Assembly (NCBI GenBank): GCA_023131225.1
Contig: JAGLZW010000013.1
Location: 1-64,000 of the forward strand
Direction of reading: 5' to 3'
DNA: 64,000 bases
Source of the DNA: Candidatus Bathyarchaeota archaeon
GTDB taxonomy: Archaea; Thermoproteota; Bathyarchaeia; Bathyarchaeales; SOJC01
Both the position numbers and the translations under genes were made by a program. Below, piece after piece: positions 1-64,000 of this stretch. Position 1 is the stretch's first letter; each line of letters opens with the position of its first letter. A model generated the notes under the pieces. That model searched no databases. It was not told the origin of the DNA and was given only the letters and a program-made list of their open reading frames with translations.

Positions 1-2024
1 GGGTTCACCAGTGTGTTGCCGTCGCTGTCTGTCCAGCCTACAACAGTGTAGTCTCTCCAAGCGCGTGGATACTCTTCGTCAAAGTCCGCACCGATGGGAC
101 TTGTGAGCCACACTAGAAAGTCTGTGTAGCTGCCGCGGAACGCTAGGTATCGCGGGTTGGGATCGGGTTCAGCGTTGTAATCCACCGAGAGATATGATGC
201 AGCAGTATAGTTGATCCACCATTCTGAGCCTGGAGGCCAGTTCCAGGGACCTAGGTAGTATCCAAAAGTCCACCAGCCTTCAAGCTCCCACGCCCAGTCA
301 GGGTCATACCACCACTCGCAGGGTGGCGGCTGAGCGTAGCCACAGTTACGAGCTGGTCTAGTGGTGCAGTTCGGGAAGTGGACTGTTACATTCTCGATGC
401 CGCTGGCTAAGTAAAGGATCCAAGGCCAACCGCCTAGGGTGTTGTTGACACCGTCCTTCCAATGCTCGTTGATTATTGGCACGTCAACTGGTGTAAGCAG
501 CTCAATTAGGTCTTCATCAGGATAAACAATGTAGTCCACGCCTGCAGTGAGTGTGTAAGTGTACTCGTCAGCCGTGAAGTGCAGAGCATGTACAGTAACG
601 CTGTTTACAGAAGAAAGCCCTGGCATCGAGAAGTTACCTGTCCAGTAGGGGACGCCGAAGCCGTTGTACGGGTCGTCGGTTCCAACGTACCTTCCTGGCA
701 ACCCGTTATTACCCAGGTTGTCTGGACCGAAGCTTGCCACCCAGATGTAGTCTTCAACTGTTGCGTAGGGCTGTTGTGTCACGTTTAGGGTACCAGTTAT
801 TTCGTCTAGGTGGTAGTCAAAGTAGAAGCCGGTTCCTGTGTGGTTTAGTATGAGTTGGTCGCTTGGGCTAAGCACGCCGTCGCCGTTGTCCTCCCAGCTG
901 GTCAACTCGAACGGTCCAGCCAAGTAGTCTGGAGCCAGTTCATAATAAGTTGTGCCCACTGGGTTTGCAATAACGATTGTTCCGATTGAGTCGAATGTAT
1001 GTGCGCCTGTGTACATTGTTGGGTTCTTCAATGTGACGGGTGCAGTTGGTGGCGGGAACTCTGTTGACTCATAGGTTACGTTGAAGTCAACGCTGAACAT
1101 TCTTATCTGCCCATATGGAGCAATGTGAGGTTCACCATATCCTAAGAAGCTAACATGTACTATTCCTACACCATTATCAATGTCCTTCGCAATTTCAAAG
1201 ATGCCGTTAGACCAGAAGGCCTCGAACGTTCCGTCAGGGTCAACACTTGCGTCTATCGCCTCTATCAATGTTGGGTCAAAGTTCATGTACACGTCGATTC
1301 CGCCGACGTCCCAGAAGGGATCCAAGTCGGTGCCGCCTTCTCCAAGAAGCCATACACTATATGTGAATACTTCACCAACTGAAGTGCCTTCATAGGATGT
1401 TGGGTCTATCTTCAGCAAAGGACACGTAGGAAAACATGGTTGCCGATACCAGTGTTTAATCACACCGTCTTCAAGTACGGCTGGGATGGAACCACCAGCA
1501 CCTGCAGCAAGGTCGACTGCCGTGAAGTTCAGGTACGTGTAGAAGAACGCGGTGGGATCGCCGAAGGGCAGGTTGATTGCCCTGAAAGTCATTATGAAGA
1601 CTGTTCCGCTGCCGTCGAAGCTTGGACCTCCAAGGGTGGCTAAGGCAACCCAATAAGTCCCCACGACAACATCGTCTTTGAGCTCCAATGGCGGATCGTG
1701 GATAATTCCTGCATAGGGACTCGGTGGTTGAACAGCTGGATAGCTTTCAACAGTCATGGTCTTGGTGTGACTTACGTATTGAAGGTAAGTCGTGTTCCAT
1801 GCTATTTGAATGTCCAAACCTGCAAGGTCTGAAACGTCCTCGATTACACAAGCAACGGTGAACGTTTGACCGTCACTCGTAATTTCGGCTTGTGGTGAGG
1901 GTTGAGGATAGAATCTGACAACCGTCGCTTGTGCGAACACTGAGGGTGTCACTACCATAAATAAGCTTAGTAAAAGCGTCGAAGCAAGCAATATGCTAAA
2001 AGCTTTCTCTATCTTCAGTTTCAT
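1..2024 (-). CDS. Secreted protein with cohesin-like N-terminal domain (C-terminus cut by window edge)
   Basis: An open minus-strand frame of about 674 codons runs off the left edge, so the C-terminus is missing. The ATG at 2024 follows a strong AAGGAG site. Residues 1-32 form a signal peptide (basic start, long hydrophobic run, SVFAQA cleavage region). Residues about 35-180 look like a cohesin-type beta-sandwich: a DVSDLAGLDIQIAW segment, then GTVFIMTFRAI. A second similar segment follows at about 205-340, then a long Trp/Tyr/Asn-rich extracellular part. It lies downstream, on the same strand, of a dockerin-bearing protein, which suggests a surface complex. The cohesin call is from motif pattern only; an S-layer-associated adhesion role is an alternative. 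Confidence 0.7.
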   Translation of the reverse strand, partial: MKLKIEKAFSILLASTLLLSLFMVVTPSVFAQATVVRFYPQPSPQAEITSDGQTFTVACVIEDVSDLAGLDIQIAWNTTYLQYVSHTKTMTVESYPAVQPPSPYAGIIHDPPLELKDDVVVGTYWVALATLGGPSFDGSGTVFIMTFRAINLPFGDPTAFFYTYLNFTAVDLAAGAGGSIPAVLEDGVIKHWYRQPCFPTCPLLKIDPTSYEGTSVGEVFTYSVWLLGEGGTDLDPFWDVGGIDVYMNFDPTLIEAIDASVDPDGTFEAFWSNGIFEIAKDIDNGVGIVHVSFLGYGEPHIAPYGQIRMFSVDFNVTYESTEFPPPTAPVTLKNPTMYTGAHTFDSIGTIVIANPVGTTYYELAPDYLAGPFELTSWEDNGDGVLSPSDQLILNHTGTGFYFDYHLDEITGTLNVTQQPYATVEDYIWVASFGPDNLGNNGLPGRYVGTDDPYNGFGVPYWTGNFSMPGLSSVNSVTVHALHFTADEYTYTLTAGVDYIVYPDEDLIELLTPVDVPIINEHWKDGVNNTLGGWPWILYLASGIENVTVHFPNCTTRPARNCGYAQPPPCEWWYDPDWAWELEGWWTFGYYLGPWNWPPGSEWWINYTAASYLSVDYNAEPDPNPRYLAFRGSYTDFLVWLTSPIGADFDEEYPRAWRDYTVVGWTDSDGNTLVN

Positions 2025-2087
2025 TCCTTCTTCTCCTTTCTCAACATAACAATGGGCTTCTGGTGTGTTAATAAATATTATGGAACA

Positions 2088-2246
2088 TTATTCTGCATTC
2101 CTAGAAGAAGGGGCAAATGTACTTGGGTTCTCTGTACCAACATCGAATGCTCTTGTCAATATGTTGACTGGTTGAATGCTAAGTGCCCACACTAATATAC
2201 TAATGAAAAGTGAAGTGAACACCCCCGTTGAGACCGCCTTTTTCAC
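2088..2246 (-). CDS. Small signal-peptide ORF (52 aa), possible remnant of a secreted protein
   Basis: A GTG start at 2246 preceded by AAGGAG opens a 52-codon frame. It encodes a Lys-Lys start and a hydrophobic stretch (about residues 8-26), then a short polar tail ending in NAE. It looks like the leader of a larger exported protein whose body is gone, or a tiny secreted peptide. It sits between the dockerin-bearing gene and the cohesin-like gene on the same strand. No function can be assigned. Confidence 0.45.
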   Translation of the reverse strand: MKKAVSTGVFTSLFISILVWALSIQPVNILTRAFDVGTENPSTFAPSSRNAE

Positions 2247-2336
2247 TCTTTCTCCTTAAATAAAATCGAAAGAGAAGCTATTATCGTTTTTGAAAGAGTT
2301 CTCTATTCTTGCTGAGGGTGACTTCGGCTGGAAAAT

Positions 2337-4688
2337 TCAGCAGCTCCACTTGGTGCCATAGTTGTTGGCTGCGGCAACCACATCGTATATGTCAATTTCC
2401 CAATTCTCGTTCAAGTCGACGAATATGTCCCAGTTACCATCTCCCGGTTGCGAACCATAGGCCGGTGCGATCATTACAATGTCGTATATGTCCACGTCTC
2501 CGTCGTAGTCAAAATCCCCTTCCAATGCACTCTTGAATGGGAACTGTTGTGGATGATAGTCTATGTTATAGGTTTCGTTTATCGGACCTTTTACATCGTC
2601 GTACCAATAGTTTCCAATGTCGCTATAGTTCCAATTGTTTTCAAAGTGCGGAGTGAACTCTATGTTTGATGTGTAGAAGTTATTGAGGTAAATTGTGTTG
2701 TTCCGGGAGACCCATAGTTCCATGGCCACGGTATCTTCGTGATATTGTATATTGTTACGGGTTATGTTGTTACTCACCGCTGATTCTAGGAAAATCGCAC
2801 ATTCATTGCTCTCTATGCCATTTTCTTCCAGTGTATTGTGGACAGACCAATACAGGTATATGCCATAGCCTTCACCGTATCCCTCTTGCTTATTGTTGCT
2901 AATACTACTGCGAGTCAGAGTATTGTTGTCGGACCACAACATATAGACCCCATAGTAGTTGTCGCGAAGATTCAAGATTTCGAGTTCTGAGTTACTTGTT
3001 GACGCCAGCAAAACACCTTGAAAGTTTTTACTCAAGCTCAGACATTGAGCCGTAATTGACGTACAGTTTATGAGTGCAAGGTACCCAACACTCGTGCTGT
3101 TTATGACTCGGTCTTTCTGGTTTCTTAAGTACCAGATACTGCGTCCATCGACCATATTGCTGATGTCTATTGAATGGTTGAAGTGAGAAAGGCTGGAACC
3201 CCATACTCCGAAATTGTATTTATTGTCCGCCAGATTGTTGTCAATCAAGGTATTGTTTTCAGAAAACTGGAGAATTAGTCCCAAGCGAACATTGCTATAG
3301 ACATCGTTTGCGGAAATCAGATTCCTGTTCGAATAGTTCAGTAACAGCCCATTTTTGTTGCGCGAAATGGTGTTGTTCTGAATTTGGTTCCAGTTCGAGT
3401 AGTCCAGTAGCAGCCCATCTTTGTTACGATAGATGGTGTTATTGTGAATCTGATTCTCATCTGAGAGATGTAGGTATATACCACTGTCTTCATTGTAATA
3501 CAAGGTGTTCGCTGTAATATTATTGCTGTCAGAGGAAAATAGACTTACACCATATTTGCCGGTGGCGCCAGAATTCTCTATGATTATGTTGCCATCTGAA
3601 TTATTTAGAGAGACGCAGTTGAAACTGGTATCAATAAGGTTCTTCTTGATAGTGTTGTTGCCTGATGAGGACAAACGGATCCCATCTACTTGACGGTTAG
3701 CTCCACGGATAGTATTGTCAAACACAATGTTATTATGTGAGTCGACGAGGAAAACCTCGCATACACTACTGTAAGATATGTTGTTGTTCATGATGATACT
3801 GTTGTTTGTCCCAGAAAGCTTCACACCATAGCTGTTATTGGATATTACGTTGCCTTTCACTACATTGGGAGGCTGGGTCCAAAAAGAACCACTTAATTGA
3901 ATTCCCACGCCTTGGTTGTTGAGTATTCTGTTATTCTCTACCGTGTTGTTGGAACCGACGAGCCCGATCGCCGGACCATATACCAAAGGATTTGAAACGA
4001 TATTGTTATTGCATATCCAACTATTATACGTCCCTCCAAAGATCCCAGCACCATTGCCTTCTAGCGTGTTTTCGGTGATGTTATGATTGTCACCCAATAG
4101 ACTAATGCCTGTATAAGTGTTGTTCACTATCGTATTGTTGTGCAGAACGATACGACTACAGTATTGGGTTGCATTCTCCCCAGGGGGGGAGACTAGTACA
4201 ATTCCAAGATCGTTGTCGGATATAATGTTGTTAAATATCACATTTCCCGAAGAAGCATTCTTTATGTAAATCCCGCAACCCCAGTCTGAACTATTTCTGA
4301 TTGTGAAACCGGTAATTAATATGTCATTTGCTGATATAGTAACTACGTTAGATATTCCGTACCCGTCGATCGTCGTCTTTTTGGGATCAGAATCGCCCAA
4401 AGCTATAATCTTCCAAGGTTTAGTGATGTTTATATTCTCGATATAGACATTGCCACTTGTCACGCCTATCGTGTCGGAAACATTGAAGTCAGCATTGTCA
4501 ATAGCATCTTGGATAGTCGGGAATTCGTCAGGAACTATATGATAGGCTGCTTTTACCGGTGGCACTATCTTGAATGATGTAGCAAGCAAAGCTGCCAAAA
4601 GAATTGTCAGCAACAGTGATGCAGCTGTTCTATGATTGAGAACTTTTCCACTAATAGTACGACTGCTTGCACATAAGACGCTAATCAT
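2337..4688 (-). CDS. Secreted right-handed beta-helix (NosD/CASH-type) protein with C-terminal dockerin
   Basis: 783 residues. The N-terminus carries a hydrophobic export segment (about 24-47). Residues about 55-690 are parallel beta-helix repeats rich in NNTI/NIIxxN turns, as in NosD-like and carbohydrate-binding or -cleaving helix proteins. The last about 60 residues form a dockerin: a first loop D-x-D-x-D-G-D-V-D-I-Y-D and a second D-x-N-x-N-x-E-I-D-I-Y-D, matching two Ca2+-binding F-hand loops. Such a domain normally docks onto a cohesin, and a cohesin-like protein lies next on the same strand. The substrate is unknown; polysaccharide binding or cleavage is plausible. A GGTGAGAGGGAG stretch lies about 20 bases before the start. 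Confidence 0.85.
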   Translation of the reverse strand: MISVLCASSRTISGKVLNHRTAASLLLTILLAALLATSFKIVPPVKAAYHIVPDEFPTIQDAIDNADFNVSDTIGVTSGNVYIENINITKPWKIIALGDSDPKKTTIDGYGISNVVTISANDILITGFTIRNSSDWGCGIYIKNASSGNVIFNNIISDNDLGIVLVSPPGENATQYCSRIVLHNNTIVNNTYTGISLLGDNHNITENTLEGNGAGIFGGTYNSWICNNNIVSNPLVYGPAIGLVGSNNTVENNRILNNQGVGIQLSGSFWTQPPNVVKGNVISNNSYGVKLSGTNNSIIMNNNISYSSVCEVFLVDSHNNIVFDNTIRGANRQVDGIRLSSSGNNTIKKNLIDTSFNCVSLNNSDGNIIIENSGATGKYGVSLFSSDSNNITANTLYYNEDSGIYLHLSDENQIHNNTIYRNKDGLLLDYSNWNQIQNNTISRNKNGLLLNYSNRNLISANDVYSNVRLGLILQFSENNTLIDNNLADNKYNFGVWGSSLSHFNHSIDISNMVDGRSIWYLRNQKDRVINSTSVGYLALINCTSITAQCLSLSKNFQGVLLASTSNSELEILNLRDNYYGVYMLWSDNNTLTRSSISNNKQEGYGEGYGIYLYWSVHNTLEENGIESNECAIFLESAVSNNITRNNIQYHEDTVAMELWVSRNNTIYLNNFYTSNIEFTPHFENNWNYSDIGNYWYDDVKGPINETYNIDYHPQQFPFKSALEGDFDYDGDVDIYDIVMIAPAYGSQPGDGNWDIFVDLNENWEIDIYDVVAAANNYGTKWSC

Positions 4689-5116
4689 AACTCTTCGACT
4701 CGTTTTCTCCCTCTCACCTTTTAGTATTGCTCCGTCAATAGATAAGATTTATGGAAGAAGATTCTATTGTGCGACAGGCACACATTGTGGAACGCCACTT
4801 ATCCCTAACCCCAGTCTCTAAAGAAAAGCTTGAACTCACCAGTGGAATAGTCCATGGGCTTGCTTTTTCCTCTATCCCAAAGTGCGTGTGCATATTCTTG
4901 GAAAAGAGGTGGAGATGCGGGAGAAATTATCGCTTGGCGATGACTTAAACGATCAAAGAAAAACTAGAGGCTTTTCGCCAATTACCACTTCTCTTTTCCA
5001 GAGTATCAATTATGCGAATTTGCTCACGCATGTTGCTCATGTATTTTAGATTCATAAAAGATATATTCGCTAAGATACAGATTCTGAGGTAGAAAGAGAA
5101 GAAAACACGTAATAGG
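4689..5116. other. Intergenic stretch without a convincing gene
   Basis: About 430 bases between the beta-helix gene and a frameshifted small membrane gene. Short frames occur on both strands, but none has a ribosome site together with protein-like composition. I see no repeat, tRNA or clear terminator. Confidence 0.4.
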
Positions 5117-5312
5117 ATGGCAGTTATACCTGGCATTGTTCCTTTAGTTATAGGTTGTCTTGCATTTTTCATACCAGAGGAAGTTAGAGTGCAGGTAGAA
5201 ATCTTTCCGTTCTCCGCAATGGGTGTTTTAGCATTCATTTTTTGGAATCGTTCTAGTAGCAATTGGTTTTGCTCACTACATTGGAGATAAACTCTCTGAA
5301 GGCAAGTATTAG
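5117..5312 (+). pseudogene. Small two-TM membrane protein, frameshifted in a T run
   Basis: Read with one T removed from the six-T run near 5238-5245, the frame encodes about 65 residues. Helix 1 is at about 5-18 (IVPLVIGCLAFFIP) and helix 2 at about 34-52 (MGVLAFIFGIVLVAIGF), followed by HYIGDKLSEGKY and TAG at 5310-5312. As written, the reading frame shifts between the helices and both parts stay open in different frames. A homopolymer sequencing error or a real 1-base insertion would both explain it. No function is known. A ten-C homopolymer follows at 5323-5332. Confidence 0.55.
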
Positions 5313-5447
5313 AAGCTACCGACCCCCCCCCCTCCTTTTTTGCATTTTTGTTTTGATGTGCACACATATCGAAAACTGATATACTTCAAGCTTCGGAAGT
5401 CTACTTTTATTTCTAGAAAATAGTTCTATATTCTTGTGGTGGTGGAA

Positions 5448-5798
5448 ATGCAGCCTTACTACAAACCTGAAATTCTTGTTTTGAAAGGAGAAGACGCAAT
5501 TCAAGTTCTCAACGAATATGTGAAAGAGCTTGAGGAAGGACAAGCTGAAGAGTTAACGAAAAAACAAGCTAGAGCCATGGTTAAGCTTGCCAAAGGCTTC
5601 ATTAAGTCCATAGAAGCTGAGACACGAACACAAGAACCTGTTAGAAACACTAACCTCTTACTCAAGCTTAGAGAAACCGTTAGAAAGTATGTACCGCAAA
5701 CACTTCAGGAACCAACAAAGCCAATTTGGCCAAGTAAGGTGCTCTCCTCTAGAACTCTCTACCACCACCCCCCACCAATGACCCAGCAATTCAAGTAA
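5448..5798 (+). CDS. Hypothetical small helical protein (116 aa)
   Basis: I do not recognise this protein. ATG at 5448 is preferred because GGTGGTGG lies just before it; in-frame GTG codons at 5436-5442 are alternatives. The first about 70 residues are charged and helical (VLNEYVKELEEGQAEELTK, then an AMVKLAKGFIKSIEAE segment). The C-terminal 35 residues are proline/histidine-rich and less protein-like, so the gene may have been altered there. It stands alone between the small membrane pseudogene and the flavoprotein. Confidence 0.5.
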   Translation: MQPYYKPEILVLKGEDAIQVLNEYVKELEEGQAEELTKKQARAMVKLAKGFIKSIEAETRTQEPVRNTNLLLKLRETVRKYVPQTLQEPTKPIWPSKVLSSRTLYHHPPPMTQQFK

Positions 5799-6075
5799 AG
5801 TCTCGCCAACACCGTCCTTTTTCTTGATAGATTTCCATCCTAAATCTTCCATCTCCTCTTCCAATACTTCTCTGAAGAGGCACAAAAAAACTGAAAGAAT
5901 AGACTTCTATTCCCAAGCATCAATTATACGAGTGCGAATAGTCGAAGTGCAGTTCAGGGCGCGCCTATAATTAATAATAGTAAGTACTTTGGGCGATAAG
6001 TTTGCCTCACCCTTTCAAAGCAAAAGGTAATAGCCAAGTCGCAACATACTCCGAAATTACATGGGGAGAAAAATA

Positions 6076-6651
6076 ATGAAGGTATTGGGTATATCATGTA
6101 GTGCTAGAATCAACAAAAACACGGCTGATCTGTTAAATCTTGCCTTAGAGACATTGCGGGCTAAAGATCTCCAAACCGAACTCATTCAACTAGCAAACTT
6201 CAATATTTTTCCTTGCCAACGCTGTGACTACCAATGTCTCTATCATAAAGAACGAGACTGTCCAATCAAGGATGATGTCCCTGAAATCTGGAAACGATTA
6301 AAAGCGGCTGACGGAGTAATTTTCGGAGTCCCTGTCTATAGCGGAACGATTCCTTCACTGATGAAAATCTTGTTCGAAAGGTCTCAAGCGCTAGTTCCAG
6401 AAGAACCACCAAAACATCCTCAAGTTACAGGGATAATAATTCTTGGTTCATACGGGCATCTTAACGTACTTGGTGCCTTAGCACCATGCATTATGTATTA
6501 TCCGGATTTCAAGCCTGTAGGGTATGTGATGGCAATAGGATGGGAAAAAGCAATCGAGAAAGAGAGAACACGGCAAGAGGTAATTGCACTTGCCAAAAAT
6601 GTTTACAAGGAACTTAGGCTTCATGGAACACAAAAAAGAAAGACAAGTTGA
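6076..6651 (+). CDS. Iron-sulfur flavoprotein / NADPH-dependent FMN reductase family
   Basis: 191 residues with a flavodoxin-like fold. The N-terminal GISCSARINKNTADLL is the FMN phosphate loop. CQRC-x3-C-x7-C at about 47-62 resembles the compact Cys motif of archaeal iron-sulfur flavoproteins that bind a 4Fe-4S cluster. GVPVYSGTIPSLMK is the second flavin-binding strand. The likely role is electron transfer, perhaps oxidant detoxification, in the cytoplasm. I choose ATG 6076 because GGGGAG lies 7 bases before it; the in-frame ATG at 6061 overlaps that ribosome site. The gene is monocistronic. Confidence 0.8.
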   Translation: MKVLGISCSARINKNTADLLNLALETLRAKDLQTELIQLANFNIFPCQRCDYQCLYHKERDCPIKDDVPEIWKRLKAADGVIFGVPVYSGTIPSLMKILFERSQALVPEEPPKHPQVTGIIILGSYGHLNVLGALAPCIMYYPDFKPVGYVMAIGWEKAIEKERTRQEVIALAKNVYKELRLHGTQKRKTS

Positions 6652-6896
6652 CCCCATAAGCATAGGTTAAGAGATGCAGTGCGAAAAAGAGCTGTTAAAC
6701 CTCCAAGTTGCGCAGAATTGGTGTTTGTCTTAGCGCTTCGACTGCGAACGTATTGCGTGCGCGTCTGCAATTTTTCAGAGAGTTTGAATGACTGAAGAAT
6801 CGCGGATTTGTAAAAATCACTTTGCGCGCGTTTTTTCGTGATTGAACTATACCTTCAATTAGTTTAGGGAACTGTTGAACGTTCTGTCTGCATCCG

Positions 6897-7211
6897 CTAC
6901 TTGCATTTCAGTCGATGTCCTTCGCCGTATTGATATGTTCTTCTTTTGTTTTTCTCTAGCTTTTTGAGGAACATTTCGTCCATATTTATCCTAGGACAAG
7001 CTAGTCTACTCGCGTCTAGGACGTAGAATATTACGTCAACTAGTTCTTCAGCTATTTCCTCTTCGCTTTTACCCTTTTTCCAAGCATCGCTTGCTTCACC
7101 TAATTCTACGAAAGCAAAAAGCAGCTTCTTTGGAATATCTTCAGGCTTGTTGTAGAAGCCTTTTTCCAAAACTAGCTCCTCTATTTTCTTCTTCATTTCT
7201 TCTAAGTGCAT
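6897..7211 (-). CDS. MazG-like nucleotide pyrophosphohydrolase
   Basis: 104 residues, all alpha. ELGEASDAWKKG and EEIAEELVDVIFYVLD give the E-x2-E ... E-x2-D metal site of the MazG/all-alpha NTP pyrophosphatase superfamily. The predicted role is to hydrolyse non-canonical or excess NTPs to NMP and PPi. The single-domain length fits the short archaeal MazG-like proteins. ATG 7211 has GGAG 9 bases upstream. It is divergent from the thiolase-fold operon. Confidence 0.8.
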   Translation of the reverse strand: MHLEEMKKKIEELVLEKGFYNKPEDIPKKLLFAFVELGEASDAWKKGKSEEEIAEELVDVIFYVLDASRLACPRINMDEMFLKKLEKNKRRTYQYGEGHRLKCK

Positions 7212-7313
7212 GGATCTTTCTCCTAGCTTTCCTACTTCACACGCGTCTACAAAAAACTTATACTTACTGACATACCATTAAACTATTCCTTTCATTAAAA
7301 ATGAGGTGAAAAT

Positions 7314-8468
7314 TTGGGAGAAGTTGCTATTGTTGGTATCGGATGCACAGGTTTCAAGTCGGTTATGCCAGACATATCTTACAAAGAAATGATGTTCGAA
7401 GCTGCAACAAGAGCTTATCAAGATGCTGGAAACATTAGTCCTCGCAAAGACATCGACGCCTTTATCTCAGTTGCTGAAGACTACTGGGAAGGCTTCAGCA
7501 TATTCGACGAATTCGTTCCAGACCAAATGGGCGCCGTACTGCGGCATTTGTTTACGGTTTCAGGCGACAGTATCATAGGGTTAGCAACGGCCTACATGCT
7601 CATCAAAACAGGACACTTCGAAGTAGTCGCGCTGGAATCACATGGCAAGCCTTCAGACATACTCACCCTATATGATATTGTTTCATTTGCAATGGACCCT
7701 ATACTTAATAGACCGCTCGGAGGACACCCATTTTACGTTGCAGGCATGGAAATGAACCGCTTCCTCTGCACGACAGGCACCACTAAAGAACAATGTGCAA
7801 TGGTCGTGTCAAAGAACAAAAGAAACGCGCTGGGCAACCCGTTGGCCGCTTATGGAGCAGACGTCGATATTGAAGATGCACTATGTTCTGATCCATACTT
7901 TCATCCTTTGAATCGACTTGACATTAGTCAACCTGCAGACGGCGGTATCGTAATGGTGCTGGCGTCAGATGAAGTCGCCACGAAACTCAACGACAACCCG
8001 GTCTGGGTGAGAGGTGTGGGCTGGGCATGTGAGACGCCTTCGCTAGAAACCAGATGCTGGAGTGAAGCAGTTTATGCGCGAATCGCCGCGGAAATGGCGT
8101 ACAAGAAGGCGGGAATAAATACTCCGAGCAAAGAGGTTGACTTTGCCGAAGTAGACGACCTATTTTCTTACAAGGAACTTCAGCACATGGAAGCGCTTAA
8201 GCTCTGTAGAACTGGTAAAGCAGGTAAACTAACTGAAGAAGGCATAACTCAGATTGATGGCTATCTTCCTATAAACCCTTCAGGGGGAATACTGGGAATG
8301 GGTTGGGCATTAGAGGCATCTGGCTTGCAGCGTTTGCTGGAGGTTGTTCTGCAACTCCGAGGAGAAGCAGGAAGTAGGCAATTGGCAGATGTGGAAGTTG
8401 GGGTAGCACAATCGTGGCGCGGAGTTCCAACAGCTACTGGTGCCGTTGCGGTTTTAAGTAATTGTTAG
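7314..8468 (+). CDS. Thiolase-fold protein lacking catalytic Cys/His (subunit 1)
   Basis: 384 residues; TTG start with GAGGTG upstream. It has the two-half thiolase fold of the archaeal acetyl-CoA acetyltransferase/SCP-x family. The catalytic signatures are changed: the segment where the nucleophilic Cys should lie reads TVSGDSIIG, the usual HDCF reads DDLF, and the usual GHP of the C-terminal loop reads GMGW. A Claisen condensation by the normal mechanism is therefore unlikely. It heads a tight operon with a second thiolase-fold protein and two DUF35 proteins. Thiolase-like retro-aldolases (Ltp2 with a DUF35 partner in steroid degradation) are a precedent; the substrate here is unknown. Confidence 0.8.
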   Translation: MGEVAIVGIGCTGFKSVMPDISYKEMMFEAATRAYQDAGNISPRKDIDAFISVAEDYWEGFSIFDEFVPDQMGAVLRHLFTVSGDSIIGLATAYMLIKTGHFEVVALESHGKPSDILTLYDIVSFAMDPILNRPLGGHPFYVAGMEMNRFLCTTGTTKEQCAMVVSKNKRNALGNPLAAYGADVDIEDALCSDPYFHPLNRLDISQPADGGIVMVLASDEVATKLNDNPVWVRGVGWACETPSLETRCWSEAVYARIAAEMAYKKAGINTPSKEVDFAEVDDLFSYKELQHMEALKLCRTGKAGKLTEEGITQIDGYLPINPSGGILGMGWALEASGLQRLLEVVLQLRGEAGSRQLADVEVGVAQSWRGVPTATGAVAVLSNC

Positions 8469-8477
8469 AGGTGAAAA

Positions 8478-9650
8478 ATGAAAATGTTTGGAAAGAAAAG
8501 AGTTGCAGTTATAGGCGCAGGCATGACGTTGTTTAGGCGAAACTTGAAAGAAACAGGTAAAGAGCTGTCTTGGGAAGCCTCTAAAATGGCTTTGGACCAA
8601 GCTGGGCTTGAGCTGAAGGACATGCAGAGTGTCGTCATGGGGACAGCTCCGGACGCTTTTGACGGGGTCCATATGAAGGGAGAATATTTGGCCGATGGTG
8701 CAGGGGCGTGGCGGAAACCTTACTCAAGAGTGTTTGTTGGCGGTGGAACTGGAGTCTTTGCGGTTAACGCGGGTTGGTGGCATGTTGCTTCAGGTCAGTT
8801 TGACACTTGCTTGGTTGTGGGAGAGGAGAAAATGTCTTCTTGTTATCCGCATCCAGCATATGCCTTCACAACAATCTTTGACCCGATCTACAGCAGACCG
8901 CTAGGTGTAACGTTGATTTGGATATTTGCTCTTGAAATGCATAGGTACATGCATGTTCATGGCATAACAAAGGAGGAAATTGCGCTAGTTTCAGTGAAGA
9001 ACAAACGTAACGCTTTAGATCATCCATGTGCGCAGTTGGGCGCTAACATCACGGTTGAAGACGTGCTTAACTCAGAGATTATGTGCTGGCCGGTTCAGAG
9101 ACTTGACATCAGCCCAACGAGCGATGGTGCAGCTGCGTTAGTTTTGGCTTCTGAAGATGTTGCCAAAAAACTTACGGATAACCCAGTTTGGATTGACGGT
9201 GCGGGCTGGTGCATTGACTCAACCTTCTGGACAAACCGCGACCTTTACTATCCTAAGTACGTGCAATGTGCGGCTCAGATGGCTTACAAGATGGCAGGAA
9301 TCAAAAACCCACCGAAAGAAATCGACGTCGCAGAAGTCTACGACCCATTCGACTATAAAGAACTACATCACATGGAAGGCCTAATGCTCTGCCGCAAAGG
9401 ACAAGCCGCGAAACTGACAGCAGACGGCGTGACTCAAAGAGACGGAGATTTGCCAATAAACCCGTCAGGCGGCTTACTAGGTGTTGGCAATCCCATTGCT
9501 GCAGCAGGTACAATGAAATGCTGCGAAATCTTCTGGCAACTGCGAGGCGAAGCCGGCAAAAGACAAGTGAAAGGTGACCCAAGAACAGGATTAGCGCAGG
9601 CTTGGGGTGACCTAATGCAGTACGGCTCCGTCGTAATAATGAGGAGTTGA
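8478..9650 (+). CDS. Thiolase-fold protein, retro-aldolase-like (subunit 2)
   Basis: 390 residues; ATG preceded by GAGGTG, 9 bases after the previous stop. It is a paralogue of the upstream gene with the same domain order. The nucleophile position falls in GGGTGVFAV (no Cys), the usual HDCF reads YDPF, and GHP reads GNP. Tyr in place of the active-site His recalls the thiolase-like aldolase Ltp2, which acts with a DUF35 partner. The C-terminal GEAGKRQV-type segment is conserved as in archaeal thiolases. It probably forms a hetero-oligomer with subunit 1 and the DUF35 proteins and acts on an acyl-CoA. The aldolase role is inferred. Confidence 0.8.
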   Translation: MKMFGKKRVAVIGAGMTLFRRNLKETGKELSWEASKMALDQAGLELKDMQSVVMGTAPDAFDGVHMKGEYLADGAGAWRKPYSRVFVGGGTGVFAVNAGWWHVASGQFDTCLVVGEEKMSSCYPHPAYAFTTIFDPIYSRPLGVTLIWIFALEMHRYMHVHGITKEEIALVSVKNKRNALDHPCAQLGANITVEDVLNSEIMCWPVQRLDISPTSDGAAALVLASEDVAKKLTDNPVWIDGAGWCIDSTFWTNRDLYYPKYVQCAAQMAYKMAGIKNPPKEIDVAEVYDPFDYKELHHMEGLMLCRKGQAAKLTADGVTQRDGDLPINPSGGLLGVGNPIAAAGTMKCCEIFWQLRGEAGKRQVKGDPRTGLAQAWGDLMQYGSVVIMRS

Positions 9651-9656
9651 GAAAAC

Positions 9657-10175
9657 ATGAGTGAAAAGATTAAGCATTTTCCAGGCGAACCATTGAAAAG
9701 CAGCGACATAAGAGACGGCAAAATCCCAGCTGTAAAGCATCACCCCAACATCAAGTATTTGTGGAGCGCAGGCGTTGCAATGAGCCGATTCTTAGAAGGA
9801 ATGAAAAAAGGCAAAATCGTAGGCTCCACCTGCAAGAAATGCAGTCGGATCATGGTCCCTCCTAGAGCTTTCTGTGAACAATGCTTCAAGCCAACCGACG
9901 GATATACATATGTAAAGGATACAGGCACAATCAACACTTGGTCAGCCTCCTACGTTGCAGGAGACGCTAGCCGAATAAAGGAGCCAATACTAGTCGCGGT
10001 TATTGATTTAGATGGGGCGTCAAAGGGAATGGGAATACTGCACCTGCTAGGTGAAATCGACGATTGGAAACAAATAAAGTTCGGCATGAAAGTCAAAGCT
10101 GTCTGGAAGCCTCCAGAAGAACGAACTGGCGCAATCACAGATATCAAGTATTTCCGACCCCTCAGGGAGGGCTAA
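9657..10175 (+). CDS. DUF35 zinc-ribbon/OB-fold acyl-CoA-associated protein 1
   Basis: 172 residues. An N-terminal helix is followed by a rubredoxin-like zinc ribbon (CKKC...CEQC, about 59-75) and an OB-fold (about 80-165) ending in the typical ERTG...I..IKYF motif. DUF35 proteins bridge thiolase-fold enzymes and shuttle acyl-CoA, as in the archaeal thiolase/HMG-CoA synthase complex and the Ltp2 aldolase complex. It starts 6 bases after the thiolase-fold subunit 2, so the two are surely co-translated. Confidence 0.88.
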   Translation: MSEKIKHFPGEPLKSSDIRDGKIPAVKHHPNIKYLWSAGVAMSRFLEGMKKGKIVGSTCKKCSRIMVPPRAFCEQCFKPTDGYTYVKDTGTINTWSASYVAGDASRIKEPILVAVIDLDGASKGMGILHLLGEIDDWKQIKFGMKVKAVWKPPEERTGAITDIKYFRPLREG

Positions 10176-10177
10176 AC

Positions 10178-10651
10178 ATGGCAACAGAAAAAATTATTGA
10201 CGTAAGACGAATGACTCATTGGCCCGGACACATGGAAACAGACCACATTTACACTTTGGGCATAGCTAACGAAAAATTCTTCATGGAAATCAAAGAAAAC
10301 GGAAGAATCCTAGGTGCCAAATGCAAACGTTGCGACAACATTTTTGTGCCTCCAAGGATTTACTGCGAAAAATGCTTCAACAAAATCACAGAGTGGATAA
10401 ATGTAGGCACAAAGGGTGCAGTGCACACGTTCACAGTGGCCCACGTTGACATTAATGGCGCCAAACTGAAAGAACCAGTAATATACGCCTTGATAAAATT
10501 TGGCAACGCAGAAGGCGGCCTTGTCCATAAACTCGGCGAAATAGAACCCTGCGACGTCAAAATAGGCATGCACGTAGAAGCTGCGTTTAAGCCGCAAACT
10601 GAAAGAACCGGAAACATAAACGACATCAAATACTTCAAGCCACAGAAATAA
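10178..10651 (+). CDS. DUF35 zinc-ribbon/OB-fold acyl-CoA-associated protein 2
   Basis: 157 residues from ATG 10178, which follows GGGAGG at 10165-10170; the same frame stays open upstream but overlaps the previous gene. Zinc ribbon CKRC...CEKC at about 48-64, then an OB-fold ending in ERTGNINDIKYF. It is a paralogue of the preceding gene, so the operon has two thiolase-fold and two DUF35 subunits in a 2+2 arrangement. It closes the operon. Confidence 0.87.
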   Translation: MATEKIIDVRRMTHWPGHMETDHIYTLGIANEKFFMEIKENGRILGAKCKRCDNIFVPPRIYCEKCFNKITEWINVGTKGAVHTFTVAHVDINGAKLKEPVIYALIKFGNAEGGLVHKLGEIEPCDVKIGMHVEAAFKPQTERTGNINDIKYFKPQK

Positions 10652-10754
10652 ACATCAACCCCCCTTTCTCTTTTAAGCTTCTCTTAACCATTCATATTTG
10701 GAGTCCTTCTGGAAGGGTTTAAACTAGTCCCCATTTTTCTTAGGCATTCCGCAG

Positions 10755-10817
10755 GGTAGTCATCTAGCTTGGACTTGGACTCCAGTGGAGATGTCTCCCA
10801 CAAAACCCCTATTTTTC
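10755..10817. repeat. Diverged intergenic direct repeat, copy 1
   Basis: Aligned by eye with the second copy at 10844-10903 (roughly 70% identical). Shared blocks are TCTAG, GGACTT, TGGAGA, TCTCCC/TCACCC and AAACCC, followed by T-rich sequence. The block begins GGTAGTC.TCTAG.TTGG, which recalls a tRNA D-arm, but no T-arm is present. The function is unknown. Confidence 0.4.
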
Positions 10818-10843
10818 AACACAATGCAAGTGTACGCACATAA

Positions 10844-10903
10844 GGTACGCAGTCTAGTCCGGACTTACCCCATTGGAGACATCACCCGTAAACCCTGCTT
10901 CTT
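10844..10903. repeat. Diverged intergenic direct repeat, copy 2
   Basis: Second copy of the element at 10755-10817, downstream of the DUF35 operon and just beyond the stop codon of the convergent DUF362 gene. The T-rich 3' end may serve transcription termination for both operons. Confidence 0.4.
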
Positions 10904-10912
10904 TTGCTCATA

Positions 10913-11920
10913 TCAAACGTGAAACCAATCTTTCGATGCTTTCGCCTTCTCTACATGTCGTCTATTGTAGAATCCAAAAGCCTCTTCGCCGAGCTTTATG
11001 TACGAAACTCTCTCAGGAGCGACACCTATGAGTCCGCAGAGGATAGCATCAAGAGAGACAAGGTGTCTACCAAAGGTTAAAACACCAAGGTTCTTTGCAA
11101 TGCTGTAACTTCCCCAGGGTACCTTCACTTCGCCTTGGGGGTCGCTAACTGTCGCGTGGCGAAGTGCCTCGCAGATGCCATAGACTTTGAAAAGGGTTGC
11201 ATAGATCTTGTTGATGTCGACGATGCTCCTTCCAAGCCATTCGTCGTTGGAACCATGCCACCATGATCTGAGCGGGTCAGGAATTAGGCCAAAGAGGTTC
11301 TTCATCGTCAGACTCGGAAAAGTTCCCCGAATCCCCTTCACCTTGCCGAAGCTAATGAGGGTGGCGCCTCGCAGGTCATACAACCGCTGAGGGACATATT
11401 TGTATAGCTTCTCCTTAAGAACTGGTGCGAAACGAGTCTCTACCATCTTCTTAATCTTTCCGACATCTGCTGTCCGCCCTTGCCATACCTCTTCTGTGAC
11501 ATTAACGTAGTCGACTCCATGTTCGTTGAAGAGATCGGTAAAACCGAACTCGTCAAGGAACCACTTGTCTTGCTTTTTTATCTCATCCCATCGGCCTTCC
11601 TTCTTGATCCAATCCCAGTTTGGGTGCTTCATGATCCATCTCCAGTCAACTTCCTCATCGTCCACAGTGAACCTCATACTACCATCCTGCCGTTCCATCG
11701 AGTAGGCTTCAGTGACTATAACTCGACCATCTAGCGCATCTAGCAGCACTTGTAAGGTCTCAACATCCGTGAAGTTGGCGGGGTGCGGACTAAACCAGTT
11801 TGGTTTAACGATAAAGACGTCCGTCTTCAGCCATGGATCCTTGAAAAGTCGCCTTAAATCGGCAGAAGTCTGAGCTCTACTCACAGTGACTGAACCGAAA
11901 TGTTGTATGTTGCGAAACAT
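10913..11920 (-). CDS. DUF362 domain protein
   Basis: 335 residues. The VKPNW motif (about 39-43) near the N-terminus and the split alpha/beta layout ending in DAILCGLIGV match DUF362 proteins. Many members carry ferredoxin domains; this one has none, and its Cys residues do not form a cluster motif. It contains an unusually Trp-rich insert (about 92-125, with HPNWDWIKKEGRWDEIKK). The molecular role is unknown. It is convergent with the DUF35/thiolase-fold operon and starts beside a tRNA-like fragment. Confidence 0.75.
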   Translation of the reverse strand: MFRNIQHFGSVTVSRAQTSADLRRLFKDPWLKTDVFIVKPNWFSPHPANFTDVETLQVLLDALDGRVIVTEAYSMERQDGSMRFTVDDEEVDWRWIMKHPNWDWIKKEGRWDEIKKQDKWFLDEFGFTDLFNEHGVDYVNVTEEVWQGRTADVGKIKKMVETRFAPVLKEKLYKYVPQRLYDLRGATLISFGKVKGIRGTFPSLTMKNLFGLIPDPLRSWWHGSNDEWLGRSIVDINKIYATLFKVYGICEALRHATVSDPQGEVKVPWGSYSIAKNLGVLTFGRHLVSLDAILCGLIGVAPERVSYIKLGEEAFGFYNRRHVEKAKASKDWFHV

Positions 11921-11971
11921 ATCCTAACCATTCGAGTTAATTAATGACAACATATAACAGTTACCAGCCAG

Positions 11972-12000
11972 ACCGGAGGTGGGATTTGAACCCAACCAAC
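11972..12000 (-). tRNA. tRNA 3'-end fragment (T-arm and acceptor strand only)
   Basis: On the minus strand the T-arm GGGTTCAAATCCC is followed by an acceptor-like CTCCGGT. No matching D-arm or clean anticodon arm is found upstream, so this is not a working tRNA. Such fragments are typical attachment-site scars left by integrating elements. It borders the restriction-modification cluster at 12-15.6 kb. No integrase gene is seen. Confidence 0.5.
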
Positions 12001-12076
12001 GCACTGCGAGTCGAACAAGGCACTGAAGTGCACTCATTTTATAAGATATAAGTTATATTGTGACAAAGGGGATTCA

Positions 12077-12799
12077 GTGCGTCAGACATGGATTGGAGAT
12101 AGGGCTATTGAGAGCATTCTGTGGGAATCTTTCAGACAATTCGACGAGGAGTTCTCGAAACTTCTTGAAACCCAAGCATACAGTCAAGAAGAGCGTCTCA
12201 CAGGGTTTTTCGTAGAGAAGCTCTGTCAGCATGGCAGAATGGCCCAGAATAGCATCTCGAAAATAAACACTTCACTTAAACTGCCATGGTACTTCTCGGT
12301 TAGATATCAAGATATGACAAGAACGGAAAAGACTTATGGGGCTGATATGGCGTTCGTACTGAGCGCCAACATAAGGGAAAGAATGAACATCAGGAAAATC
12401 ATCTTAGTGCAGTGCAAGAAGATGAATACAAGGTCTTACCCTTCTCCGAATTTCACCTTCATCAATTCATGGCCTATCAACTACCAGCAGGCGGAAGACC
12501 TTTGCAATACAACTCCCTTCGGCTTTCACTTTCTTTATGGGCCATATACTAGCTCTGTCCTTACAAGGGTTGCACCAGCGAGAAGCGTAATGGGGCTAAT
12601 GAGAGCGACGAGAAGGAAAGGAACAATTCCTTTGAACCAAACCTTGCTCATATCAAGGCCGTTCCCCGATTTCCTCTTGTACGACTTTATTGGATGTTGG
12701 GAGGGAGACGAACGGGATGAGGCATTCGACGTAATAAAGCGAAATCTCTCCGAATTCTCAATCAGGTATATAGTTCATGTTGACATCTCTCATGGTTAA
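12077..12799 (+). CDS. PD-(D/E)XK (Mrr/QxK-type) nuclease-like protein
   Basis: 240 residues, GTG start with GGGG upstream and a TTATAA-like box near 12040. An early Glu in EERLTGFFVEKL, then YGADMAFVL and LVQCKKM give the E ... D ... Q-x-K pattern of a restriction-endonuclease fold of the QxK subtype. The remainder contains an FxYGPY segment. Nuclease action on foreign DNA is inferred. It is convergent with the SacI-like endonuclease, so it belongs to the same defence cluster but a different transcription unit. Confidence 0.55.
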   Translation: MRQTWIGDRAIESILWESFRQFDEEFSKLLETQAYSQEERLTGFFVEKLCQHGRMAQNSISKINTSLKLPWYFSVRYQDMTRTEKTYGADMAFVLSANIRERMNIRKIILVQCKKMNTRSYPSPNFTFINSWPINYQQAEDLCNTTPFGFHFLYGPYTSSVLTRVAPARSVMGLMRATRRKGTIPLNQTLLISRPFPDFLLYDFIGCWEGDERDEAFDVIKRNLSEFSIRYIVHVDISHG

Positions 12800-12817
12800 C
12801 CGAATTCATCATAAATC

Positions 12818-13921
12818 CTAGATTGTTACAATACGTTTCCATCTAAGTTTATTTTCTCGGGTTGCCTTAATTTCATTGAGGTATTCTCCAACCTTTTTTA
12901 GAAAAAGACTCCTCCCCTTTTCCCCGATAACCATCAGAAATGGAGTAAGCTCTTGAGGAACCTCAAATAGATAAAGATTGATTCCTTTCTCAATTCTTGA
13001 CCTTATGAACTTTTTGATGCCCTCTTCGTCGCTTTTCACAATACCTGCTCCATAAAGGATTATGTAGTCGGATAATTTGTGTTTTCTAGCTTTCGCCTCG
13101 CAATGTCTTGTATCGCCCTCAGTTACTGGTTTGTCTTTTACTTCTGCGGCTTTTTCCAACGTGCCATTCAAGTAAAATTCTATGTCTCCAGCAGTTTTCG
13201 CAAACCTGTCTGGCCAATTGACTGGATAGACCTTTATTGTTAGCTGACCATCAAGTATTTCACTTAAACTCGCAAATGTCGCTGCACAAACTGCTACCAA
13301 TCTTTCTCCGCTGCCCGAGACACTGAGAAACTTATCTAGTATTTCTTTTGTCAATTCTAGACTTACCTTAACTGGTGGACTTGGAAAGTCGAACTTTGCT
13401 GGATTGAGTCTAATCATCTCTTGCAGAACTTGTCGCAGGAAGGCAAGAGGATATGAAATATCGGTTTGGCAATGAACTTGACTGTTTTCAAGAAGGCTGT
13501 AAAGCTGATTCTGCGCTTCTCGATTTCTATCTCTGTTGGTAAGAGCAAATTCTGGATATCGGGCTGGGCGATTAAGAAATGGTTCGTTTGAACCACCCAA
13601 TCGCTCACCGTGACTTTTTTCAAATGGAACAAGAACCTTGTGCGCCACACTTCTAGCGTCATAAGCACCTTGTAGCTTGCTACCTTTCTGCAATGCTCGG
13701 AAGTGGATTTTCGGATTGACAGCCTTTGCGAGTGCTGAAGTAACCAAGATATATCTATAAGTCAATTCGTTGCCTTGGAGAACATTTCCAATCTGCATTA
13801 TCTCAGTACCGTGTTTCTTAGGGTCAAGGAAGTTTCCACTTGGGTGACTTTCAACATATGCCCATTCTTTTTTAATGAGAATTTTCGCTTTCTCTAGGTC
13901 AACAGATTCCTTTCCACTCAC
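12818..13921 (-). CDS. SacI-family type II restriction endonuclease
   Basis: 367 residues. The segment DARSVAHKVLVPFE followed by LGGSNEPFLNRPARYP is, as I recall it, the hallmark of the SacI-type restriction endonuclease family. A C-terminal D-x-E ... A-E-V-K (about 243-262) supplies a PD-(D/E)XK active site. It would cleave unmethylated target DNA; the target here is not known. It is encoded just downstream of a D12-class adenine methylase on the same strand, giving a likely complete R-M pair. Confidence 0.7.
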   Translation of the reverse strand: MSGKESVDLEKAKILIKKEWAYVESHPSGNFLDPKKHGTEIMQIGNVLQGNELTYRYILVTSALAKAVNPKIHFRALQKGSKLQGAYDARSVAHKVLVPFEKSHGERLGGSNEPFLNRPARYPEFALTNRDRNREAQNQLYSLLENSQVHCQTDISYPLAFLRQVLQEMIRLNPAKFDFPSPPVKVSLELTKEILDKFLSVSGSGERLVAVCAATFASLSEILDGQLTIKVYPVNWPDRFAKTAGDIEFYLNGTLEKAAEVKDKPVTEGDTRHCEAKARKHKLSDYIILYGAGIVKSDEEGIKKFIRSRIEKGINLYLFEVPQELTPFLMVIGEKGRSLFLKKVGEYLNEIKATRENKLRWKRIVTI

Positions 13922-14000
13922 TCAGAAACCCAGAAACATTGGTGCACACTAGCTTGTTAGTTTTGCGGTTTTATGCACACGCACGCATATTCATATGAAG

Positions 14001-14831
14001 CTAATAGTTAATCCATATAGATTCTTGTCTGAGCCGCTTTACTGAATGACAAAGCTTCTCGGGAGCATCTATACGCTCCCAATCTCCATAAAGCTTTCCC
14101 ATAAGCGCACAGCCATACGAAGATAGCGCCACCTTCCCTTCAACTGTATGAAGTTTCTCGGCCAGTTCAGTGTGTTCCTCGTCAGTCATCTCAAATTCAT
14201 AAGCGTTAGAGTCTCCACGGCTCTCGTGGGGATAGGGGGGGTCACAATAAAATAGCGTTTCAGGGCTGTCATATCTCTCTATCACTTCGATTGCAGGGGA
14301 ATTTTCAAACTGAACCCTAAGCAGTCTTTGAGCTATTTGAGAAAGAGATTCTACGGCTCCTAGCCATCTTGATACGGCACCTGCCATTCCAGCACGGCTT
14401 GTGAGACGACAATGTGCCCATCGACCTGGAGTTGCGCTTTGAGCCAAACCTGTTCTAGTTTGTCGAGCACGAATATAAAACAGTCTGGCTCTCTCTAAGT
14501 TGGAAAGATTTGGGTTTCCTTTCATGTTGATGGCATTAATATACTCTTTACGAGAAAAGGGAGTCAAACCTATCATTTCGATAAGTTCATCCTTTTCATC
14601 TCGCAAAACTTTGAAGAAATTAACAACTTCACCATCTAGGTCGTTGTAGGTTTCCAGTGGTGAAGGCTCACGGTTGATAAGAACAGCTGCTGAACCTCCA
14701 AATGGTTCGCAGAAATGCCTTGTTTTGGGCAGTAGTGGGAGAAGCCAATCAAGGTGGCTGAACTTCCCACCATACCAGCCAAAGGCAATCAATTTCTTTC
14801 TCGATTCTTCCGCATTCGTTTGCATACGCAA
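14001..14831 (-). CDS. D12-class (Dam-type) N6-adenine DNA methyltransferase
   Basis: 276 residues. FGWYGGKF at the N-terminus and EPFGGSAAV (about 42-50) form the SAM-binding site; CDPPYPH (about 196-202) is the DPPY catalytic motif of N6-adenine methylases, alpha-type D12/Dam family. Full length for the family. It probably protects host DNA from the SacI-like nuclease encoded next. The start is one of two close Met codons (14831 or 14825). Confidence 0.9.
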   Translation of the reverse strand: MRMQTNAEESRKKLIAFGWYGGKFSHLDWLLPLLPKTRHFCEPFGGSAAVLINREPSPLETYNDLDGEVVNFFKVLRDEKDELIEMIGLTPFSRKEYINAINMKGNPNLSNLERARLFYIRARQTRTGLAQSATPGRWAHCRLTSRAGMAGAVSRWLGAVESLSQIAQRLLRVQFENSPAIEVIERYDSPETLFYCDPPYPHESRGDSNAYEFEMTDEEHTELAEKLHTVEGKVALSSYGCALMGKLYGDWERIDAPEKLCHSVKRLRQESIWINY

Positions 14832-14885
14832 CCCACTGGTGAAGTTATTACTTCAATGCGTTTATTAATCCTTTAGAGACTGTTA

Positions 14886-15263
14886 TCATTTTTTCTCGAA
14901 CTCCATAACAAATCTATTTGCTTCTTTTTCTTCTTTTCTCAAAGACATTTCCAATCCCCTAGATTCGATGATGTGATGATATAGCTCATGCAGAACATTT
15001 CTCTTATTCAACCCTTTCTTAGTGAAACAAGCAATGTCTTCGAAGTAATCACACGGATATCCCTTCATCACTTTTCTTCCATCTAAAACTAACTTCATTT
15101 TTGGAATCCTGTAGTATTCAGTTAGAACGTCTACTCCTTTCTGTGCTCCCTTCAATTCGTAGATTAAATAAAACCTCTCGCAAACCTTCTTGGAAGGAAC
15201 ACGAATTTTCATTTTTGTTCTCTCAAAGAATTGGTATTCTAGGAGTCCAACTCTTTTTTTCAT
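14886..15263 (-). CDS. ImmA/IrrE-like zinc metallopeptidase domain protein
   Basis: 125 residues with HELYHH (about 91-96), an HExxH zinc motif, followed by a Glu-rich helix EEKEANRF that can supply the third ligand. This fits short metallopeptidase-like proteins (ImmA/IrrE class), which often cleave a partner repressor or antitoxin. It lies upstream of the methylase on the same strand and may regulate the R-M cluster. An internal Met at 15212 is an alternative start. Confidence 0.6.
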   Translation of the reverse strand: MKKRVGLLEYQFFERTKMKIRVPSKKVCERFYLIYELKGAQKGVDVLTEYYRIPKMKLVLDGRKVMKGYPCDYFEDIACFTKKGLNKRNVLHELYHHIIESRGLEMSLRKEEKEANRFVMEFEKK

Positions 15264-15349
15264 CTCTTAGACATTTAGCTAAGAGCTAAGCTTCTTCGTT
15301 AATCAGAGTTTCTAGTTTCTGTTTTTTTCCAACGGTAATTCTTGGAATT

Positions 15350-15508
15350 TCAACTTTCGACTCGAAGTAGGCATAAAGCTTCTTTGAGGAGCCTCTCGTA
15401 TTCTTTAGCTTCTTTCTCTTTTTTGATTTTGCCTATGGCTTGAAGGGCTTCCGTAACGTTTTTAAAGCGTTCCCCTAGCGGAATTCCAGTTTGGGACGTG
15501 TCGTGCAT
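15350..15508 (-). CDS. Small charged protein (52 aa)
   Basis: I do not recognise it. ATG 15508 has a perfect AAGGAGGG 5 bases upstream, a better start than the in-frame TTG at 15550. The protein is Lys/Glu-rich and probably helical (EKEAKEYERLLKEALCLL). It precedes the HExxH protein gene on the same strand and could be its partner. Confidence 0.6.
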   Translation of the reverse strand: MHDTSQTGIPLGERFKNVTEALQAIGKIKKEKEAKEYERLLKEALCLLRVES

Positions 15509-15715
15509 TTTTCCCTCCTTACGAAATTTTTCGATTGCCTTCTGTAACAACTACAAACATCGTTCTACAACAAAAACTCCATAATACTGACCACTACAAA
15601 GTTTAGTTAAAGCCACAAACATTATGTCCACAAGGTTATTCATTGAAAGATGGGAAACTCCTTAAGAAGGACTTCATTCTAACTACAAAATAATATTAGC
15701 AACAGGAGAGAGGCA

Positions 15716-16114
15716 ATGTCAAGGCTCCAAGTCACCCTTCTAAGTGGAAGAACAATAGATCAAGGCACTGCAAAGGAACGAAGCAAACTCTCAAACGAGT
15801 ACCGTGAAAGCGTGGCCATCTGCGAAATAGATCCTGACGATTTGAAGGAACTGGGCGTGAAGGAAAACTCCAACGTGAGAGTGACAACGAAGCAAGGATC
15901 GGTAGTCGTGAAAGCCAAAAAGTCAAAAAGGGGGCCTCATCTGAAGATTATTTATATGCCTTATGGAATTTGGGCAAACATCATAGTTAACCCTCGGACA
16001 CACGGAACTGGTATGCCCTCTTTCAAGGGGATTCCTGCAGAAATACAACCTGCCCCAACAGAAAACGTTCCAAGTGTTCCAGAACTTCTAAGGCAAACTT
16101 ACAGGAAAGAATAG
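15716..16114 (+). CDS. fwdD: Formylmethanofuran dehydrogenase subunit D
   Basis: 132 residues, the molybdopterin-dinucleotide binding domain as a separate subunit. It begins with LLSGRTIDQG and contains KEL-GVKEN-NVRV...G-VVV and a GIWAN..NPRTHGTGMPSFKG stretch typical of FwdD/FmdD. It works with FwdB to form the W/Mo site that reduces CO2 onto methanofuran (or the reverse). GGAGAG lies before ATG. It is directly followed by fwdB; fwdA and fwdC are 8 kb away beyond a defence insert. Confidence 0.92.
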   Translation: MSRLQVTLLSGRTIDQGTAKERSKLSNEYRESVAICEIDPDDLKELGVKENSNVRVTTKQGSVVVKAKKSKRGPHLKIIYMPYGIWANIIVNPRTHGTGMPSFKGIPAEIQPAPTENVPSVPELLRQTYRKE

Positions 16115-16116
16115 CA

Positions 16117-17559
16117 ATGTCAGTAATCAAAAATGTTACATGTCCAGTTTGCGGAACACTGTGTGACGATCTCGAAATTACAGTAGAGAAAAACGTTATA
16201 ATCGATGTTAAAAATGCATGTGCAATTGGCGAAGCAAAATTCATGAATTTCTCCAACCCAGAACATCGAAACCTAAAACCTCTTGTAAGAAAAGGAGGAG
16301 AACTGAGAGAGGTTTCTTTAGACGAAGCGGTAGAAAAAAGCGCTAAGATCCTCGCCGACGCATCATACCCAATACTCTATGGGTGGAGCTGCACGAGCTG
16401 CGAAGCCATTCGGATAGGCGTAGAACTGGCTGAAGAAGTTGGAGGAGTCATAGACAACACTTCTACCGTCTGCCACGGTCCCTCAATACTAAGCATCCAA
16501 GATATCGGCATATCAACCTGCACCCTAGGTCAAATTCGCCATCGCGCTGACCTAATTATTTATTGGGGATGCGATCCTTACAGTGCCCACCCTCGCCACA
16601 TGGAACGTTACACAGCTTTTTCAGATGGGCGCTTCCAAGAAAGTGAATGGGAACATTATGTCGGGCGTCTACGGGGCATATTGGGCAAGAAAAGACTACG
16701 CAGAGCTTCAGAACTGGTATCAACGAAGGAAATTTCATTGCCAGCTGTCACAGGACAAAAACTGCCACCTGAGTTTGAAACGGAAAAGCGAAAACTAGTC
16801 GTTGTAGATGTCCGAAAAACTCGTTCCGCAGAATTCGCCGATTTCTTCATTCAAGTTGAACCGAATAAAGACTTTGAACTCCTTCAAGCTCTCCGTTTAT
16901 TAGTAAGAGATGAGGAACTCGAAGTCGACAAAGTCGCCGGCGTGCCTGTTGATCTGCTTGAAGAGCTCGCAGATACGATGATAAAATGCAACTTCGGCGT
17001 CGTGTTCTTCGGAGTTGGTTTAACCATGAGCTACGGGAAACTACAAAATATTGACGCCGCAATTGCTTTGACGCGAGATCTGAACTACCGCACAAAATTC
17101 GTTATCATGCCAATGCGAGGCCACTTCAATGTTGCAGGTTCAAATATTGTGTCTACTTGGCAAACAGGTTATCCCTTCGCCGTAGATTTCTCGCAAGGCT
17201 ATCCACGTTACAACCCTGGCGAAACATCTGTAGTGGACATACTTTGTCGTGACGACGCTGATGCAGGCCTAATTGTGGCGTCCGACCCTGTTTCCAATTT
17301 TCCAAAAGAAGCAGTTCAAAACTTGGTGAAAAACCCTTTAATCGCCATCGACCCCGTGATCTCTCCAACAACCATGATGGCCGACGTAGTGCTTCCTTCC
17401 GCCTTCGTAGGGGTCGAGGTTGGAAACTCAACCGCTTACAGAATGGACGGGGTGCCCCTACCGCTCAAGAAAGTTGTTGAACCACCGGAAGGAGTTCTAT
17501 CTGACAAGGAAATTCTACAAAGGATTCTTAAGGACGTGAAGAGGTTCAAACATCACTAA
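16117..17559 (+). CDS. fwdB: Formylmethanofuran dehydrogenase subunit B (W/Mo catalytic subunit)
   Basis: 480 residues, normal family length. The N-terminal CPVCGTLCDD...C cluster motif (about 9-17, then near 35) binds 4Fe-4S. TVCHGPS (about 118-124) carries the Cys that ligates the metal of the bis-pterin cofactor. The C-terminal VASDPVSNFP and PTTMMADVVLPS segments match the family. It oxidises or reduces the formate intermediate of the CO2/formyl-methanofuran reaction. It starts 2 bases after fwdD. Cys, not selenocysteine, is used at the active site. Confidence 0.93.
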   Translation: MSVIKNVTCPVCGTLCDDLEITVEKNVIIDVKNACAIGEAKFMNFSNPEHRNLKPLVRKGGELREVSLDEAVEKSAKILADASYPILYGWSCTSCEAIRIGVELAEEVGGVIDNTSTVCHGPSILSIQDIGISTCTLGQIRHRADLIIYWGCDPYSAHPRHMERYTAFSDGRFQESEWEHYVGRLRGILGKKRLRRASELVSTKEISLPAVTGQKLPPEFETEKRKLVVVDVRKTRSAEFADFFIQVEPNKDFELLQALRLLVRDEELEVDKVAGVPVDLLEELADTMIKCNFGVVFFGVGLTMSYGKLQNIDAAIALTRDLNYRTKFVIMPMRGHFNVAGSNIVSTWQTGYPFAVDFSQGYPRYNPGETSVVDILCRDDADAGLIVASDPVSNFPKEAVQNLVKNPLIAIDPVISPTTMMADVVLPSAFVGVEVGNSTAYRMDGVPLPLKKVVEPPEGVLSDKEILQRILKDVKRFKHH

Positions 17560-17743
17560 ATGCTTTCATACAGATATCGCGTAAGAAATCGTTAGATTTA
17601 CATCTGAATTTCTTGACGAGGTTTTTGTTCGACCTGCTAGGCTAGACACTCTTAAGCGAAAGAAAAAAATAAAATAACCAACTTGGGTTTGGGATTAAAC
17701 GTTAAGGAAAAAGTTATAACTGAATTGAAAAAACAAATGATGG

Positions 17744-18358
17744 ATGTTACTGGATTTGTGGTATGAATATCCGATTCCAGCAGATATTGAGAAACAAAGA
17801 GTAATCATTAGACAACTCAGAAAGTGGATCATAAGCCTTGAAAGCCGGGATATTATCAAAGGGTTTGCCTTCAACCACTACTATCCTAATCCTTCAACGC
17901 TCAATATCAGATTTGACTCTTCAGAAGACAAGCTAGAAACCATGAGAAAAGAATTAGAGCAAGAAGTTAAAAAACTACTTCCAGACTATGTTCTTCAAGA
18001 AAGACTATGGGATGAAGGGAAAAGTCAAGAATATGTCTATAAAGCTTACGAGTTTGGGAGTAGATGCGCGTTTCTTTTCTGGGATTTTGTTGAAAAAGGA
18101 AGATTCCCCGAAGAATTCGCATCTAGCTATTTGAGATGGAGTGATTCGACACATTTTGAGTTAAAACCGAAAATCTTCACTTTTCAGTCTTGCTTTAGTC
18201 ATGGTGTCATGAATTCGCTAGACATCTCTAAGACTCCAAATGAGCAATGGCTTCATTTAGCAGCTCTCATTGAATCCACGAAATCTTCTAATCCGCAAGA
18301 ACTATACGAGTGGATAAAAAGCCAGCCTAGTTTATTCTTCACTAAGAAGTCTGAATGA
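17744..18358 (+). CDS. Hypothetical protein (204 aa)
   Basis: I do not recognise this family. It is soluble, with an alpha/beta N-terminus (FAFNHYYPNPSTLNIRF) and a helical, aromatic-rich C-terminus (CAFLFWDFVEKG, then WLHLAALIE). The start is uncertain: ATG codons at 17737, 17740 and 17744 cluster without a good ribosome site. It is the first gene after fwdDB and marks the left side of the insert that separates fwdDB from fwdAC. Confidence 0.6.
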   Translation: MLLDLWYEYPIPADIEKQRVIIRQLRKWIISLESRDIIKGFAFNHYYPNPSTLNIRFDSSEDKLETMRKELEQEVKKLLPDYVLQERLWDEGKSQEYVYKAYEFGSRCAFLFWDFVEKGRFPEEFASSYLRWSDSTHFELKPKIFTFQSCFSHGVMNSLDISKTPNEQWLHLAALIESTKSSNPQELYEWIKSQPSLFFTKKSE

Positions 18359-18790
18359 TAAAGCTTTCTTCCATGGATGTTTTTAAGCGACGTTCATGTT
18401 TTAGTTAATCTTAGAGTAAAGAAATATCCCATGTGATGTCGGAGTTCGGAAGAATTCTCCAGTGGCATCTTAATCCAATCTAGACGATGATTCCAATTTA
18501 TTCGCATTGTAAGCTAGATTTTCGGTCTTAGGTGCGAAGCACATTGCTGGATTGGCGAAGCACATTTGAAGCTCAGAGAATATTTTACTTACTCTTCATA
18601 GGCTGGTCATGCGAGAATATTTGAACTAGGCACGCTTGAACAAACACATAGCGTAAGATATGACAATTGTGCTTATTGTCTCGGCGGGTCAACAAGGTAG
18701 AAATCCTAAACGCCTTCAACAACATCTTTTTTCTATTCTTGTCTTTAGATTCTTCGAGAACAAATTAATACTTAATTAGATTTATATGTA
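18359..18790. other. Intergenic region with repeat copy R1
   Basis: About 430 bases with no convincing gene. It contains repeat R1 (18455-18570). The 3' end is AT-rich just before the winged-helix nuclease gene and probably holds its promoter. Confidence 0.5.
18455..18570. repeat. Dispersed intergenic repeat, copy R1
   Basis: Aligned by eye with 19823-19920 (about 75% identical in the core). Shared blocks include TCTCCA, TCTTAAT.CAA, TAGACGA.GA, CATTG.AAGCTAGATTTTC and GCACATTT. Within R1 the block GCGAAGCACATT occurs twice (from 18534 and 18555). It occurs only around the defence insert as far as I can see. Confidence 0.6.
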
Positions 18791-19699
18791 ATGGCGAGAA
18801 TTTCGTATTATCCTATATTGTTCAATTCAGTGGATGCACTAATGTCTCCAATAGAATATGACGACTCTGGCATATACGAAGAAGAGATAGATGAAGATGT
18901 TGAAGACATTAAACCAGAGATTGAAGAAATAATTTTACGGCAGAAAGTAGTAACTGAGCGAGAGCTGAAGGTAAGATTAGAGAAAAAAATTTTTCCGTGG
19001 ATAACGGGACGAGCTCTTAATGCTATGGAGCGTGAAGGGATTATCAGAAGAGTGGGTTATAGAGGGCGAAAAAGTAGAACTGAGAGCGTTCCAGAATCAT
19101 TCTTTATGTCTTATAGTGATGAGTATGAAGATGTAGTTGGTATAATCGAAAGGAAAAGGAAGATTACGAAGTATATAAATGCAATTCTTACCGCTCATTC
19201 TCCTGCGGGATATCATGCTGAAGATTTATTCGAAGGGGCATTCAAATCCCTCGGCTTTAAGATTCATGGACGTGAGAGGTCAAAATTCAATGGCAAGGTT
19301 GTTAAAGGAAAAAAGGGAAAGCAACTTCCAGATTTGGATTTTATCATAGAGAAAGACAAAATTGTCTATGGTGTTGATGTCAAGAATTGGATTAGGTATG
19401 AATATAACACAAGGGTTAATGTTCGCTTTAAAGTAAGCTTAGCTATGCAACTTGGAATAGTTCCTTTTATTATAGCTCGTTATGTAGATAAAGAGACGAT
19501 TTATGTTGATATCATAAAGAAAGGGGGTATTTGTTATTCTTATCACACATTACTTGTTCCCCGTTCTTTTAGGTCGCTTGCACTTGATGCTGAAGCTTTC
19601 TTGGGATACCCAATCTTAGCTTTGGATGTTTTGCCAAATTATAAGGTTCAATGGATTTTGAAGTTACATACTGATTACTTGAAAAGGAGCACAGCATGA
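18791..19699 (+). CDS. Winged-helix plus PD-(D/E)XK nuclease-like protein
   Basis: 302 residues. An acidic N-terminus leads into a winged-helix-like segment (about 52-95, VVTERELKVRLEKK ... AMEREGIIRRVGYRG). A restriction-endonuclease-like domain follows (about 135-250): Glu in GYHAEDLFE, D-x-D in LPDLDFIIE (about 178-184) and GVDVKNW (about 193-199), giving E ... D ... D-x-K. Probably a DNA-binding nuclease, perhaps for defence. No ribosome site precedes the ATG, so a leaderless transcript is likely. It lies between repeats R1 and R2, upstream of the Argonaute operon. Confidence 0.65.
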   Translation: MARISYYPILFNSVDALMSPIEYDDSGIYEEEIDEDVEDIKPEIEEIILRQKVVTERELKVRLEKKIFPWITGRALNAMEREGIIRRVGYRGRKSRTESVPESFFMSYSDEYEDVVGIIERKRKITKYINAILTAHSPAGYHAEDLFEGAFKSLGFKIHGRERSKFNGKVVKGKKGKQLPDLDFIIEKDKIVYGVDVKNWIRYEYNTRVNVRFKVSLAMQLGIVPFIIARYVDKETIYVDIIKKGGICYSYHTLLVPRSFRSLALDAEAFLGYPILALDVLPNYKVQWILKLHTDYLKRSTA

Positions 19700-20007
19700 A
19701 AGGTTAATTATTCGGGGCTATTTCAATTTTTTGGGGCTGAATTGTGGTCTGTTTTGGTGTTGCTTTGTATTTTGATGCTGAGACAGTATGAATACATATA
19801 GCTCCTAGTTGCGCGCGCGCATATCTCCAACAGTGTCTTAATTCAAGTTAGACGACGACCCCGACCTATTTACATTGCAAGCTAGATTTTCAGCTGATGC
19901 GGAGCACATTTAAATCCCTTACTCATATTCGATACTGTTAACTTGTTAGGGATAGCTCAAATGGATGCTGTTTTTTAGTCTATTGTGATAGGTGCTGACC
20001 AAGTTGT
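19700..20007. other. Intergenic region with (GC)n tract and repeat copy R2
   Basis: No gene is supported. It contains a pure GC dinucleotide tract (19811-19820) and repeat R2. Confidence 0.5.
19823..19920. repeat. Dispersed intergenic repeat, copy R2
   Basis: Partner of R1 (18455-18570). Its right end GGAGCACATTTAAATCCCTT is shared with the short copy R3 at 23935-23956. The TTTAAAT core could double as a TATA-like element. Confidence 0.6.
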
Positions 20008-20259
20008 TTAACGGAAGATATAGACATAATTTGGGGTTTCCCCACCACCAGGAGCCCCACTCATACCTTTAGCTATGAAATATTTTTCGATATTTCGAGC
20101 CATAGTTTCAGTGTCAGCTCTCCAATGATGCCAATTCTTTGGATTTCCATGTTGAATCTTGCGTGTATTTGGATTATCAGTTATTCCAATAGTCCAACTT
20201 GAATAGCGAGAATTACGGACAACCAATTCAATAGCAGTTTTAATATATCTTTCTTTCAT
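20008..20259 (-). CDS. GIY-YIG-like small protein 1
   Basis: 83 residues from ATG 20259, which overlaps the upstream stop as ATGA; an in-frame ATG at 20268 is the alternative. WTIGITDNPNTRKIQHGNP resembles the second strand and Arg helix of GIY-YIG domains, but the first GIY half is not clear. It is homologous to the protein at 23630-23890 (YGITNNPDVRVIQHD). It is coupled to a RelE-like gene and divergent from the Argonaute operon. Nuclease activity is uncertain because the domain is short. Confidence 0.6.
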   Translation of the reverse strand: MKERYIKTAIELVVRNSRYSSWTIGITDNPNTRKIQHGNPKNWHHWRADTETMARNIEKYFIAKGMSGAPGGGETPNYVYIFR

Positions 20260-20501
20260 AACACACATCTAATGCTACTATCAGATTCAGAATTAATATG
20301 CTTTTGGGCATTATGAGAATCTTGAATTACTTCTTCTCTTCGAAGTTGCTTAAGTTTCTGGTATGCTCGTTTTCGATGATCAACAAAAAATACTTCTATG
20401 GTTTTGTTTGAACTATGAATTTTATAAGCCACACGATAGTCGTAAACTCTTATTTTACGAATATCGGAAAGCACACCCTTCAGCATGCATGAATTTCTCA
20501 A
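20256..20501 (-). CDS. RelE/ParE-like toxin, N-terminally short
   Basis: 81 residues from a TTG at 20501. LKGVLSDIRKIRVYDYRVAY and the following VFFVDHRKRAYQKL match the second half of RelE-superfamily toxins (L-x-G ... IRV-x-DYR-x-Y ... V-x-HR). The first half of the fold is missing; an overlapping frame upstream (LFEKFMHAEG) hints at a frameshift. No antitoxin gene is visible. Translation reaches the end, because the next gene is coupled by a 4-base overlap. Possibly a decayed toxin. Confidence 0.5.
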   Translation of the reverse strand: MRNSCMLKGVLSDIRKIRVYDYRVAYKIHSSNKTIEVFFVDHRKRAYQKLKQLRREEVIQDSHNAQKHINSESDSSIRCVL

Positions 20502-20592
20502 AGAGAGGAGGCAACATGACGGTTGTCATAAGATACTTTCTACATCGCACAACACATATCAGTATCAACTTTGTATTTGAAAAGGGGGATAC

Positions 20593-21888
20593 TTGCCATT
20601 GCGTTCTTCGGAGTCTGTACAGCACAAGAGGATAAAAGAGATTATCTGCAATAAGCTAAAAGAGTGGGCAGGGGCAGCAATTAAAGAGTATCAATCATCT
20701 GGACACTATCTTGACGTATTTGCGGTTACTCCTCTTGGAGTAACTATCTATGTTGAGGTTATCTGGTCGAGTTCGAAGGGAAATTTCTTCAGAGATTTAA
20801 GTATGATACAGAGCTCCAATGCCAATGTTAAGCTTATAGTAGTCAGCCCAAAGATCCTAAATAATGAAAAATTCCAACGTGAATTCGAAAAGGTAGCTAT
20901 CTCCCAGCAAAGATATAATGTTGCCATGCATGGCGAATTCATTGATGGTGAAAGAATACTCAATGACTCTGATTATGTAGAGACAGAATTAAAGCAATGC
21001 ATTATGAAGCTTATTCAAAAAGTAAAGATTCGAGGTAAAGTTGTCGGAGTTCAAGCTAGATTTGAACCTCCACAACCACGTCATCCTGACAAAATTCAAG
21101 AAATGCTTCTTTCCAATTTATTTCCTTTGATTAACTATCCAACGGAAATGTTTGTGAGCCCAACATCTATCAAAAGACGGTCCTCATTCTATGCGAAATT
21201 TGGAGGCAAAATTGATTCCTATTCTTTTTTACCGAAGAACAATAACTTATATACATTTGATGATTTGAGGAATCCAGACTCCCCATTCAGAACAGCTATT
21301 TCCACGAACAAAATTTCTGTTGAAAAGACTTCTGACTGGATTGTTAGTAGTGCAAAAAGAGATGATTTGATTGATCTTTTCAACCAAGCATTAAGAAAAT
21401 ATTGCAGAACCAGAGGTCTCAACTTTGATAGGAGACATCACAGATTTGTATGTTCTTTAAAGGACGGTGGTCCTCGACTTTTCACATGGCGAACTGAGAG
21501 AGGTGGAAGATCCATACCAAGAGTTATGGCCAAACTTATGAAAGGATTGGATGGTAATGTTCTATTTGGCAAGCATTATGCAGCCAGATTGAGATTTATA
21601 ATCTTTGATGAAAGTATATTCTTAAGAATAGCACCTACTATGACTTTCACATCAGACGGTTACAAGCCTATACGCTCCAAAAAGCTAGCTTCTCTAATGA
21701 GTCGATATTTATCAAAGCAGTATAATAATACATATCTGGACTCTGTGAGATACTGGGGTAAATTCCTATCAAAATTAGATACCAAGATCTCGATACCAAC
21801 GGGTGGACCTCCAATCGAGGTAGATTCAACTCCTATCTCAATCAAAGTAAATGTTGGCATAGCCAGAGAAGGTGAATTACAAAATTGA
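20593..21888 (+). CDS. Nuclease-like–APAZ protein, partner of short Argonaute
   Basis: 431 residues, TTG start with AAAGGGGGA upstream. The N-terminal about 150 residues look like a PD-(D/E)XK fold (HYLDVFAVTPLGVTIYVEVIW), though the usual Lys after the Glu is replaced by Ile and a Lys lies five residues on (SSSK). Residues about 220-425 match an APAZ region: FDRRHHRFVC, WRTERGGRSIPRVM, HYAARLRFIIF, FTSDGYKP, N-x-Y ... W. In short-pAgo systems the APAZ protein pairs with Argonaute and carries the effector (SIR2, TIR, or DREN nuclease in SPARDA). Its stop overlaps the Argonaute TTG start. Effector class by pattern only. Confidence 0.75.
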   Translation: MPLRSSESVQHKRIKEIICNKLKEWAGAAIKEYQSSGHYLDVFAVTPLGVTIYVEVIWSSSKGNFFRDLSMIQSSNANVKLIVVSPKILNNEKFQREFEKVAISQQRYNVAMHGEFIDGERILNDSDYVETELKQCIMKLIQKVKIRGKVVGVQARFEPPQPRHPDKIQEMLLSNLFPLINYPTEMFVSPTSIKRRSSFYAKFGGKIDSYSFLPKNNNLYTFDDLRNPDSPFRTAISTNKISVEKTSDWIVSSAKRDDLIDLFNQALRKYCRTRGLNFDRRHHRFVCSLKDGGPRLFTWRTERGGRSIPRVMAKLMKGLDGNVLFGKHYAARLRFIIFDESIFLRIAPTMTFTSDGYKPIRSKKLASLMSRYLSKQYNNTYLDSVRYWGKFLSKLDTKISIPTGGPPIEVDSTPISIKVNVGIAREGELQN

Positions 21889-23417
21889 CATCTGCTGAAT
21901 TCAACAGCTTCTTCATTGAAGAACCTCTTCTGACCTTTGGAGATAAAAAGCAATATGTAGACCCGAAAATGGGTCTCTTAGGATATGGTCCCTGCTTATA
22001 TGAAAATCGCCGAGCTATCTCTTCCTCAATAAGGTTAGGCATTATTGGTTCGAAGAAGACGATCGACTTAGCAAGACGCTGGATTCTAAGATGTCAAGGT
22101 GAAATTTCAGGAAAAAAAGGAAACCAGTTATTATTTCAATCGTACCCTGGATTCACTAGAATCTTTGGATGCGAACTTCAGGTGGTCGATGAATGTGTGC
22201 AAGAAATAACGAATGATGAAATTAATCAAGTAATTAAGGTCAGAGACTTTAAAAAGAGAGTTAGAAGTGCTGCAAAGTTATTTATAGAGAGACTTGCGAA
22301 CTATCCCGGGCGAGAACCCAGACCACATGTTGTAATTTGTGCCACTCCTCAAAGAATCCTCGATAGTTGTGGAACTATACAAAACGGATATTACAGAGGT
22401 CGAGTCAGACTCACCCCGCAAGAGAAAGAAATCTTAGAAATCCTCGAAGAGCAAAGAAGAACTGGCCAAACAACTTTGGTTCCATTTCCCGAAGACGAAG
22501 TTCTAGACATTATGCCCGAAGCGAGCGACCTAAGACGCATTATAAAAGCTAAAGCAATGGAGCTAGGAGTTGCTACACAGTTGGCAAAGCCTAGAACCTT
22601 CAGACCTTTTAAGAAGATCCCTGGGGAACCAGGGGTGCAGGATGATGCTACCCGAGCTTGGAATTTTTGTGTTGCCCTTTATTATAAGGCAGAAGGGTAT
22701 CCGTGGAAATTAGCTGAGATGGAACAGGGAACCTGTTACGTTGGGATTGCATTTAACAAAGATCCGCTGAGTCGTGATAGGACTATGAGGACAAGCATCG
22801 CTCAGATTTTTACACATACAGGTGAAGGACTTGTTCTAAGAGGAGACCGAGCTCTTATTGACCCGTATAATAAGTCCCCTTACCTCTCAGAAAAATCTGC
22901 ATATCAACTAATGACCGATGTGCTGAAAGAATATAAAAGACAGATGCGTCAGTTGCCAAGACGGTTAGTAGTACATAAGAGTTCTAGATACCGATCTGGT
23001 GAGCTTTCAGGTCTCAAAGAAGCTGCTAAGGATGTTCCATTGAAAGATTTTCTCACAATTCTTAGTAGAGATATTAGATTCTTGCGCAGTGAAGGAATCT
23101 ATCCCCCATTAAGAGGAACAATCATAGAGCTTGGACAAACCAACTACCTCTTATATACAAAAGGGTGGATACCATTCTATGGAACATACCCTGGTCTCAG
23201 AGTTCCTACACCCTTAGAAGTCGTTGAGCACTATGGGGACAGCCCTCGAAAAAAGCTCTGCGAAGAAATTTTGGCATTGACAAAGATGAATTGGAATAGC
23301 GCAGATTTCTGCATTCGTGAACCAATAACCTTAGCCTACGCTCGGGAAGTTGGTCTGATTCTTGCATACGTGCCTGAAGAAGTAATTCCACGTCCTGAAT
23401 ATCTTTATTATATGTAG
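21885..23417 (+). CDS. Short prokaryotic Argonaute (MID-PIWI), catalytically degenerate
   Basis: 510 residues; TTG start overlapping the upstream stop, with AAGGTGA before it. There are no N or PAZ domains. The N-terminus (GLLGYGPCLYE) and MID region (to about 265) are typical of short pAgos. The PIWI domain (about 266-510) includes CYVGIAFN (about 284-291), where the first catalytic Asp is Ala, and LVVHKSSRY (about 361-369), where the Asp of H-R-D is Ser. The end EPITLAYAREVG fits the PIWI C-terminus. It should bind guide/target nucleic acid without slicing and activate its APAZ partner. Confidence 0.85.
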   Translation: MTSAEFNSFFIEEPLLTFGDKKQYVDPKMGLLGYGPCLYENRRAISSSIRLGIIGSKKTIDLARRWILRCQGEISGKKGNQLLFQSYPGFTRIFGCELQVVDECVQEITNDEINQVIKVRDFKKRVRSAAKLFIERLANYPGREPRPHVVICATPQRILDSCGTIQNGYYRGRVRLTPQEKEILEILEEQRRTGQTTLVPFPEDEVLDIMPEASDLRRIIKAKAMELGVATQLAKPRTFRPFKKIPGEPGVQDDATRAWNFCVALYYKAEGYPWKLAEMEQGTCYVGIAFNKDPLSRDRTMRTSIAQIFTHTGEGLVLRGDRALIDPYNKSPYLSEKSAYQLMTDVLKEYKRQMRQLPRRLVVHKSSRYRSGELSGLKEAAKDVPLKDFLTILSRDIRFLRSEGIYPPLRGTIIELGQTNYLLYTKGWIPFYGTYPGLRVPTPLEVVEHYGDSPRKKLCEEILALTKMNWNSADFCIREPITLAYAREVGLILAYVPEEVIPRPEYLYYM

Positions 23418-23484
23418 CTATGTGAGCGTTATGCATGCATGCATCGAATTGCCTTATAACCGAATTCTTCAACTATTTTTGAAA

Positions 23485-23613
23485 TTACATGCCTGAGAAT
23501 TTGGTCTGAACACTTTCTAATGTTCGACCCTGGTTTTCCGATAGGGAGATCACAAAAGCGATTTTCTCCTTATTCTCACCATCATTTACAGATTTATCTT
23601 TTCTTTTTGGCAT
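23485..23613 (-). CDS. Small basic protein (42 aa) downstream of GIY-YIG-like protein 2
   Basis: ATG 23613 has GGAG 11 bases upstream, just after the stop of the GIY-YIG-like gene. The product starts MPKRKDKSVNDGENKEK and is highly charged. No family is recognised. It could be a partner of the GIY-YIG-like protein. Confidence 0.4.
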   Translation of the reverse strand: MPKRKDKSVNDGENKEKIAFVISLSENQGRTLESVQTKFSGM

Positions 23614-23629
23614 GAAGCTATTCACTCCA

Positions 23630-23890
23630 TTAATAGGTCTTATAGGTATTATATTCTGGAGGATCTCCACCATGTTGACGCTGATAACGCTGAATATAGA
23701 ACGCTTCCAGTTCCATTGCCCTCTCTCTAGACATAGGACCTCGAATTACTCGTAGATGGGTGAATTCCTTGCCTGCATTATCATGTTGAATTACTCTCAC
23801 ATCTGGATTGTTGGTTATTCCATATTGGACGATACTATTCCCATCTTTGAGTTCGTAGATATAGGTGTCTCTCTTTGCTCTCCTTCTCAA
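23630..23890 (-). CDS. GIY-YIG-like small protein 2
   Basis: 86 residues. TYIYELKDGNSIVQYGIT gives the Y-I-Y ... Y-G-I pair of a GIY-YIG fold, followed by NNPDVRVIQHD with the conserved Arg position, and a Glu at about 66 in MELEAFYIQRY. It is a paralogue of the 20008-20259 protein, so the two copies bracket the Argonaute operon on the opposite strand. The start is a TTG without a strong ribosome site. Standalone domains of this type are often nucleases in mobile elements. Confidence 0.6.
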   Translation of the reverse strand: MRRRAKRDTYIYELKDGNSIVQYGITNNPDVRVIQHDNAGKEFTHLRVIRGPMSRERAMELEAFYIQRYQRQHGGDPPEYNTYKTY

Positions 23891-23934
23891 GTTGTTACAC
23901 CCCCCACGCGCTTACTTCAAATAGATTCATCGTT

Positions 23935-23956
23935 GCGAAGCACATTTAAATCCCTT
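23935..23956. repeat. Dispersed intergenic repeat, short copy R3
   Basis: GCGAAGCACATTTAAATCCC and the following bases match the right end of R2 and the duplicated block of R1. On the minus strand it lies about 50 bases before the GIY-YIG-like gene 2 start, so its TTTAAA could act as a TATA box there. Confidence 0.55.
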
Positions 23957-24114
23957 GGTTATATACGTCTTTTTCAGAGATAGCGGAATTGATGTCGGAG
24001 AACGGTAAAACAGACTCTAAAAAGAGCCTAGAAAGGTCCTGAAACCTTAATTTTCCTTTTATTGTAGCCATTGATATAATGAGTTTCTACTCGTTTGGAA
24101 GGCATGCTTATTCC

Positions 24115-24168
24115 ACAGGTTTCAATAGGACTAATGTAGAATTGAAATAAGGTTTCCGTCAAACCTGT
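24115..24168. ncRNA. Candidate structured RNA/hairpin upstream of fwdA
   Basis: Outer stem ACAGG (24115-24119) pairs with CCTGT (24164-24168). Inner stem TTTCAAT (24120-24126) pairs with ATTGAAA (24141-24147). A GGTTTCC-containing internal loop lies between them. Related GAAACC/GGTTTC blocks recur at 24041 and 24190. It may be a folded RNA or protein-binding repeat; no known family is recognised. Confidence 0.25.
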
Positions 24169-24408
24169 TTTCGAATTTTTTCTAATTTAGAAACCACAGG
24201 ATCACCTCTTTTCTCCTGAAAAAATAATAAAGGAAAAAAATCTTCGTGTACTTTGTTAAACATAATTAGAGAACAGATAAATAGGCCTTGCAAAGTATAA
24301 ACTGTCTGGCGTGCGACGCCAATAGATGAACTGAGACTGTCTTAAAGCTGAACAGAAATTAGTGTGCCGAGAATATTCGCAGAGAAACTAGCTTGAAGGA
24401 TGGAAGAA

Positions 24409-24531
24409 ATGAACCGGCCCATTTTTCATATATGCATAGACAATGTCCCTCCAGCTTCACAGAGAATTTTGCGGCAAGTTATGATAAATAAAGCGGCAGA
24501 GGAGAAAAATGTAGAGTGGAAGGACTCTTAA
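24409..24531 (+). CDS. Possible small ORF overlapping the fwdA start (40 aa)
   Basis: ATG 24409 with GGATGG upstream opens a 40-codon frame (starts MNRPIFHICIDNVPPASQRI) that overlaps the fwdA GTG start by 16 bases. It could be a leader peptide coupled to fwdA or chance. No family is recognised. Confidence 0.25.
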   Translation: MNRPIFHICIDNVPPASQRILRQVMINKAAEEKNVEWKDS

Positions 24532-26207
24532 TCAAGAACGGCTTTGTCTATGACCCGTTGAACAATATCGACGGAGAAAAAATGGATATTGCTGTCTATA
24601 ATGGCAAGATTGTGGAGAAATCGGAAAACGCCAAGGTGATTGATGCTTCTGGAATGGTTGTGATGCCTGGCGGTGTAGATATGCACTCTCACATTGCAGG
24701 CGCTAAAGTAAACGTAGGTAGATTACTACGGCCAGAAGACCACTACAAAGATGTGGAGCCTAAAACAACTCAAACGCGGTCAGGAGTTGGCTATTCAATT
24801 CCTTCAACTTTTACAACGGGCTATCGTTACGCAAGAATGGGGTGGACTACTGTAATGGACCCAGCAATGCCTCCACTAAAAGCTAAACACACACATGAAG
24901 AATTGAATGACACCCCCATGATAGACAAGGGCTCGTATCCTCTTTTAGGCAGCAACTGGTTCGTGTTAGAACATCTGAGAGCAAAGGAGTATGAGGAATG
25001 CGCTGCCTACGTAGCTTGGATGATGAACGCCACCAAAGGATACGCCATCAAAATCGTTAACCCTGGAGGAGTCGAAGCGTGGGGCTTTGGCAGGAATGTC
25101 CGCGATATTGATGATCCTGTGCCGAACTTTGACATAACTCCACGCGAAATCATCCAAGGCTTATGCAAAGTGAATAAACTTCTCAACATGCCACACACCA
25201 TACATGTACACACAAACAACCTCGGAAAACCAGGCAACTACCTCACAACCTTAGAAACCATGAAATGCGTTGAGAACTTGGCAACCGACGAAAAACCTGT
25301 AATTCACTTAACTCATTGTCAGTTCAGCTCCTTTGCAGGCGAAAATTGGCGCACTTTCAAATCTGCTTCAGAAGAAATCTCTAAATACGTAAATTCTCAC
25401 AGCCACGTCACTATAGACATGGGACAAATCATTTTCACAAACACGACAACAATGACAGCTGATGGCCCATTCCAGTTCGCTCTTCATAGGATGACTGGCA
25501 ACAAATGGGTAAACAACGATGTAGAGGCTGAAACTACCTCTGGAATAGTGCCATTCCATTACAAACGAAAAAGTTACGTTCACGCAATTCAATGGACAAT
25601 CGGGCTAGAACTCGCCCTTCAAATAAAAGACCCATGGAAAGTATTCCTAACGACAGATCACCCCAACGCTGGACCATTCACGGCGTATCCGAAGGTTATA
25701 TCATGGCTCATGAGCCAAAAAGCAAGAATTGCAATTATGGAAAAAATAAGCAAGAGGGCAAGACGGCGAGCTCTGCTCCCTGCAATAGACAGAGAATACA
25801 CGCTCTACGAAATTGCAGTAGCTACCCGGGCTGGTCAGGCTAAAGCTCTGGGCTTGAAGAACAAGGGACATCTAGGGGTTGGGGCTGACGCAGACATAAC
25901 TATCTATGATCTGGATCCAGAAAAAACGAATCTGTCAAAGCATCCTAAACGAATCAGACGTGCCTTCAAAAGCGCTGCTTACACCATAAAAAATGGAGAA
26001 GTTGTAGTGAAAAACGGAGAAATCATCAAATCCGTCAGCGGAAAAACGTATTGGGTTAATGTAAAGGCTTCTCCAAGCCTTTTAGAGCTTGAGCCAGAGC
26101 TTCAGAAAGTCTTCGAAGAATATTATACGGTTAAATATGAAAACTATCTCGTGCCAGAACATCACCTAGCAACTGCAGCCCCAATTCCGATACAAGCAAA
26201 GGTGTAA
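24516..26207 (+). CDS. fwdA: Formylmethanofuran dehydrogenase subunit A
   Basis: 563 residues, normal for FwdA, an amidohydrolase-fold subunit that makes or hydrolyses formyl-methanofuran from formate. Metal-site motifs: DMHSHIAG (about 53-60), AIKIVNPGG with the Lys that is normally carboxylated (about 177), HVHTNN, LTHCQFSSF, and TDHPNAGPF with the catalytic Asp. GTG start with GAGGAG at 24499-24504. It is followed by fwdC after 4 bases and by mch. fwdDB lie about 7 kb upstream beyond the defence insert. Confidence 0.94.
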   Translation: MEGLLIKNGFVYDPLNNIDGEKMDIAVYNGKIVEKSENAKVIDASGMVVMPGGVDMHSHIAGAKVNVGRLLRPEDHYKDVEPKTTQTRSGVGYSIPSTFTTGYRYARMGWTTVMDPAMPPLKAKHTHEELNDTPMIDKGSYPLLGSNWFVLEHLRAKEYEECAAYVAWMMNATKGYAIKIVNPGGVEAWGFGRNVRDIDDPVPNFDITPREIIQGLCKVNKLLNMPHTIHVHTNNLGKPGNYLTTLETMKCVENLATDEKPVIHLTHCQFSSFAGENWRTFKSASEEISKYVNSHSHVTIDMGQIIFTNTTTMTADGPFQFALHRMTGNKWVNNDVEAETTSGIVPFHYKRKSYVHAIQWTIGLELALQIKDPWKVFLTTDHPNAGPFTAYPKVISWLMSQKARIAIMEKISKRARRRALLPAIDREYTLYEIAVATRAGQAKALGLKNKGHLGVGADADITIYDLDPEKTNLSKHPKRIRRAFKSAAYTIKNGEVVVKNGEIIKSVSGKTYWVNVKASPSLLELEPELQKVFEEYYTVKYENYLVPEHHLATAAPIPIQAKV

Positions 26208-26211
26208 AAAA

Positions 26212-27033
26212 ATGGCTATAACGCTGCGACTAAAAAAGGAGCTAAAAGCACCAATTAGCGGAGAATGTCTCTCCCCAAACATCTTTGCTGGAAAGTCATT
26301 AGAGGAAATAGCGAACCTTCAGCTTTGGGAAGGAAACCGCAAACGAAGAATAAACGATGTTTTTGAGATAGAAGGAAACTGCGGGAAAACGCCTAGTGAC
26401 GTAACCCTCCGTCTCATTGGGAATCTGTCTAAGGTTCACAGGATAGGTGTAGGTATGACTGACGGCGAAGTAAAAGTTCAAGGAGATGTTGGAATGCATC
26501 TTGGCGAAGAGATGAAAGGCGGAAAAATCACAGTAGAAGGCAACGCTGATTCTTGGGTTGGTTCTGCAATGAAAGGTGGAACAATTGAAGTGAAAAAAGA
26601 CGCAGGAGACTACATCGGCGGAGCCTATCGAGGAAGCACCAAAGGCATGCAAGGTGGAACAATCATTATACACGGAAATGCCGGAACAGAAGTTGGGTGC
26701 TACATGAGGAAAGGTTTAATCAAAGTCTACGGTGATGTCGATCAATTTGTGGGCATTCGCATGAGAAAGGGAAATATAATTGTTCACGGCAACGCCAAAG
26801 AAAGAGCTGGAGCATTCATGATAGGCGGAAAAATAATCTTGTGCAGCTCCGTTGCATCTGTTCTACCTACATTTACAATCGACAGCATAAAGAGCAAAGC
26901 AAAAGCAGAAGAAGAAAAAATCAAAGGCCCATTTTATCTGTTTATCGGCGATCTCACTGAACATGGAAACGGAAAGCTCTATGTATCAAAAAACAAAAAC
27001 GAACATCTAAAAAACTGCGAAGAAATACTTTGA
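26212..27033 (+). CDS. fwdC: Formylmethanofuran dehydrogenase subunit C
   Basis: 273 residues built of a glutamate-synthase-type beta-helix: repeated MKGG-x-I-x-V-x-G-x-A and MRKG-x-I-x-V-x-G units from about 75 to 215. FwdC links FwdA and FwdB in the complex. It is directly downstream of fwdA, and mch follows 49 bases later. Length and repeats fit the family. No FwdF/G ferredoxin subunits are in the window. Confidence 0.92.
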   Translation: MAITLRLKKELKAPISGECLSPNIFAGKSLEEIANLQLWEGNRKRRINDVFEIEGNCGKTPSDVTLRLIGNLSKVHRIGVGMTDGEVKVQGDVGMHLGEEMKGGKITVEGNADSWVGSAMKGGTIEVKKDAGDYIGGAYRGSTKGMQGGTIIIHGNAGTEVGCYMRKGLIKVYGDVDQFVGIRMRKGNIIVHGNAKERAGAFMIGGKIILCSSVASVLPTFTIDSIKSKAKAEEEKIKGPFYLFIGDLTEHGNGKLYVSKNKNEHLKNCEEIL

Positions 27034-27082
27034 CAAATCAATGCGTTCGATTTATATTCACTTCTGAAGGAACTAGTCACCC

Positions 27083-28042
27083 ATGTTGAGCGTAAATCAG
27101 AAAGCCTATGAACTAGTTCAGACGTTGTGCGAGGAATCTGCCGAATACTGCGTATCAGTTAAAAAAACAAAGCCAGGAACAACATTAATTGACGCAGGAA
27201 TACGTTCGAAAGGCGGCTTCAACGCAGGCAAAACGATCACAGAAATCTGCATGGGCGGTCTTGGCGAAGCACGCATATTTTCAAAAAGCTACGACAACTT
27301 TGAACTTCCCGCAATATTTATCCAAACCGACAACCCCGCAGTAGCCACTTTAGGTTCCCAATTCGCAGGATGGCAAATAAAATCTGGCGATTTCTTCGCA
27401 ATAGGTTCTGGTCCAGCCCGTGCATTGGCCTTGAAGCCTCACGATATTTTTGACAAGATAAAATACGAGGACAAGGCAGACGTTGCAGTGATAGTTCTAG
27501 AAACCAGCAAAGAGCCCTCGGAATCACTCATTAAAGAATTATCTTCTGAATGTAAAGTTGCACCCAGCCAGCTATACATTATCCTAGTTCCCACAACAAG
27601 TGCAGCAGGGTCAACACAAATTTCTGGGAGAATTGTAGAGACAGGTGTACACAAGCTACTGAAGTTGGGAGTTAATCCATTATCTATTCAGCATGCATGG
27701 GGATACGCACCTATCGCTCCAGTTGATCCGAAATTTACAGAAGCCATGGGAAAAACGAACGACGCAATTCTATATGGCGGCGTTAGCTACTACGCGTTAA
27801 AACACAAAAGTGACGAGAAACTAAAGGCTCTATTAGAGAAGGCTCCTTCATCAGCCTCCAAACAATATGGCAAACCATTTAAAGAAATCTTCAAAGAAGC
27901 CAACTACGACTTCTACCAAATCGATCCAAACCTTTTCGCCCCTGCAAGGTTCATCGTAAACAATGTTACAACGGGCAATGTTTTCCAAGTTGGAGAAGTC
28001 AACGTGAAGGTACTTAAACAATCACTGGGTTTGTTGCTTTAG
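27083..28042 (+). CDS. mch: Methenyltetrahydromethanopterin cyclohydrolase
   Basis: 319 residues, the usual length. GGFNAGKTITEICMGGLGEA near the N-terminus, FAIGSGPARAL (about 111-121) and the C-terminal segment with LFAPARFIVNN are hallmarks of Mch. It interconverts methenyl- and formyl-H4MPT in the cytoplasmic C1 pathway next to the Fwd reaction. It sits downstream of fwdAC on the same strand, so the locus covers the first steps of the archaeal Wood-Ljungdahl methyl branch. Confidence 0.94.
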   Translation: MLSVNQKAYELVQTLCEESAEYCVSVKKTKPGTTLIDAGIRSKGGFNAGKTITEICMGGLGEARIFSKSYDNFELPAIFIQTDNPAVATLGSQFAGWQIKSGDFFAIGSGPARALALKPHDIFDKIKYEDKADVAVIVLETSKEPSESLIKELSSECKVAPSQLYIILVPTTSAAGSTQISGRIVETGVHKLLKLGVNPLSIQHAWGYAPIAPVDPKFTEAMGKTNDAILYGGVSYYALKHKSDEKLKALLEKAPSSASKQYGKPFKEIFKEANYDFYQIDPNLFAPARFIVNNVTTGNVFQVGEVNVKVLKQSLGLLL

Positions 28043-28191
28043 AACAAAGCCTATGATATGTGTCCCTTCCAGATTGGGCTCTCTGCTTAACGCTTAGAAT
28101 GGGCTTTTAATAGATGGGAATATGAGAAAACACACATGGGACACACACATTAACTTTTTTTAGCTGTTGTGATGATTCTTCCTCGGTCTAA

Positions 28192-29148
28192 ATGTTCAAA
28201 GAAGTAGAGGAAGCCTACAAGCGACTAAAAGGAGTTGTCAATCTCACTCCAGTAATGATTTCCTCGACTCTTGATACAATAACCGGTAGTTACTGTTTCT
28301 TGAAGTGTGAGAATTTCCAGAAAACTGGGGCTTTCAAATTCAGAGGTGCCTACAATGCCCTGTCACAACTATCTCTAGAACAGAAGAAGAAAGGAGTAAT
28401 AACGCACTCTTCTGGGAATCATGCACAGGCACTCGCCTTATCTGCTAAACTTTTGCAGATTAAGGCAGTAATTGTTATGCCTGGAAATGCTTCTCAAGTG
28501 AAAGTGACTGCAACAAAAGGCTATGGGGCGGAAATAATTACTTGTGGTCCTCACCCGACAGACAGGGAGAAAGCCGTTGAACCACTGATCGAAAAACATG
28601 GCTACACTCTCATGCATCCATCTGATGATCTTGATATTATTGCTGGCGCTGGGACCGCTGCTTATGAATTAGTCAGGGAAATAGGTAGACTCGATTATGT
28701 TTTCTGTCCTGTTGGCGGTGGTTGATTGCTGAGCGGAACGGCAGTTGCAACCAAAGGCCTGCTTCCGTCAGCTAAAGTTATTGGCGTTGAACCCAAAAAT
28801 GCGGATGACGCATATCAGTCATTCAAAGCTGGGAAAATCATACCAGTTGAGAATCCAGACACGATAGCGGATGGTTTAAGAAGCTCTCTTGGAAGCAACA
28901 CTTTCAGAATAATAAGAGAAAAGGTTGATCAGATAATTACGGTTTCAGAACAAGAGATTGTTGGCGCAATGCAGTTCGTTTGGGAAAGAATGAAACTGGT
29001 GGTTGAACCTTCTGGAGCGGTTTCACTGGCAGGAGTGTTATCAAGGCAAATAGAGTTGGAGTCCAAAAGAGTGGGGATAATAATCAGTGGAGGAAACATT
29101 GACTTGACTGATTTCTTTGTTAGAATTCGACAAAACCTAAGGTCCTAG
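28192..29148 (+). pseudogene. Threonine/serine dehydratase (IlvA-type), interrupted by TGA
   Basis: A single frame of 319 codons is broken by one TGA at 28723-28725. The N-part holds the PLP lysine motif QKTGAFKFRGA (about 44-54) and SSGNHAQALA; after the stop it continues LLSGTAVATKGL ... SGAVSLAGVL. The stop replaces the last Gly of the phosphate-binding GGGG loop: GGT GGT TGA TTG instead of GGA. A single G-to-T change explains it. It may be a true nonsense mutation, a sequencing error, or less likely recoding. The intact enzyme would deaminate Thr/Ser. It lies downstream of mch. Confidence 0.85.
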
Positions 29149-29169
29149 GTTTACGCCCTTGGGCAAATC

Positions 29170-29730
29170 TTAGTTACGCTTATTGCATGTTGCAATGTGA
29201 CATTTCAGATTGGGACCCGTCTTCAATAATTTAGGCTTTAAATCCGCTTCTTCTAAAAGCTTTAGAAAGGAATGTTCAGTGAAACGCTTTTTCAAGGCTG
29301 TAACGATTATGGTAGCATTGAGCTTTGTGATGCGTTTTACTTCTTGAAGGGTATGATGTGGGTTAGGCATGTTTTGCAGCAAGGTTATGGCAAAAGCCAT
29401 ATCAAAGTAGTTGTTACGGAAAGGAGTGTTGTCTGCGTCGGCCAAAACGAAATGAACATTTGCTGAACGCTTTATGGAGAATTTTACCTCTCCTAGCATG
29501 CCCTTAGATATGTCTAAACCAACAACGTTTTCCGCCATTTTTCGTATTCTCGGAAGAAGTAGTCCGGTTCCGCAGCCCATGTCGAGAATCGAACGTTGTT
29601 TCTCAAGGTCCAGGTTTTCTACAGCAGCCTTAATCTTAAGATTCTGCTCCTCGGTATAGCGGAGGTTATAGAGGTTTGCAGTGCGATTGTAATAGTGTAT
29701 GTGTTGGAGTTTTTGCTTCCACTCAGTCAT
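29170..29730 (-). CDS. Class I SAM-dependent methyltransferase
   Basis: 186 residues. ILDMGCGTGLLLPRI is motif I of the SAM-binding fold, VVGLDISKGML motif II, VLADADNTPFRNNYFDMAF the later motifs. It resembles UbiE/Methyltransf_11-type small-molecule methylases; the substrate is not predictable. The C-terminal half is short but complete enough for the fold. It is convergent with the dehydratase pseudogene. Confidence 0.85.
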   Translation of the reverse strand: MTEWKQKLQHIHYYNRTANLYNLRYTEEQNLKIKAAVENLDLEKQRSILDMGCGTGLLLPRIRKMAENVVGLDISKGMLGEVKFSIKRSANVHFVLADADNTPFRNNYFDMAFAITLLQNMPNPHHTLQEVKRITKLNATIIVTALKKRFTEHSFLKLLEEADLKPKLLKTGPNLKCHIATCNKRN

Positions 29731-29771
29731 TTAATATCAGAAGTCTTATGTAAAAAGAGTTTTACTAAAAC

Positions 29772-30578
29772 TTGTTGGCGAATACAGTGGTTAGTCGAAA
29801 GCACGCTCTCGTTCTTGAGAATCCAAGAATTGATGAAGAAACACAGAGGTCGATAAAGGAAGCACTTGCTCAACGTAAACTCTTGCTTTTGGTTGGAAAC
29901 TGCTGGGTTAACTATAAAGGGCGAGCCAGTAGCAAGCTTGAACCAGGAGAACGTATTGTCATAATAAAGGAAGATGGCTCTGTTTTAGTTCACCGTCCAT
30001 GCGGCTATGAGCCCGTAAACTGGCAACCGCCTGGATGCATTTTTCAATCGCATGTTAAAGATGGTGTCTTGCAGATTACGGCTGTACGTCGCAAGCCTGC
30101 AGAATCTCTACGCATATACTTCGACCACATCTACTTACTTTCAACACTGAAGCTAAAAGACACAGGCGAGTTTTCGCTTCATGCAAGCGAGGAAGACATG
30201 CAGAAGGCAGTTCTACTGAAGCCTTCAATCATAGAAGAGGGATTTAAGCCAATTAGCTTTGAGAAGAAAGTTGAGCCTGGCTTTGTGGATGTTTACGGAA
30301 TAGATGGCGAAGGCAAATTAGTTGTTGTGGAGATTAAACGGAAAACTGCTGGACGGAATGCTGCGCTGCAACTGTCTAGATACGTGAAGGCTGTGCAAGG
30401 CATAGTCAACCGGGAAGTGAGGGGAATACTTGTGGCTCCAAACATTGCAAAGGGAACACAGACGATGCTGGTAACACTCGGGTTAACCTTTAAGTCCTTA
30501 GACCCAAGAAAATGCGCTGAAATTCTTCATAAATCGCAAACACGCAAGCTTGCTGACTTCTTCGAGGGTTCTGAATAG
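29772..30578 (+). CDS. nucS: Endonuclease NucS/EndoMS
   Basis: 268 residues. The N-terminal dimerisation/DNA-binding domain (about 1-125) contains the GRASSKL segment; the C-terminal RecB-like nuclease has FVDVYGID and LVVVEIKRK (D ... E-x-K), then a conserved QLSRYVKAV. NucS cuts both strands at mismatches and takes the role of MutSL in many archaea. TTG start; two TTGs in tandem make the exact start uncertain. Confidence 0.92.
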   Translation: MLANTVVSRKHALVLENPRIDEETQRSIKEALAQRKLLLLVGNCWVNYKGRASSKLEPGERIVIIKEDGSVLVHRPCGYEPVNWQPPGCIFQSHVKDGVLQITAVRRKPAESLRIYFDHIYLLSTLKLKDTGEFSLHASEEDMQKAVLLKPSIIEEGFKPISFEKKVEPGFVDVYGIDGEGKLVVVEIKRKTAGRNAALQLSRYVKAVQGIVNREVRGILVAPNIAKGTQTMLVTLGLTFKSLDPRKCAEILHKSQTRKLADFFEGSE

Positions 30579-30626
30579 TCGTAAACTCTTTATGTGCTCA
30601 CTCAAAAGGTGTTTAGGGAGGGTCAA

Positions 30627-31829
30627 ATGGTAAGGTTAACCGCAAGTGAAAACGAGCACAAAAGACGAATAGAACGCGTCAAAGAAACGCTTTCCAAAAG
30701 AAAACTTGATGCCCTCTACCTCACAAGCGGCGTCAGCTTTTTCTACTTAACTGGTTATTCCTATATCGCCACTGAACGTCCAGCAGCACTGGTCATTCCA
30801 CTGAACGGCGAAATCACTTTTATGGGACCGCTACTGGAAACTGACCACATTCCATTAAAAACACGTCTCATAAAAAACATCAAAACCTACCCAGACTACC
30901 CAGGAAAGAAGCATCCCATTGACCATTTCGCCCAATTCCTGAAAGACATAGGCTTAGCAAGAAAACGAATAGGCACTGACAACATGGCAGGCGCCGCAGG
31001 AATTTGGGGATACACTGGGCCTCCAATTACTGAGAAACTGCCAAAAACCAAGTTTATCCTTGCCAAAGACATTATTGAAAACATGCGCTTGATAAAATCC
31101 AAAGAAGAAATCGAACTCATCCGAGAAAGCGCAAAATGGGCAAACCTAGCACATTCACTGCTGCAAGAATATACGATGCCAGGGTTATGGGACTTTGACG
31201 TGGCTATAGCTGCCAGCCATGAAGCGTCAGTGATCATGAAAAAATCTCTCGGACCAAACTATGTGCCTCAACGTTGGGGGCGGTTCCCAGCGGGTGCAGG
31301 CTTTCGAGGGCAAGTTGGCGAAATGTCTGCTATTCCCCACTCTATAGCAACAAAGCGACCTATGAAAGACGGCGACGTACTTATAACGGGAGCCGGAGCA
31401 GAAATAGGAGGCTACAGCTGTGAACTTGAGCGTACTATGATACTGGGCGAACCAACCTTAAAACAACAAAAATACTTCGAAATCATGTTGAAGGCGCAAG
31501 AAGCAGCCTTTAAAGCCTTAAGACCAGGCGTAAAATGTAGCAGTGTAGACAAAGCGACATCGAAAGTTCTTAAAAAAGCTGGCTTGAGCAAATTAATGAG
31601 ACATCATACTGGTCACGGCTTGGGGTTAGAGGGACATGAACCGCCATGGTTAGATGTTGGAAACGAAGTAGTACTAAAGCCAGGGATGATTGTAAGTTGC
31701 GAGCCAGGCATTTACGAACCTGGTTTTGGCGGCTTTAGGCATTCCGACACCGTTCTAATCACTGAAGACAGCACAGAAATGATTACCTATTACCCAAGAG
31801 ATTTGGAATCCTTGACAATTCCAACCTAA
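30627..31829 (+). CDS. M24 family protein (aminopeptidase P/creatinase fold) with altered metal site
   Basis: 400 residues from ATG 30627, which has GGGAGGG just upstream (the frame is open back to a GTG at 30594). An N-terminal creatinase domain is followed by the pita-bread fold. HHTGHGLGLEGHEPP and SCEPGIYEPG keep the His and Glu ligands. The usual first Asp is in ITGAGAEIGG (absent), the second is Glu in SCELERT, and the last Glu is Ser in FRHSDTV. It is probably not a classical dimetal Xaa-Pro peptidase; related non-peptidase M24 enzymes (creatinase, DddP) exist. Confidence 0.82.
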   Translation: MVRLTASENEHKRRIERVKETLSKRKLDALYLTSGVSFFYLTGYSYIATERPAALVIPLNGEITFMGPLLETDHIPLKTRLIKNIKTYPDYPGKKHPIDHFAQFLKDIGLARKRIGTDNMAGAAGIWGYTGPPITEKLPKTKFILAKDIIENMRLIKSKEEIELIRESAKWANLAHSLLQEYTMPGLWDFDVAIAASHEASVIMKKSLGPNYVPQRWGRFPAGAGFRGQVGEMSAIPHSIATKRPMKDGDVLITGAGAEIGGYSCELERTMILGEPTLKQQKYFEIMLKAQEAAFKALRPGVKCSSVDKATSKVLKKAGLSKLMRHHTGHGLGLEGHEPPWLDVGNEVVLKPGMIVSCEPGIYEPGFGGFRHSDTVLITEDSTEMITYYPRDLESLTIPT

Positions 31830-31879
31830 CTCGCATTTGAGAATTTCGCACTGTATCAAAACAGAGGAACTGGTTAACG

Positions 31880-32224
31880 TTGAGCAAGAAGAAAAAAGAG
31901 CTACAAGAAAAAATCTCTGAGGCAGATCGCTTCAAGAGGATAGCGTTATCAGGTTTGATCATAGGCATAGTCCTAATTTTTGTAGGATTGTTAATGTTTG
32001 AACCACTCTTCATACTAGGGTTCACGATTTTCATAATTTGCACGGGTATAACCTCTTTCCTCGCTACTCTGAGGTGGCAATATGCAAGGGCTCTAAAAAT
32101 GGAGACGAAGAAAAAAGAGAAGCCTCCTCCAATAAACGTATGTCCTCGATGCGGCACAAAAGTTGAAAAAAGCTTGAAATACTGTTCGAAATGTGGAAAG
32201 AAGATACAAGCCAAAAAGCACTAA
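31880..32224 (+). CDS. Two-TM protein with C-terminal zinc ribbon
   Basis: 114 residues. Two adjacent TM helices (about 24-40 and 45-65), a basic linker, then CPRCGTK ... YCSKCGKK (about 90-109), a zinc ribbon facing the cytoplasm by the positive-inside rule. The function is unknown; it is a common archaeal layout. TTG start. The next gene encodes a related zinc-ribbon protein. Confidence 0.75.
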   Translation: MSKKKKELQEKISEADRFKRIALSGLIIGIVLIFVGLLMFEPLFILGFTIFIICTGITSFLATLRWQYARALKMETKKKEKPPPINVCPRCGTKVEKSLKYCSKCGKKIQAKKH

Positions 32225-32301
32225 CGAAACTTAGAAAGCAACTCTTATAGGATATACGTTTAAATTCTTCTATTCCATTCTTGACTTAGGTGATATTCAA
32301 A

Positions 32302-32619
32302 GTGTTTTGTTCAAATTGTAGCAAAGAGCTACCTGAAAACGCATATTTCTGCCCCAAATGCGGCGTGAGAACTAGAAAGGGCGTAGAAGCAGGCATTTCC
32401 ACTCCATGGGAAGAGTTGAGAGTAGCCTTTTCGAGAATGGGAGAAGAGATAGAGAAAGCATTTTCGATAGCTGGCAAAGAAATGGAGAAAGCCTTCAAAA
32501 CAGCAAAAGAAAAAATTAAGGAAGCAACCAGCAGAGAACCAGTTGTCTGCTCCGATTGCGGAGAAGAGAATCGTGCTGATGATATGTTCTGTTACAAGTG
32601 CGGCAAAAAGCTCGAGTAG
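32302..32619 (+). CDS. Double zinc-ribbon protein with helical linker
   Basis: 105 residues from GTG 32302, with AGGTGAT upstream (32290 GTG is the alternative). N-terminal FCSNCSKEL...FCPKCG and C-terminal CSDCGEEN...FCYKCGKKL ribbons flank an amphipathic helix with repeats MGEEIEKAF / AGKEMEKAF / AKEKIKEA. Role unknown, perhaps a scaffold. It lies downstream of the two-TM zinc-ribbon gene. Confidence 0.7.
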   Translation: MFCSNCSKELPENAYFCPKCGVRTRKGVEAGISTPWEELRVAFSRMGEEIEKAFSIAGKEMEKAFKTAKEKIKEATSREPVVCSDCGEENRADDMFCYKCGKKLE

Positions 32620-32632
32620 AACATGAAATTGT

Positions 32633-33991
32633 CTAGGCGTATTGCGTTATCTTCCTCTGTATCTTAGCATTCATGATTAGCTTACTCCTGTCGATCCACC
32701 GTTGTATTGGAATGTTGAATCTGCTTGAAATCCTCTGCAGCGCCTGCTCTAAAGTGTCAAACTTCAGTGGTCGCTGTCGCATGGCGTTGCGTACATTCTC
32801 TCTCACCTGCCATACGCCTACAGGCATAATATAGCCAGGTCTCGCTTCTCGCAACACAATTACGGTTGCCTGTCGACGTTCTTTCATTAAATATTCGCAC
32901 ACAGCCAACCTAGCTGCGTAGTAACATCCTCCGATGTCCGCATAGGTGGTTCGTCCATCAAAGCCCTCCCAATCCCCATACATCACAACATATTTGCCAC
33001 TAGGATTCCAAACGGTGCCCGGATACCAAGCCTCAATGGCTTCGTAGCTCCAAACATCAGGCATCATCAAAACTTCAAACTGATTATCCAAGTAAGAAGA
33101 CTCGAAAAGATGATACTCGTTAATTAATGGAAATGTCTTCACCTTATCCATTAACTCTTTGGAGATCATGCTGTCAACTGCTGTTATGCTCCAACGTGTC
33201 GGCACCAAACGTCTGTGCTTTTCAACTCCGAAAGCTCCGACGCTGAAAGCTCTTTGAATCCTTGTCACCATCACATTCTTGTCGTAAAGCTCTAAAACAG
33301 CTGGTTTGGCTTTCAAATCCGTGTCATAGTATGCTTTCTCAACATGGTGATCCCAACGTGCTGAATCCACTCGCAAATCTTTGATTGGCGCGGATGGCCC
33401 AAAAGGCTGAACGTCGTCGTTTAATACTAGAAAACCGTGTGGTCGCTTTTTCAAAGCCAGTTCTACATCGGTTGCTGCAGAGGCTAAAGCTAACTCGCGA
33501 GTCAGGTCCATAATTTTGCCTGCTTCTTTAATGCGACGTACATGGACTCGGTATTTTCCCCGGATGAGCATGGAACGGAAGCTAACTATTTCGTCAATTG
33601 TTTTGCCAAACCATAACTCTGGCAAATCATAGAGGCTTGTGTCTTCGTGAATTGGTGGCACCATGGGACCTGCATAAACGTAGGGATATCCAATGCGCCC
33701 TACAAAAACGCTAGGCGGTGAAGCTCCATTGATGTTCAAACTCTTGATAAGCGGCACCGCTCGAATGAAAGAATTTACGCGAACCATGACTGGGCAACGA
33801 GTTTTGCCACACAACATTCGTGAGCCCTTGCATGCCACGCATAAACTAGCATCGGTCTGCCTTGTGGTCCACACATCTCTATTGTTATTAAGCTCATTAA
33901 GGCTTTGGTCATCAAGAACGTCTAATATCCAAGGATTAGCTTTACCCACGACATGCTTCTTTGCCTTGCCGAATCGACGTTTCACATTCAA
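32633..33991 (-). CDS. Nre family DNA repair protein
   Basis: 452 residues. The N-terminal zinc motif CVACKGSRMLCGKTRC (about 51-66) is followed by the archaeal DUF650/DUF651 core, with YPYVYAGPMVPP and PLINEYHLFES segments. The last residues QRKITQYA resemble a PCNA-interacting box (Q-x2-I-x2-Y), as reported for archaeal Nre proteins. Role in repair of DNA damage with PCNA. It is convergent with the zinc-ribbon gene. Confidence 0.87.
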   Translation of the reverse strand: MNVKRRFGKAKKHVVGKANPWILDVLDDQSLNELNNNRDVWTTRQTDASLCVACKGSRMLCGKTRCPVMVRVNSFIRAVPLIKSLNINGASPPSVFVGRIGYPYVYAGPMVPPIHEDTSLYDLPELWFGKTIDEIVSFRSMLIRGKYRVHVRRIKEAGKIMDLTRELALASAATDVELALKKRPHGFLVLNDDVQPFGPSAPIKDLRVDSARWDHHVEKAYYDTDLKAKPAVLELYDKNVMVTRIQRAFSVGAFGVEKHRRLVPTRWSITAVDSMISKELMDKVKTFPLINEYHLFESSYLDNQFEVLMMPDVWSYEAIEAWYPGTVWNPSGKYVVMYGDWEGFDGRTTYADIGGCYYAARLAVCEYLMKERRQATVIVLREARPGYIMPVGVWQVRENVRNAMRQRPLKFDTLEQALQRISSRFNIPIQRWIDRSKLIMNAKIQRKITQYA

Positions 33992-34071
33992 GCACTCAAA
34001 CTAAGAGTGAAGATAGGCTGCTTAAAAACAAAGTTGAAACAGATTTGCTAATTCTAGCGTGCGCATGCCAG

Positions 34072-35355
34072 CTAGGGATAGCTTCTCCGCAAGGTTCGTG
34101 GAAACGGAATGGTATCTATTATGTTGTCCAAGTCAAGCATCCACATAAGCAGTCGTTCTACACCTAATCCAAATCCTGCATGGGGAACTGTGCCATATCT
34201 TCGCATATCAATGTACCAGTCGTAATCTTCCACTTGCAAGCCTAGCTCCTTAACTCTTCTAATCAACTCGTCCTTGTCATCTTCCCTGGCACCACCAGTT
34301 GTCAACTCACCTATTCTAGGCACCAGCATGTCCACAGACATCGCTATTTCCGGCTTGTCTCTGTAAGTTTTGCAGTAAAACGCCTTTATCTTCTTTGGAT
34401 AGTCATGGACGAAGAAGGGGCCCTTAAAATCTTCAGCCAACGCCTTCTCTTCATCATAGCCCAGGTCTTCACCCCACTTTATTTCTAAACCTTTTTTTCG
34501 CAGTTTTTCAATTGCCTCTTTATAGGTTATTCTTGGGAAAGGCGGCTTGATTTTCAATAGTTTTTTCGGGTCAACCCCCAGCTCTTGCAGCTCTCGCTTG
34601 CAATGTTTTGCCACTTTTTGGCAGACGTAGCTTACGAGTTCTTCTTCAATCTGCATGACATCATCCATGTCCGCAAATGCCCACTCTGGCTCTAAATGCC
34701 AGTATTCGCAAAGATGACGAATTGTTCTGCTTTTCTCCGCTCTAAAAGAGGGTGCACATGTGTAAACCTTCTCTAAAGAGTGGATAAGAATCTCCGAATA
34801 CAGCTGCGCACTCTGTGTCAAGAATAGGTCTCGGTCGAAGTATTTTGTTTCAAATAGAGTGGCACCGCCTTCGCATGCGCTGGTTATGAACATGGGCGGA
34901 GAAATTTCTATGAAGCCTTTCTCTCTGAAGAACTTGTGCATAAGCCACAAGACTTCGCTTCTTACTCTCATGATAAGATTCATTTTTCTGCTGCGCAGCC
35001 ACAGATGCCTAACGTCTCGGAGAAACTCTTCGCTCTGATCCTTAGCAATTGGGAATGTTTCAGCCAAACCAATAATTGTTATTTCATCTGTAGAGATTTC
35101 GTATCCGCCGGGTGCCCGATTGTCTTTTTTTACCGTTCCGCTGAGAGTGGTGGAGGATTCGATAGTTATTTTTTCTGCTTCTTTCCAAGCTTGCGTTCCT
35201 TCCTTTATTGTGGACTGTATTATTCCAGTTGCGTCGCGTATTAGTAGAAAGATGGTTTTTTTGCTTTCTCGTTTTCTGTAAACCCACCCTCGGATGCTAA
35301 TCTGTTCGCTCTCGTGCTTGCCTGCAAGAATGTCTTGGATTGGTGTGAAGGACAT
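34072..35355 (-). CDS. asnS: Asparaginyl-tRNA synthetase
   Basis: 427 residues. An N-terminal OB anticodon-binding domain (about 1-105, ISIRGWVYRKRES) is followed by the class II core: motif 2 SFRAEKSRT ... EYWHLEPEWAF, motif 3 GFGLGVERLLMW. Charges AsnRS-type tRNA in the cytoplasm. Slightly short but complete for archaeal AsnRS; AspRS-like enzymes are the nearest alternative, but the LEPEWAF and RxGTVPHAG stretches favour Asn. Confidence 0.88.
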   Translation of the reverse strand: MSFTPIQDILAGKHESEQISIRGWVYRKRESKKTIFLLIRDATGIIQSTIKEGTQAWKEAEKITIESSTTLSGTVKKDNRAPGGYEISTDEITIIGLAETFPIAKDQSEEFLRDVRHLWLRSRKMNLIMRVRSEVLWLMHKFFREKGFIEISPPMFITSACEGGATLFETKYFDRDLFLTQSAQLYSEILIHSLEKVYTCAPSFRAEKSRTIRHLCEYWHLEPEWAFADMDDVMQIEEELVSYVCQKVAKHCKRELQELGVDPKKLLKIKPPFPRITYKEAIEKLRKKGLEIKWGEDLGYDEEKALAEDFKGPFFVHDYPKKIKAFYCKTYRDKPEIAMSVDMLVPRIGELTTGGAREDDKDELIRRVKELGLQVEDYDWYIDMRRYGTVPHAGFGLGVERLLMWMLDLDNIIDTIPFPRTLRRSYP

Positions 35356-35412
35356 GGTTATCCCTCTCTTCTTTCATAGTTCTAACCTAAATATTTACAG
35401 TTTTGGCATTCT

Positions 35413-36285
35413 TCAACCTGGGCTTCCAGCAATAAACGCCAGCAATCCGCTTAGGAACCAAAATAGGTTTCGATTTTTAATTCTCCTAGCGTTTTCTCTT
35501 GAGGGATTTGAGAGAAGTAGAATAGAGGTTAAAATTAATCCCATGTCTGTCCAGAAGATAAACGGGAGAAACCAGAAAGAAACAATTCCTAAAATCCATG
35601 GCAAAGGAGTTATGGAGACGGCGGAGAGATAGAATATAGCAGCGATAGCTGCCGCCTTTCGCTCTCCATACAACACCGCAATCGTCCTTATACTCGCCTC
35701 TTTGTCGCCCTGAACGTCTACTATTCCCTTCGTAATCTCACGCCCCGTGTTCGAAAGAAAAACCATAGCAACAAAAAGACCAGTCGTCATCAAGAAGCCC
35801 TTTCCAATCACAAAGCCTCCATATACAAAGGGTACTGCAACGCAAGCGCTGACCAGTAAGTTTCCCGGGAAACCAGTGCTTTTCCCTTTTGTTACGTATA
35901 GAATAACAATAACCCAAGAAACAAAGGCTATGGCAAAGCATTGCCAATTCGGAGATAGCCCTGTTAATAAAGCTGCTGTAAGACCAATAAACGTTAAAAA
36001 TGAAGCAAACACTAAAGCCCCATTCGGGCTGACTGCACCGCTTGGAATCGGTCGTTCAGGTTCATTAACTGCGTCGATTTTCCTGTCATAATAATCATTT
36101 ATCGCCATGGCTGCACCAGTCAATAGAAAACCAGTTACAAAGCCAAGCAATAAGCTATGAGGCTGTTGGAAGAGAATTGCTTTTTCAGCTAGAGCAACGC
36201 CAACAATCACTGCAAACCCCATCATTGCACAGTTGACAGGTCGAATCAACCTAACGAAAGCATTTGCCTTACTCATAATCGTCAC
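35413..36285 (-). CDS. Digeranylgeranylglyceryl phosphate synthase (UbiA family)
   Basis: 290 residues, about nine TM helices. The two Asp-rich motifs are NDYYDRKIDAVN (about 63-74) and DVQGDKEASIRT (about 192-203), with RPIPSG after the first. It adds the second geranylgeranyl chain to archaeal glycerophosphate ether lipids at the membrane. It is directly downstream of the antiporter gene (8-base gap). Confidence 0.9.
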   Translation of the reverse strand: MTIMSKANAFVRLIRPVNCAMMGFAVIVGVALAEKAILFQQPHSLLLGFVTGFLLTGAAMAINDYYDRKIDAVNEPERPIPSGAVSPNGALVFASFLTFIGLTAALLTGLSPNWQCFAIAFVSWVIVILYVTKGKSTGFPGNLLVSACVAVPFVYGGFVIGKGFLMTTGLFVAMVFLSNTGREITKGIVDVQGDKEASIRTIAVLYGERKAAAIAAIFYLSAVSITPLPWILGIVSFWFLPFIFWTDMGLILTSILLLSNPSRENARRIKNRNLFWFLSGLLAFIAGSPG

Positions 36286-36292
36286 AGCTTGC

Positions 36293-37510
36293 TTATTCGC
36301 GGAGTTTAATTAAAAATGGTGCGATTGAAGTAATTATGTTTGTCACTATGATGACGTTTGTGGCTATGACAGGGTAAAGATAGGCATAAGACAAAGTTGG
36401 GCTCAACTCTTTGTAAAGCAGAATACTTAGGGTGGCGTTCGCCAATCCTATCCCGCACATAAAAGTCATGAAACGGCGATACTGAAACATATCGCTTCTC
36501 CACGTTGCAACAGTAGTAGCGACGTGACGAAACACTAAATTCACTGCAACAATCAAAACGGCTATAAGAATACCAAGCCAAATGGGAAATTCGCCTCTAC
36601 CGACTCCATAGATGAGTCCGAGAAAAACAAAAAAGAAAGCCCGTATCAGAAACGAAAGCTCTCCTTGAGTACGCTTTACAAAATTTTTGATTTCACTCAA
36701 ATAGCCCAAGTCTAATCTAACTCTTAACGTCTTGAAAATTTTCCTGTCATTCCCCAGCATGAGACCGAAAAGAAGAGCAGCCAGAGGTCCACTTCCTCCA
36801 AACGTTTCAGAAGCAGCATAGCAACCAATAAGAACGCCTAAGGTGAGCATGTAAGTATACTCCTCTTTCCTTATCAGATAGAGTGCCCTAATCCACACGA
36901 TACCTACAATAGTACCTAAAACCGCACCTATCGCAAATTTTCCCAGGATTGTAATCAGAGTTTGCTGAATGTCAACGAGTCCACCTACATAAGTCTGCAG
37001 AATAGCTAACACCAAAACAATGTTCAGAACGTCAGTTATGGTTGATTCCAATGACAAAGTAACTTCCACATCCTTGCTTATGTTTAACTTCGAGACCAGC
37101 GGTATAATAACCACTGAACTTGTCCCAGCAGTCATAGGACCCAACATCAACGCCTCAAGCCACTGGAAACCCAACAAGAAATGAGCGAACAACGTGACAA
37201 ACGTGGCTGCAGATACAATATACAAAACCGCAAGGATGGCGGCTCTAAAGCTTTGCGAAATAACCTTGTAAATATCCATGTTAAGTCCACCTTCAAAGAG
37301 TATCATCATTAATGTGAGAGTGGTCAAAAAAGGAGTGATAGGATCAACATCAGCCAGAGAAAACACTCCCAAGACAGGACCTAGAACTATACCTATCAAA
37401 ATCAGGAACAAACTACTTGGAAGCCCAACTTTCTTAAACAACAAGTTCGCTAAGAAACCGATGGCAATTATAGCACCTACTATTGAAAAAACCGCTATAG
37501 CATCCGCCAT
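36293..37510 (-). CDS. Cation:proton antiporter (CPA1/NhaP type)
   Basis: 405 residues, about 12-13 TM helices. The hydrophobic core has LFEGGLNMD (about 71-79), the region with GPMTAGTSSVVIIPL, and SLESTITDVLN (about 154-164) with the Asp expected in the ion site of NhaP-like antiporters. No C-terminal TrkA domain, so it is the short form. Exchanges Na+ or K+ for H+. Upstream partner of the UbiA gene. Confidence 0.85.
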   Translation of the reverse strand: MADAIAVFSIVGAIIAIGFLANLLFKKVGLPSSLFLILIGIVLGPVLGVFSLADVDPITPFLTTLTLMMILFEGGLNMDIYKVISQSFRAAILAVLYIVSAATFVTLFAHFLLGFQWLEALMLGPMTAGTSSVVIIPLVSKLNISKDVEVTLSLESTITDVLNIVLVLAILQTYVGGLVDIQQTLITILGKFAIGAVLGTIVGIVWIRALYLIRKEEYTYMLTLGVLIGCYAASETFGGSGPLAALLFGLMLGNDRKIFKTLRVRLDLGYLSEIKNFVKRTQGELSFLIRAFFFVFLGLIYGVGRGEFPIWLGILIAVLIVAVNLVFRHVATTVATWRSDMFQYRRFMTFMCGIGLANATLSILLYKELSPTLSYAYLYPVIATNVIIVTNIITSIAPFLIKLRE

Positions 37511-37592
37511 AATTGTTCACATTCGAAGCTGCAACGTGGCAAATTCTATGCTACTATCGCTTTTAACGATTTAGCCGTAAATGCCCGCTTTG

Positions 37593-39020
37593 TTATTCAA
37601 CGTGAACTCTGTACAAGTCAATGTCTTCTCTCATTGTTCTTGTCAGTTCTAAGAACTCTCTTACAGCGCGCTTCACGTCTTTAGACTGAGTTATGTATCT
37701 TCCCACGATCAAGATGTCGGCGCCTTTTGCCAATGCTTCTTTTGCTGTTTCTGGGATTATGCCACCTGCAACCGCCACTAGAAACTTTTTGTCCGCAAAA
37801 GCTTGTTTGAGCTCTTTGATACGTTCTAGTCCAAGAGTTCTTCCTGTTTCCATGTCTATGCCGCGGTGTAAGATTACTATATCAGGCATGTCTTTCAAAG
37901 TCTTAAGTTTCTTAACAGGGTCGTCAATGTTCATCATGTCAGCCACCGCATATATCCCCAGTTTTTTTGCTTCGTAAATAAAACCGTCTAAGGTTTCCTT
38001 TGCCGCTACTCCTGCTACCACAACGGCGTCAGCAGTCTCCTCGAACGCCAAGTCGACTTCCACTTTGCCAACATCCAAGGTTTTCAAGTCTGCAATAATG
38101 AACACGTCTCTGGCAACCTCTCTTAAGTCGCGAATTGCCTTGACCCCATACTTTTTCAAAAGAGGCGTGCCTACTTCAAGGATTAATCTGTCGCTTTCAG
38201 GAAGCTCCTGTATTATGTTTTTTGCTCGTCCAAGGCTTGGAATGTCTAAGGCGATTTGCAGGTATGGTGGTCGCCACAGCCGGGGCACTTTAAAGCCCAT
38301 TATAGGATGCTTCGCCCTGTCTTTGTCATACATGATTTTGTCGAGTGACGGATATTTAGTCAACGCTCTTTTCAGAGCCAGTTTGGTAGCACCATAATTA
38401 TAGTGATATATTTTTCTGTAATCCTTAGCGTTAGGATGAACGAAAACACTACATACGATTACCCAGTCTTCTACTTTGTCTTTTGGAACTACTCCATCCT
38501 CAACAGAGTCCGCCACCGCCTTTGCTACGGCAGCCTGAGCTGGGCCGAATATTTTACCCACCTGTTCAAGATTTTTCACTGTTACTTTCGGGATGATAAG
38601 CGTGTGAGGTTTCGGAGGGAGATTTGGCCGTATCACTGCAAGAAGAGGCGTGTGTCCTGCAGATAAATTCGACATGCCAGAAGCAAACGCTTCTCCAACT
38701 GGGCCGTCTTTGTCGCCGATCAACAAGTCTATGTGGGCAACTTCATCTCCTTCGCCCACCAAAGCTTCACCAATAAGGTAGACAGGTTTTTCAACTCTTA
38801 CACTTTTCATAGACATCACAGTTTCTTCATAAACTTGATTAAATCCTATGTTAAACTCCTTCATCCATTCGTAAAGAGTGTCTCTATGAATGTTCAACTG
38901 TCTTGCTGTGCCAGCGATTGTCGGTTTCCCTCTCTTTGTTTGAATTTGGCTAACAATTGCTTCGCTTAGTCGTCGGATGAACTCCTCTCTACTGACTGGC
39001 TTTTTACTTGCTCCCGACAC
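37593..39020 (-). CDS. fae-hps: HTH–formaldehyde-activating enzyme–hexulose-6-phosphate synthase fusion
   Basis: 475 residues. Fae domain about 70-235 ([14 protein letters not shown] carries the active His; GHTPLLAVI follows). Hps domain about 250-475 ([35 protein letters not shown]). The fusion links formaldehyde, H4MPT and ribulose/hexulose phosphate. Unusually, residues about 8-62 form a helix-turn-helix ([20 protein letters not shown]). The GTG at 39020 has GGGAG upstream, and no good ribosome site is seen before the internal Met codons, so the fusion seems real. Autoregulation is a guess. Confidence 0.9.
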
Positions 39021-39135
39021 GACGACACTCCCAAGAGATTCCTAAGGACATCTAGTATTTAAAATTGTCGGATAAACATCCAAATGGGATAATGTTCCGA
39101 CACTTGCTGTGGAAGAATACCCTGATATTGTCTGG

Positions 39136-39682
39136 TTACCCGACATTCTTGAAAACTTTCAAGAAAGCTTTTTCGAACTCTTTAGATGCTTCGCTTTCAA
39201 GGCCAACAAATATTACCTCTCTTAGCGTGGTGTGTTTGTCAAGTGGTTCTTCAATTCTTGTATCATGATGTTCGCTGCAGTTTTCATCGACAATCATCCG
39301 ACACCTGTACACAGTCCCGGAAACGCTAAGCTGCTAATTTTTGGGTTTCGAAGGTATTCCAGAGCGCCCTGCATTATCAGTTGAACGTTTTTCTCGTTGA
39401 TTCGCATTGCAGGTCAATCATAGTAGTGTATGGATAACAAATTTTGCTGGAAGCTTTCCAGTGTGTCGTGACTATAGCTTCCCCAACTTTCACAGGAGCT
39501 TTCTTCAACGCCTCGGATTCGATTTTGGCTACACCTACCCGCTTTATTGCTCCAGCTGCACCACCGTCCATGAACATTAAGGTGTTAGCGGGGTTTACGA
39601 TGGCGTCGACTTTCAATTTTGTGATATCGCCGGTAACCACCCTCACTCTGACACCTCTGTAGGCATGCTCAAAGCTTGACAT
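39136..39682 (-). pseudogene. Macro-domain protein, broken by several frameshifts
   Basis: The first 72 residues read cleanly (RVVTGDITKLKVDAIVNPAN, then MDGGAAGAIKR), the ADP-ribose-binding start of a macro domain. After EAIVTT the homology moves to other frames: GKLPAKFVIHT, then MRINEKNVQLIMQGALEYL, SSLAFPGLCTGVG, MKTAANIMIQEL, and EVIFVGLESEASKEFEKAF ending at 39136. At least three frame changes are needed. The order and spacing match an intact macro protein of about 180 residues, so this is a decayed gene or a poorly sequenced stretch. Confidence 0.8.
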
Positions 39683-39763
39683 AGCTAATCCTGAGATTTC
39701 GGTTTACAAATGAATAAAACATTATCCTTTTAGCAAACTATTGCACTTCTATACATTCGGTAG

Positions 39764-40630
39764 ATGATTGTGTCTGTCTTTGTAGCAAAAGCTGACGGAA
39801 CGAAGCAGTTGTTTGACAGAGAAAAAGTTGTGAGGACTTGCCTGAGAATGGGGGCTACCCGAGAAGTTGCCAAGGCCGTTACAGATAAAATTGAAATGAA
39901 GATATACAATGGCATACAAACAAGGAAAATTCTTCAAATGATTTTTGCACAGTTAAGCAAGCATAAACCCGCAGTTAGGCATCAAATCGACCTGCGAAAA
40001 GCTTTGAGTTTGATGAAGCCGAAGCCTGATTTTGAAAGTTTCATCCAGATTCTGCTTAAGGAACACGGATACGAAGTTGTCCCAAACCAGATTATACGAG
40101 GCAAATGCGTAGAGCATGAAGTTGATGCTGTCGCAAGGAAAAATGGCGAGACATACATTGTAGAAGTGAAGCATCATTACAACTATCACACTCCAACGGG
40201 CTTAGATGTAAGCCGCATCGCAAGGGCAATCTTCGAAGACGTCGCAGAAGGGTTTAGACTTGGACTGAACGCATTGAATGTAAGTAAAGCAGTGATCGTC
40301 TGCAACACGAAATTTTCGCAGCACGCTAAACGTTACGCAGAATGTAGAGGAATCCACAACATAGGCTGGAGTTCACCCCCTGATCGTAGCTTGCAAATTC
40401 TGATTGAAGAAAAGAAATTGTACCCAGTTACATACCTCAAGGGTTTAAACACCATGGCAAGAGAGAAATTAGTGTCTGCCGGGATAATTCTACTAAAACA
40501 ACTAACCACAAAAAACCCGGAAAGACTTAGAAAAGAAACGGGGATTCCTAAGGAAACTCTTGTATCAGCAATCAAGAAAGCAAGAGCAATACTCTCTGAA
40601 AATATACAAATGGCACGTGTGAAGAACTGA
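39764..40630 (+). CDS. ATP-cone / Mrr-like nuclease / helix-hairpin-helix protein
   Basis: 288 residues. An ATP-cone-like domain (about 1-88; KADGTKQLFDREKVVRTCL) leads into a PD-(D/E)XK domain (about 90-200) with HEVDAVARKNGETYIVEVKH (D ... E-V-K). The C-terminus (about 222-285) has a helix-hairpin-helix pattern (LVSAGIILLKQLTTKNPERL). Nucleotide-controlled DNA cleavage is an inference; archaeal ATP-cone-Mrr proteins are known but little studied. Monocistronic, divergent from the macro-domain remnant. Confidence 0.75.
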   Translation: MIVSVFVAKADGTKQLFDREKVVRTCLRMGATREVAKAVTDKIEMKIYNGIQTRKILQMIFAQLSKHKPAVRHQIDLRKALSLMKPKPDFESFIQILLKEHGYEVVPNQIIRGKCVEHEVDAVARKNGETYIVEVKHHYNYHTPTGLDVSRIARAIFEDVAEGFRLGLNALNVSKAVIVCNTKFSQHAKRYAECRGIHNIGWSSPPDRSLQILIEEKKLYPVTYLKGLNTMAREKLVSAGIILLKQLTTKNPERLRKETGIPKETLVSAIKKARAILSENIQMARVKN

Positions 40631-40813
40631 ATGCTAAACACGCCAGAATCTAAACCGCGACGTACATGTAAACCCTTAGCATTCTTGATGAATTTAATTT
40701 TGTTTAGCAAATTCCCCGACTATGTATAAGGAAAATGCGCGCTTAGTGAATCCCTGTACCACCCGCCAAAAATATATCCGCTAGTCTGTTGAGTAAAGGG
40801 CGTTAGTGAGCAA

Positions 40814-41407
40814 ATGTCTAAGGAAGAAACTATTAAAAAAATTAGTGCAGAAGTGGCGGCTTGCGTTAAATGTGGACTAGGGAAGCAACGTATACATGTA
40901 GTTCCGGGCGATGGAGCCTTGGACGCAGAAATAATGTTTATCGGGGAAGCGCCTGGGAGACAAGAAGACTTGAGAGGACTGCCTTTTGTGGGTGCTGCAG
41001 GGAAACTCCTCGACAAATTGCTGCATAAAGTCGGTTTTTCTCGAGAAAAAGTCTACATAACGAACCTTGTTAAATGCAGACCTCCTGAAAATCGTGACCC
41101 CACATTGGAAGAAATTACTACTTGCAGCGGGTTGTATTTGAATCGTCAAGTTCAAGTTATTCGACCGAAGCTTTTGGTGATGTTAGGCAGGCACTCAGCA
41201 GCGTATATCCTTTCCAAAGCTGGAATTGAGGCGGAAAGTATCACAAGAATACACGGTAAAGTATATGGAATAGATTCATTTGGCGTTCCAGTTGTCGCTA
41301 TCCCCATGTTTCATCCTGCGGCGGCGCTTTATAATCTAAAGTATAAAGGTTTGCTGGAAGAGGACTTTAAGGTTTTGAAATCTGTACTCGAAAAATATGA
41401 TTCCTGA
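40814..41407 (+). CDS. Type-4 (family 4) uracil-DNA glycosylase
   Basis: 197 residues. Active-site GEAPGRQED (about 43-51) and FHPAAAL (about 171-177), with the four 4Fe-4S cysteines: CVKC at about 17-20, the one in VKCRPPENRDP, and TTCSGLYL. Removes uracil from DNA made by cytosine deamination. Normal length for archaeal UDGa. The GTGAGCAAATG context gives the ATG a weak ribosome site. Confidence 0.93.
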   Translation: MSKEETIKKISAEVAACVKCGLGKQRIHVVPGDGALDAEIMFIGEAPGRQEDLRGLPFVGAAGKLLDKLLHKVGFSREKVYITNLVKCRPPENRDPTLEEITTCSGLYLNRQVQVIRPKLLVMLGRHSAAYILSKAGIEAESITRIHGKVYGIDSFGVPVVAIPMFHPAAALYNLKYKGLLEEDFKVLKSVLEKYDS

Positions 41408-41526
41408 TCGGTGTTAATACGCGCACGCACTAGTTCTCGATATTCATCCAGCCCAATCAGAAGTATAATCTTAATAGTTTATTTGAATATAGACGTGATA
41501 TCTCTAAATGGAGAAGGCTGGCGAAC

Positions 41527-42063
41527 ATGAGTAAGATAAAGGAAGAGATACGTCGCAGAGTTCCTCGGCTTTTAATGAGCTTGGTTATGGCTATTATCTT
41601 CCTGGCAATTTTTTTGGTGGTTCCGGAGACGGTCAAAGGCATCCTCATTCCAGGTCTCGATATGGACGCTAGTTTACTAGCACGGACTATAACAATTGTC
41701 ATTACAGCGATTTTTTTAATACGGGCGTTGTCCGATGCTTTGGTGCTAGGCGACATTGTAACCGACATTATTATCAGACGAATTGGGATAAAGGAGGAAA
41801 GGTCTCCAAAAAGAGCAGGTAGAGATTTCATATACATCATAGTTATCATTCTAATAGCAACTGCTGTTCTACCTGTTATGAGTGCATTAGAAGGGGACAT
41901 TCGTTATTGGTTATCCACGTTCATCATATATGGCGCTCTCGGAATAATCCTTATACTAATTTATGATATTGGACGAATCCTTTACAGAATCGTTGAGCAA
42001 AAAGCCGAATCGTTTGCTGATCGTCTTTGCAAGATAGCTGAACAAGAAAAAACAGATGAATAG
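41527..42063 (+). CDS. Integral membrane protein (four TM)
   Basis: 178 residues with a basic N-terminus (KIKEEIRRRVPRLL) and TM segments at about 16-40, 48-68, 100-116 and 125-148, then a charged tail. Not recognised as a known family. It overlaps the permease gene by 8 bases and heads a three-gene operon, so it may be an accessory membrane subunit. Confidence 0.7.
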   Translation: MSKIKEEIRRRVPRLLMSLVMAIIFLAIFLVVPETVKGILIPGLDMDASLLARTITIVITAIFLIRALSDALVLGDIVTDIIIRRIGIKEERSPKRAGRDFIYIIVIILIATAVLPVMSALEGDIRYWLSTFIIYGALGIILILIYDIGRILYRIVEQKAESFADRLCKIAEQEKTDE

Positions 42064-43348
42064 CATGGAGCCAACAATAATCATAATTTTCGTACTCATC
42101 TATTTGCTGACGGTTCTTCTTTCAGCTACTAAAGCCGTTCCCATGTCTATCGCGGCATTAAGTGGAGCATTGCTTACTGCATGGTTTGGGCTGCAATACG
42201 AGGTGTTCACATACTCGGAAGCCCTAGATTTTATAGATGTAAAAATTCTTGGCCTAATAATTGGCACAATGGTCGTAGTGGAAGTTGCCAAAAAAAGTGG
42301 GCTATTCCGTTTCGGAGCATTGTACGCTATCAAGTTATCGGAAGGAAACCCTGGCAGACTCTTCGTATCTATCTGTATAATGTCTGCTGTTGCTTCCATG
42401 TTTCTTAGCGATCCAACAGCGATGTTGCTCATGGCTGCGGCTACGGTGACAGTAAGTAAACTTCTTAATTATGACCCGATACCATATTTTCTTTCTGCAA
42501 CTATTATGATAAATCTCGGTGGCACAAGTACGTTAATAGGCTCAACGAGCAACATGATCATCGGCGTTGCCTTAGGTCTGACCTTTACAGACTTCGTCAG
42601 CTATCTGTTACTATGCGAAGTTGCTCTGTGGGCACTAACAATTCTTGCTCTCTACATCTTTTTCAAGAAAAGATTGGGGAAGAAAAAGGCTCTTCCAGAA
42701 TATAATCCTTGGCAGAGCATAGAAAATAAGAAACTTTTCTACCGATCCATCTTCATCCTTGTTCTTATGGTATTCCTCTTCCTAACATTGGAAAACTTAG
42801 GGGTCGGTCCTGAAGCAGTTGCTCTGGGCTGCGCTATTATAGCATTAGTTCTCAGCAACTCGGATCCAGCAGAAATCTTCAAAGGACTCGACTGGGAAAC
42901 TGTATTTTTCATCGCTGGCTTCATGTTCATAGTGGGAGGCATACAGAGAACTGAGATTCTCAGTGTTGTATCAGAACAACTTTTCGTTTTGGTTGGCGGC
43001 AACCCATTAAACACAACTCTTACAACCTTGTGGTTCAGCGGACTTGCAAGCGCCGTAGTAAGCAATCTCGCTATTGCCTTAACATTTATACCAATAGTCG
43101 CCAAATTTTCTTCTTTGAATCCAAATCTTCGCCCACCTGTTTCATCAGCACTGGTTCTGGGAACAAATCTTGGAGGCGCCACCACGCCGCTAAGTGGTTC
43201 TGTCTGCATGATGGCCGTAGGCGCTTTAAAACGTGAAGGAATCTCAATGAGCTTCAGCGAATTTACCAAGATAGGTGTTATAACATCGCTACTTCAATTA
43301 GGTTTCTCCAGCCTTTATCTCATTTGGAGATTTGGATTAGGAGTGTAA
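42056..43348 (+). CDS. ArsB/NhaD-type anion or Na+/H+ permease (IT superfamily)
   Basis: 430 residues, about 11-12 TM helices. It has the two inverted halves of the ion-transporter superfamily: LGGTSTLIGSTSNMI (about 160-174) in the first half and LGTNLGGATTPLSGSV (about 366-381) in the second. The substrate could be arsenite, dicarboxylate or Na+. No ars genes are nearby, so I do not assign one. It is in an operon with a small membrane protein and an 84-residue charged protein. Confidence 0.85.
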   Translation: MNSMEPTIIIIFVLIYLLTVLLSATKAVPMSIAALSGALLTAWFGLQYEVFTYSEALDFIDVKILGLIIGTMVVVEVAKKSGLFRFGALYAIKLSEGNPGRLFVSICIMSAVASMFLSDPTAMLLMAAATVTVSKLLNYDPIPYFLSATIMINLGGTSTLIGSTSNMIIGVALGLTFTDFVSYLLLCEVALWALTILALYIFFKKRLGKKKALPEYNPWQSIENKKLFYRSIFILVLMVFLFLTLENLGVGPEAVALGCAIIALVLSNSDPAEIFKGLDWETVFFIAGFMFIVGGIQRTEILSVVSEQLFVLVGGNPLNTTLTTLWFSGLASAVVSNLAIALTFIPIVAKFSSLNPNLRPPVSSALVLGTNLGGATTPLSGSVCMMAVGALKREGISMSFSEFTKIGVITSLLQLGFSSLYLIWRFGLGV

Positions 43349-43351
43349 TAA

Positions 43352-43606
43352 ATGGCTAAAGTCAAAAAATGGGTTGAATCAAGAACAAAAAAGCCCGACT
43401 CCGAATACGAAGAAGCTAAACGAGAATTTGAAATGGCAATAGGAAGACCATTCATCAACATAAGAATCGAGATTCCTAAAGGCTTTGAAGATTCGCGCGC
43501 CCAATTCCTTAGCTTAGAGACGGACAAAGATTTCCTCATGGAAGTTGAGGATCTAGTTAAGAAAAGACTTGTATACGAGAAGCGTGGCATAAAGCGTACA
43601 TCATAA
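43352..43606 (+). CDS. Hypothetical small charged protein (84 aa)
   Basis: Not recognised. It is soluble and helical, starting MAKVKKWVESRTKKPDSEYE, rich in Lys/Glu. It begins 3 bases after the permease stop, so it is co-translated with it; a regulatory or stabilising role is possible. Confidence 0.65.
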   Translation: MAKVKKWVESRTKKPDSEYEEAKREFEMAIGRPFINIRIEIPKGFEDSRAQFLSLETDKDFLMEVEDLVKKRLVYEKRGIKRTS

Positions 43607-43659
43607 AATTACAAGCTGCGGGCTATAAAGGAAAGTTCTAATTCATAAATCGCTAAAGA

Positions 43660-44706
43660 CTACCTTACGTAAGGTTTTGCACAAAAGAAATGTTTGGCAC
43701 GGCGAGTTTTGGTTAGTGGAACGCTAGCTTTGTTTCTAGTACATTTCGAAAAGTGGATTATTCGAATTTCAGTGCTTCCTTCAAAGGCTTGACCGCTGAA
43801 GAGATTTCCAGAGACTACCAACGTGATTTTGACACATTTCGAAGTGTTTTCATTAATTACGATTGCGTTTTTGATGAATTCTATGATGGCGGTTCTGCTG
43901 AATTTCACCATAAGTACTTTAACGCCAACGCAGTCGATGTCGAAAATCGCTACAGGTTTTGGTTCAGCGGGAATCGTACCATTTAGCATTATCGTTGAAA
44001 CATCAATATCTTCCACATCATAATCTTGAGGCAATCTGATGAAGCATGTTATCCATTTTCCTCTACTTTTCATGTTCAATTTGTGTGGGAAAATGCAAAC
44101 TTTTGCTTCTGTAACAGGAATCAATACTGCTAGAATCATATCTTGAAAGTCTTCATCACCGCCTTCCCACAGATCTTCCCAGACGACAATATATCCGCCA
44201 AGTGGGTTAGGGTTGGCAAAGATCAGCGTATGGTTAAACCCATCTGGGTTACGGTGCGTTTCAGTGTAGAATAAGCCGTCAGGAGAACCTAAACACAATC
44301 CGAAGGTTTCTGTCGCCTCGAAGATCCCTATGTCTCCAGAGCTGTTGGCTCCATCAAAAATTTGATGCAGCTCACCTGATGAAGTTGGATACCAGCTTAA
44401 ATTGTTTGAAGATGCATATCCAGCAATCTCTGCTAAAATCGCGATTTGATAATATCCCGCGTCAAATGTTTCATTTCCCAATTTTTGCTCAATCACGTTG
44501 ATAGCATATCCATTTGCGTCGAACCATTCTTGCAAGGTCGGTTCTTCATTCGTTTCTGCCATTCCAGCCTTAGCAATTGATGTCCTTGAAACAGTCGATT
44601 TGATCTCAGTTTCAAATCCAACCACCGTTGAAACGGATACAGATAGCAAGATTAGCATAACTAGTGCAATAATCGCAAAACTTTTTGTGATTACGATTTT
44701 TCGCAA
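43660..44706 (-). CDS. Secreted DUF4114-like protein
   Basis: 348 residues with an N-terminal export signal (about 1-30, ALVMLILLSVSVSTVVG). Residues about 125-195 carry a DUF4114 signature: ETHRNPDGFNHTLIF and WEDLWEGGDEDFQDMI, with the acidic GGD-x-DF motif that probably binds Ca2+. The C-terminal half is a beta domain. It is probably a surface or extracellular protein. The last 25 residues are Lys/Arg-rich and lack a clear domain, perhaps a shifted end. Confidence 0.7.
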   Translation of the reverse strand: MRKIVITKSFAIIALVMLILLSVSVSTVVGFETEIKSTVSRTSIAKAGMAETNEEPTLQEWFDANGYAINVIEQKLGNETFDAGYYQIAILAEIAGYASSNNLSWYPTSSGELHQIFDGANSSGDIGIFEATETFGLCLGSPDGLFYTETHRNPDGFNHTLIFANPNPLGGYIVVWEDLWEGGDEDFQDMILAVLIPVTEAKVCIFPHKLNMKSRGKWITCFIRLPQDYDVEDIDVSTIMLNGTIPAEPKPVAIFDIDCVGVKVLMVKFSRTAIIEFIKNAIVINENTSKCVKITLVVSGNLFSGQAFEGSTEIRIIHFSKCTRNKASVPLTKTRRAKHFFCAKPYVR

Positions 44707-44812
44707 ATTTATATCATCGCTATGTTCTTTCGTGTGGTAGCATAAAAGCGTAATAACTGTTTTTTTATAGAAGTTTCTTCTAGAAGTATTTTAGATTAGT
44801 ATAAGACAGTTG

Positions 44813-44831
44813 TAAGACATTAAGTGTCTTA
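44813..44831. promoter_or_regulatory. Inverted repeat (candidate operator) upstream of a small basic ORF
   Basis: TAAGACA-TTAAG-TGTCTTA is a perfect 7-base inverted repeat. A third half-site, TAAGACA, lies 11 bases to its left at 44802-44808. It lies between the secreted DUF4114 gene and the tRNA-Ala gene. It fits a dimeric regulator site; the regulator is unknown. Confidence 0.35.
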
Positions 44832-44860
44832 TTTGGGGAATTATTGTAGCTGTTGCTGAT

Positions 44861-44935
44861 GTGGAGCATGCTAAAAAACCAAAACTGCCGAATAAGCGGT
44901 TTTTGAAGAAATACAAGAGAAGGAAAGGCAAATAG
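44861..44935 (+). CDS. Possible tiny basic protein (24 aa)
   Basis: GTG start, 24 codons, very basic end (KRFLKKYKRRKGK). The composition recalls ribosomal-protein tails, but no family is recognised and no good ribosome site precedes it. It lies 52 bases upstream of tRNA-Ala. Confidence 0.3.
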   Translation: MEHAKKPKLPNKRFLKKYKRRKGK

Positions 44936-44987
44936 AAACTATAAACCTTTAATAGTAGACTATGTGTCAAGAAATTCGCGTGTCAGT

Positions 44988-45062
44988 GGGCCGGTAGTTC
45001 AGCCTGGAATGAATGCCTGACTTGCACTCAGGAGGCCGTGGGTTCAAATCCCGCCCGGTCCA
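44988..45062 (+). tRNA. tRNA-Ala (anticodon TGC)
   Basis: 75 bases. Acceptor GGGCCGG pairs with CCGGTCC with the G3·U70 wobble that marks tRNA-Ala. Anticodon stem CCTGA/TCAGG encloses loop CTTGCAC (anticodon TGC). The T-arm GTGGGTTCAAATCCCGC is canonical. No intron. CC follows the discriminator A but the final A of CCA is not encoded. Confidence 0.95.
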
Positions 45063-45091
45063 CCTTTTTAGGTATGTAGGTTTAAGACTAG

Positions 45092-45793
45092 TCAAGAGTT
45101 AGACGCAGACTTTTCTAAAACTCTGAGATCACATTTGCTTTCTGTGCAATAATCTTTTCCAAATCTGAGCAGCGCGCTTTCTAGGTGAGCAAAAGATTTC
45201 CCTTTTACTTTGTTCTCTTTCCAAACCTCCTTGAGTTGTTCAAGGGCCTTTCTGGAGTCGTCTGGTTTGATGAGTTTCAGATGTCGTGCTGCTCGAATCA
45301 CGGATTTTTGAAGCGGTGGATCGGCTTTAAGCCAAACGTCTCTGAGTTCACGGAGAAAAATATTAACTGTTACTGGGCCTACGCCTTTGAATTCTTCCAG
45401 CCTTTTTTCCAGTTCTTTGTAGTTGGCTGCTTTTTCGATAAGGTTAAGAATTTCTCCGTCATATTGGTCTTGTAATTGTTTGGTTATGTCTAGGAGCATG
45501 TCGGCGGTTTTATAGTCATATCGTGCGTAGCCTCCTTCGTCTAAAACTTCAACAAGCTTGTTCCAATCAGCTTTCTGAATAGCCTTAGGTGTAACGAGCC
45601 CTCGAGTCTCAAATTGTTTGTAGGTTTTTCTCGCTGTTTTAGAGGATATTCGTGCTCCAAAAAGAAGCGATGCTAGAAACCATTTGAAAATCTCCTTTTC
45701 GCGGCACGAAGCTAAATCTATGTCCAACTCTTCAGAAAAAGTTCTGGGAAACAGTGACAATAGTTTCTTCATGGTTTGCTTTTTCTGAGACAA
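45092..45793 (-). CDS. HhH-GPD DNA glycosylase/endonuclease III-like protein
   Basis: 233 residues. EFKGVGPVTVNIFLREL (about 139-155) is the helix-hairpin-helix of the HhH-GPD superfamily. The C-terminal CTES-KCD has too few cysteines for an EndoIII-type cluster, and the catalytic Lys/Asp are not clear by eye. Probably a base-excision enzyme of unusual subtype. It is downstream of tRNA-Ala on the opposite strand. Confidence 0.65.
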   Translation of the reverse strand: MSQKKQTMKKLLSLFPRTFSEELDIDLASCREKEIFKWFLASLLFGARISSKTARKTYKQFETRGLVTPKAIQKADWNKLVEVLDEGGYARYDYKTADMLLDITKQLQDQYDGEILNLIEKAANYKELEKRLEEFKGVGPVTVNIFLRELRDVWLKADPPLQKSVIRAARHLKLIKPDDSRKALEQLKEVWKENKVKGKSFAHLESALLRFGKDYCTESKCDLRVLEKSASNS

Positions 45794-45815
45794 AAGCCTT
45801 CAGCCCACCCGACTT

Positions 45816-46379
45816 TTATGGCTTTTTAGATTTCAAGAAGTGTTCCTGAATTGCAGTCAAGATTTTTTCAGCACATTGCTCCGCTGAAAGCCATGAAGAG
45901 TCAACCTTTACCTCTGGGTTGAAAGGTTCTTCATAAGGGGCACCTACGCCGGGTACTGTTTGAGCTTTGCCTTCTTCTGCCTTCTTGTAGATGTCACTGG
46001 GGGCTAGATAGGTGTTTTTGCGCTTTGCTTCCCGCTGCACACAAACTTCAAGGGGGCATTCGAGGTAGACTTCCATGAAATGCGGTATAGCTTGCCTTGC
46101 TTGCTCTCGGAATCGGCGGCGATTACCTGTTGCGTCAATGATGACGTTGACGCCATTTTCGGTTAACATTTTCGCAGTGAAAACTAAAGCGCCATAGACT
46201 ACTTCACGCTCATTTTCGGAGTAGGTTGGTTGCGGGGTGGCGTATTTGCGTATCATGTCTATAGAAACTATTTGAGCGTAAAAGTTTAGAGCCTTCAGCT
46301 TTTTCAGCAGCAAATTGGCTATGGTGGACTTGCCACTTCCCGGCAAACCAGTGACCCAAACACACCACCCCTTCTTCAA
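45816..46379 (-). CDS. cysC: Adenylylsulfate kinase
   Basis: 187 residues. The Walker A motif GLPGSGKST (about 10-18), IDATGNRRRFREQAR, and the VYLECPLEVCVQRE segment are typical of CysC. It phosphorylates APS to PAPS with ATP in the cytoplasm. No sulfate adenylyltransferase gene is adjacent. Some archaeal CysC-like kinases may act on other substrates. Confidence 0.85.
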   Translation of the reverse strand: MKKGWCVWVTGLPGSGKSTIANLLLKKLKALNFYAQIVSIDMIRKYATPQPTYSENEREVVYGALVFTAKMLTENGVNVIIDATGNRRRFREQARQAIPHFMEVYLECPLEVCVQREAKRKNTYLAPSDIYKKAEEGKAQTVPGVGAPYEEPFNPEVKVDSSWLSAEQCAEKILTAIQEHFLKSKKP

Positions 46380-46518
46380 AGTGAGTTACCCACCTTCAGA
46401 AATGACATAGAAAATATTGTCAATCTGTTGATAAATCTTAGGAATAAAGGGTACAAGCAATCTACACTCAAAGATATTGAATATATGCTTAAGCATCTGG
46501 AATGAGAGCGCATTGCTT

Positions 46519-47670
46519 TCACAGTTTGAGATAGGAGTTAATATCCTTCAAGTCTAATCTTTCAATCTCCAGCACGTTTCGTACAAAGTTGAAAAGCTTA
46601 CTTCTCACGTGCTCTGGCAGGTTTGGATACCAAACTGGAGATGCAACGACCAAGCTCCGCCAGGCGAAGAAAGGCTGAATGACAGTTAATATCTCTTCGT
46701 CTCCGGTCTTGTCCAAGTAGTTTTTCCAGAATAGGTTGAAGAGAGTTTCAAAGGATTTCGCTAGTCGCCCGTGCGCCTGCAAGCTGTAAAACAGGTAGTT
46801 AATTGTCATGGCGCTAACATCGTCTGCTGGCTCACCCCATTCTCCTCGGCTGCGGTCGAGAACGGTGAAGTCGGTGTCTTTGTGGAAGAGTATGTTCCAA
46901 GGGTGGTAGTCTCCATGCACCTGCGCCAGTCGATGAGTAAATCTTTTCAGCTTCCACCTCCACTCCACACAGCGCTTCTCGATTTCCATCAAGTTCTTCT
47001 CGTTAATGTAATCCAAGCCAGTTGGGTAGCTGTCCATTAACCCCATTATGCACTCGCCATGGCCTATGAGGTCGCGGATTCGTCGAATGTAAAGCTCTGT
47101 TCGGCGGCTCTTAACCTGGTGAATCTCAGCTAAATATTCAGAGAGGGCTCTGCAGCGCTCCAAATCTAACGGACCGAGTTGCTTGAACATTTTTAGCCTG
47201 TCCAAGTCTTCGTGGTAGAGCTTGCCTTCCACAAATTCTGTCACAATAAAGAATTCGTCGCAGTCGCCAAGGGACTTCAAGCTTCGTCTTTTTGTAAAGG
47301 CACCAGCATCCACCGAGTGTACATGCTTAGGCAGTTTGTTGAAGGCGGAATGTTGCCAAAGTATAATCCCAGCGCGGTCGCTGAAATGGTCATGGCTAAA
47401 ACCACTGCCGGGGCGCATCGTTTCCAAAACAATCTTTTTCATGCGGCCACCAATGTTTAGGACGATGAGGTAAGGAATCCCATAGCCGAAGCCTTTCAAG
47501 CCGCATTCTTTATCCTTTTCTAGATCATTCCGCTTCTTTTCTTTACCTAGCTCATCAACATAAACCACATCAACATCTTCGCCGAACAGTGACGAAAGAT
47601 ATGCCTCTAAACTCTCTTGTAGAACCACAACTCTTTCTTTTTCAGTCGTTGTCATACATGCCAAATCCAA
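46519..47670 (-). CDS. Aminoglycoside phosphotransferase (APH)-family kinase
   Basis: 383 residues. VHGDYHPWNILF (about 269-280) is the Brenner-type catalytic loop of APH/choline-kinase-like enzymes and VLDRSRGEWGEPADDVS (about 287-303) the metal-binding segment. The C-terminus is helical. Substrate unknown; a small-molecule kinase is expected rather than true antibiotic resistance. Its 5' end overlaps the tail of the interrupted membrane gene upstream. Confidence 0.8.
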   Translation of the reverse strand: MDLACMTTTEKERVVVLQESLEAYLSSLFGEDVDVVYVDELGKEKKRNDLEKDKECGLKGFGYGIPYLIVLNIGGRMKKIVLETMRPGSGFSHDHFSDRAGIILWQHSAFNKLPKHVHSVDAGAFTKRRSLKSLGDCDEFFIVTEFVEGKLYHEDLDRLKMFKQLGPLDLERCRALSEYLAEIHQVKSRRTELYIRRIRDLIGHGECIMGLMDSYPTGLDYINEKNLMEIEKRCVEWRWKLKRFTHRLAQVHGDYHPWNILFHKDTDFTVLDRSRGEWGEPADDVSAMTINYLFYSLQAHGRLAKSFETLFNLFWKNYLDKTGDEEILTVIQPFFAWRSLVVASPVWYPNLPEHVRSKLFNFVRNVLEIERLDLKDINSYLKL

Positions 47671-48109
47671 ATAGTTCTTTCAACTCATCCCAAGTATACG
47701 CCAATATAGTAATAAACACGCTTTAGTAAATAAGCCAATGTAATCCGCCAAACGGCGCAAATCTACCTAATCCCAACAGGGAATTAGACACTATAACACT
47801 TGTTAAACGTGCTTCAATGAGGCAGATCACGCCTACTTGTAGCAGAAGCAACAGTTCATCAAGAAACCTAGCTGTGCTAACTTCACGCTTGATGAAAAGA
47901 AGCACTCCAGCCACTCCAACTAAAATGCCTAAATAAATGAAAACATAAAGGTGAAGCAGACCTTTTTAAGCAAAATAGGACGCAAACAGCCCAACTTCAT
48001 ACAGATAGAGGGAATAACCTCGCCAAGCAGCAAAGAACGTGGATAACACGTCTAGAATGTCCAAGACAGGCAAGATAAGAATCACACGATCTAGCCTGCT
48101 TAGCTTCAT
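47642..48109 (-). pseudogene. Membrane protein gene with two in-frame TAA codons
   Basis: One minus-strand frame of 156 codons starts MKLSRLDRVILILPVLDILD and holds four hydrophobic helices. It is interrupted by TAA at 47966-47968 (after about 47 residues) and TAA at 47723-47725, then runs on to overlap the start of the kinase gene. The protein character continues smoothly across both stops (VFIYLGILVGVAGVLLFIKR, then ILAYTWDELKELFG), so it was one gene. No frameshift is needed. Probably a decayed membrane gene. Confidence 0.7.
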
Positions 48110-48187
48110 TAACCTCAAAGTTCTTCTAAAGCTTCACCAACTTTAATAACATTTCATCTAGAAAAGTTGTAAAACAGGAGAGTGTCT

Positions 48188-49528
48188 ATGAATTCGATTA
48201 TAGAATGTGGAACAATAGTCACTATAAGCCACAAAGGCACGATAAAAAACGGCTCAATAATTATCGAAGATGACAAAATAGTCGAAATAGGAAAAACCGA
48301 CAAACTGAAGCCAAAGTATCGACGCTACAGAAAAATCAACGCAAAGAACAAGGTTGTCATTCCAGGCCTAATCAACACGCACCATCACGCTGCTATGAGC
48401 ATCCTAAGAGGCTACGCAGACGATTTGAACCTCAAAACATGGCTGGAAAAATGGGTATGGCCCATCGAAAAACACATGACAAGCCAGGACATCTACGCAG
48501 GCGCCTTACTCACCGCCATCGAATCCATCAGGGGCGGCACAACAACAATCAACACAATGTATCACTATACTGACGAATACAACGAAGCACGAGCCTTCGC
48601 TGAAACAGGTTTGCGTGGCGTCGTGGGACATGCCTGTTTTTCGTGGCGAAAAAAACAAGATAGAACGACTCTGGATTCTTTGACTAGAACATGGCACAAC
48701 AAAAAAGATGGTCTTATACGAATCAGCATAGGCCCTCACTCCCCTTACACAGTAGGTCCAGACTATATGAAAGAGCTGAGAGCGTTTACGCAAGAGCTGA
48801 ACCGAAAACGATGCTCACAAAATTCGCCTATAATCTGGCACATTCACGTGGCTGAAACAGCCGATGAGCCGGAAAAGATTAGAAAAGCTTTCAACGTAGC
48901 TGTCAAAGGGGGAGTGGTAGAATATCTTGATGCTTTAGGCGTTCTTTCCCACGATGTAGTGGCGGCTCACTGCGTCCACCTCACAAGAAGAGATATGGCG
49001 ATTTTGAATAAAAGACAGGTAAAAGTCGCTCACAACCCCGTTTCGAACCTAAAGCTCGCCTCAGGCATAAGTCCAGTAACACAGCTCCTGGAGAAAGGCG
49101 TTACGGTAAGCCTCGGTACAGACAGTTCATGCTCCAACAACAGCTCCGACATGTTTGAAGTTATGAAGATTGCAGCTTTGCTCCATAAGGGAGTAAGCAG
49201 AGACCCAACGGTGTTGTCTGCTGAACAAATCTTGCGTATGGCAACCATTAATGGCGCTAAAGCAATAAGTTGGGACAAAGAAGTTGGCTCGATAGAGGTC
49301 GGTAAAAAGGCGGACTTGGCCATAGTTGACTTCAAAAAGCCTCATCTAATGCCAGTATACAACGAGACAAGCCACCTTGTTTACTCAGTCAAAAGTGCAG
49401 ATGTGGACACTGTAATCATAAATGGTAAAATCGTGATGGAAAATAGGAAAATCAAAACTGTGAATGTAAATAAGGTTATGGAGCTTGCAGAAAAGACAAA
49501 GCGTAGTCTCTTAGAACGTTTGAAATAA
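48188..49528 (+). CDS. dadD: SAH/5'-deoxyadenosine-type deaminase (amidohydrolase)
   Basis: 446 residues from ATG 48188 (GGAG 7 bases upstream; a GTG at 48182 is in frame). Metal-binding NTHHHAAM (about 63-70), HIHVAETADEPEK, AHCVHL and LGTDSSCSNN are typical of the TrzA/DadD deaminase family. Archaeal DadD deaminates SAH, MTA or 5'-deoxyadenosine. The next gene is SAH hydrolase, which suggests a SAH to S-inosylhomocysteine route. Full length. Confidence 0.85.
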   Translation: MNSIIECGTIVTISHKGTIKNGSIIIEDDKIVEIGKTDKLKPKYRRYRKINAKNKVVIPGLINTHHHAAMSILRGYADDLNLKTWLEKWVWPIEKHMTSQDIYAGALLTAIESIRGGTTTINTMYHYTDEYNEARAFAETGLRGVVGHACFSWRKKQDRTTLDSLTRTWHNKKDGLIRISIGPHSPYTVGPDYMKELRAFTQELNRKRCSQNSPIIWHIHVAETADEPEKIRKAFNVAVKGGVVEYLDALGVLSHDVVAAHCVHLTRRDMAILNKRQVKVAHNPVSNLKLASGISPVTQLLEKGVTVSLGTDSSCSNNSSDMFEVMKIAALLHKGVSRDPTVLSAEQILRMATINGAKAISWDKEVGSIEVGKKADLAIVDFKKPHLMPVYNETSHLVYSVKSADVDTVIINGKIVMENRKIKTVNVNKVMELAEKTKRSLLERLK

Positions 49529-49591
49529 AAGCCTTTAAGGTATCCATCTTAAATAACTGATAGTTAACAACGTGATAGAGCAGTGGAAATC

Positions 49592-50848
49592 ATGCCAGAA
49601 TTCAAAGTCAAAGACCCAAGTCTTGCTCCGAAAGGAGCCTCTCTAACGGAATGGGCTTCAATGCATATGCCTGTGCTGAATCAAATTAAACAACGATTTG
49701 AGAAGGAAAAACCTCTTGAAGGCATACGATTAGGAGCCTCTCTCCACGTAACAAAAGAAACCGCCGTTCTCATAGACACTCTCATGGCAGGCGGCGCAGA
49801 CATAGCTCTGTGCGGCTCGAACCCCTTGTCTACTCAGGATGAAGTTGCAGCAGCTTTGGCTGAAAAAGGCATAAGTGTCTATGCTTGGAGAGGTCAAACA
49901 ACCGAAGAATACTATCGGTGCGTTGAAAAAGTCATAGATCACAACCCCTTCATAACCGTAGATGACGGCGCCGATTTAGTCGGCACAATTCACTCTAAAA
50001 GAACTGAAATCATACCAGATATCAAAGGTGGAACCGAAGAAACAACAACTGGGGTTGTGCGGTTGCGAGCAATGGCACAGAGTGGAGCACTAGAGTATCC
50101 GATAATAGCTGTGAATGACGCTTATACAAAATATCTTTTTGACAACCGCTATGGTACAGGTCAAAGTACACTCGATGGCATCCTCAGAGCCACCAGCATT
50201 CTACTTGCTGGCAAAAACTTTGTCATAGCTGGGTATGGATGGTGTGGACGCGGGCTAGCATTGAGAGCTAAAGGCATGGGCGCTAACGTAATCGTAACAG
50301 AGACAGATGCGACAAAAGCCTTAGAGGCTGTCATGGATGGCTTTCGGGTGATGCCCATGGGAAAGGCTGCAGAAATAGGCGACATCTTCGTCACAGTCAC
50401 AGGAAACGTAAGCATAATACGCAAAGAACACATGGAGAAAATGAAAGACGGTGCAATACTTGCTAATAGTGGCCACTTCAACGTAGAAATAAACATCCCG
50501 GAACTAGAAGGCATAACGGTTGCACAGAGGACAATTCGACCAAACCTGAAAGAGTACCAGTTGCAGGATGGAAGAAAACTGTATTTGCTTGGCGAAGGAA
50601 GGTTAATCAACCTTGCCGCCGCAGAAGGTCATCCCTCAGAAGTCATGGACATGTCTTTCGCAAACCAAGCCCTCTGTATAGAGCATCTAGTCAAAGAACC
50701 TAAACTAGAGTCAAAAGTCTACAGTGTTCCAAATGGAATAGATAGGCTTGTTGCTAACCTTAAACTGAGGGCCATGAATGTTGAGATGGACCGGCTGACA
50801 GAAGAACAGAAAGAGTATCTAGCCAGCTGGAAAACTGGAACAATCTAA
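49592..50848 (+). CDS. ahcY: Adenosylhomocysteinase (SAH/SIH hydrolase)
   Basis: 418 residues from ATG 49592 (the frame is open to a GTG at 49583). NAD-binding [18 protein letters not shown] (about 213-230); substrate residues in [28 protein letters not shown] and NSGHFNVE. It splits SAH, or the inosyl analogue, to homocysteine and the nucleoside. Archaeal-type length. It lies 63 bases after the deaminase gene and is likely in the same transcription unit. Confidence 0.93.
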
Positions 50849-50906
50849 ATCAATAACAAAGCTTATAACAACAACATGCCTAAAAAGGCTACAAAGTGGT
50901 GATAAC

Positions 50907-51194
50907 ATGGTTGGTAAAGATCAAGGAATTGGCGGCTTAATTTTCCTTGTATGCGCTATCGTTGCAATCGGCTATACCCTAGGACTCTTTTGGCTAGGAG
51001 AGCCACTTGGCGGCACACAAGACGCTTGGACGCTGTCTTTTTGGCTCATAGCAATGCCCGTGTACCTCGCGTTCATACTCATTCTCGGCATAGGTGCTTG
51101 GATAGGTTGGACAATGGCTACTACTCCACCGCCGAAACCAATTGAAGAACTCGAAGTTGAAGAAAAGAAAGAAGAAGAACAAAAAGAAGAGTAA
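50907..51194 (+). CDS. Small two-TM membrane protein with acidic tail
   Basis: 95 residues. TM helices at about 9-30 and 43-69, then a proline linker (TTPPPKPIEE) and a Lys/Glu-rich cytoplasmic tail of about 17 residues. Not recognised as an enzyme. The ATG has a GTGATAAC context. It is downstream of ahcY in the same direction. Confidence 0.75.
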   Translation: MVGKDQGIGGLIFLVCAIVAIGYTLGLFWLGEPLGGTQDAWTLSFWLIAMPVYLAFILILGIGAWIGWTMATTPPPKPIEELEVEEKKEEEQKEE

Positions 51195-51256
51195 GCCCGC
51201 TAGCAAAACGCTTTTTTCTCTCTTATTTCATAAAAAAAGTCAATAGGTGATGTGCT

Positions 51257-52006
51257 GTGTGTAATACTAAGGCTTTAGTGTTGTGCGGAGGAGAAGGAAA
51301 AAGGCTTAGACCAATCACCTATTATCTTCAAAAAACCATGATCCCGATAGGTTATACACAACGACCCATTCTCGAGTATATAGTCCGCCTTCTCAAATTT
51401 CACGGTATAACCGACATTGCCTTCTTGGTGAATCACAAAGCTGAACAGATTAAGAACTATTTCAGCGAGGGGTCAAGGTTTGAAGTAAGGATACGTTATG
51501 TTTATGACAGTCAATTGCTAAAGGGAACAGGCGGTTCAGTACTCAATGCCTACAAGCAAGAAGCCTTTAATGAAAAGGACACAGTACTTGTTTACTATGG
51601 AGATATTATCACAAACATGAACTTGAAAGACTTAATTAGTTTCCATAAGAGAAAGCAGGCAATGGCGACTGTGGCACTTGCCTCTGGGTTTGAAGTAAGG
51701 GTTGGCTTAGCCAACCTTGAAAAAGACGGTAAAATTCAAAGATTCATTGAAAAGCCCAAATTAGAAAAACCTGTAAGTATCGGCATCTTGGCCTTTAAAG
51801 GCGCGTCTTTGAAGGCTGCGCAAAAATTGGTTGAAGAGAAACGAACAGTGGATTTGATGGGAGATGTGATTCCTCATTTGATAAAGATGGGTAAGCCTGT
51901 ATATGGGTTTGTGTCCGACGCTTTTTGGTTTGATGTCGGCAGCATCGAAGCTTACGAAAAGCTGGACAGAGAGAAAGTAAAAGATGCTATGTCTTTTTTG
52001 CTTTAA
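51257..52006 (+). CDS. Sugar-1-phosphate nucleotidyltransferase-like protein
   Basis: 249 residues. LCGGEGKRLRPIT (about 9-21) is the nucleotide-binding loop; YYGDIITNMN holds the metal-binding Asp; FIEKPKLEKPVSIGI is the sugar-binding part. The family activates hexose phosphates as NDP-sugars. Lacks the C-terminal beta-helix, so it is the short form. GTG start with AGGTGAT upstream. Confidence 0.88.
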   Translation: MCNTKALVLCGGEGKRLRPITYYLQKTMIPIGYTQRPILEYIVRLLKFHGITDIAFLVNHKAEQIKNYFSEGSRFEVRIRYVYDSQLLKGTGGSVLNAYKQEAFNEKDTVLVYYGDIITNMNLKDLISFHKRKQAMATVALASGFEVRVGLANLEKDGKIQRFIEKPKLEKPVSIGILAFKGASLKAAQKLVEEKRTVDLMGDVIPHLIKMGKPVYGFVSDAFWFDVGSIEAYEKLDREKVKDAMSFLL

Positions 52007-52044
52007 GCTCTTTTGTTATTTGAGTATAGGTTATAAAAGAAACT

Positions 52045-53706
52045 TTGGAGAATATAGTTTTCGGAGAGGTTGCTGTGACTGGCTCTAATTTAGTTCTGCC
52101 TTATGCTACAGGAGATAGCGGCAGAAAGACATGTTTTTCTGAGGCTATGGAAGTTGCGGCACTCATTTGCATTACTGAAGCAGAGCGGAAAAAGAAGCAG
52201 GGACTTCTTGGAGGAGCAGCAGAAACTCTTACCTTTCTCTCCAAACTTTATTATCCTCTTTGGGCAATTCCTTGGGAAAAAAACTGCTTGCTGATAGATG
52301 GAATGGGAACCGTTTCAGACAATATCCTATACTTTAAACCGCCTGACGTGGAAGCTTTTATTGAGCATTTAAGGAGAAGTGCTACAGTTCAAGAATTATA
52401 TCACAGCACTTTAAGAAGCCACCGTGAAACTTTTTCTGGATTCACCTCCCAAACAGAAATTCCCATAGAGGGATTCATTACAGAGAAAGAACTGTTATCC
52501 GACATGCTAGCATTCATAAAAAACAGCCCAGCAAAGATTACCAGTTCAGACTTAAAGCCCACTTCATCAATACAACCCAAAATTGACAAGGAAAACGCGG
52601 CTAAAATTAGCGAAAAAGTTCTGGGCCACTACAGCAAGCTCCAGTCGGAAATAAAAGGTTTGCAATTTGCAATTGACACCGTGAGCGAAGAAACGAAGAC
52701 ACATGTTGACAAGCTTCGGCAAGAATTAGAGCAAATTCGAGAAAAATATGAAGACAAGATTTCTACCGTTAGGACAGAGGTCGAGAAGAGAAAAGAAGAA
52801 TTGGAAAAAGAGCGGGACAAGAAAATAGAAAAAATAACTGTAGCTAACGAAAAAGAAGCAAATGTAAGGCTTACAGAACGTAAAAAATGGGAGCGAGAAC
52901 TACTAAGACTTGAACAAAACAAAAGCGAATATGAAAAAAGGAAGGAGATGCGGAAGCGGAAAAACGACGAAATTGGGGAGGCCCGATGGGATGCCAGACT
53001 TCGAGATGTTCAAAATCGAATTTCAACCGTGAAGGGAAAAATTAAGGCTCTCTCAGAGTTTATCAATCGAAGCAACAAAGAAGCAGAAAAAACAACAAAG
53101 AATCTGCACGGGACCTACCGGAAGTTAATAGACGAAGAAAATTGGAAAATCATAGATTTGGAAAATCTACGTGACTCAGAGGTTGAGAAGAAGGGAAAAG
53201 AGATAGAGACGCTGCAGCGAGAAACACTGACCATCACAGATAAAATTGAGAGACTAATCGAACAGAAAAGAGAGCGTTGCTCAATTCTTAAAGAAGCTAC
53301 CATTCCTTGGAAAACTGAAAACCTCACTTTGATTCATGTACCCTTCTACTTAATTCAATACGCAGCTGAGAAAAAGAAAAGATACTGTCTTCGCCCACCT
53401 GTTGTTGCAAGAGGGCGCGAGGGAGTTGCGATGAAGATTCGCTCGTTCGTGAAAAAAGCAAATATTAACACCCTTCTGAAACCCCGCTCCAAAGCCCTAG
53501 AGAAAATGCTGAACTCTCTTGAAGAGAAGCTAAAAAGCGACAAGGGAGTTAAAAGAAAACTAGACCAACTTGGCACGTCACACAACCTGTTAACGTCTGC
53601 AGACTTTAAAGAAAAAGTGAAAAAAGGCATAGAAGAGCTTGAAGTTGAAGGTTGGATCAAGCCAGAAGAAAAAGCATCCATAATGAACACCCTTTCAGCA
53701 AACTAA
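52045..53706 (+). CDS. Long coiled-coil protein paired with MCM-like ATPase
   Basis: 553 residues; TTG start. The N-terminal globular part (about 1-130) contains the YPLWAIPWEKNCLLIDG segment. A charged coiled coil spans about 195-410, then a C-terminal globular domain (FYLIQYAAEKKKRYCLRPP, about 430-550). No catalytic motif is seen. The next gene, 21 bases on, is an AAA+ ATPase. A structural or nucleic-acid-tethering role is a guess. Confidence 0.72.
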   Translation: MENIVFGEVAVTGSNLVLPYATGDSGRKTCFSEAMEVAALICITEAERKKKQGLLGGAAETLTFLSKLYYPLWAIPWEKNCLLIDGMGTVSDNILYFKPPDVEAFIEHLRRSATVQELYHSTLRSHRETFSGFTSQTEIPIEGFITEKELLSDMLAFIKNSPAKITSSDLKPTSSIQPKIDKENAAKISEKVLGHYSKLQSEIKGLQFAIDTVSEETKTHVDKLRQELEQIREKYEDKISTVRTEVEKRKEELEKERDKKIEKITVANEKEANVRLTERKKWERELLRLEQNKSEYEKRKEMRKRKNDEIGEARWDARLRDVQNRISTVKGKIKALSEFINRSNKEAEKTTKNLHGTYRKLIDEENWKIIDLENLRDSEVEKKGKEIETLQRETLTITDKIERLIEQKRERCSILKEATIPWKTENLTLIHVPFYLIQYAAEKKKRYCLRPPVVARGREGVAMKIRSFVKKANINTLLKPRSKALEKMLNSLEEKLKSDKGVKRKLDQLGTSHNLLTSADFKEKVKKGIEELEVEGWIKPEEKASIMNTLSAN

Positions 53707-53727
53707 TCCCCTTGCGAATAATTAAAA

Positions 53728-55506
53728 ATGGGAAAACCAACTTCTTTCGGCGAGTTGAGAAAAATGCGAAACAACAAAGTTGTTGACCGTAAACTCCTGC
53801 TTAAACGTGTATTTTCAAGAAGCAAGCTTTTCCAAATAGGAAAAGCGCTAGGCGTTCCCTATTTTATCAATTTTCATAGCGAATGGGACATGGACTATGA
53901 CAGAGCAGCTTTTGAAATTGCTTCCAATATAAGCGATGTGCAGCTCGAGAAAGTTTTCAGCAATTATGAACCCCGTAGATGGGAAGTTTTCAGAGGTCAA
54001 TATTATACATTTGAGAATGGTAAATTTCGACTTGAGGGCTATTGGAAAACAATTCAAGCAGCGATTGCTCAGGCCAAGAAAAAATTCGGAAAAAACTGCA
54101 TTGCTGTTTTGAAGTGTCTGGTGAATTCTGGGAAGGGTTGCAGCCTTAAAGAGATTAGACAGAATCTTCCAGAAAGCGCGGATCCTTCCCCAATTTTATC
54201 GGATTTAGAGAAGCTGAAGGTTATAGTGACTTCTTATAGGAGCAAAGATTTTCAGGAGTGGACAGTGTTGGAAGAAACCTCTCCGATAATCCAGTTAGAG
54301 TTGGGGTTAGCTCCTAGGGAGGCTAGAAAAGCAGCTTTCGTCGTCAATGTTCCTGCAAAAGCTGACATAATAGATGAAGAACGCCAAATTGTCGGGGAGA
54401 TGGACAGGGAGTTGGACGATTACTTAAATGACTTGTTCAAATATCGAGTTGATGAGGCGGTTAGGTTTGGCAAATCTTTTTCTATCTCTCGCCTGGCCGG
54501 CTATCTGAAGGATCTTTTTGGTCCAGTTCTCTATTTTGATAGTTTACTTAGCATCACTCAACAATACGGGTTGGCTGATGTTGAGATTGTTCATAGTGAG
54601 GGTCGAACTGGGATGCGAACAGGGTGGAATCTTTCTCTTTTCGGTGAACCAGGCACTGGTAAGAGCTTTTCAGTTAGGGACATGATTCTTGGGAAGCTTG
54701 ATGCTAAAATCCCACCTCACGGAATTCCAGGACGCAACCGTTACGCTGGAGGTATGACACCCGCCAGGTTCATTCGCATAGGTCAAGCTTACTCTGGAAG
54801 AGTTTTTAATTTTATTATTCCTGAATTTAATGACTGGTTTAAATACAAAGGCATGGTAGAGCTATTGAAACTTGCCATGGAACGAGGTGAAATTAAATAC
54901 GAGACGCATCGCGAAGTCATTGGTCCTTATCGTTTCCACAGTTTCTTCAGCGTAAACTATAATGTAGCAGCGTTTGGCAGAGGTTATGAGCTGACTATTC
55001 AAGACCCAAACTTCAACGCAATCGAAGACCGCATGCTTTGTCGCCTACATAGACTTACTAAGCAGCGTTTTGTAGAAATTGCAGAAAGTCAAATGCGGTT
55101 GGTCTTTGGAGAAATCGACATTGAAGAAGGAGCACAACAGATACGGGACCATTTGTCGCTGGTTTATGCGGCTGAAACCAAACATCCTTTGGCACAGGGT
55201 AAATTTTCGCCAAAACCTGTTATGCTTACTCCAAAAGCTCAAGAGATGTTGATGAGAGCTAGAAAAGCCATCTTAGCGGAAATTCCGCGAAAGGTTGTTC
55301 GTTTTTCTGCTAGATTGGAAGACCGTGCTATCCGTTTTGCCTGTGCCGCTTCGCTTCTCAGCTATTTTCAGTCAGATCTCGACTTCATTCCTGTTAGTGA
55401 AGACGCTTTGAAGTACGCTATTCAGCTTTATGTAGAAGAAGCCTCAGTAAGGTCGCAGGAAGAGTTTGTACCTGAATCTGTTTTGGGGAAACTTGCTTTA
55501 GGATAG
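53728..55506 (+). CDS. MCM-like AAA+ ATPase with winged-helix domain
   Basis: 592 residues. An N-terminal domain with a winged-helix-like part (about 110-190), then an AAA+ core: Walker A GEPGTGKSF (about 307-315), a Walker B position reading FIIPEFNDW (about 362-370) where the usual Asp is Pro, sensor-1 FSVNYN, and a helical lid (ARLEDRAIRFACAAS). Similar to MCM/dynein-type AAA+ ATPases, without MCM zinc finger or DNA-hairpin insertions visible. It forms a two-gene unit with the coiled-coil protein. Role unknown. Confidence 0.75.
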   Translation: MGKPTSFGELRKMRNNKVVDRKLLLKRVFSRSKLFQIGKALGVPYFINFHSEWDMDYDRAAFEIASNISDVQLEKVFSNYEPRRWEVFRGQYYTFENGKFRLEGYWKTIQAAIAQAKKKFGKNCIAVLKCLVNSGKGCSLKEIRQNLPESADPSPILSDLEKLKVIVTSYRSKDFQEWTVLEETSPIIQLELGLAPREARKAAFVVNVPAKADIIDEERQIVGEMDRELDDYLNDLFKYRVDEAVRFGKSFSISRLAGYLKDLFGPVLYFDSLLSITQQYGLADVEIVHSEGRTGMRTGWNLSLFGEPGTGKSFSVRDMILGKLDAKIPPHGIPGRNRYAGGMTPARFIRIGQAYSGRVFNFIIPEFNDWFKYKGMVELLKLAMERGEIKYETHREVIGPYRFHSFFSVNYNVAAFGRGYELTIQDPNFNAIEDRMLCRLHRLTKQRFVEIAESQMRLVFGEIDIEEGAQQIRDHLSLVYAAETKHPLAQGKFSPKPVMLTPKAQEMLMRARKAILAEIPRKVVRFSARLEDRAIRFACAASLLSYFQSDLDFIPVSEDALKYAIQLYVEEASVRSQEEFVPESVLGKLALG

Positions 55507-56223
55507 GGGCTGTCTCAAAATAGTTTTTGGCACAATCTTCCTGGCCAGCTTCAGAAAATCATCCGTATCTTTCGGAGAAAAAGACTTGACATTTTTGAAT
55601 TTCGGGTCCAACGTTTTAACATCTTCTTTGAAGCTTTGAAGGACGTATCTTTTACTGCCCTTAATTCTGCTACAAATTTGTTTAATGTCGTTCTTGCTGT
55701 GAATTGTAGGAACCAATGTTGTACGAAACTCGTAATCTATAATATTTTTTAACAAAATTTCAACTGTTCTTTCTACTTCAGTTAGCAGCTTTTCCGCGTT
55801 GACGCCGGCTGCATTCGAGTAACTCTCTACACTCAGAGGTGCCTTAACATCCATAGCAATGTAATCCACAAGTTTGTGTTCAATCAACTCTTGCACCATC
55901 GCAGAGTTTGTACCATTAGTGTCCAGCTTGACCCCTAAGCCCAATTCTTTGATACGTCTACATAGAGTTGGAAGTTCATTGTGGATCGTTGGTTCGCCTC
56001 CAGTTATGGCCACTCCGTCCAGCCAACCCTTGTTTTTCGTCAGGTATTGCTCGATTTCTTCGTAGGGAATTGTTTGCATTCCTTCTGGGTTAAGAACAAG
56101 ACTGAGGTTGTAGCAGAAGGGGCAGCGAAAGTTGCAGTGAGGCAAGAATATGACTGCTGAGACTTTTCCATCCCAATCTACAAGGCTGAGGTCGATGAAC
56201 CCTTTAATTTCTGGCAGCTTCAT
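55498..56223 (-). CDS. nrdG: Radical SAM protein, NrdG-like (anaerobic RNR activase)
   Basis: 241 residues. CNFRCPFC (about 30-37) supplies the C-x3-C-x2-C cluster; AITGGEPTI (about 73-81) binds SAM. Length and motifs fit activating enzymes of anaerobic ribonucleotide reductase. It overlaps the upstream redoxin gene by 4 bases (ATGA type). No nrdD is in the window, so activation of another glycyl-radical enzyme cannot be excluded. Confidence 0.85.
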   Translation of the reverse strand: MKLPEIKGFIDLSLVDWDGKVSAVIFLPHCNFRCPFCYNLSLVLNPEGMQTIPYEEIEQYLTKNKGWLDGVAITGGEPTIHNELPTLCRRIKELGLGVKLDTNGTNSAMVQELIEHKLVDYIAMDVKAPLSVESYSNAAGVNAEKLLTEVERTVEILLKNIIDYEFRTTLVPTIHSKNDIKQICSRIKGSKRYVLQSFKEDVKTLDPKFKNVKSFSPKDTDDFLKLARKIVPKTILRQPLS

Positions 56224-56477
56224 TTGGCTAACCGTTTCTTCACTTCGGTTTCCAACTCTTCTCTAGAAAGCAATTTTCCGCGAGTTATGACTTCGTCATC
56301 TATGGCTATGCTTGGCGTGCTCATAATCTGATACATAAGTCCGTCTAGTTGACCATCTGGGGTACTTATGTCCACTGTTTCATATTTCAATCCATGTTTT
56401 TGCGCAATTTCCTGAGAAATCTTTTTAGCAGCAGGACAATTTTTGCAGGTTGGCAAAGTAAAGACTTTCAACTCCAT
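56220..56477 (-). CDS. Glutaredoxin/thioredoxin-like redoxin
   Basis: 85 residues from ATG 56477 with GGAGG upstream (the open frame extends to 56504 without a better site). TLPTCKNCPAAKK has the C-x2-C active site, MSTPSIAIDDEV the cis-Pro. It probably supplies electrons to the neighbouring radical enzyme system. It is coupled to nrdG and lies under a 26-base dyad. Confidence 0.86.
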   Translation of the reverse strand: MELKVFTLPTCKNCPAAKKISQEIAQKHGLKYETVDISTPDGQLDGLMYQIMSTPSIAIDDEVITRGKLLSREELETEVKKRLAK

Positions 56478-56782
56478 ATCAAACTTCCTCCTTTCTAAAC
56501 ACATGTGTTGTTAGAAAATAAGAGTCTTAGCTTTTTCTGTTTGAAAGACTAGATGTACGAGATTTCTCCGGAAATTTACTCGCCAGCAAATGCCAGCCAG
56601 AAATAGAAAATGCATCAAAACGCATCAACCCTTCCTTCCTATACATAAACAACATGTCTGCCTGCTATCTCCATCCATTAGGCTAAGTTTAATCTAGACA
56701 TATAGAGGTCAAAACCTTATTATGGTGTCTAAACCAAAGAAGCTTTATTCGTTAAACGTCTAGTTCTGTTTCTTGAGTTACG
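56478..56782. other. Intergenic region between redoxin/nrdG operon and HTH gene
   Basis: About 300 bases without a gene. It contains the 26-base dyad (56492-56517) and two short GCATCAA direct repeats near 56613-56629. It serves as a divergent promoter region. Confidence 0.5.
56492..56517. promoter_or_regulatory. 26-base dyad (candidate operator) before redoxin/nrdG
   Basis: Outer arms TTTCTAA (56492-56498) and TTAGAAA (56511-56517) flank the 12-base palindrome AACACATGTGTT. It lies about 15 bases upstream of the redoxin ATG and next to its GGAGG ribosome site, so binding there, or an RNA hairpin, could block expression. Confidence 0.5.
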
Positions 56783-57253
56783 TTGCTTGTAAGAATCGTG
56801 CGCAGTCTAACGCCTGAAGAAGTTCATAATGGAATTCGCATATTCGAGGAACAACATGGCTTATCTTTTGAAGAATTCGAAGACCGATTTATCAAAAAGA
56901 AGAGACCAAGGCATCTGTTGAGTGTTTATCTTGAGTGGGCAGGTTTGGTTGATGCTTACAGAGGCTATGAGGAGGAGGGTGAACTTGGCTACATCGTAGA
57001 AGAGGTGCGAGATTTTGATTCTAAGCGGTTAGCTTCACTAACTTCGAAACGCGTAGAGCTGCTGAATCATCTTGCCAATACACGTGTAGAATCTATAAAT
57101 GAGCTGGCACATAAAATCAAACGTGACATTAAGAATGTTTATGAGGACTTGCTTGCTTTGAAGGAGTTGGGGCGTCTCAAGTTAAGACGAATGGGAAAAC
57201 GTAATGTTGTGCCCGAAACTTTGGTTGAAGAGATAGCTTTTTTGATACGGTGA
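56783..57253 (+). CDS. Winged-helix transcription regulator-like protein
   Basis: 156 residues. The N-terminal helical part (HNGIRIFEEQHGLSFEEFED) precedes a winged helix at about 88-150 (RVESINELAHKIKRDIKNVY). It resembles archaeal HTH proteins of the toxin-antitoxin or MarR kind. TTG start; a GTG at 56798 is an alternative. It is divergent from the redoxin/nrdG operon and could regulate it. Confidence 0.7.
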   Translation: MLVRIVRSLTPEEVHNGIRIFEEQHGLSFEEFEDRFIKKKRPRHLLSVYLEWAGLVDAYRGYEEEGELGYIVEEVRDFDSKRLASLTSKRVELLNHLANTRVESINELAHKIKRDIKNVYEDLLALKELGRLKLRRMGKRNVVPETLVEEIAFLIR

Positions 57254-57273
57254 TTTTGGCAGGGGATTTTGTT

Positions 57274-57732
57274 TTAAATGTCGAGGATGAGCTTTACTGT
57301 GGTTTTGTTGGGCTTTTTGGTAATTTCCATTCTGTGATACGTTACGGCTTTGACTCCGACTTTTTGTGGGTGTTTCTTGGGATTAAATGTTTCACCTTGA
57401 ATCTTGGCCTCTAGCCTGAAGCCTTTCTCTGTTCTTTTTATAGGTTCGATTTTAAATTTGGAGTATAACATTTCTGTCGTGTCGAATTTGACTAGAAGTG
57501 TTTCCAGCCAATTGTAGAGCAGTGCTTTTTCGTCGAACCCTTCAACTTCTACCGTTTCTTCAAGCTTTGGCTTTACTTCCTCTGTTTCAGTCATTGTTTC
57601 GAAGGTTGCAAGTGCTGCGTTTTCAAAGGCTTCTTCCAAGGTTTTGCCATAGGCTGCGATGTAAACGTCTGCTCGATGTTCGAGAAACTTGAATTTCGTC
57701 TTTTTAGACAACAAACTTTTTCCCTTAAGCAA
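57274..57732 (-). CDS. Archease (RtcB cofactor)
   Basis: 152 residues. FLEHRADVYIAAYGKTLEEA at the start and GVKAVTYHRMEI near the end give the Asp/Glu calcium site and conserved core of archease. It speeds RtcB RNA ligase guanylation during tRNA splicing and repair. Normal length apart from a short N-terminal extension (the true start may be an internal codon). RtcB is not in the window. Confidence 0.92.
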   Translation of the reverse strand: MLKGKSLLSKKTKFKFLEHRADVYIAAYGKTLEEAFENAALATFETMTETEEVKPKLEETVEVEGFDEKALLYNWLETLLVKFDTTEMLYSKFKIEPIKRTEKGFRLEAKIQGETFNPKKHPQKVGVKAVTYHRMEITKKPNKTTVKLILDI

Positions 57733-57952
57733 TGAATAGTTAACGGATTATTTTGCCTTTGCTCGGTTTTTATGGTTGCGTCGCGCGCGCGCATTTTCTA
57801 ACTTCGTCTTCTCTACCCGTAACTCCGCAGGCATTGGAAAGCTTCTCCAAAGCGTCTGTAAGTTTCACTTATTCTTTCCCTCTTTAGACTGTTATTTAGC
57901 ACAGAACTAAGAAATAAGCGTAAAGGCTATCTAGAAAAGCAGAGGCTATGGT

Positions 57953-59179
57953 TTGAAGGAAATTAACGTTCAAAATATTTTGGTGATAGGCATCGACGCC
58001 GCTGCACTGGCCACTTCAGCAAAGATGGCAGGATACAACGTTTTTGCTGTAGACTATTTTGGAGATCAAGATCTTAAACGAGCATGCAAAGATAATCTAT
58101 CGATTATTGCGCAAAAACCTGGAAAATCTTGTAAGCGCCTTGAGACGAATTTTTCTCCAAACGCGCTTTTAAGTCTAACAAAGAAGCTTCTTGCAACTCA
58201 TCGAATAAACGCTGTTTTGTTAGCTTCAGGTCTGGAAGACTCGTTTCAGCCCTTAGCGAAACTCAACGATCTGATTCCCATAATTGGAAACAATCCTAAA
58301 ATAATTAAAAAAGTGCGTGACAAAATGCAATTTTTCCATGAACTTAAGAAAATCGCCATACCTTATCCCGAAACTGCGTTGGCAAGAAATCCTGATGAAG
58401 GGAAGCGTGCGGCTAAAGATATTGGTTATCCTGTCATGGTGAAGCCTTTAGCAGGTTTCGGAGGTGTTGGAATCAGAAAGGTAAAAGATAGAGACGAGCT
58501 AGGCAAGGTTTTTCCACAAGTTGTTTCATTATCCCGAGGAGTTTTGATTCAAGAGTTTGTGTCTGGTATGGATGCTAGTGTGTCGTTTCTCTCGTCCAAG
58601 AAAGCGGCTGTGGTTTTGACTTTAAATGAACAATTATTGGGAATCCAAGGAGTTGGTCAAAAAGAACCATTTGGCTACTGTGGAAATATTGCTCCGGCTT
58701 CAGCAAGTGAAGCGCTTATGGATATGTGTAAAGACACTGTACAAAAAATTGCCTCGCACTTTAGCCTTACGGGGTCAAACGGTGTAGATTTGGTGATTTC
58801 CAAAGATGGTATACCCTATGTTGTTGAAGTAAACCCCCGCTTTCAAGGAACCCTAGAGTGCCTTGAACGTATTCTTGAAATAAATTTAGTTAATGCCCAC
58901 ATAGAAGCCTGTGTTGAAGGAATTCTTCCACTTATCAGTGAGGGAAGACCAGCAACCTCGTGTGTTAGACTCATCTTATATGCTCAGCGACGTTCAATAA
59001 TCCCCTGCCTTACAGATCTTGCAGAAGCCAGAGACATCCCACTTCCAGGGGTTATCATAGAGGAAGGAGAACCACTCTGCTCTATTGTAGTTGAAGAAAA
59101 AACGAGAAGTTCTGCTTTGAGAAAATCAATGATGCTGGCTGATCTTATCTATGGGATTGTAAAGCCACAGTTTCAGTGA
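57953..59179 (+). CDS. ATP-grasp ligase (MfnD- or CarB-like)
   Basis: 408 residues. An N-terminal pre-ATP-grasp domain (about 1-105), then the ATP-grasp core: YPVMVKPLAGFGGVGIRKV (about 162-180), LIQEFVSGMDASVSFL, VVEVNPRFQGTLE (about 286-298, metal and nucleotide binding). It ligates a carboxylate to an amine. MfnD (tyramine-glutamate ligase of methanofuran synthesis) is a plausible identity because the window has a methanofuran pathway, but many ATP-grasp ligases look alike. TTG start. Confidence 0.75.
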   Translation: MKEINVQNILVIGIDAAALATSAKMAGYNVFAVDYFGDQDLKRACKDNLSIIAQKPGKSCKRLETNFSPNALLSLTKKLLATHRINAVLLASGLEDSFQPLAKLNDLIPIIGNNPKIIKKVRDKMQFFHELKKIAIPYPETALARNPDEGKRAAKDIGYPVMVKPLAGFGGVGIRKVKDRDELGKVFPQVVSLSRGVLIQEFVSGMDASVSFLSSKKAAVVLTLNEQLLGIQGVGQKEPFGYCGNIAPASASEALMDMCKDTVQKIASHFSLTGSNGVDLVISKDGIPYVVEVNPRFQGTLECLERILEINLVNAHIEACVEGILPLISEGRPATSCVRLILYAQRRSIIPCLTDLAEARDIPLPGVIIEEGEPLCSIVVEEKTRSSALRKSMMLADLIYGIVKPQFQ

Positions 59180-59892
59180 TGGATCAGCAAACCTGCTTTT
59201 CTTAGTGTTTCGAGTAAAGGATGTCCAATTGCTACAGTAGCCATGGCGGATAGCGCCACCTTTATGGGAGTGATGACAGCGCCGCTACCCCAGATATACT
59301 GTAAATCTTCAACATTCCACCCATAAAAGAGCCTGTAAGTTTGACATGGAATAAGAATGAAAATTCGAAATAAAACGTCGGCCTCGAGGCCAACAAAAGC
59401 TATGACAGCAAGAACAATTGGCAACCTTGTAGATTCGTGTTTCCATAAGCCTTTCTGAATTAGGAAAATCACTGCGAGAAGAATGGCAAATGCAATATAT
59501 GTGTCCCACATTCCCCAAAAGGGAAGTTGCCAAGCAACAGGTGTAAGGAAGTAAGCTGCAAATAAGATTGTGTAGTAACCTAGCACGGGTTTCCATTTTC
59601 CTCTAAACAGCAGTGCTGAAACAGCTGCTCCGATCGGAGCGCCCATTGTAAAAAGGAATTCGTACGCGTCTATGAAGTATATGTAATGTCCAATCATAAC
59701 TCCGATTGAGGTGGCTGCAAATCCTAACAGTGGTCCAAGTATGATTCCTGTAAGGGGCTCCATTAGAAAGTTCCAACTGGACCAGATGCCGGAAGAGGGC
59801 AGACCCCCAAAAGAGTCAGTAATAACACTTAGGGCTGCAAAAACTGCCACAATAGCCACTGTTTGGGCTTTGGTGATTTTTCTTTTCTGCAT
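59173..59892 (-). CDS. ECF-transporter S-component-like membrane protein
   Basis: 239 residues, about six TM helices. The N-terminal AIVAVFAALSVITDSFGG and the short loops resemble substrate-binding S components of energy-coupling factor transporters. No substrate can be assigned and no ECF ATPase genes are near. It overlaps the ATP-grasp gene end by 7 bases on the opposite strand. Confidence 0.7.
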   Translation of the reverse strand: MQKRKITKAQTVAIVAVFAALSVITDSFGGLPSSGIWSSWNFLMEPLTGIILGPLLGFAATSIGVMIGHYIYFIDAYEFLFTMGAPIGAAVSALLFRGKWKPVLGYYTILFAAYFLTPVAWQLPFWGMWDTYIAFAILLAVIFLIQKGLWKHESTRLPIVLAVIAFVGLEADVLFRIFILIPCQTYRLFYGWNVEDLQYIWGSGAVITPIKVALSAMATVAIGHPLLETLRKAGLLIHH

Positions 59893-59960
59893 GGCTAGTT
59901 GCAGTCAATGTTGGCAAGTTTCTTTTATTGTTTTGCGTATAGTAGATGGGAGAGATTACT

Positions 59961-60713
59961 ATGTATGTAGTTTATCATGAACGATACGAAGAAGTCTACG
60001 CCTCAGACCCTGCAGCATCTCCAGGCAGAATTGAGTGTATCAGAAAAGAACTGGAAGATCTCTTCCAATTCGTCAAACCCGTATCTGCTAGCGAAGCTGA
60101 TTTGCGGCTGGTGCATTCGCAAAACCACATTAGCTGGGTAAAACAGCAAGGCTTGACCTATGAAATTGCTGTCTTGGCTGTTGGAGGAGCGTTGAAAGCT
60201 TCTGAACTTGCTATGCGGGGAGAACCATCCTTTGGCTTAATTAGGCCTCCGGGGCATCACGCAAGTTCAGATTCCTGCTGGGGTTTCTGTTATTTCAATA
60301 ATATCGCTGTTGCGATTGAAAAACTGAGGAGGGAAGGTGTTGTTAAGAAAGCTCTGATTGTGGATATCGACTTGCACTTTGGGGATGGTACGAACAATTT
60401 TTTCGCATCGGTGCCTGAAGTTGAGTATCATCACGTTGAAGGCGATAAAAGGGCGAGTTTTGTGAGTGATTTGGAACACTTCCTTGCTTCTCAGCAAATC
60501 TGTGATGTGGTCGCTGTCTCCGCGGGTTTCGACGGACATGAGCTTGATTGGGGCGGTTTGCTAAAAACTGAAGACTATAGAGTCATTGGAAGGATTGTGA
60601 AGGAATATGCTGACGAAAAATGTGGTGGGAACATGTTTGCTGTTTTAGAAGGTGGCTATAACCAAAGCGTTCTCGGACGGAACGTCAAAGCCTTACTTTT
60701 GGGCTTGGAATAG
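59961..60713 (+). CDS. Histone deacetylase/acetylpolyamine amidohydrolase family protein
   Basis: 250 residues from ATG 59961 (GGGAGAG upstream, overlapping an earlier in-frame ATG). GLIRPPGHHAS (about 93-103) carries the tandem His, VDIDLHFGDGT the zinc Asp/His, AGFDGHELDWGG the last Asp, and LEGGYN the closing motif. The Zn-dependent deacetylase fold is complete. Somewhat shorter than usual for the family. Substrate unknown. Confidence 0.88.
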   Translation: MYVVYHERYEEVYASDPAASPGRIECIRKELEDLFQFVKPVSASEADLRLVHSQNHISWVKQQGLTYEIAVLAVGGALKASELAMRGEPSFGLIRPPGHHASSDSCWGFCYFNNIAVAIEKLRREGVVKKALIVDIDLHFGDGTNNFFASVPEVEYHHVEGDKRASFVSDLEHFLASQQICDVVAVSAGFDGHELDWGGLLKTEDYRVIGRIVKEYADEKCGGNMFAVLEGGYNQSVLGRNVKALLLGLE

Positions 60714-60775
60714 CTTTTTTCTCATTATTCAGCATTTCTCTCAAAGCTCGAGCGAAAGCAGCTTTATAAGCTGTT

Positions 60776-61690
60776 TTGGCGTGTAGACAATGTTTGGTGG
60801 AACTACTAGTGATATGGGTGTACACAGTCACAGAATCAAATGAATTACAAGCTAGAGACGCTAGTTCTCTACAAGAATTGCAAAGCCTTAGTAGAGAAGT
60901 TGATTGGCTCTGGATAGATTGTATGGATCTTGGCGACAAAGAGTTTGAGGTCATTGGCGGATTGGTTGAAGAAACTAAGGTTATTAATGATATTAAGGAG
61001 CAAAAGATTTTTTCACGACCCGAGAGAGTCAACAATTACCTCATGTTTTCAGTTCCTCACGTTGTGTTTATAGATGAACTGAAAACGTTTCCCATTTACG
61101 TTTTTATGAAAGAAGGTATGTTCTTAACTGTAAGAAATAAGCATTCTTCCAAGCCTGTTAAGAATGCGTTTAAAACCTTTGAGGATTGTGTTGGAAAAGT
61201 TTGTGAAGGATCCACTAATTCCTCTTTTATCCTTAGTAGGCTGTTCCACGAGATAAGTAATGAAAATCTGGACGTGGTGATGGCTCTGAGAGAGAATATT
61301 GATAAGATAGAAGAGAGGGCACTTGCGAGTCCAGGGGATAAAAGAATCAGTCGTTCGGTTTTTGTAATGAAGAGAGAGATATCCGCTCTCGAAAGAATCT
61401 TATGGTCTCAAAGAGAGTTAATGCTTAGCATAAGAGAAGGTGTAGTCCTTATTGTTAAGCCTTCTGAGGAAATCAGAGCGACTCTGAGCCATGCAGTCAA
61501 TAACATTTCGCGTGAGCTTTCTCTTCTCGACTCTGATAATAATGCTTTAGACAGTGTTCTCAGCCTGCAAGATTTGGGTATGATACATAAAGTTGAAAGA
61601 AATCTAATCTACCTTACTTTAATTGCCTTGGTTGTGAGTGTCCTTCTAATTCTCTTAGAAATTGATATAATTAATCTTTTATCAAGATGA
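60776..61690 (+). CDS. CorA-like protein lacking the GMN pore motif
   Basis: 304 residues; TTG at 60776 is the outer start and a GTG near 60809 may be better. The cytoplasmic CorA-type domain is clear (WIDCMDLGD, then DIKEQKIFSRPERVNNYLMF). The C-terminus has only one obvious TM helix (LIYLTLIALVVSVLLILLE) and no GMN signature, so ion transport by the usual CorA pore is doubtful. A modified or truncated family member. Confidence 0.7.
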   Translation: MACRQCLVELLVIWVYTVTESNELQARDASSLQELQSLSREVDWLWIDCMDLGDKEFEVIGGLVEETKVINDIKEQKIFSRPERVNNYLMFSVPHVVFIDELKTFPIYVFMKEGMFLTVRNKHSSKPVKNAFKTFEDCVGKVCEGSTNSSFILSRLFHEISNENLDVVMALRENIDKIEERALASPGDKRISRSVFVMKREISALERILWSQRELMLSIREGVVLIVKPSEEIRATLSHAVNNISRELSLLDSDNNALDSVLSLQDLGMIHKVERNLIYLTLIALVVSVLLILLEIDIINLLSR

Positions 61691-61832
61691 ATCTGGAACA
61701 TCCCACAAGAAACAGGTTATGAAACTAATAGCGCAAAATATATAGAGAGCTCCTTTCTCTTAGAGAAAAGTCCAGTAGAAGGCGATAGAACGAAAGCAAA
61801 ACTATTGTGTGTAGCCAAACGCTATCTGAAAA

Positions 61833-62162
61833 ATGCTGTGGCTTTTAGGAGCGAATGGTTCTATAACCTCAATCATTGTCTATCCACTCTTGATTATACT
61901 CATATGGTTTATCGCAAAGGGTTCAAAACTCTTAGCATCATATTTGCTTTTCCGCCAACTGCTTGGGACAAAATACTCGTTACTGTTAGGTTTAGGCCTT
62001 AGCGTAAGGTTCAGCACGAGCTTAATCGTAACATATGTCTTGCTCAATTCTGGACTGATTTCATTGGCTTTATGCTCAGCACTTATCGCCACCGCGATAT
62101 TCATGAAACCTGTAATTCTAAGCGTATACTCATGGGTCTTATCTAAAGGAAAACCTCCATAG
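61833..62162 (+). pseudogene. C-terminal fragment of a KefB/CPA2-type cation:proton antiporter
   Basis: 109 residues with about three to four TM helices, matching the last third of a CPA2-type antiporter (GTKYSLLLGLGLSVRFSTSL, then AIFMKPVILSVY). The first two thirds are not found upstream. Either a truncated gene or a very reduced membrane protein. It is flanked by the CorA-like gene and tRNA-Ser. Confidence 0.55.
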
Positions 62163-62230
62163 ATTGTCTGAGCTTCAATAGTTTTGCAGTCCACACACAA
62201 ATAAAATCAAAGGCTTTTAAGCTGATGATA

Positions 62231-62318
62231 TGGCGCCGGGAATGGGATTCGAACCCATGCGGCCCAGAAGGGCCACAGGCTTTCAAGGCCTGCGCATTAT
62301 CCGCTCTGCCATCCCGGC
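62231..62318 (-). tRNA. tRNA-Ser (anticodon TGA)
   Basis: 85 bases plus an encoded CCA. Acceptor GCCGGGA pairs with TCCCGGC; anticodon stem CAGGC/GCCTG encloses loop CTTGAAA (anticodon TGA). A long variable arm with GGCCC/GGGCC stem marks a class II tRNA. T-arm ATGGGTTCGAATCCCAT. Confidence 0.95.
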
Positions 62319-62483
62319 TTGTGAAACATACAGTGGTTTACTCAAGAATAAAATATTAACCTAGCCCCCAACTTTGCTTTAATAATAGAAAGAGTCTAAT
62401 GCCTAGTCATATTCGATGTCTATTAACTGCCTACTAGAAGCCTATAGTGCACGGCTTGATCCAAGGGTGATACACACGTAATT

Positions 62484-62864
62484 TTATATGGTCGCCAACG
62501 CTTTTTTCCTTTTCCTCTTTTTCCTTGCAACTACACCCTCTTCAATAAAGCTGGAACTACGTAGCTCATGCATGTACCACCCTCTAGCCCGCGAGAAATA
62601 GGTTCCTGCCGCTAACCCGAATACCATTAACGCTAACCCGCTCAGCGTCAATGCCAACCCCAATACACATCCAGGTGCGGTCGAAAACCCAACGGGCACA
62701 AATAAGATCCAATTAACCAATTCTGCCACAGCTAACGTCTCCAAAATTCCGCCGATAAATAAAACACTTCCCGCAATAAACATTAAATAAGCTGACATCT
62801 CGTCATGCCTAGATTCTGCAGCTCTCTCACGTAGATAATCGCGAATCGACAACGTCGACCCCAT
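62484..62864 (-). CDS. Small membrane protein (about three TM)
   Basis: 126 residues. TM helices at about 24-46, 50-70 and 72-88, then a basic C-terminal tail (KKRKRKKALATI). The N-terminus is charged. No family is recognised. Confidence 0.6.
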   Translation of the reverse strand: MGSTLSIRDYLRERAAESRHDEMSAYLMFIAGSVLFIGGILETLAVAELVNWILFVPVGFSTAPGCVLGLALTLSGLALMVFGLAAGTYFSRARGWYMHELRSSSFIEEGVVARKKRKRKKALATI

Positions 62865-63035
62865 ATAGAAGCAATAACGAAAAATATGTAAATGTTATGA
62901 TAGGTCACTAAAGATTTACAATCTATATAACAAAAGAAAACTGCATACATGTACAACAACAACACGGAAACGTTTATTAAATCTTAAGTTTTACTATATG
63001 CTTAACTGGTGTCTCCTTTGTCAAAGCTTATTTCA

Positions 63036-63380
63036 ATGCAATACACGGAGAATGTTGAAAGTGGAAATAATGACAGTTGCTGCGAAGCCTGCGGACGGAT
63101 GTTTGGAAATCCCATCCAACTGACCAATCTTTCAGCAATACCTATGCAAACATATAACGCTTGTCCATTCTGTTTCTCTAAACTGGAACTTGACAATTTT
63201 GAAGTGTTAGCTTCAAGAGATGCAGGCAACACCCATGAAGAAACTCAGAAAAATACGGAAAGCTCTGCACAGTCAGAATGTCCGCATTACCTTGGATATT
63301 TGAAAAAACGCCCAAAAAACACGCCAATTCCAGACTCTTGTTTGGTCTGTCAAAAAATGATACAGTGCATACTCCATTAG
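63036..63380 (+). CDS. Zinc-binding hypothetical protein
   Basis: 114 residues from ATG 63036 (a GTG at 63009 is in frame). CEAC ... CPFC zinc pair at about 17-44, then a CPHYLGYLKKRPKNTPIPDS segment followed by CLVCQKMIQC. The RPKNTPIPDSCLVC-type ending is, to my memory, conserved in many archaeal small proteins of unknown function. Confidence 0.65.
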   Translation: MQYTENVESGNNDSCCEACGRMFGNPIQLTNLSAIPMQTYNACPFCFSKLELDNFEVLASRDAGNTHEETQKNTESSAQSECPHYLGYLKKRPKNTPIPDSCLVCQKMIQCILH

Positions 63381-63501
63381 CTGGAAGAATACTCACGCAA
63401 TTCGTCTTATCTAATAATATTCAAAATCAATATTCTATTTCATGAATTACCCTTCATAAGCTATTTATCTTTTACAGAGATTGTTATTGCTGGGATTAAA
63501 T

Positions 63502-64000
63502 ATGGCAATTGCGAGAATCAGCGTTAAAGATGAGAATGAGCTGCAGAAAATAGTCGCACATGACGTAAGTGCTGTCGAAAAGGGACTGACAATGATTTGC
63601 AGTAACATGCCAATAGATTCAAAAGTAAATATCGATGTACTGTGCCACGATGAAGATGGACAACTGGTCATTGTCAAACTAAGTACGAAAGAGAACGATA
63701 ACATGTTTTTTGACGGTTTGAAAATCTTGGCCTACGTCAACAACGTGAAACCCTTGCTGAAGTTTTCCTACAAGGACTATAAAATAAATGATACAAAGTC
63801 ACCAAGGCTAGTCTTTTTAGCGCCTTCGTTTTCAACACAATTAGTCGACGTAGTTAGTCAGATGCAAGGAATCCAGATGGATCTCTACACGTGGGAGTAC
63901 TTCGAATTTGATGATAAAAGAGCCTTACATCTTGAGCCAGCATGGTTAAGCGAGGCAACGAAATCAAGGCCACGAAGAACCAAGCCGGAAAAGCCCCGGC
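63502..64000 (+). CDS. Hypothetical protein (C-terminus beyond window)
   Basis: 166 codons visible, open at the right edge. It begins MAIARISVKDENELQKIV and has a segment LVIVKLSTKENDNMFFDGL and LVFLAPSFSTQLVDVV that could be a degraded nuclease-like core (KLS in place of E-x-K). The C-terminal part seen is basic (KSRPRRTKPEKPR). No family is recognised. Confidence 0.6.
   Translation, partial: MAIARISVKDENELQKIVAHDVSAVEKGLTMICSNMPIDSKVNIDVLCHDEDGQLVIVKLSTKENDNMFFDGLKILAYVNNVKPLLKFSYKDYKINDTKSPRLVFLAPSFSTQLVDVVSQMQGIQMDLYTWEYFEFDDKRALHLEPAWLSEATKSRPRRTKPEKPR

Follow-up and report, generated by a model that had tools for sequence, protein, structure and literature searches.

A conserved gene pair of Bathyarchaeia encoding a long coiled-coil protein and an MCM-like AAA+ ATPase with an unusual Walker B motif

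The window, a stretch of 64,000 nucleotides from a Bathyarchaeia genome of 1.9 Mb, contained, where the earlier note had placed it, a two-gene unit on the plus strand, in which the gene for a long coiled-coil protein was followed, after a gap of 21 bp, by the gene for an MCM-like AAA+ ATPase. The ATPase is probably an active member of an undescribed AAA+ family, judging from its conserved motifs. As the best reading of the pair, to which we give an even chance, we propose a vertically inherited AAA+ machine that engages DNA and carries a coiled-coil adaptor.

The gene pair and its start site

Homologues of the ATPase were found in 19 of 41 genomes and those of the coiled-coil protein in 37 of 41, which excludes chance open reading frames. 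In addition, the dN/dS values between two close relatives (G000 and G001) were about 0.46 for the coiled-coil gene and about 0.13 for the ATPase gene, and these values fit purifying selection on both genes, with a stronger effect on the ATPase.

The earlier note had read the coiled-coil gene from TTG 52045. GTG 52075 is the more likely start, because a TATA-like box (TTATAAAAG) and the Shine-Dalgarno-like GGAGAGG fit this position and the homologues begin there; residues 1-11 of the longer reading were also modelled with low confidence by AlphaFold2. The TATA-like box is a probable archaeal promoter for both genes (Table 1).

Table 1. Features of the coiled-coil and ATPase unit, in window coordinates
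Feature	Position	Strand	Basis or remark
TATA-like box TTATAAAAG	52031..52039	+	Read directly in the sequence; putative promoter function
Shine-Dalgarno-like GGAGAGG, 5' of GTG 52075	52062..52068	+	Sequence; putative function
Coiled-coil protein, clade A, 543 aa from GTG 52075	52075..53706	+	Alternative ORF start TTG 52045
First long helix of the antiparallel hairpin, residues 182-305 of the 553-aa reading	52588..52959	+	AlphaFold2 model
Second long hairpin helix, residues 309-417	52969..53295	+	AlphaFold2 model
MCM-like AAA+ ATPase, 592 aa	53728..55506	+	Homologues, AlphaFold model, Foldseek
Possible winged helix-turn-helix, ATPase residues 106-180	54043..54267	+	Helix/strand order of the model, weak MarR match
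Walker A GEPGTGKS, ATPase residues 306-313	54643..54666	+	Lys312 invariant, 109/109
Walker B NFIIPE, ATPase residues 361-366	54808..54825	+	Pro/Thr for Asp; Glu366 invariant, 109/109
Asn410, sensor-1 candidate	54955..54957	+	N in 107/107 covering; role by analogy to MCM
Arg435, arginine-finger candidate	55030..55032	+	R in 107/107 covering; role by analogy
Arg529, sensor-2 candidate	55312..55314	+	R in 87/87 covering; role by analogy

Family, fold and motifs of the ATPase

The ATPase was covered by no model of Pfam, NCBIfam, PHROG or PADLOC and had no sequence match in the PDB, and our literature search found no description of the family. The MCM model of Pfam (PF00493) was not among the matches listed for the ATPase or for 27 of its homologues. 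The statement of the earlier note that no known system fits stands. At the sequence level, neither a curated family nor a protein of solved structure matched the ATPase, and the comparison with family libraries and PDB sequences placed it in no well-known family with an assigned role.

The structure comparison agreed with the first description of the ATPase as MCM-like. All of the 50 best PDB matches found by Foldseek for its AlphaFold model (pLDDT 84.6) were MCM proteins, with E values down to 1.8e-9, and the TM-score against the isolated ATPase domain of MCM6 was 0.57. A profile comparison with the MCMs of its own and related genomes gave E = 6.5e-4 over the Walker A motif and the stretch next to it. 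A separate canonical MCM, with the Walker B motif CIDE, is encoded in the same genome. A winged helix is also possible in the N-terminal part, where the region was read from the helix and strand order of the model and the MarR profile match was weak (E = 0.034).

The Walker A motif reported at first reading was confirmed as intact. When 109 distinct archaeal and bacterial homologues were compared, its Lys312 as well as Glu366 of Walker B were invariant in all sequences. The proline that had been noticed in place of the Walker B aspartate (FIIPEF) is present and proved to be a family-wide trait, with Pro at this position in 85 homologues, Thr in 24 and Asp in none. Asn410 and Arg435 (covered in 107 sequences) and Arg529 (covered in 87) were conserved in every sequence covering them and are candidates for the sensor-1, arginine-finger and sensor-2 roles, respectively, by analogy. 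Because the whole family lacks the aspartate and its other catalytic residues do not vary, the change does not mark this ATPase as odd or defective, and the motifs speak for an active protein whose Walker B is unusual rather than for a decayed one.

The coiled-coil protein

The AlphaFold2 model of the coiled-coil protein (mean pLDDT 88.9) had two helices, each longer than 100 residues, with a short turn between them, and the helices are thus antiparallel. The predicted shape is a hairpin in which the N- and C-terminal domains share one end. The long coiled coil described earlier was borne out by the model, and the globular ends of that description are predicted to lie side by side rather than one at each tip of a rod.

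The best Foldseek matches of this model in the PDB were mainly the arms of SMC and Rad50 proteins, none of them with E below 0.001, and the protein had no ATPase head. Kinship with SMC proteins was rejected, as the likeness was at the level of the coiled coil only. The head domains alone had no relatives in the PDB or Pfam, and an internal duplication of the N- and C-terminal parts of the head was tested and not found. PADLOC gave weak matches at the coiled-coil level (best E 0.003).

Pairing and inheritance in Bathyarchaeia

The ATPase gene was located directly downstream of the coiled-coil gene in 33 distinct pairs of Bathyarchaeia, several of them with a 4 bp overlap. In the coiled-coil tree of Bathyarchaeia, 41 of the 49 rows of clade A were paired with the ATPase and none of the 28 rows of its sister, clade B; the paired coiled coils all fell within one clade (support 99), and the sampled ATPases paired with them also formed a single clade (support 100). 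Unpaired members of clade A were found in three genomes without the ATPase (G007, G015 and G022), at contig ends (G005 and G016), and in genomes carrying the two genes at separate loci (G032 and G038). In a hand count of the classified genomes, which were also put to a Fisher test and are not phylogenetically independent, 21 had both the clade-A coiled coil and the ATPase, 3 the coiled coil only, 1 the ATPase only and 29 neither, and the contig of the sole ATPase-only genome begins at the ATPase gene. Genus g22 included genomes with both genes at separate loci (G032, G038 and G284) and genomes with neither (G026, G035 and G306); in this genus the two genes were kept or lost together.

The two genes are co-conserved in relatives, and the lack of co-conservation that the earlier note had named as refuting its reading was not seen. 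The link, described there as tight, is one-sided: each family is widespread without the other, and most Bathyarchaeia carry a member of the coiled-coil family without the ATPase (clade B).

A nucleotidyltransferase gene was the common upstream neighbour of the pair in several families, and clade-A coiled-coil genes were often preceded by such a gene. This shared neighbour points to vertical inheritance of the pair in Bathyarchaeia. A third conserved member of the operon was sought and not found, and the neighbours vary by subclade. The ATPase had no match in phages, plasmids or the viral contigs of IMG/VR, and its origin from a mobile element is unsupported.

Additionally, coiled-coil homologues in two families (L230 and L232-L235) were followed by a glycosyltransferase-like gene (MKILYASQSFLPSTGGVSYYL...). 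Distant homologues in another Thermoproteota family (L226-L228, coiled-coil gene near 8100-10060) were located just upstream of ion-transport-like (TrkA-like) genes.

The wider ATPase family and its neighbours

The ATPase family was found in several archaeal phyla and some bacteria. Homologues in Thermofilum and Nitrosocaldus had neither an adjoining coiled coil nor a methyltransferase, and the same was true of Thermoplasmata, judged from mechanical ORF calls. In Desulfurococcales, Korarchaeia, Stahlbacteria, Planctomycetota and a second paralogue of Bathyarchaeia, the ATPase gene adjoined genes for type IIG-like or PglX-like DNA methyltransferases, and this context fell on several branches of the ATPase tree. 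One paralogue adjoined a DpdB/DndB-like gene, and another homologue was near a PDC-S68 candidate defence helicase. Of eight genomes with ATPase relatives not linked to a coiled coil, six had no PglZ, and the other two had it away from the ATPase loci; therefore, the methyltransferase-linked relatives are not canonical BREX systems.

Some members showed features of their own. Two planctomycete ATPases (L070 and L072) had a C-terminal extension of more than 200 residues, in which a short segment reading RNGAAH or RNSAAH is similar to a HEPN motif; the extension had no Pfam match in either protein and no PADLOC match in L072. When 246 genomes from the phylum of the planctomycete were searched, only one further homologue of the ATPase came to light. 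In a Bathyarchaeia paralogue (L060:5216-6601), which sits after a type IIG-like methyltransferase gene, an AN1 zinc finger replaces the long N-terminal part. Another homologue (L266, G480:C351) was the last gene on a short contig that also carries rpoC-like genes and genes for ribosomal proteins.

Proposed function and alternative explanations

That the coiled coil and the ATPase function together is likely, judging from their gene order and inheritance. The ATPase would form a ring that hydrolyses ATP, as its fold, the invariant Walker A, the Walker B glutamate and the sensor and finger candidates suggest, and this ring could engage duplex DNA through its MCM-type core and the possible winged helix near its N terminus. 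The coiled coil, folded as the predicted long hairpin with both terminal domains together, would most likely bind the ring as an adaptor or tether and place the motor on its target, as the gene linkage suggests. With moderate confidence, we take DNA to be the substrate. The idea of the earlier note that the pair may load, move or tether DNA is an inference. For the clade paired with the coiled coil, its vertical inheritance and stable sites favour a role in chromosome maintenance rather than defence, but we put this forward only tentatively. Several points weigh against the preferred reading. The possible winged helix comes from a weak match. AAA+ groups near MCM include ones acting on proteins, and an MCM-type fold is no proof of a DNA substrate. 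Moreover, clade B occurs without the ATPase, as do three members of clade A.

The main rival reading is an anti-invader (defence) system. In it the ATPase would be a motor that clamps DNA or blocks replication, which has been proposed for BrxL in BREX, and the coiled coil would serve as its sensor or adaptor. The methyltransferase-linked homologues, the DpdB/DndB-like gene, the PDC-S68 helicase and the precedent of BrxL (PMC10164562) speak for such a role. However, the paired clade descends vertically, its chromosomal sites are stable and have housekeeping-type genes as neighbours, neither a nuclease nor a methyltransferase is conserved next to it, and PADLOC assigns no defence model to the ATPase and only the weak matches mentioned above to the coiled coil; we consider defence unlikely for this pair. 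It is less probable still that the ATPase remodels proteins like MoxR, with the coiled coil delivering the substrate or being the substrate itself and DNA not involved, since the best structure matches are MCM and not MoxR, the partner is not a VWA protein and the possible winged helix favours DNA. Nevertheless, MoxR/VWA systems share the layout of an AAA+ protein with one dedicated non-enzymatic partner, and the coiled-coil family also occurs without the ATPase, which would be possible for a substrate or a scaffold. The lack of the Walker B aspartate, which normally helps to hold Mg2+ and is kept in the true MCM (CIDE) and BrxL (CFDE), could mean that the ATPase is catalytically dead and at most an ATP-binding scaffold. 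We regard this as very improbable, because all five residues listed in Table 1, from Lys312 and Glu366 to Arg529, are invariant wherever covered, and this aspartate is missing as well from secretion ATPases of the GspE/VirB11 type, which are active.

Taken together, the ATPase family has invariant catalytic residues and lies outside the family libraries searched, and its conserved lack of the Walker B aspartate offers a clean test of the need for this residue. The pairing with a coiled coil and the methyltransferase-linked relatives provide two concrete systems, one of which is possibly a new type of defence. It is conceivable, if rather doubtful, that such MCM-like motors are a reusable module, which a coiled-coil tether directs to the chromosome in Bathyarchaeia, whereas in bacteria and other archaea a DNA methyltransferase turns it into a compact system of two genes for restriction or a BREX-like function.

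Comparison with known systems

SMC and Rad50 proteins share with the coiled-coil protein a long antiparallel hairpin with the N- and C-terminal parts at one end, whereas no ABC-type head or Walker motif was found in the protein or its alignment, and the SMC model scored 16 bits against a cut-off of 729 bits. The arrangement of an AAA+ motor gene beside a partner gene is common to the pair, MoxR-VWA and McrBC systems. In contrast to these systems, the ATPase matched no Pfam AAA+ model over its cut-off, MoxR-type or other, and its partner had no VWA match, and Pfam and PADLOC gave no McrB-type model and no McrC partner for either protein.

BrxL of BREX (PF13337), a restriction factor that binds DNA and belongs to the MCM-like AAA+ proteins (PMC10164562), resembles the ATPase in its MCM-like core, and some relatives of the ATPase are methylase-linked. 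Membership in BrxL was rejected, as the genome carrying the ATPase had no PF13337 match and the profile comparison covered only Walker A, and BrxL keeps the Walker B aspartate. The PglZ gene found at BREX loci was also missing from the loci of ATPase relatives without a linked coiled coil. Finally, although the ATPase differs from the MCM helicase in its N-terminal part, in having no match to the MCM Pfam model and in its Walker B, where all 109 homologues have P or T for the Asp of the hhhhDE pattern and the MCM of the same genome has CIDE, it shares the AAA+ core fold with MCM, its closest match in the PDB, by analogy to which its putative sensor-1, arginine-finger and sensor-2 residues were assigned.
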